DNA of 20,663 bases from a virus, in IMG/VR virus record IMGVR_UViG_3300027659_000269, positions 1 through 20,663 of that record; one strand, written 5' to 3'. Position numbers and translations under genes: made by a program. Below are positions 1 through 20,663 of this stretch, piece after piece (position 1 is the stretch's first letter; every line of letters begins with the position of its first letter). The notes under the pieces were generated by a model. It did no database searches. It had not been told where the DNA came from and saw only the letters and a program-made list of their open reading frames with translations.

Positions 1-294
1 ATCGATCAGTTTGACAGCATCGCTGAGTACATTCGAAGCATGGATTACCTCATGCCTATGTGTGCTAAAGGACTTTTACAAACTTTTAAGGGGTTTAAAC
101 ACGTTAAATCCTACGATACTCGCGAAATGTTGACTATATATGTAAAAAATTTAGAAATTGCAGGCATGGAAGCTAAGAATTTAGCAAAAATGTCCGAATG
201 TGCCGGGGCTGTAGACGTTGCAAATTATTTACAGGAACTTGTAGGGGATATGTTTAAAGCTGCCTGGTTTGTTAAGGCAACTTTACGCGGCTAA
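1..294 (+). CDS. Dps/ferritin-like protein, C-terminal part (gene enters from left edge)
   Basis: The frame is open from base 1 (first codons read IDQFDSIAEYIRSM), so the ATG at 40 is probably internal and the true start lies outside the window. The visible 97 residues look like the second half of a Dps-type miniferritin. FDSIAEYIR matches the Dps helix that carries the Asp and Glu of the ferroxidase site, spaced D-x3-E. The C-terminal helix (about residues 77-95, with AAW near its end) matches the usual last helix. Family members form 12-subunit shells that oxidise and store iron and protect DNA from peroxide. The two His ligands expected upstream cannot be checked here. The stop codon overlaps that of the convergent tail-fibre-like gene (CTAA, 291-294). 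I infer the family from pattern recognition. Another ferritin-like helical bundle is the main alternative. Confidence 0.65.
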   Translation: MDQFDSIAEYIRSMDYLMPMCAKGLLQTFKGFKHVKSYDTREMLTIYVKNLEIAGMEAKNLAKMSECAGAVDVANYLQELVGDMFKAAWFVKATLRG

Positions 295-953
295 ACCTTA
301 ATCCAAGCGCCTCGCGCAGACACAAATAAACCACTTGGCTGCGCACCTGAGGGAATTACGTTATAAACCATCGTACCTGAGGCACCTACAGCAGGTAATC
401 CACTAGAGACTATGGTAACCACGGGCAGGCCAAGAGCTGTGACTACTCCAGACGCTAAAATTGCACCAGAAGCTAACAGTGCAGTTTGACTTGTTACAGA
501 ACCCGAAGCTAAGATTGCACCAGACGCTAACAGTGCAGTTTGACTTGTTACAGAACCCGAAGCTAAGATTGCACCAGACGCTAAAATAGCCGTATCGGCT
601 GTGTTAGCCGTGGTTGCAGTTGTTGCAGAAGTTGCAGTATCTGCAAAACCAGCACCAACTTTTTGCCAAGTGGAACCAGTCCACACTTGTAAATAGTATG
701 GGCTTGAGGAAGTAGTCCAAGTTTCTCCGATTGAATTCCCAGGTAAGCCAAACGGAGTAGAGTTGGGAGCTGTGCTTCCATAAAAATTCGAACCTACTTT
801 ACGAATATCTCCGGCGCTATCCTCAAAGTACAAGCCGGGATCGGCGCCACCAAAGGAAAGAGCCATCTCTCCTGCTTGAATAGTGACGCCACTTGGCCTA
901 TCGGAAGCGTTTCCTGTCCTTTTTAAAAGAAGAATAAAAGGAGTGCTTGTCAT
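291..953 (-). CDS. Tail-fibre-like or receptor-binding structural protein with tandem repeats
   Basis: A 220-aa protein, last of a minus-strand series. The N-terminal part (about residues 5-55) has the pattern seen at the start of many phage fibre proteins: a KR-G-N stretch, then GEMALSF, then GLYFEDSAGDIRKVG. A middle section (about 104-130) is a run of Ala/Thr/Ala-Asp units typical of fibrous or trimeric fibre stems. After it come repeated LASGAILASG units, including two identical 18-residue copies. The C-terminus (ending GAWIKV) resembles a small beta-rich fibre cap. Its ATG directly follows the TAA of the upstream 508-aa gene with no gap, suggesting translational coupling. Size is small for a full fibre, so it may be an adaptor or a short fibre. 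Receptor binding is inference. Confidence 0.5.
   Translation of the reverse strand: MTSTPFILLLKRTGNASDRPSGVTIQAGEMALSFGGADPGLYFEDSAGDIRKVGSNFYGSTAPNSTPFGLPGNSIGETWTTSSSPYYLQVWTGSTWQKVGAGFADTATSATTATTANTADTAILASGAILASGSVTSQTALLASGAILASGSVTSQTALLASGAILASGVVTALGLPVVTIVSSGLPAVGASGTMVYNVIPSGAQPSGLFVSARGAWIKV
472..579. repeat. Two perfect 54-bp tandem repeats inside the fibre-like gene
   Basis: Bases 472-525 and 526-579 are identical and adjacent, each beginning gctaacagtgcag and ending gcaccagac. Partial, diverged copies flank both sides (about 451-471 and 580-590). The 54-bp unit is 18 codons, so copy-number change keeps the reading frame. It encodes the repeated LASGAILASGSVTSQ-type segment of the fibre-like protein. 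Confidence 0.95.
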
Positions 954-2480
954 TTAATAAGTACCACCGTTGATTGTGCCACTTGGAATAAAAGTGGGAG
1001 ATACGATACCGGAAGCATAGAGACCTCCAATAATAATATTAACTGGTTGGGTGACTAAAACGCCACTGCTATAAGTGCCTCCGTCTATAGTAACGCGCTG
1101 ATAAGCGTCTGGATCAAAAGGATTAAATTCAGGAACAGTAAACATTTCAAAGTTATTGACACTTAAAGGTCCCCCTGTTCCTGAACCGCCCGCATTCATA
1201 ATTTTGACCATGAGATTTTGCATATCCGCATACATCATGTGTACGGGCATATTATCTTTTGCTGGTGACTGTCGTTGCCACCAACTAAGATTTCGTTCGC
1301 GGTTTAAAAAGTCCGTCTCTTTCTTTAAATTTCTGTCAAACATTTCTCGATAATGTTCATTTAACGGTTCGTCCGTTGGTTGTACAAGCCACGGTTTAGT
1401 AAAATCCCCTTGATTGTACTTAAGTTGCATATCCCACATAGCCGCATAAATATGTTTGCACCACTTGGGCTGATGGTAGTACAAATTGGGATCTGAAAAA
1501 GAAGCTTCTGAAGAAGAAGGTATGTCATAAATTTGATTTAAATAGATAACACCAAAATCTCGAACAGCTCCGGGATTGTCTTTAGACCCTAAATTGGTAG
1601 GACTATTACTACCGTTGTAATAAACTCCTGGAGTAACATTCAATGCTTGAGTTACGGGGTACTGACCTTTTTGTGTGCGTTTGTATAAGTTAAAACCTTC
1701 CCTTGCTAAGAAATCAGGGCACGTACAGCCATAACGCATCTCTGTTTGCAAGTACTCTCCCACTAAAGGAGGTCCTGAAGCAGGAATTGTTAATGTAGTC
1801 GCATCAACAACACTCCAACTATTTTCTGCAGAAGTAGAAAGAAAAAGAGTGTCAAAAATAGGGGCAAAAGTGGGAGTAAGAGGAACGTTATTAAAACCAA
1901 CTGCGACAACTGTATAGTTATTAAAGCCGTACGTTTTTTGTGTACCGTTCGCATTATAAATATTAGAAACAACCTCTCCTGTAAAAAAAGAAATAGGTGC
2001 TCCAAATCTTGAATTTAATTTAACCGCAAGTGTTGTCGCATCATATTGAGTAACAGCAGAAATCGCATACCCAAAATCAAGAAAGTTAAAACTACCGCGT
2101 GGACGTATACCCACCATGTACATACGCATATCCGTTTGTGAAGACGGATACATAAAAGCTATTCCCGGTACAAAAATGCCATTATTTATTCTATTAATAA
2201 AATATTTAAAAGAGTAAGCCAGACCTTCGTAAGCCTGATTGGCGTACATAGATAATTCATATCCACGTCGCCAACGAGTCCAGAGAGAAGCGTAGTTGTA
2301 CTCGGCTTCAGGTGAGTAATTCTTAGTATTTAAAGTCGGACGAAAGCGACGTTCAAAAGGTAGTGGGCGTAAGAGTTGTTGAGAATTATCCGCACCCGTA
2401 ACATTCTTAAAAGTTTTAAAATCGTCTAATTTCTTTAAATTACGAAACCCGAAATCATCGGAGCCCTTGTGTCGGGCCAT
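954..2480 (-). CDS. Probable virion protein with SWIM-like CxC...CxH signature
   Basis: A 508-aa protein. Most of it is not recognisable, but residues 252-254 read CTC followed by PDF, and residues 341-343 read CKH within KWCKHIYAAM. This is the arrangement of a SWIM zinc-binding motif (CxC...CxH), here with an unusually long spacer of 86 residues. The C-terminal 60 residues are beta/Gly-rich with SSGV, ASGI and PSGT units, resembling those in the neighbouring fibre-like protein. Its ATG (2480) lies 3 nt after the stop of the upstream gene and its stop abuts the ATG of the fibre-like gene, so the three form a coupled set. Gene position and composition suggest a tail or baseplate-like structural protein. 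SWIM domains are usually DNA- or protein-binding, which would be unusual here. Confidence 0.55.
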   Translation of the reverse strand: MARHKGSDDFGFRNLKKLDDFKTFKNVTGADNSQQLLRPLPFERRFRPTLNTKNYSPEAEYNYASLWTRWRRGYELSMYANQAYEGLAYSFKYFINRINNGIFVPGIAFMYPSSQTDMRMYMVGIRPRGSFNFLDFGYAISAVTQYDATTLAVKLNSRFGAPISFFTGEVVSNIYNANGTQKTYGFNNYTVVAVGFNNVPLTPTFAPIFDTLFLSTSAENSWSVVDATTLTIPASGPPLVGEYLQTEMRYGCTCPDFLAREGFNLYKRTQKGQYPVTQALNVTPGVYYNGSNSPTNLGSKDNPGAVRDFGVIYLNQIYDIPSSSEASFSDPNLYYHQPKWCKHIYAAMWDMQLKYNQGDFTKPWLVQPTDEPLNEHYREMFDRNLKKETDFLNRERNLSWWQRQSPAKDNMPVHMMYADMQNLMVKIMNAGGSGTGGPLSVNNFEMFTVPEFNPFDPDAYQRVTIDGGTYSSGVLVTQPVNIIIGGLYASGIVSPTFIPSGTINGGTY

Positions 2481-2483
2481 GGC

Positions 2484-3041
2484 TCAATAGAATCCGCCTT
2501 GCGCGAATAGAGAAAGACCTGATGGACTTAAACCACCCGATACCGCTGTTCTTCCTGCTCCAATGTACCCAGCACAGAGAATGTAACCTTTTTCTAAGTA
2601 AAGTCCTTCTCCTTTACCAATCTCAATTGGTCGGGTTAAACCAGTAGCATCTCCTACTGCAGGAACAGGAGCATTAACTGCGGGCAGTTCAAAGTGCTGA
2701 ATTAAACCAGCAGTACCACTTTCTAAAACAAATTCTGCGCGGGTAATTACCAATGGAGCTGAGGTGGCAGGCGCAGATTGGTTGGGGGCGTAAATATAGA
2801 GACCGAGTTCAGCGGTCCTTCGACCAGCATTAGTAGGATAAAATTCATTACTTACTAAAAAAATATCTTCAACAAAAGCCCCATCCTCACTTGGTAAATC
2901 TCCGACTCGTACAAGTTGCACTAAATCAGAAAAATTAGGATTGGAGGGGTCGACTGTTGTAGTGGCGCTATTAATCCTACCACCACGCAAAAACGGGCGG
3001 TCAATCAGACAGGGTTGTTTGTTGGTACTGGTGCTGCTCAT
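2484..3041 (-). CDS. Small beta-rich protein, probable virion component
   Basis: A 185-aa protein of unknown family. It is rich in short hydrophobic strands, Gly, Ser, Pro and Ala, has almost no predicted helix-forming stretches, and ends in a Gly-rich tail (SLFAQGGFY). The start is well supported: a strong ribosome binding site (aaaggag, about 3048-3054) lies just upstream of the ATG. It sits between a likely internal virion protein and the SWIM-like protein in a tightly packed minus-strand series. The composition fits a jelly-roll or immunoglobulin-like decoration, tail or fibre-base protein, but nothing specific is visible. The protein also carries an SPSGL unit like those in other structural proteins of this window. 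Confidence 0.5.
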   Translation of the reverse strand: MSSTSTNKQPCLIDRPFLRGGRINSATTTVDPSNPNFSDLVQLVRVGDLPSEDGAFVEDIFLVSNEFYPTNAGRRTAELGLYIYAPNQSAPATSAPLVITRAEFVLESGTAGLIQHFELPAVNAPVPAVGDATGLTRPIEIGKGEGLYLEKGYILCAGYIGAGRTAVSGGLSPSGLSLFAQGGFY

Positions 3042-3055
3042 AAAAACTCCTTTGG

Positions 3056-3559
3056 TTAACCTAGTTTAGTTCTAGCAGAAGGTTTGAAGGCCTCCAAGCC
3101 AGTCATAGATCCGTAAGCAATATTCGATCCAAGATTTTTACTAAGTCCGCCAAATAACATTCCCATTAAATCTGCGGTCTTGTCTGCTGGGTTGCTTTCA
3201 CGATAACGTCCCATTTCTTCCCCTGCCATTCGTTCTCTTTTAGAAGCCAGTCCGCGTTTTTCAAGTTCTCTTTGAAGCTGCCCGGTGGCTCCTTCAAACA
3301 ATCCCCTTAAAAGTGCGTCCCCTATACCTTCAGTTTTTCCTCCAGTAGCGGCTTGAGTAAATTTGGTAGGACCTGCTATAGAAGGATCTACACCAAATTG
3401 AGGATTCTTACCAAAGACTTCAGCGTCCTTGATAACCTCTTGATATTCTGGATAATTTTCTATTGTAAAATCTTTAAACTCTCTTACAGGGAATTCTGCG
3501 CGATACATATCTCCACTAATGCCGCCCTGAAAATAAGGATTAAACTTAAAACTATCCAT
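3056..3559 (-). CDS. Hypothetical protein, possible internal virion protein
   Basis: A 167-aa protein. The N-terminal third is polar; the middle (about residues 85-125) is a charged helix (QLQRELEKRGLASKRERM). It is followed by DLMGMLFGGLSKNLG, a short hydrophobic/Gly segment that could be amphipathic or contact membrane. The ATG at 3559 is preceded by gaggtga, a fair ribosome binding site that lies next to the stop of the upstream 562-aa gene, so the two genes are coupled. Gly-rich hydrophobic patches in this gene, the 562-aa gene and the plus-strand gene at 6461-7189 suggest internal or ejected virion proteins. That is inference, and no named family is recognised. Confidence 0.45.
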   Translation of the reverse strand: MDSFKFNPYFQGGISGDMYRAEFPVREFKDFTIENYPEYQEVIKDAEVFGKNPQFGVDPSIAGPTKFTQAATGGKTEGIGDALLRGLFEGATGQLQRELEKRGLASKRERMAGEEMGRYRESNPADKTADLMGMLFGGLSKNLGSNIAYGSMTGLEAFKPSARTKLG

Positions 3560-3563
3560 TAGT

Positions 3564-5252
3564 TCACCTCGAAGAATAACCGGTTGGTTCTAGTGTAGCG
3601 CTGACATTCCTGTTAAGGAAAGCTCTAGCTAAATCTCGACTTCGTGCGCCTGCCTCTTTCTCGTAATTATTTTGATTAATCAGGGTAGGTTGTACAAGGG
3701 GATTGTAGACATCCCTTAAATCAAAGTTACCTTCTTCTGGATTAAAAGCAGCCTCAGCGGCAGCTCGTGGTTGTATGTTCATGTTTTCTTGTAAATTTGA
3801 GCCCGCTGCAGTATTAACCATCTCACCCATAACATTTTCTGGGCTTTGCTGAGAAGCTCCCACGGGCTGAATTTCCTGCGGAGCCGGGAAAGAAGAACGA
3901 GCATTTAAATTAGTACGGGCTGCTTGTTCCTGTTGTTTAACAACTTCTCTAAACGCTAATCCTTGATTAGCTCGTGCCCACTGCTCTAAGTTAGTGCCAC
4001 GAACACCAAGTTGATCAATGACTCCCTCAATATTTGCTTTTCCTACTTGTTGCTGTTTCCCGTAGAAATCAGACAACTTCATTGAGCCGGGAGCGGCATA
4101 TTGTTGGATCTGTTCAGTCAATGCTGATCGACCTCCGTCCCCAGGCGTAACAATACGAGTCTGAGAAACAGGATCAGTGTATCGAGATACAGCTGCCGCA
4201 AAAAAAGCTGGATTGGTAAAAGCTGTTGCGACTGCAGGGTCTATTACACCAGGATCACTTACGGTATTTTCTACGGAAGGAGTTTCAGTTCCTCCTTGTT
4301 CTCCCGCACCTGGCATTGCTATTGCTGATGTATTCTTCCCAGGCTCATTAAATGCACGAGTTATTAGTCCTCCGCCAAGACCACCAAGACCCGCAGCAAG
4401 TAAAGCTTTTAAATTTACACCGCCACCAGCAGGCATAGCCTCTAAAGTACGCCCTACAGCGTTCGCCATTTCCTGCGGCAATACCTTTACATCCACGGAT
4501 TGAACGTCATCTGCCATACCGGGTCGACGCATAACATCCCCTCCTCTAGGAGGCATCTCTAAATCAATCCGAGGAGAACCTTCGGGAGTGTAATAACGTC
4601 TACCTGCTTCTCCTACTTGTTCATAAGCGTTTACAGGACGACCAAGAGGTCCTCCTCGAAGAGCAGGTTCGGGCCTTGGATCTAAAATACCTGGTCGCCC
4701 TATAATTTGCGGTTCTTGCGAACGTCTTAAGAAAGCGGGAGATACTGCAGTACCGGGAACCTGAGGCGCACCCAAATCTGGCGCACCCATTCCAGGAGAA
4801 GTGACTGTTCCACGGTAACCTTCTAAAGGTTCCCCGGCCCGCATACGCTCATAAAAGTTTGGAGCTACTCCTTGTACTTGAGGGCGTCCAGTTAAGGGAA
4901 GAGCTCCTCCTGTTTCGCGAAATTGGGGTACTAAAGCACCCCCCATTCTAGGAATTTCTAGTTGTCCGGGAGAAGCACCTACATTTGGTGAACGAAGAAT
5001 ATCTACAGCGCGAGGATCAAACATAGCCCGATTTTCAGGCAATGCTTGAACTTTTGGAGACACAGTAGGTGATACAAGTCGACCCCGGTCACCACGGAAA
5101 GTTAAAGGTACTTTTAATTGACTTCCTAGCCTATCTGCAAAAGGTTCGGCTCTACGGACAGCTCTGGCAGCGGGTTTAACCCCCGCCATATCCATAATGC
5201 CCATTAGAACTGTACCTAAATTCTCTGCTGCCTTTGTATACCGATCTGGCAT
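3564..5252 (-). CDS. Large Pro/Gly-rich protein with one hydrophobic segment, possible ejected virion protein
   Basis: A 562-aa protein. Residues about 50-270 are rich in Pro, Gly and Arg and look disordered. A single hydrophobic Gly/Ala/Leu stretch follows (about 273-303, containing LLAAGLGGLGGG) that could cross or enter a membrane. Residues about 350-450 look helical, with Gln-rich patches (IQQYAAPG, VVKQQEQAAR). The tail is Asn/Gln-rich. No enzyme motif is visible. Such a mix (long disordered part, one Gly-rich membrane-like stretch, helical part) is common in proteins injected with phage DNA, but a head-completion or tail role is possible. It is preceded by a 45-nt gap without an obvious terminator and followed at 3-nt spacing by the 167-aa gene. 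Confidence 0.45.
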   Translation of the reverse strand: MPDRYTKAAENLGTVLMGIMDMAGVKPAARAVRRAEPFADRLGSQLKVPLTFRGDRGRLVSPTVSPKVQALPENRAMFDPRAVDILRSPNVGASPGQLEIPRMGGALVPQFRETGGALPLTGRPQVQGVAPNFYERMRAGEPLEGYRGTVTSPGMGAPDLGAPQVPGTAVSPAFLRRSQEPQIIGRPGILDPRPEPALRGGPLGRPVNAYEQVGEAGRRYYTPEGSPRIDLEMPPRGGDVMRRPGMADDVQSVDVKVLPQEMANAVGRTLEAMPAGGGVNLKALLAAGLGGLGGGLITRAFNEPGKNTSAIAMPGAGEQGGTETPSVENTVSDPGVIDPAVATAFTNPAFFAAAVSRYTDPVSQTRIVTPGDGGRSALTEQIQQYAAPGSMKLSDFYGKQQQVGKANIEGVIDQLGVRGTNLEQWARANQGLAFREVVKQQEQAARTNLNARSSFPAPQEIQPVGASQQSPENVMGEMVNTAAGSNLQENMNIQPRAAAEAAFNPEEGNFDLRDVYNPLVQPTLINQNNYEKEAGARSRDLARAFLNRNVSATLEPTGYSSR

Positions 5253-5297
5253 GTTCCTAGCCCTTAAAAACTTGCTTTATCATCTTAACTATAACGC

Positions 5298-5918
5298 TTA
5301 CCGCCATTTTGTGTAAAAGTAGATTCTATCTGCTCTAGCCGTGTCAGGAGGACCTGGAATTGCTTGTATAAACTCACCTCCACTACGCTCATATCTGTAT
5401 CTTGCTGTTACAGGATCTTTATAGTTGGGAACGTAAAGCATGTGAGCTAAACGATCGCATTCGAACATGTAGTTTTCTCGCCAGACACGAGTAACTTCTC
5501 TTTTATCTTGTACGTTAATAGACCTGCTAACATCACCAAGAATTGTCTCTTGCCTGTTTGTAGCTCGTCCCGTTGCCAACTCCGTTAAACGTTCAGCTTC
5601 TTCACATCTCTCAACTTGTTGAACAATTTTATCAAAATAAAACTCACTTGGAATACTATTACAAGCTTCTAGTAATCTAGCGTAGTCTCCTGCAGGTACA
5701 GTAGCAATATTGTATCCTAAGTGATACGATACTCTACTAAAGTTAAAATCATCTAATTTATACCCAAAAACCTGAGCAGGATTTCGACTAAATTGATTTA
5801 TTGCAGCATAAATTATTTCTCGTTTAGTCGCATCTGTTGTTGTCGCATTAAAGACAACACCTTGTTGACTTAAATATGACTGGATCTGTTCTAGTTCTTG
5901 TTGGGTAAGTTGAGCCAC
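5298..5918 (-). CDS. Hypothetical protein, possible connector or tail-completion protein
   Basis: A 206-aa, largely helical protein with a Tyr/Arg-rich C-terminus (ARYRYERSGGEF, IYFYTKWR). The start is a GTG at 5918. A TAG lies five codons upstream in frame and no other start occurs between, so the GTG is the earliest possible start. The ribosome binding site is weak, but the leader contains ATAGGGTGA about 20 nt upstream. It lies directly downstream of the helix-hairpin-helix gene. Size and position are compatible with a head-tail adaptor, but I recognise no signature and do not assign one. Confidence 0.45.
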   Translation of the reverse strand: MAQLTQQELEQIQSYLSQQGVVFNATTTDATKREIIYAAINQFSRNPAQVFGYKLDDFNFSRVSYHLGYNIATVPAGDYARLLEACNSIPSEFYFDKIVQQVERCEEAERLTELATGRATNRQETILGDVSRSINVQDKREVTRVWRENYMFECDRLAHMLYVPNYKDPVTARYRYERSGGEFIQAIPGPPDTARADRIYFYTKWR

Positions 5919-5938
5919 AGAATTAGATAACTACGTCA

Positions 5939-5950
5939 CCCTATTCTAGG
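5939..5950 (-). promoter_or_regulatory. Candidate promoter or leader element (ATAGGG motif)
   Basis: On the minus strand the 33-nt gap before the GTG at 5918 reads ctagaatagggtgacg. The ATAGGG core also occurs in the leaders at 6413-6418 and 9283-9288. It recalls the initiating end of single-subunit phage RNA polymerase promoters, but alignment upstream of the core is poor and part of it could instead act as a distant ribosome binding site. Confidence 0.25.
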
Positions 5951-6394
5951 TCATTCGACGTAACAAACCCCATCTTCCAAAACTGTATCCCAATCCACTC
6001 GTGAAATTGATTTTAATTGCTCAAGTTTTGTAAATCGCTCTCCAGGCAGCGACTGTTGCAGCTCTTTAATCTCAATTGCCGTTTTCATTCCCACGCCTTT
6101 AAGAATTTGAGTCAGTCGTTGAGGCGTGGCACTGTTGATGTTGACTCGAAGCTCCGTGGGGACCTCAGGTTTTACAATCTGGCGTCCTCCTCGACGTTTT
6201 AGTGCGGGTTTTTCACTTATTTCTGAAATTGTACCTTCTCCTGCTTCCCTTATCTGCCCTTTATGAGCGAAAAACACTTTACCGGTAGTGTTAGAGCGCA
6301 CCATGTAGTACTCTCCCTCGTCGTGGAGACTTAAAATCTCGACATCTACGCCGCTGGGTAAATAAACCGCTTTACTTGCTGTGGAAACAGTCAT
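5951..6394 (-). CDS. Helix-hairpin-helix (ComEA-like) protein
   Basis: A 147-aa protein. Residues 1-50 form a short beta-rich segment (VYLPSGVDVEIL, YYMVRSNTTGKVFFAH) that looks like a small SH3-type barrel. A basic linker follows (about 64-75, KRRGGRQ). Residues about 84-136 match the ComEA-type helix-hairpin-helix pattern: VNINSATPQRL, then the hairpin LKGVGMKTA (98-106) with the Gly-x-Gly turn, then FTKLEQLKSI. In known proteins this fold binds the DNA backbone without sequence specificity. Placed among structural genes, it could sit at the DNA exit channel or bind DNA during packaging or ejection; that role is inference. The ATG at 6394 has aagg at suitable distance and a TATAAAAT box plus ATAGGG upstream. 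Confidence 0.65.
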   Translation of the reverse strand: MTVSTASKAVYLPSGVDVEILSLHDEGEYYMVRSNTTGKVFFAHKGQIREAGEGTISEISEKPALKRRGGRQIVKPEVPTELRVNINSATPQRLTQILKGVGMKTAIEIKELQQSLPGERFTKLEQLKSISRVDWDTVLEDGVCYVE

Positions 6395-6412
6395 TATGCT
6401 GCCTTAAGACCT

Positions 6413-6424
6413 CCCTATTTTATA
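6413..6424 (-). promoter_or_regulatory. Candidate minus-strand promoter (TATAAAATAGGG)
   Basis: In the 66-nt divergent gap between 6394 and 6461 the minus strand reads gctataaaatagggagg. The box TATAAAAT (rc of 6417-6424) resembles a -10 or a T4-type late promoter core and is followed by ATAGGG, the hexamer also found before the genes starting at 5918 and 9243. No convincing -35 is seen. Confidence 0.35.
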
Positions 6425-6460
6425 GCAAATTACTAGAATGAGAGGAGCATTTCTTAAAAA

Positions 6461-7189
6461 ATGGATTTTCTTCAAGCGTTGCGTAACGTAGGAGCAAGCA
6501 TACCTCGTCCTGTCCAAAAAGTAGTAAAAGCGGTTCCTTTCTTAGGCGATGTAATAAATGTAGGTGGAGCTTTTTTAGATCCTAAAGAAAAGTTAGAGAA
6601 AAACGCTCTTGATGCACTGCTTGTAGGGGGCGGAGGAGCTTTAACTTCTGCTGCTACTGCAGGTATTGATGCTGTACCCGCCATAGCAAACCTTGTTGTT
6701 AGTAATCTACCTAGAAAAAACTACCCCACAGATATTAGAAAAGCCTTAAACGATGCAGAGTATGCGTTACATCACGCGGACGTTGCAAACTGGTTACAGT
6801 CAGGGGCGGATCAGCTCTATTACAAAAAAACATTTGGGGTGAGCCCTGATGCTCGCGAAAAAAACCTAGCGGCTTATTTAAATCCAGCAAGACTCAGGGA
6901 TGCTCAAAAGACACAGCAAGTAGCACAACCAGCGCCCACGGAAACCAACACGGGCAGCGACGCTCCAAAACAACCTAATACAGGGACTGTTGGAGGAAAC
7001 TATACTACTAATGAATCAGCACCCTTAAAGGGAGACACTAGCCAAAAACTACCAGGGTCCTATCCCCAAATAAGGTTTGCAGTAACACCAGATAATGTCG
7101 ATCAAATAACGGAAGTAACAGAACTTCTTCGAGTTATAAAAAGTATGGAAGCCTTTAACAAGAACTACGCGGCTCCTGCTTTAAATTAA
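6461..7189 (+). CDS. Hypothetical Gly-rich, possibly membrane-active protein
   Basis: A 242-aa protein and the only plus-strand gene inside the minus-strand structural region. The N-terminus (residues 3-40) has amphipathic hydrophobic stretches (VVKAVPFLGDVINVGGAF), followed at about 52-80 by a Gly/Ala segment (LLVGGGGALTSAATAGIDAV) that could insert into a membrane. The middle (about 90-150) is helical and the tail (about 150-200) is Pro/Thr/Asn-rich and probably disordered. A purine-rich gagagg stands about 16 nt before the ATG. No family is recognised. Candidates are an ejected virion protein, a lysis-related protein or a host-directed membrane protein; the opposite orientation may mean separate timing. 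Its stop codon lies in the A-tract of the hairpin that ends the convergent gene. Confidence 0.5.
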   Translation: MDFLQALRNVGASIPRPVQKVVKAVPFLGDVINVGGAFLDPKEKLEKNALDALLVGGGGALTSAATAGIDAVPAIANLVVSNLPRKNYPTDIRKALNDAEYALHHADVANWLQSGADQLYYKKTFGVSPDAREKNLAAYLNPARLRDAQKTQQVAQPAPTETNTGSDAPKQPNTGTVGGNYTTNESAPLKGDTSQKLPGSYPQIRFAVTPDNVDQITEVTELLRVIKSMEAFNKNYAAPALN

Positions 7190-7213
7190 AAAGCCTCCCC
7201 CGAAGGAGAGGCT
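7184..7213 (-). terminator. Rho-independent terminator with UUCG loop (end of capsid transcript)
   Basis: On the minus strand a 9-bp stem (agcctctcc / ggggaggct, one U-G pair) closes a ttcg tetraloop and is followed by ttttaattt. The hairpin lies 29 nt after the stop of the gene at 7242-8114. The C(UUCG)G loop is among the most stable RNA tetraloops. On the plus strand no U-tract follows, so it is mainly a one-way terminator. Confidence 0.9.
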
Positions 7214-7241
7214 AAGTCCACCACAGACCCGCTTGATTCTA

Positions 7242-8114
7242 TCAGGCAGGAACAGTGCTGGTGTAAATGCTGGATTCCACAACACCAGCAGGCTGGAGAA
7301 CGACGTCATCCCGTTGAGGAGCTTCATCGGCCACCATCCAACACACTTCACAGATACCAAGAGCTTTGTTCTTACCGCTTAAACGGTTAGAACCAGCACG
7401 AGGATCGTAAATACCTGAACCTTGAGCCAAACCAGAAGCAACATTGCCTCCAAGGTTGACTACAGTGGACAGTTTGTATGTGGTATCAGAACCTACCCTT
7501 GCAAGAAGGTTAGAATTCCATGCATTGTTGGTGTTAAACGTGCCGTTAGTAATACGGCTGCTGCTACCAGCCAGGGTTACAAAGAACCCGGAGGGACCAG
7601 GGGTTGTGCTAACACCAACACCTAGAGCAGGTCCAAGACCCAAAGTAGGAGTAGCGCTTCCACCAGCCACGCCGCTGCTCACTAGGTCACCGCCGTCAAC
7701 ACGGAGGGCCAAACGATAGATATATGCGCCAGAAGGCACAATAATACCGTCAGTGATGTCAGCACGAATGTCCTTGTGATAATCCGGTGAAGGAATAATA
7801 ACGTTGGCATTCAAGAAAGGCTGGTTAGTGCCGTTTTGACCTGACCCATAAGGGTTGGTGTAGTACTCCAACTGATTGGTAGTACCACCAGCCTGATAAG
7901 AGAGGTCTACATAACCGATAGCCTGTTGCGCAACCCAACCAGGCTTGAACACAACTCCAACAGGACCACCAACAGGTTGGTTAGTAAGAGTAGTGCTTGT
8001 CTCGTTAGCGTTGTTGTAAACAACAGACGTGGGCTTATGCCAGTAACGAAGAACGTTAGTGTAGTTTCCAGGATAGATTTTGGAAACTTGAATCTGAAGG
8101 GGATTAATTGCCAT
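7242..8114 (-). CDS. Probable abundant virion protein directly after the major capsid gene
   Basis: A 290-aa protein rich in Gly, Ser, Thr, Asn and Val, with a beta-rich composition and low charge. It contains several SG units (VPSGAYIY, VSSGVAGG, GPSGFFVT, NVASGLAQGSG). It follows the capsid gene at 13 nt spacing with the best ribosome binding site in the window (taaggagga, which includes the capsid stop codon). A strong terminator closes the transcript. Codon choice, like that of the capsid gene, is less AT-rich than most neighbours, which fits high expression. It could be a capsid decoration protein, a tail-tube protein or another head protein; no signature separates these. Expression level is inferred from signals, not measured. 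Confidence 0.6.
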   Translation of the reverse strand: MAINPLQIQVSKIYPGNYTNVLRYWHKPTSVVYNNANETSTTLTNQPVGGPVGVVFKPGWVAQQAIGYVDLSYQAGGTTNQLEYYTNPYGSGQNGTNQPFLNANVIIPSPDYHKDIRADITDGIIVPSGAYIYRLALRVDGGDLVSSGVAGGSATPTLGLGPALGVGVSTTPGPSGFFVTLAGSSSRITNGTFNTNNAWNSNLLARVGSDTTYKLSTVVNLGGNVASGLAQGSGIYDPRAGSNRLSGKNKALGICEVCWMVADEAPQRDDVVLQPAGVVESSIYTSTVPA

Positions 8115-8122
8115 GATTTATT

Positions 8123-8130
8123 CCTCCTTA
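8123..8130 (-). promoter_or_regulatory. Strong ribosome binding site overlapping the capsid stop codon
   Basis: The minus strand reads taaggagg 8 nt before the ATG at 8114. The TAA is the stop codon of the capsid gene, so termination and re-initiation are directly linked. This supports the ATG at 8114 as the true start. Confidence 0.85.
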
Positions 8131-9243
8131 AACGTTAAAGGAATAAGCAATAGTGGCGAAGTCAGCGTTCAGAAGTTCAAAACCTGCGTACAGGCTCCAA
8201 ATCATCATGATAAAACGGCTGAAATCGTCATTATTGTTTAACAACACCTGAGCGTTGTTACCGCCAATACCCACGCCTACGGATTGAGGTCCGAAGAACA
8301 TACCGATAGCCGAATCATAGGTGGTAGAAGTACCAGCGATGGTGGCTGAAGCGGATTGTGTAGGCATGTTCGTGGACTCGAAGAAGCGGACTCCTTCAAA
8401 CACGAAACCAGTAGGCATGATGGGTTCGCCAGCCACAAAAGTAGCTTGGCCAAAACCTTGGCCCATGTAGATAGCAGCATTAGGCTGCATAGCTGACATG
8501 AGTGGGTTGATCTGACCGTTACCGGGGTAGCGAGCCACCTCACGGAAGTCAGAGTTCTGACGCAAGTGCATCAGGAAAGTAGGATCGCAAACGCAGCGAT
8601 AGAAACCATCCTGATAAGTAGGAACGTTACGCTTACGTAGGCTCTTAACCACACGAAGCAAATCGTCCTTAACGTCAAACTTAGCTTGCTCAGCATTGGT
8701 GTAGGTAAGGCCACCAACAGTAAGATTACCGGGGTAGTAATAACCGCCCTGGGTATCAGAAGACTGGCCTTTGGACACAGCTTTCAGGAGTTCATTGATG
8801 AACACCCGATCACGCCAACGACGATAGTCGTCGAGAAGTGTCAAAGAACCAATGGATTGGTGGAAACCGGTGAGATTACCTGTATCCAGCAGCAAACGCT
8901 GGGCAGTAATCAGAGTTTCGCGAGCAATCTTGAAAGTGCTGGCTTGAGTCGGATCGCTAGGGTCCGCAGGGCCGGTGTACTCCTTGAGAGTAACCAACAC
9001 TTTGTCCTTCACAATGTTACGACTTGAAGCCGTACCGATTGTCTGCTCAGCGGTGCGCTCCCTTGACTCCTTAGAGCCGGGATTGCCCCAGAATCTGTAA
9101 CGATCAAGCTGCACAGTCTGGCCTGGTTGCTTACTGAAGTCATGAACGACTACAGGTTCAGCAGCCATCTCTACAACATAGGCCGGGTGGGGCCTGTAGA
9201 GTTCAGCGCCGAGCAGCTTGGGAAAATCATTATCGACAAACAT
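8128..9243 (-). CDS. Probable major capsid protein
   Basis: A 371-aa protein, within the usual size of HK97-fold capsid proteins. The N-terminal region (about residues 25-110) is polar, with PGQTVQLDRYRFWG; the middle has a charged helix (LLDDYRRWRDRVFINELLKAV, here split as LLDDYRRWRD and VFINELLKAV). The region around 215-275 has CDPTFLMHLRQNSDF, then GFGQATFVAGEPI and FVFEGVRFFES. This DPxxxxxLRxxxxF then GxxxGxxF(V)FES progression is typical of phage capsid subunits. The gene lies downstream of portal and scaffold-like genes and has a GGAGAT ribosome binding site. Codon use is less AT-rich than surrounding genes, as expected for the most abundant protein. The fold assignment is by pattern and context; an alignment is needed for the exact family. 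Confidence 0.75.
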   Translation of the reverse strand: MFVDNDFPKLLGAELYRPHPAYVVEMAAEPVVVHDFSKQPGQTVQLDRYRFWGNPGSKESRERTAEQTIGTASSRNIVKDKVLVTLKEYTGPADPSDPTQASTFKIARETLITAQRLLLDTGNLTGFHQSIGSLTLLDDYRRWRDRVFINELLKAVSKGQSSDTQGGYYYPGNLTVGGLTYTNAEQAKFDVKDDLLRVVKSLRKRNVPTYQDGFYRCVCDPTFLMHLRQNSDFREVARYPGNGQINPLMSAMQPNAAIYMGQGFGQATFVAGEPIMPTGFVFEGVRFFESTNMPTQSASATIAGTSTTYDSAIGMFFGPQSVGVGIGGNNAQVLLNNNDDFSRFIMMIWSLYAGFELLNADFATIAYSFNV

Positions 9244-9282
9244 TGTCGATGATCTCCAAAAGCAACTACATTATTAGTTTAA

Positions 9283-9296
9283 CCCTATAAAGTTAG
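9283..9296 (-). promoter_or_regulatory. Candidate promoter upstream of capsid gene (TTTATAGGG)
   Basis: The 83-nt gap before the capsid gene reads, on the minus strand, ttctaactttatagggttaaac, about 40 nt before the ATG. The ATAGGG hexamer (rc of 9283-9288) matches those before the genes starting at 6394 and 5918. An independent capsid promoter is expected here, but the -35 part is not clear. Confidence 0.3.
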
Positions 9297-9326
9297 AATA
9301 AGCACAAACAAGTCGCATTCATAGCG

Positions 9327-10151
9327 TTAAACATTTTTTTGATTACTCGAATTTACCGTCGGTGAATAATGACGAATAAGGCCACGCACTCCTTCAGGTG
9401 CAAAACCATAGATAGACGCATAGTTAGACACATAAGTACTTGCATGACCTCGATAGATATAACGAGTCACTGTACTCATGTTTCCAGCAGGAGACGTGGC
9501 TCTAATGGATTCCGTAAATGTTTGGCAGTACACAGGAGGGTTATAAACCCAGTCTGCTCTTGTCGAAGTCCCAGAGCCAATAGATGTGCTGAATGGGTTA
9601 GTTAAAATCCCTCCTTCAGATCTACCGTGGGTTACACCTCCACCGGTTAATCCCAACGCTGGTGAACTGTCGCCAGGAGTGTTATAAGGATCGTAACCTT
9701 GATTAGAAGGAGCAAAACCTCCAAAATACGTGTATTTACCTGTAGTTCTTAAACCAGGTTGAGGGAAAGCCGCTGTAGAAACTTTTGCATTTGCGATTGT
9801 AACAACGGAGAGTCCTCTATATCCGTCATAACTACTAAGTAAACCACTGGGGGCAAAATCTACGTTTTGGTAATCCGTCCAAAACCCCTCCATAGCTGGA
9901 GGCACAGTTCTCCAAGCATCAGTTAGGTAAATACCTGAATTAGGAGGACCAGCAGTAACAAAACCAAAGTCTCCTCCTGTATTATTAACTCCATAAAAAG
10001 CTACTGTGTTACCTAGTGGATCTACATAGCCACTTGAAACAACTAAATATTTTTCTACAAGGTTTAAATCGTCGGATGTGTGACTAGGCCCAGATTGCAG
10101 TCGATGAGGACCTCTGTCGTGTTTATAGTTGGAAAGAGGAGTGTAAACCAC
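9327..10151 (-). CDS. Hypothetical beta/Gly-rich protein, probable virion component
   Basis: A 274-aa protein with a GTG start at 10151. It is rich in Gly, Ser, Thr, Tyr and Pro, with few charges and many short beta-type segments (YLVVSSGYVDPLG, NSGIYLTDAWR, APSGLLSSYDGYRG). It contains three SG units of the kind found in other structural proteins here. The middle (about residues 140-175) is Gly/Pro/Asn-rich (FGGFAPSNQGYDPY). It sits between a coiled-coil gene and the capsid gene, where head proteins are common. No catalytic motif or named family is recognised. It could be a head fibre, a decoration protein or a tail component. The ribosome binding site before the GTG is weak. Confidence 0.45.
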   Translation of the reverse strand: MVYTPLSNYKHDRGPHRLQSGPSHTSDDLNLVEKYLVVSSGYVDPLGNTVAFYGVNNTGGDFGFVTAGPPNSGIYLTDAWRTVPPAMEGFWTDYQNVDFAPSGLLSSYDGYRGLSVVTIANAKVSTAAFPQPGLRTTGKYTYFGGFAPSNQGYDPYNTPGDSSPALGLTGGGVTHGRSEGGILTNPFSTSIGSGTSTRADWVYNPPVYCQTFTESIRATSPAGNMSTVTRYIYRGHASTYVSNYASIYGFAPEGVRGLIRHYSPTVNSSNQKNV

Positions 10152-10175
10152 GAGGGGCAGTCAACTACTCTAAGT

Positions 10176-10379
10176 CTACTCCGCAGTTTCAGTACTTTTA
10201 GCTTCTTGAATTTTAGTATTTAAGTGAACCAAATCTAACGAAACCCTGACCATATCGTCAGCATAAGAAGCCCGAAGCTTTTCAAGACTATCTTCGAGTG
10301 TTGCAATCTGATTGTGAAGCTCTTGTATAGCTTCGTTGTCCAAGTTCGTCTGTTTTAGACGTGAACTGATGTTTCCCAT
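10176..10379 (-). CDS. Small coiled-coil protein
   Basis: A 67-aa protein. After a short start (MGNISSRLKQTN) it is almost one continuous heptad-like helix (residues about 15-60: IQELHNQIATLEDSLEKL, then VRVSLDLVHLNTKIQEA), so it probably forms a dimeric or trimeric coiled coil. Its ATG is 2 nt after the stop of the 56-aa gene upstream, with aaggtaag as the ribosome binding site inside that gene's end. Length and position between the scaffold-like and capsid genes would suit a small assembly chaperone or minor head protein, but no family is recognised. Confidence 0.6.
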   Translation of the reverse strand: MGNISSRLKQTNLDNEAIQELHNQIATLEDSLEKLRASYADDMVRVSLDLVHLNTKIQEAKSTETAE

Positions 10380-10381
10380 GA

Positions 10382-10552
10382 TTACTTACCTTTTTTAGCT
10401 AGTTGTTTTTGAGCTTTTTCCTTGGCAGATACTCTCTCTGGAAGATTCCCCTTGGTTTTACTTTCGTACTCTTTAACTGTACTCTTCGGAATCTCCCCAC
10501 GCTCGGCCATTGCGTAAAATTTACGTCTTTGAGCTTCGCTAGTAAAAGGCAT
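10382..10552 (-). CDS. Small basic protein, 56 aa
   Basis: Read directly from the minus strand: ATG at 10552, stop TAA at 10382-10384. The protein begins MPFTSEAQRRKFYAMAERGE and ends LAKKGK, and is rich in Lys, Arg and Glu. A start of the type MPF-x-S-x-x-QRR-x-F is common in very small phage proteins of unknown role. It sits just past the terminator hairpin that ends the scaffold-like gene and is coupled (2-nt gap) to the coiled-coil gene. The motif-like start and the coupling support it as a real gene despite its size. Function unknown; a nucleic-acid-binding role would suit the charge but is only a guess. Confidence 0.65.
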   Translation of the reverse strand: MPFTSEAQRRKFYAMAERGEIPKSTVKEYESKTKGNLPERVSAKEKAQKQLAKKGK

Positions 10553-10583
10553 CGTGGAAAATTAGCGTGGGCTACTAGATACT

Positions 10584-10613
10584 AAAAACCCCCCGTCTCC
10601 AGGGGGTCTTTTT
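10584..10613 (-). terminator. Rho-independent terminator after the scaffold-like gene
   Basis: A stem of accccc / gggggt (10588-10593 with 10102-style partner at 10602-10607) closes an 8-nt loop. On the minus strand it is followed by ttttta, 13-20 nt after the stop at 10626. The plus strand also ends in a T-tract (cttttt), so it could work both ways, but only minus-strand genes run into it. It separates portal/scaffold expression from the small-gene and capsid block. Confidence 0.88.
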
Positions 10614-10625
10614 GTAAACCTTAGA

Positions 10626-11540
10626 TCAGGCTGCGTCTAAGAACAGGAGCTTCTGACGGAAAGCATCAGGGCTCATTTGGCTCAAATAACGCCAAGCTTG
10701 GTCAGGATTGCGATCCATAGCGGTCTTAAATCCTTCCCACTGCCCTTCAACGTTGTTACGAGGAGCTGAACTAGCGTTAGCAGGAACAGCAGGCATGTCG
10801 TAGCTAGGGCGATAAGCGCGGGAATCACCATACTCAGGCTCATCCACGGGATACACTTCGGTGAAGAAGCGATTTGTGTAATCAGCCAGTTGATCAGGAT
10901 CAGTAAGAATATGCTCCATAGCGGCACCACGAACAGAAACCTGTTCTAAGCGCTCGTTTTGAGCAATCAGAGCATCTTCAAGAGTAACTGAGTACTGATT
11001 GAGAATGCCAGGAGCTTCAATACCGAAGTGATTAACTACTTGAGCGGTTACGTCGCTTAGTTCCACCTCTGGGGAGCTGACCGTAGAAGTCGGAGAGGAA
11101 GTTTGGGTCGTAAATCCGTTGTTGTAGGAGGTCGGCGCTGCCTGGGGTGCCTGATAAGCCCAGGGTTGGGCCTGTAAAGGCTGACTGTACTGTTGAGTAT
11201 CCTGTGCCGTTTGGTACTGCGGATACTGTGGTGCCTGGCTGGGGGACGGAGACATCCGTGATACCACCCGCTCCAGGCTGCCCATCGCGGCTTCCCAAGG
11301 GTTGCTCGGGGAGGACGCTGACGGAAACTGGTTGTACTGGTTGCTGGTAGAAGGGGCCGTACCCTGTGTTGCCGGCGACTGCTGTTGGTGCGTAGGCGCC
11401 GAATACCCCTGGGGGGTACTGGTTTGGGCTACCCATTGGGGGTAGGCCGTAGAGCCCTGGTCCGCTGTTGGCGCCGCCGAAGGGGCCGCTACCGCCGGGG
11501 AGACCGGGCTCGGGATCGAAGCTTGGATCTGCTGGCTCAT
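10626..11540 (-). CDS. Scaffold-like capsid assembly protein overlapping the portal gene
   Basis: A 304-aa protein. Residues 1-164 are low-complexity, rich in Pro, Ser, Gln, Ala, Thr and Tyr, and probably disordered. Residues about 165-235 look ordered and helical (LSDVTAQVVNHFGIEAPG, LEDALIAQNERLEQVS), and the C-terminus is helical (AWRYLSQMSPDAF, LLFLDAA). Position between portal and capsid and the disordered/helical mix fit a scaffolding protein; this is inference. The first 509 nt lie inside the portal gene in the +1 frame. In this frame a TAA stands six codons before the ATG at 11540, so that ATG is the earliest start; its ribosome binding site is weak. Internal ATGs (Met86, Met96) are possible later starts, still inside the overlap. 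A terminator follows. Confidence 0.55.
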   Translation of the reverse strand: MSQQIQASIPSPVSPAVAAPSAAPTADQGSTAYPQWVAQTSTPQGYSAPTHQQQSPATQGTAPSTSNQYNQFPSASSPSNPWEAAMGSLERVVSRMSPSPSQAPQYPQYQTAQDTQQYSQPLQAQPWAYQAPQAAPTSYNNGFTTQTSSPTSTVSSPEVELSDVTAQVVNHFGIEAPGILNQYSVTLEDALIAQNERLEQVSVRGAAMEHILTDPDQLADYTNRFFTEVYPVDEPEYGDSRAYRPSYDMPAVPANASSAPRNNVEGQWEGFKTAMDRNPDQAWRYLSQMSPDAFRQKLLFLDAA

Positions 11541-13269
11541 AGCTGCCCGAGTAGGTTAGTTCTTGTGCGAGGTGGTCAAACGTCCTGTACAACAGGGGCG
11601 TTAGATTCAAACGAGGATCAGCACCCAAAGGCTGATTAGGCGCAAGTGGATGTGGCGTTTGCAACATCTGTGATAATAATACTAAAAATTGTTGAAACGC
11701 GCTTTGAGTTTGTTGAATCATTCTGAAAGGAAATCCTTTCAACATTTCTGAACGCTCAGAATCCGTCTTATCGGGGAACAAATATTTCAACGCTTCGACG
11801 CTATCCACGCCGAGTTCTTGTAAGTTTCGTACAACAATTGACTTCTGATTTAAGTCGTACGCTGTGTCTTCATAGACATCACCTTGGAAACGATAGGTAA
11901 CTTCTCGATCCCCATCCGCAGGCAGGCCGTAAACTCCAGGCGGAACAGTGTTGGTTTCTAAAGCCGTCTTAATCGCAATCTCAACTTTTAATTTAAATTT
12001 CTTAACATCTACATCATATTTCTCAATCGATTCAGGCGTGGGCTTCTCCGGTATTTTTGGAGTTTTCATTCCTGTAACAGCTACAAAGCTCTCACGGAAA
12101 ATCTGCTCTTGATGATAAATAATCATTTCAAGCAACTTACAGAATCCGTAAGTTAAGAAACTTTTATTTTTACGAAGAGCCGTGGCTTGCGCTCGACCCA
12201 TCAATCCTTTAATTTCTGTCGCGGTAGCGCCAGCAGAAACAGAAATTTCATCCACGCCGCCAAGAGCTGTTCTAATTTCCTCGCGTAAAAGCAACGCATA
12301 CCTATTCATGTCCCCATTAACAGGGTCGGGGGTCATGTACCCCATACGATCTGAGGGCTCTACGTTTGCAATAATTCGAGGAACTCGCAAACCTCCCATC
12401 AAAGAGCTGCCGCCAAAAGGTTCGCTAACTCGGGTAGAGGGAGTATCCCTACCAGCAAAACCACTCTGACTACTAATAGTGGGACGGAACGTACGTTCAG
12501 CGTCGGAAGCTTCGATAAGGTCGCTACGTGGACGAGAGCTAATTAAGGTTGGGTTACCAAAGAATTCAATATTTTTTGCAATATTCTGAATAAGAGAATC
12601 GTGTAAAACGATTTGTTCCGAGAAGGGACCGAACTCTCCTTCTCCTTCTGTACCACTAGAGTTCGGTTTGTTTAAAACTTCGACAGCAGGAATAAACCCA
12701 AGCGTATTTTCTCTACTATTACTTGGCGTTAAAAGACCGGCTGGGTCTAGATCAAAGCTAAGCTCAGTATCCGTTTCTACTTCAGAAATTAGTTTGTCAG
12801 TAATGGATATGCGGACATACCTTTTATTTAATCCGGGTACATCTCCGGGCAGCCCTAAAGTAGAATTCCTTACTTTATAACTATAAATAATTATAACTTC
12901 TTGAATACTTCCATTTACGTCGTGATAAACGCGATATTGATGTTTGTCAAAAAAGTAAATTTGATACTTTAACTTAGGATCGGGTCGAAAATAAAATAAG
13001 CCGCAACCGTCTATTAAAAAATTCCGAATAATCGACGGAAAGCGAATGTCTAATCTATTTAGAGCTATTAGATCTTGTAGAAATTTGCCTCGACTGTTGT
13101 ACGTGTCTTGTTCGCAATAAAAAAACAATCCTTTTTTTATCATCAACAGCACCATCTGCTGTAGATGACCGAGCACGACCAAAGTAGCCGACTGCTTCGA
13201 TTGATCCTGGCTTCGGGCAGCCTCTAGGATTTCACTATATCTGCTTCTAATGCTGATTGGATCGGCCAT
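11032..13269 (-). CDS. Portal protein with long Gly/Pro-rich tail
   Basis: A 745-aa protein. Residues 1 to about 570 look like a phage portal: an N-terminal helical and beta part, IPAVEVLNKPNSSGTEGEG (about 195-213), a helix with SEQIVLHDSLIQNIAKN, and around 345-385 TATEIKGLMGRAQ followed by TYGFCKLLEMIIYHQEQ, typical of the portal stem and wing. Portals form the 12-subunit ring through which DNA enters and leaves the head. From residue 577 to 745 the protein is Gly/Pro/Ser-rich and probably disordered, ending in a basic tail (GTKRRNRSSS). This tail is encoded by the same DNA as the N-terminus of the scaffold-like protein, in another frame, and is markedly GC-rich. The tail is beyond the usual portal length, so it may be a late addition. 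Confidence 0.82.
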   Translation of the reverse strand: MADPISIRSRYSEILEAARSQDQSKQSATLVVLGHLQQMVLLMIKKGLFFYCEQDTYNSRGKFLQDLIALNRLDIRFPSIIRNFLIDGCGLFYFRPDPKLKYQIYFFDKHQYRVYHDVNGSIQEVIIIYSYKVRNSTLGLPGDVPGLNKRYVRISITDKLISEVETDTELSFDLDPAGLLTPSNSRENTLGFIPAVEVLNKPNSSGTEGEGEFGPFSEQIVLHDSLIQNIAKNIEFFGNPTLISSRPRSDLIEASDAERTFRPTISSQSGFAGRDTPSTRVSEPFGGSSLMGGLRVPRIIANVEPSDRMGYMTPDPVNGDMNRYALLLREEIRTALGGVDEISVSAGATATEIKGLMGRAQATALRKNKSFLTYGFCKLLEMIIYHQEQIFRESFVAVTGMKTPKIPEKPTPESIEKYDVDVKKFKLKVEIAIKTALETNTVPPGVYGLPADGDREVTYRFQGDVYEDTAYDLNQKSIVVRNLQELGVDSVEALKYLFPDKTDSERSEMLKGFPFRMIQQTQSAFQQFLVLLSQMLQTPHPLAPNQPLGADPRLNLTPLLYRTFDHLAQELTYSGSYEPADPSFDPEPGLPGGSGPFGGANSGPGLYGLPPMGSPNQYPPGVFGAYAPTAVAGNTGYGPFYQQPVQPVSVSVLPEQPLGSRDGQPGAGGITDVSVPQPGTTVSAVPNGTGYSTVQSAFTGPTLGLSGTPGSADLLQQRIYDPNFLSDFYGQLPRGGTKRRNRSSS

Positions 13270-13291
13270 TGTTTCTCAAAGACGGGAGGCA

Positions 13292-13319
13292 AACGACACA
13301 CAGCGAACTATGTGCCGTT
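13292..13319 (-). other. Hairpin in the leader of the portal gene
   Basis: Arms aacgacaca (13292-13300) and tgtgccgtt (13311-13319) surround a 10-nt loop. The single mismatch becomes a G-U pair only in the minus-strand transcript, giving a 9-bp RNA stem 22 nt before the portal ATG. No U-tract follows, so it is not a simple terminator; it could be a processing or translation-control site, or chance. Confidence 0.35.
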
Positions 13320-13341
13320 ATATACGAGGTTAATTAAAGCA

Positions 13342-13494
13342 TCAAGCGCCAGTTTTTTTCTGCTTTGCCTTTTTAGCTTTAGCTAAAGCGGCTTGACGAG
13401 CTTGTTTTTTTTCTTCGGCAGTCATTTCCTTAGGGTCTTTTTTATCTTTTTTCTGGAAGCGAGCTAAGAGCTCAGGAGGCATTTTGTCAGCCAT
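13342..13494 (-). CDS. Small lysine-rich protein, 50 aa
   Basis: Read directly from the minus strand: ATG at 13494, stop TGA at 13342-13344. It begins MADKMPPELLARFQKKDKK and continues as an Ala/Lys/Gln-rich, highly basic helix (QAALAKAKKAKQKK). The start overlaps the end of the GT17 gene by 8 nt (ATGGCTGA), the tight coupling used throughout this gene chain. The sequence MPPELLxRFxxK is typical of very small basic phage proteins. Function is unknown; the basic helix could bind nucleic acid or an acidic partner. Confidence 0.65.
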   Translation of the reverse strand: MADKMPPELLARFQKKDKKDPKEMTAEEKKQARQAALAKAKKAKQKKTGA

Positions 13495-14356
13495 GGGAAG
13501 GAAGCAAGAAACTGCGTACTCTTTCTAGTTTAAAGAGTTCTTGAGGCAACAGCTCATGTGGATAGGAAATAAGTATATGATCTTTGCGGCCCAAAGGGTC
13601 GACCCCGCCAGGTTCTGGCTTATACGTGTCTAAATAATCCAGCATTTCTTGACTATAAGCGGGAGCGTGAGCATTAGGTATGTCATCATAACAATGTGAA
13701 AAAGAGGTAAGTTTTTTCTTTAACCTCTCGGCATCCCCCATCCAAGAAAAGTGCCAACCGCAATCGCAGTCGCCTACTACTAGACCGTTGTCTTTGTTCC
13801 GTATACGAGAAAGCGTATCTTCAAGGTGGTTAAATAAAACCACGGTGCCGCAAGTCCAGTTTGTAGGAGGTTTACTTGTGTCTTGTTCGGGATCAACTAC
13901 ACGGAGATCTGCTCTTCCGTAAAGCATGGGCATTGACAATCGAACACAACGGTCTGGGTTTTCGTTGGCAATAGCAACAGCTTCTAGTAATCGAGAAGGT
14001 TTGGGTATTTCGTCAATATCACTAAAGAAAAATACCGAATCCGGTGGGGTCATACGCATACCCACTGCTAAAGCGTCTCTTTGAGCGTACTCTCGTATCC
14101 AAGGATTGGGGTAAACCTCCGCATCTGGAAGTTCTACATGTAAAACTTGAATTTTTTCTTCAGGTAAACCAAGTTCTCGAATATTTTCCAGACATGTAAA
14201 AGGTTTAGGATCCCCTTTAAAAGTTAAATTTCCTTCTGTAATAATAAAACCATCAACGACATCCTTGAGCATCTCCACACGGAGCTCAAGCAATTCCTTC
14301 TCGTTGAAATAAGTAAAGCAGTCAAACAGCATGAGAGGGTCTGAGACTGCCATCAT
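13487..14356 (-). CDS. Glycosyltransferase family 17 (GT17)
   Basis: A 289-aa protein, the normal size for the catalytic domain of GT17 (the family of beta-1,4-mannosyl-glycoprotein N-acetylglucosaminyltransferase). Visible signatures in order: FDCFTYFNEKELLELR (11-26), FIITEGNLTFKGDPKPF (37-53), the metal/nucleotide-binding SDIDEIP (112-118), and GWHFSWMGD (200-208). All key acidic residues appear present. It should transfer a sugar, probably GlcNAc-type, from a nucleotide sugar; acceptor unknown. It begins ATGATG at 14356, 8 nt after the 48-aa gene, and overlaps the next small gene. It sits inside the terminase-portal block, so it is presumably made late and could modify virion proteins or a host surface glycan. 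No signal peptide or membrane segment is seen. Confidence 0.88.
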   Translation of the reverse strand: MMAVSDPLMLFDCFTYFNEKELLELRVEMLKDVVDGFIITEGNLTFKGDPKPFTCLENIRELGLPEEKIQVLHVELPDAEVYPNPWIREYAQRDALAVGMRMTPPDSVFFFSDIDEIPKPSRLLEAVAIANENPDRCVRLSMPMLYGRADLRVVDPEQDTSKPPTNWTCGTVVLFNHLEDTLSRIRNKDNGLVVGDCDCGWHFSWMGDAERLKKKLTSFSHCYDDIPNAHAPAYSQEMLDYLDTYKPEPGGVDPLGRKDHILISYPHELLPQELFKLERVRSFLLPSHG

Positions 14357-14364
14357 AGTAGCAG

Positions 14365-14511
14365 TTAATAATCGACTGGCTGCCCCCCTGAAGATCTAAA
14401 TTGAACTTTCATATCTTCAGTTTCTTGCCGGCGCTTTTCCCTAGCGCGATTTAAGATCTCTTGTTTCTGCTCCTCTAAGAGTTCTTTTTGAAGCTGGTCG
14501 CGGAGGTCCAT
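14365..14511 (-). CDS. Small charged helical protein, 48 aa
   Basis: Read directly from the minus strand: ATG at 14511, stop TAA at 14365-14367. It begins MDLRDQLQKELLEEQKQEIL and is almost all charged helix up to about residue 36, ending SGGQPVDY. The start lies 2 nt after the stop of the DUF5872-like C-half gene and the stop lies 8 nt before the GT17 start, so it fits exactly between two genes. That exact fit and the regular helix support it. It may form a short coiled coil. Function unknown. Confidence 0.6.
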   Translation of the reverse strand: MDLRDQLQKELLEEQKQEILNRAREKRRQETEDMKVQFRSSGGQPVDY

Positions 14512-14513
14512 GG

Positions 14514-14732
14514 TTACGTGGAAAACTTACGTTTAATATACTCAGAAGCTTTACGCCTTGCTTCTTTAGCTCGCTCTGTATTCGGGACTTGAGTATTTAC
14601 AGGGCGGTCTCCTGCCGTGGCCTGTTTTTTCTTCTCGTCCGTAGCTCGACGTTCTTCTGGGCTTAGAGCTGCCCACGCAGAACGAGGGAGATACCGCTCA
14701 GTTCTTCCTTTTTCTCGTGCTAAATCCGTCAT
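14514..14732 (-). CDS. Small basic protein resembling the C-terminal half of DUF5872 proteins
   Basis: A 72-aa, basic protein. The central part reads TERYLPRSAWAALSPEERRA then TDEKKKQA, and later VPNTERAKEARRK. From memory of the family, DUF5872 proteins of algae and large algal viruses end with a similar RYLPxxAxxxLTxxExxAT-x-KK segment followed by a basic tail. The previous gene carries the N-terminal half of the same family. Its ATG overlaps the previous stop (ATGA, 14729-14732) in the -1 frame. It could be a separate coupled gene or the second part of one protein made by frameshifting. The molecular role of the family is not known. Confidence 0.6.
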   Translation of the reverse strand: MTDLAREKGRTERYLPRSAWAALSPEERRATDEKKKQATAGDRPVNTQVPNTERAKEARRKASEYIKRKFST

Positions 14733-14956
14733 TTTTTGCTTTTTTCGTATTCTTCTTTAGTCTGCCAGTCCTCTTTACCCCAGCGAGTTAACCGATTTGA
14801 AGAAGATTTTGAACCTTCGTAACGCCCGCCCGATTCTTTGTAGTACTTTGTAGCTAACTGCATAGCTCTGGCGCTATGCCCTCCGAGTTTTTTACGAGCT
14901 TTTGCTTTCGCAGCAGCCCATTTGGCGGGATCCTTTTTTTTAGCAATTTCAGCCAT
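14729..14956 (-). CDS. DUF5872-like small protein (N-terminal half)
   Basis: A 75-aa, basic protein. Residues 8-45 match the core pattern of DUF5872: KDPAKWAAAKAKARKKLGG, HSARAMQLATKYYKESGG and RYEGSKSSSNRL, then TRWGKEDWQTKEEY. The match to this pattern is clear, but the function of the family is unknown. Known members I recall continue into a RYLP-type segment, which here is in the next frame. The start codon shares a base with the upstream stop (TAATG at 14956-14958). The gene ends in an A6 run followed directly by TGA (agcaaaaaatga), a plausible slippage site. Its role in the phage is unclear; the Lys-rich composition could suit nucleic-acid binding. Confidence 0.7.
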   Translation of the reverse strand: MAEIAKKKDPAKWAAAKAKARKKLGGHSARAMQLATKYYKESGGRYEGSKSSSNRLTRWGKEDWQTKEEYEKSKK

Positions 14957-15237
14957 TAGAACAAAACGATAACGTTTGGTACGTTGCTAATCCCGCTTAT
15001 AGATGTAACTGAAATTGGCAGCAGAGTGCTGTCAGAAAAACCACTAAACGTTACAGGTGTTCCCTGCCCATCCGACATTATAACGACCAACCTAGTTCCG
15101 GTAGTACCTCCGGTATTTACATAAACACCGCGAGAAGTCGTAAAATTAGCGTGTTGTCCTGCATTAAGAGTCAGCCCACTTGTGTAAGGCAAACTTGCAG
15201 ACTGTCCGTAGATAGAGCCGTAAGCGCGAACGTCCAT
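14956..15237 (-). CDS. Small beta-rich protein of unknown function, 93 aa
   Basis: The sequence is rich in Ser, Thr, Gly and Val with almost no charge, and begins MDVRAYGSIYGQSASLPY. It contains LTLNAGQHANFTT, GVYVNTGGTTGTRLVVIM and a hydrophobic C-terminal strand (NVPNVIVLF). The pattern suggests a single small beta-sandwich, like a decoration or fibre-head domain. The start and stop are both linked to neighbours by TAATG overlaps (15237 and 14956), so it is translated with DUF3310 and the DUF5872-like gene. No family is recognised. It could be a small virion surface protein; this is inference. Confidence 0.6.
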   Translation of the reverse strand: MDVRAYGSIYGQSASLPYTSGLTLNAGQHANFTTSRGVYVNTGGTTGTRLVVIMSDGQGTPVTFSGFSDSTLLPISVTSISGISNVPNVIVLF

Positions 15238-15446
15238 TAATCTTCAAGCGTTTCTATAAGTTTAGCCAGATAAACCGAAGCTTTCTTCAAATCTTCCACG
15301 CCGTTTTTTTCCTCCCATCTCCACAAATACTTAAAAACACAGTTTTCTAAATAACCCTGAAACTTCACTAACCCTGTGGAAGCTAGCTGCGCATCAAAGC
15401 ACTCCATGCCCTGTCTCTTATAATACGTAGGAGACGTGTTATCCAT
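15237..15446 (-). CDS. DUF3310 protein
   Basis: A 69-aa protein beginning MDNTSPTYYKRQGMECFDA. It matches the DUF3310 pattern common in phages: a YYKxxGxEC start, a central FQGYLENCVFKYLWRWEEK and a final KNGVEDLKKASVYLAKLIE-type helix. The function of the family is unknown; it is often found near nucleotide-metabolism or late genes. I prefer the ATG at 15446 because the motif starts just after it. A GTG at 15476 would add ten residues (LLSTGLIPL) that do not look like the family. The stop overlaps the next start (TAATG). A 150-nt gap upstream separates it from the glycosyltransferase gene. Confidence 0.8.
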   Translation of the reverse strand: MDNTSPTYYKRQGMECFDAQLASTGLVKFQGYLENCVFKYLWRWEEKNGVEDLKKASVYLAKLIETLED

Positions 15447-15596
15447 TAGCGGGATTAAACCAGTAGATAGTAGCACCTAACGACGTTACATATTTTTTTA
15501 ATAAGTAGGCTTGTTTTCTTGGTAATACTTCACATTTATGCCTCCCATCAAGAAAGTAACAAATCGATACAAAAGTGGCTCCGCCTTCTCTTGAAA

Positions 15597-16472
15597 TCAC
15601 GGGAGCGACAGCATTTTATCACAGGTTATCAAAGGTATTTTTCTTTGCACAAACTCAAAAGAATATTTGTTGTCATCGTGACATAATAGAGCACAACCAT
15701 GCGGAGTGTACTCCCCGCCCTGTTTATGCACAGGAACACATCTACGATGCTCGTAACCGACAGGGACATTCTCAAAACAAAGTCCCATAGAACTACGATC
15801 TGCTATAGGCCAATTTTGTTTTAAGACTTTAAGATAACTTTTTTCAGGATCATAACTATCTGATTTAATATATGCCCTACCCTCAATTTCGTCTAAAATC
15901 ATTGCTCCATAATAGGGGTTTGGAAACTGAACAAAAAAGTCAATTTCAAAATCCATAACCAATAGCGTGGGCACCTTAAAGCCTATGGAACTCCACACGT
16001 TAGGTGTTTCTTTAGTTAACGAATGAACTTTATGATTGTCAAAAGGAATCTTCTGTCCCAAGTAATTTTCATATCGAACAAAACCAGGTTCAAAGCCACG
16101 TTGGGCTAACACCGGTTTCCATTTAATAAAATAGTTAAAGTTTTCTAAAGTTAGTAACATGTCATTTTCTTGATAAATATAGTAATCCGCTTTGTGATTT
16201 AATATGGCCAGGGCAAGGTCTAACTTGTGCGCCCAGGTAAGATACCAATTCTCGTACGCAGGCTCAGCTACTTTTACAGTCACCTTTATCTTTTTAAATA
16301 ATTCAAGAACTTTTTCTAAAGTCTCAACTTTATCCTGAGCATCATAATTAATGTATATATTTACAGACACCTCGTGAGGGTATTTTTCGTATTCAGCTAA
16401 AACATTAACCAACGGGTTTAGCCGCTCTAAAGGGTTATGGGCGGTGATCGCAACCCACAATTTTTTAGACAT
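15597..16472 (-). CDS. Probable GT-A-type glycosyltransferase
   Basis: A 291-aa protein. It starts with a beta-strand and loop typical of GT-A enzymes (KKLWVAITAHNPLERL). The strands VSVNIYINYDAQ (35-46) and DYYIYQENDML (96-106) follow; the END at 102-104 stands where GT-A enzymes carry the DxD-type metal/nucleotide-sugar motif, here preceded by the acidic/aromatic strand. Further on are VMDFEIDFFV, YYGAMILDEIEG and EHRRCVPVH, all features of a folded enzyme. The donor and acceptor cannot be told. It sits 18 nt downstream of the terminase gene in the same direction, so it is probably expressed with packaging genes. The absence of a clear DxD makes the family uncertain; a GT2-like or unclassified enzyme is possible. 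Confidence 0.6.
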   Translation of the reverse strand: MSKKLWVAITAHNPLERLNPLVNVLAEYEKYPHEVSVNIYINYDAQDKVETLEKVLELFKKIKVTVKVAEPAYENWYLTWAHKLDLALAILNHKADYYIYQENDMLLTLENFNYFIKWKPVLAQRGFEPGFVRYENYLGQKIPFDNHKVHSLTKETPNVWSSIGFKVPTLLVMDFEIDFFVQFPNPYYGAMILDEIEGRAYIKSDSYDPEKSYLKVLKQNWPIADRSSMGLCFENVPVGYEHRRCVPVHKQGGEYTPHGCALLCHDDNKYSFEFVQRKIPLITCDKMLSLP

Positions 16473-16490
16473 TTCAACAAAAGGTGAAAA

Positions 16491-18011
16491 TTAGAATTCG
16501 ACTGAAAACTGTCCTCGACGCTGTAAATACGTGATCAGCCACGTATACGCATCAAGGAGATCGTCGTGAGCCGTCGCTCCTACGTTAATGAGTTGTTCGA
16601 ATAAAGCATCAAATTTACGATACTTATTAAAAATCACTTTTTTATTTTCAAGTAACCCTAAAGTACCACGGAACCTGGCAATTTTGTCCCCTCTAAATCC
16701 GTTAATTTCATGAATATGTATATTGCTCAATCCGCGTTCATTAAGCAACACCCTTCTAAGGTCGGCAGCCAAACTCGCTTGATACGCAACTGCTTCAACT
16801 ACCAAGGTAATCGTAGAATATGTCGGAAAATACACTTCATTCTCCAAAGTTAAAATTCCCCATTCAAGTAACAAATCACAGAGCAAATCTATCTTCTCTA
16901 AGTTTCCAATTGAACGACATTGATGACTGTCGATAATGTAATATTTATCTTTTAGTCTTCCTCCTAAAACAAAAGCTGTGTAATCTGAAGTTTCATTACG
17001 ACTAGCAGATAAGTCAATTCCAACGGCCAGACTATCGAACTCAGTTACAACTTCTCCTTTAACTAAAAGATCTGGCGAAACAACCAAGTCTGAAGTCATA
17101 ACTGGTTGTTGTTGATACTGGTAAGCAAACGCCACGGGGTCTAACTCTTTCTGCTCTAATAAATAAGTAGCGGACCACTGCTCGGGCCAGTAACTTACAG
17201 GATTTCCTTTATCGTCATAGGTAACCGCTTCTTGGGTTACTTGTCGCCAACCTTTCTTAGGTACAAAAGTGGTTTTGTGAATATCTAAAGGATGGAATCT
17301 AGTTCCGAGACATATCGCTCGCCCTCCTTCAAAAATAATGGGAGCGATAACTGATGACCAGTTAGTCTGCATCTCCTCGCGGATTGTGGGGTTTTTAATG
17401 TCCGCACTACTTTTGATCGGGTCATCAATTATAACTAGGTGAGCTCTTTTAGAAGTAATAGAACCACGCAGTCCTGCTGCACGAAGTGTAAATTCTTCAT
17501 CACCTAACCGAGGAATTCCGGCATACTCATAATCTATAGACCAACCAATATCCGATTGCATACCGGATTTCAAAAGGACTTTTGGAAAAATCCGTTTAAA
17601 CTCCGCTGAGTCAATAATATTTTTTATAATCCTGCTTTTTGGAATAGCCGTGGCGATGTTGTACGAACAATAAATAATTTGAAATGGTCTCTTAGCTGTG
17701 GTGTGTGTTCCAATAATCCAAGCTGTAAACAAGTTCAACACAGTGCTTTTAGCTGATCCCCTGGGCGCCAAAATATCTGTATTAGCTCCTGCTATGTTTA
17801 ATAGATACTTATTACTCTCACCCGTAATTAACTCACGATGCCACTCCAACATGTGTCTTGCTGGGGGTTTATCAAGTAACGTACAGAACACATGAAAATC
17901 CCCTGCCGCTTTTGCGTAAATAGAGTCTGCGGGAGAAATCGTTTGTTCTGCAGCACGTAGCGCTTTCAGTTGAGCGCCTCGTCGATATGCAAAAGTTTCT
18001 CGACTTGGCAT
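16491..18011 (-). CDS. terL: Terminase large subunit (DNA-packaging ATPase and nuclease)
   Basis: A 506-aa protein with both expected domains. The ATPase has Walker A LAPRGSAKST (81-90), Walker B HLVIIDDP (191-198) with catalytic acidic pair, and a coupling motif LGTRF (235-239). The RNase-H-like nuclease has GIDLSAS (331-337, Asp333), VVEA (404-407, Glu406) and HDDLLDA (482-488, Asp484/Asp487). It cuts concatemeric DNA and drives it into the prohead through the portal encoded downstream. No small subunit gene is visible in the window. The start ATG at 18011 begins MPSRETFAYRRG. The 54-nt gap to the divergent GT4 gene must carry both promoters. Length is normal for the family. Confidence 0.95.
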   Translation of the reverse strand: MPSRETFAYRRGAQLKALRAAEQTISPADSIYAKAAGDFHVFCTLLDKPPARHMLEWHRELITGESNKYLLNIAGANTDILAPRGSAKSTVLNLFTAWIIGTHTTAKRPFQIIYCSYNIATAIPKSRIIKNIIDSAEFKRIFPKVLLKSGMQSDIGWSIDYEYAGIPRLGDEEFTLRAAGLRGSITSKRAHLVIIDDPIKSSADIKNPTIREEMQTNWSSVIAPIIFEGGRAICLGTRFHPLDIHKTTFVPKKGWRQVTQEAVTYDDKGNPVSYWPEQWSATYLLEQKELDPVAFAYQYQQQPVMTSDLVVSPDLLVKGEVVTEFDSLAVGIDLSASRNETSDYTAFVLGGRLKDKYYIIDSHQCRSIGNLEKIDLLCDLLLEWGILTLENEVYFPTYSTITLVVEAVAYQASLAADLRRVLLNERGLSNIHIHEINGFRGDKIARFRGTLGLLENKKVIFNKYRKFDALFEQLINVGATAHDDLLDAYTWLITYLQRRGQFSVEF

Positions 18012-18065
18012 TTCAATCTTCTCCGAATGCTGCTATGCTGACACTAACTAAATCCTAGTCGGGAA

Positions 18066-19238
18066 ATGGCAAAAATTCTTTGGTACGGAGACGCTTGCTC
18101 TAATACCGGATTTGGACGAGTCACTCACAGTGTACTAGATCAATTAGTAAAAGACCATGAAGTTAGTGTAATAGGTATTAATTATAGCGGAGATCCGCAC
18201 TCACATCCTTATAAAATATACCCCGCTGCAAACGTAAATTGTGGAGATCGTTTTGGTATCCCACGCATCCCCGAAATAATCGATAAGGAAAAACCCGATT
18301 TTTTCATCTGTCTGAACGACATTTGGGTGGTGAACAGTGTTTGGGAACGTTGTCAATTCTTAAAAGATTCTCATAAATTTAAATTTTTAAGTTATTTTCC
18401 AATCGACAGCGAAGATTATTTTCCCGAGATGTTTAGGCATCTCCCTCATTGGGATCTGGGGTTGACTTTTACTCTTCCGTGCGCTCGCCGTATTTCAAAG
18501 TATGTGCCAAACACAAGTCATCTAGGAGTTTTACCCCACGGAGTTGACACAGACAAATTTAAGCCAATGTCCAAGACAGAAGCCCGTAATCATCTAGGAC
18601 TTCCCCAAGATAAATTTATAGTATTTAACGGTAATCGGAATCAGCCTAGAAAAAGAATTGATTTAACAATCAGCGCTTTTGCAGAATTTGCTAAAGATAA
18701 ACCAGACACCATGTTGTACTTACACATGGGGGCCAAAGATTTGGGATGGGATGTTAAATCTTTGTTTAAGAGTGAGATGACAAAGCGTGGGTTAGACGAC
18801 ACAAAACGTTTAATCATGACTACGACTGAGATTAATTACACCGCCGCACCCGATGATTCTTTACTCAACATTATTTACAATGCGTGTGATGTTGGATTAA
18901 ATACAGCTGATGGTGAGGGATGGGGTCTCGTCAGTTTCGAACACGGTAGTTGTCGAAAACCTCAAGTTGTACCGAATCACACAGCTTGTGCCGACATTTG
19001 GCGAGGCTCGGGTTTATTAGCAGACATTGCCACCTGGGTAATAGATAAAGATCTAGGTGTACAACGAGGTCTTGTAGACACTAATTCTGTAGCGAATCTA
19101 CTAACGGATCTTTATGCAGATTCAGATCTTTACGAACAAGTAGCCGACGCTTGTTACGAAGTGACGCAACGCCCCGAATATCGTTGGGAATCTGTAGCCG
19201 CCGGATTCTCTCAAGCCATCAAAGAAATGAGCAACTGA
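18066..19238 (+). CDS. Glycosyltransferase family 4 (GT-B fold)
   Basis: A 390-aa protein of normal length for GT4. The N-terminal Rossmann half begins KILWYGDACSNTGFGRVTHS, with the SNTGFGRV loop seen in GT4 mannosyl- or glucosyltransferases. Around 163-172 it has VLPHGVDTDKF, the usual hinge motif (PxGVD). FNGNRNQPRKRIDLTISAF (about 193-211) is the phosphate-binding Gly/Arg/Lys region. The E-x7-E motif is present: Glu284 and Glu292 in DGEGWGLVSFEHG. The enzyme should transfer a sugar from a nucleotide-sugar donor, retaining its anomeric configuration; the acceptor is unknown. It is divergent from terL and followed 1 nt later by the GH130-like gene, so the two are almost surely co-expressed. 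Confidence 0.9.
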   Translation: MAKILWYGDACSNTGFGRVTHSVLDQLVKDHEVSVIGINYSGDPHSHPYKIYPAANVNCGDRFGIPRIPEIIDKEKPDFFICLNDIWVVNSVWERCQFLKDSHKFKFLSYFPIDSEDYFPEMFRHLPHWDLGLTFTLPCARRISKYVPNTSHLGVLPHGVDTDKFKPMSKTEARNHLGLPQDKFIVFNGNRNQPRKRIDLTISAFAEFAKDKPDTMLYLHMGAKDLGWDVKSLFKSEMTKRGLDDTKRLIMTTTEINYTAAPDDSLLNIIYNACDVGLNTADGEGWGLVSFEHGSCRKPQVVPNHTACADIWRGSGLLADIATWVIDKDLGVQRGLVDTNSVANLLTDLYADSDLYEQVADACYEVTQRPEYRWESVAAGFSQAIKEMSN

Positions 19239-19239
19239 C

Positions 19240-20322
19240 ATGAACCAAACAACACACCGTTTCAACCACGTCAACTCTGACGTTTTGTTTCCTCTCAAAG
19301 GTGTGCCCCAAAAAGGGGTGCCTTCTGTTTACAGACAAGCCGGCGCGCTGGGAGGTACTTTTACACGAATCCTTCATGGATTGCCCGAATACTCTGTGGC
19401 TAACTTTAGCCCTTCTATTATTCAGCATAAAAACAAAACGCTAATAGCTTGGCGTTCACAACCCGAACCTTTTGGGTTTCGTTACGATATGAAATATTTT
19501 TATTTAAACGGTAGTCCTACAGAAGTTTACATTGGAGAATTGGTAGACGATACAACAATTTTAGGTGCCAAAAAACTGCGGTCAAAAAAACATAGGCTTA
19601 GTTACGAAGATCCTCGTTTATTTAAAGGAAATAACGATGACTTGTACGTACAATTTGTAGGGTCAACTTACGCAAGTAAGTACGATTCAAATAAAGAAAA
19701 TTTGTTTCACCAACCAAAAATAGTTGTTTGTTATGTAAACGACCAATTCGAAGCTGTTGGCGCAACTATACCTCCGATTGGTAAAAACAGAGAAAAGGAT
19801 CAGTGTGAAAAAAACTGGTGTTTTTATTGTGAGGACGACGAACTTCGCTGTCTCTACTCAACGCGCCCATTAATAATCGAACGTGAGTGCGGTCCAAAAA
19901 TTGAAATAGATAGCTCTGTATTAACAAAGACCACTGGAGATTTACCTACATTTAACTCAACTGCACCCTTAAAACTGGCAGATAAATATCTAGTGTTTTA
20001 CCACTGGAAACACTTACAAAATGACGATAACGGATCTTCATACTTGTTGTATCATCTAAGCGCTTATTTGATGGATATAAAAACTTCTAAAATTACACAC
20101 AGCATCCCACGGCCTATTTTTAGTGGCTCGTTGCACGACGATTTGATTCGATGGACAGACGCCGTAGGTAATGCTGTGTCTAAACAACCTGCTCTAATTC
20201 TTCCTTTTGGGTGCTACCTGGAAGGAGATGACCTTGTTATGTCTGCAGGAGTAAACGATGCTTTTATGGGTATCTTTAGATGTCCAATAAATAATATACT
20301 GGGCCTACTAGAACCTGTTTAA
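19240..20322 (+). CDS. GH130-like five-bladed beta-propeller protein
   Basis: A 360-aa protein, close to the usual GH130 (beta-mannoside phosphorylase/hydrolase) length. Motifs in order: FSPSII...WRSQP (56-75), SYEDPRLF (121-128), CEKNWCFY (189-196), YLVFYHWKH (250-258), and FGCYLEGDDLVMSAGVND (323-340), which fits the GAAD-type last blade. In known GH130 enzymes the EDPR region carries the catalytic acid and nearby Asn/His/Lys residues bind sugar and phosphate. Whether this is an active phosphorylase, a hydrolase or a sugar-binding relative cannot be read here. The ATG follows the GT4 stop after 1 nt, so both act in the same glycan. Stop overlaps the convergent gene (TTAA, 20319-20322). No signal peptide is seen. 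Confidence 0.7.
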   Translation: MNQTTHRFNHVNSDVLFPLKGVPQKGVPSVYRQAGALGGTFTRILHGLPEYSVANFSPSIIQHKNKTLIAWRSQPEPFGFRYDMKYFYLNGSPTEVYIGELVDDTTILGAKKLRSKKHRLSYEDPRLFKGNNDDLYVQFVGSTYASKYDSNKENLFHQPKIVVCYVNDQFEAVGATIPPIGKNREKDQCEKNWCFYCEDDELRCLYSTRPLIIERECGPKIEIDSSVLTKTTGDLPTFNSTAPLKLADKYLVFYHWKHLQNDDNGSSYLLYHLSAYLMDIKTSKITHSIPRPIFSGSLHDDLIRWTDAVGNAVSKQPALILPFGCYLEGDDLVMSAGVNDAFMGIFRCPINNILGLLEPV

Positions 20323-20663
20323 GTCCGTTCTTCGCGCTCCATAGTAGACCAGACCAATAGGGAAGAATCTTCTAGAAGCGCCAAAATTGTTGGCTGGTCC
20401 TCAAACGTATTCACAAGTTCTCGTAAGCAGCGATCCGCTCCGGCAAGTAGTAGTCCGCGTCGATCTAAGCCATCCGTAATTGTACGAACCGCTTGAATGT
20501 GAGATCTTAACTCTTTTTGTAATGACGCAATCTTGGTCGCTGCTGTCGCAGGATCTAACATAGACTGCGTAGTCATGTCCCGAACACTTTTAATATCGTT
20601 CCTCAGTTCATCAATCTCTATCAAAAGAATTTTTCTAAGGTCCTCTTTAGGGTATTTTTCTTG
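20319..20663 (-). CDS. Hypothetical helical protein, C-terminal part (gene runs off right edge)
   Basis: The frame stays open to the last base of the window (Q-E-K-Y-P-K-E-D before the first internal start), so the TTG at 20624 is probably not the true start and the N-terminus lies outside. The visible 114 residues are helical and charged (LRNDIKSVRDMTTQSML, LQKELRSHIQAVRTITDGL), with a more hydrophobic C-terminal half (FEDQPTILALLEDSSLLVWS). No family is recognised. Its stop codon overlaps the stop of the convergent GH130-like gene by 3 nt. Confidence 0.55.
   Translation of the reverse strand, partial: QEKYPKEDLRKILLIEIDELRNDIKSVRDMTTQSMLDPATAATKIASLQKELRSHIQAVRTITDGLDRRGLLLAGADRCLRELVNTFEDQPTILALLEDSSLLVWSTMEREERT

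Follow-up and report, generated by a model that had tools for sequence, protein, structure and literature searches.

Does one stretch of phage DNA encode parts of two different head proteins in two reading frames, or is one of the frames open only by accident? The question was raised by a viral DNA of 20,663 nucleotides (IMG/VR record IMGVR_UViG_3300027659_000269, whose whole length we call the window), in which the original prediction, made from the letters alone, had placed the tail of a portal protein and the N-terminus of a scaffold-like protein on the same 509 nt of one strand. To our knowledge, tailed phages rarely have long out-of-frame overlaps of essential structural genes; their gene overlaps usually comprise a few bases. 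On the comparative evidence set out below, we regard as likely an explanation that combines fixed dual coding, an acidic scaffold-like protein started internally, and procapsid assembly seeded by the portal.

Two reading frames on shared bases

Both open reading frames were present where they had been predicted, on the same strand and in the +1 relation, and their coordinates confirmed that portal residues 577-745 and scaffold-like residues 1-169 are encoded by common bases (Table 1). The longer product was matched by PHROG 20475 (virion structural protein, E=1.7e-158) and weakly by the portal family PHROG 64 (E=0.0007). When its AlphaFold2 model, built with 40 relatives, was compared with the PDB by Foldseek, the top matches were all portals with a probability of 1.00 (SaPI1, 80alpha, SU10, SPP1 and T7; for example SaPI1 8vd8, E=1.1e-9, and SPP1 7z4w), and the BFVD matches were portals likewise. 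The predicted structure and the PHROG matches thus support the earlier identification of this product as the portal protein. In the model, the ordered part ends with a helix at residues 557-576, and residues 577-745 are predicted to be disordered. The tail ends in a basic segment, the clade mean net charge of the last 25 residues being +4.1 to +6.5.

Table 1. Features of the shared region and its surroundings, in window coordinates
Feature	Coordinates	Strand	Basis or remark
Predicted portal protein gene, 745 aa	11032..13269	-	ORF; PHROG 20475; AlphaFold2; Foldseek
Basic C-terminal end of portal tail (last 25 residues and stop)	11032..11109	-	charge count
Scaffold-like protein gene, 304 aa	10626..11540	-	ORF; AlphaFold2; alignment of 40 relatives
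Dual-coding overlap	11032..11540	-	509 nt; scaffold-like frame is +1 of portal frame
Scaffold start ATG, window clade	11538..11540	-	15 nt past conserved in-frame stop
Conserved in-frame stop of scaffold frame, TAA here	11556..11558	-	open frame starts at 11555
Conserved NPWEAA(M/F) helix, scaffold-like residues 81-95	11256..11300	-	AlphaFold2; alignment
Terminator-like hairpin with T run, directly 3' of scaffold-like gene	10589..10606	-	consensus scan
Major capsid protein gene, downstream of portal/scaffold pair	8128..9243	-	PHROG 1357

The AlphaFold2 model of the scaffold-like protein is all-helical, with low confidence outside the C-terminal helical bundle (residues 264-303). Residues 1-162 are predicted to be disordered save a helix at 81-95, and long helices occupy 163-226. 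The models of both proteins thus bear out the claim that the overlap encodes two disordered stretches. The further claim, that order in the scaffold-like protein begins where the portal stops, held for the long helices, which start at residue 163 while the portal stop falls at scaffold codon 169-170, but not for the short conserved helix, which lies inside the overlap. Shared bases are confined to predicted disordered segments, from the last ordered portal residue to near the first long scaffold helix, which may explain how dual coding is tolerated.

We call the second protein scaffold-like, rather than a scaffold; its gene position, predicted helical architecture and acidity fit such a role, in agreement with the original prediction. 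It is acidic, with a pI averaging about 4.2, and its gene stands between those of the portal and the major capsid protein (MCP; matched by PHROG 1357, major head protein, E=1.6e-22). It had no family match in PHROG, Pfam or the PDB, and hence none to a known scaffold; since scaffold families are very divergent, absent homology does not exclude scaffold function. The same lack of homology would suit a virion protein, either internal or at the portal vertex, as the second product of a genuine dual-coding region. We consider this the less likely reading, although one with an appreciable chance: the place of the gene between the portal and capsid genes, the mostly helical prediction with a C-terminal bundle and the low pI all argue against it, and no better scaffold candidate was seen in the window. 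The terminator-like hairpin past the scaffold-like gene suggests that portal and scaffold are carried on one transcript ending before the capsid gene; it is G+C-rich, with T runs on both strands.

The overlap has a G+C content of 62%; the portal body has 42%, and the remaining scaffold-like gene 49%. When the portal tail of the window was reshuffled synonymously, the +1 frame stayed open in just 3% of cases, and the same procedure left it open in 0.03-8% for most other representatives and in 50% for one (L168). The remaining same-strand frame contained a mean of 6.3 stops across the overlap in the 230 loci measured. The open +1 frame across the overlap is more than chance.

Occurrence of the overlap among relatives

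Portal searches of viral and genome contigs yielded 295 loci in which the 3' end of the portal gene is complete, representing 214 distinct overlap sequences in four clades, between which the identity of portal bodies falls to about 44-50%. An open +1 frame of 452-644 nt was found in every one of them (295/295). A second search started from the non-overlapping portion of the scaffold-like protein and gave 71 loci whose upstream end was complete, and the overlap was again found in all (71/71); one locus of this set, L381, was flagged only for lying on a contig that starts inside the portal gene. In part, the loci of the portal-anchored and scaffold-anchored sets lie on the same contigs. Two findings that would have spoken against dual coding were thus absent: neither frame is interrupted by a stop in any of the 295 loci, and the scaffold start lies inside the portal gene in every relative. 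Neither the portal search nor the scaffold C-terminal search returned a relative lacking the overlap among the best 80 loci of each viral scan, a depth at which remote relatives may be missed.

Among annotated phages, the only homolog found was Synechococcus phage S-EIV1 (KJ410740), which is also the sole cultured member. Its 767-aa portal likewise overlaps a 325-aa ORF (L082 9745-10722) in the +1 relation, by 554 nt, so that scaffold-like residues 1-184 and portal residues after 584 are encoded by common bases, and the order of portal, scaffold-like and MCP genes is identical. The S-EIV1 portal body is about 46% identical to that of the window and the MCP 69% identical; judging from its homologous portal, MCP and gene order, the window phage belongs to an S-EIV1-like lineage. 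The group holding S-EIV1 accounts for 3.3% of the marine cyanophage signal (PMC5332604). Relatives L163-L173 come from bins labelled Euryarchaeota, Bacteroidetes, Rhodobacteraceae and others; they are probably mis-binned phage contigs, whose titles are no guide to hosts.

Constraint on both frames and on the scaffold start

Fourfold-degenerate divergence in the portal frame fell from body to overlap in all four clades (0.641 to 0.270, 0.566 to 0.119, 0.625 to 0.274 and 0.646 to 0.098), a 2- to 6-fold decrease. The chief decrease begins at the scaffold start and lasts to the portal stop, and no portal body block of equal length approaches the low synonymous divergence of the overlap. Rank tests of this drop gave p values of 3e-44 and 3e-46; since related sequences are not independent, we place the weight on the effect size and the agreement among clades rather than on these values. 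The scaffold frame behaved in the same way, with a fourfold divergence of 0.264 inside as against 0.538 beyond the overlap in one comparison and 0.269 against 0.474 in another. Base composition does not explain the synonymous drop, because it lowers the expected difference of random pairs only from about 0.71 to about 0.65. Synonymous suppression, proposed at the outset as a mark of dual coding, was thus seen in both frames over the overlap, which indicates that both proteins are under selection.

For an expectation with the portal frame as the only coding frame, the portal proteins were kept unchanged while their synonymous codons were drawn anew at the rate of the body; the reverse test was made for the scaffold frame. 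The scaffold-frame difference expected in three clades was 0.60, 0.48 and 0.65, and that observed 0.38, 0.20 and 0.49, the amino-acid change being smaller than expected in 150 of 150 pairs in each clade. Conversely, the portal-frame difference was expected to be 0.52, 0.45 and 0.63 and was observed to be 0.34, 0.27 and 0.53, falling below expectation in 150, 150 and 148 of the 150 pairs. Taken at sequence level, the overlap is thus a case of real dual coding, with both frames under purifying selection.

These results bear directly on the possibility that only the scaffold frame is real, so that the functional portal would end near residue 576 and its tail would be tolerated read-through. The end of the portal fold at that residue is consistent with such a reading, as is the composition of the tail, which is in part that expected if scaffold codons were read in the portal frame. 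We nevertheless find it very unlikely, given that synonymous change in the scaffold frame is suppressed within the overlap, that portal-frame change stays below expectation, that the basic C-terminus of the portal is conserved, and that in every relative the portal frame stays open as far as the shared terminus.

Ahead of the scaffold start, at window positions 11541-11770 (minus strand; portal codons about 500 to 576-580), synonymous divergence is already reduced. The reduction is greatest in the S-EIV1 clade, with values of 0.22-0.43, and, for the window clade, around QFLVLLSQML, about codons -51 to -40 before the ATG. The stretch is possibly a promoter or a translational control element; a consensus scan gave no sigma-70-like promoter that would account for it. 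Such constraint outside the overlap would also be in keeping with the synonymous suppression as a whole reflecting a signal in RNA or DNA, for instance a packaging site or a translational control structure, with no second protein. That explanation is highly improbable, as such a signal would explain neither why stops are absent from the +1 frame alone in 295 loci nor why +1-frame residues are conserved between clades whose portals are about 45% identical. The window gave no match in Rfam and tRNA scans.

In all 295 loci, a stop just upstream of the start closes the scaffold frame. This stop is made by portal E-(L/M/V)-(T/S)-Y codons, namely by the Leu, Met or Val codon together with the next one. 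In the window clade the stop-forming Leu codon is xTA or xTG in 57 of 57 sequences, compared with 64% in the body, a restriction which suggests that the upstream stop itself is kept. The stop is retained in the 295 loci even though the stop-forming portal Leu codon varies synonymously. Start sites are clade-specific and all fall within one 15-nt hotspot. In the window clade, the ATG has no Shine-Dalgarno sequence, and fourfold divergence at portal codons 0-4 there is 0.000. The S-EIV1 clade uses an ATG 3 nt past the stop, with the Shine-Dalgarno sequence AAAAGGAG conserved at all starts among those listed; S-EIV1 itself thus starts at another codon than the window, and with a strong Shine-Dalgarno sequence. 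The x clade has its ATG 3 nt past the stop, and the marine clade a GTG 6 nt past it, preceded by AAGGAG. The Shine-Dalgarno bases coincide with portal Lys-Glu codons, which in the S-EIV1 clade show almost no synonymous variation. An internal in-frame start at the ATG of scaffold residue 86 was rejected, since the S-EIV1 clade has Phe at this position and constraint is present from the upstream ATG onwards.

Against this background we weighed whether the portal frame alone is real, the scaffold-like gene starting downstream and the open +1 frame being a by-product of the Gly/Pro/Ser-rich tail. GenBank annotates S-EIV1 in just this way, with AHV82225.1 starting past the portal stop, and in single genomes the open frame is only modestly unlikely, as the reshuffling values for the window and L168 show. 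We give this reading practically no chance: synonymous suppression lies exactly over the overlap, the scaffold frame changes far less than the portal alone would dictate, start sites are conserved and carry Shine-Dalgarno sequences, and the NPW motif is conserved in the scaffold frame. In the alignment of 40 relatives, P81 and A85 of NPWEAA are invariant, and N80 and W82 are conserved in at least 90%. AHV82225.1, called hypothetical, is a truncated entry holding just the part of the S-EIV1 scaffold-like protein that lies past the portal stop.

On the two origins first proposed, a portal lengthened across the scaffold gene or a scaffold given a new N-terminus within the portal gene, codon usage points in opposite directions in different clades, and no overlap-free relative turned up among the best 80 loci of each viral scan. 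Codon-usage dating slightly favours an older scaffold frame in the window clade, and favours an older portal frame in the S-EIV1 loci and the remaining loci. A simulation of by-product composition pointed to a portal tail shaped by the scaffold, an effect too weak to use.

A proposed model of assembly and its precedents

We propose that the scaffold-like protein, acidic and mostly helical, would be initiated in the +1 frame at an internal start on the portal-gene mRNA, while portal translation would run on through the bases encoding the scaffold-like N-terminus. The C-terminal arm of the portal, present in 12 copies and ending in a basic tip, would, judging from portal topology, emerge on the interior side of the capsid. 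On the scaffold side, the overlap would encode a disordered N-terminal arm with one short conserved NPWEAA helix. Internal initiation could supply scaffold in excess over the 12 portal copies from one transcript, and contact between the basic portal tail and the acidic scaffold is plausible on grounds of charge, so that procapsid assembly might begin at the portal. That portal arms bind the scaffold arm, that assembly starts there and that internal initiation sets the stoichiometry is a tentative proposal, which we think less likely than not.

Precedents exist for the separate elements of this arrangement. The Nu3 scaffold of lambda is produced by internal initiation within the protease gene C, nested in the same frame, and is likewise a scaffold started within another head gene. 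Nu3 and C, however, share one sequence in frame, whereas here two unrelated sequences are encoded and the host gene is that of the portal. The lambda-type Rz/Rz1 spanins, partner proteins of many tailed phages, are encoded by a same-strand, out-of-frame overlap, but these are lysis genes with a shorter overlap, and here a pair of head genes is involved. In a survey of dsDNA viruses, same-strand +1 is the commonest type of overlap once 1- and 4-nt overlaps are excluded, with a median length of 14 nt and an IQR of 8-26 (PMC8903798). The overlaps of 452-644 nt described here are some 30 times longer than typical. No description of a portal/scaffold overlap was found in the literature searched, a body to which most subscription papers do not belong.

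The overlap is old, being found in every examined member of an abundant aquatic lineage, and was missed in its reference annotation. With a cultured representative, it offers a natural system for studying the encounter of portal and scaffold, and the long-term sharing of one DNA sequence by two disordered segments. The N-terminus of the scaffold-like protein is corrected here, and automated annotation may truncate the corresponding genes of related genomes likewise.

Two further observations concern neighbouring genes. In the window, a glycosyltransferase family 17 gene (13487-14356, minus strand; Pfam E=1.9e-17) lies between the terminase and portal genes, an unusual place for such a gene. 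In S-EIV1, the MCP ORF (L082:11317-12468, plus strand; KJ410740.1 60859-62010) is unannotated in GenBank: most of it lies under the minus-strand CDS AHV82227.1, and AHV82228.1 corresponds to its C-terminal part only.
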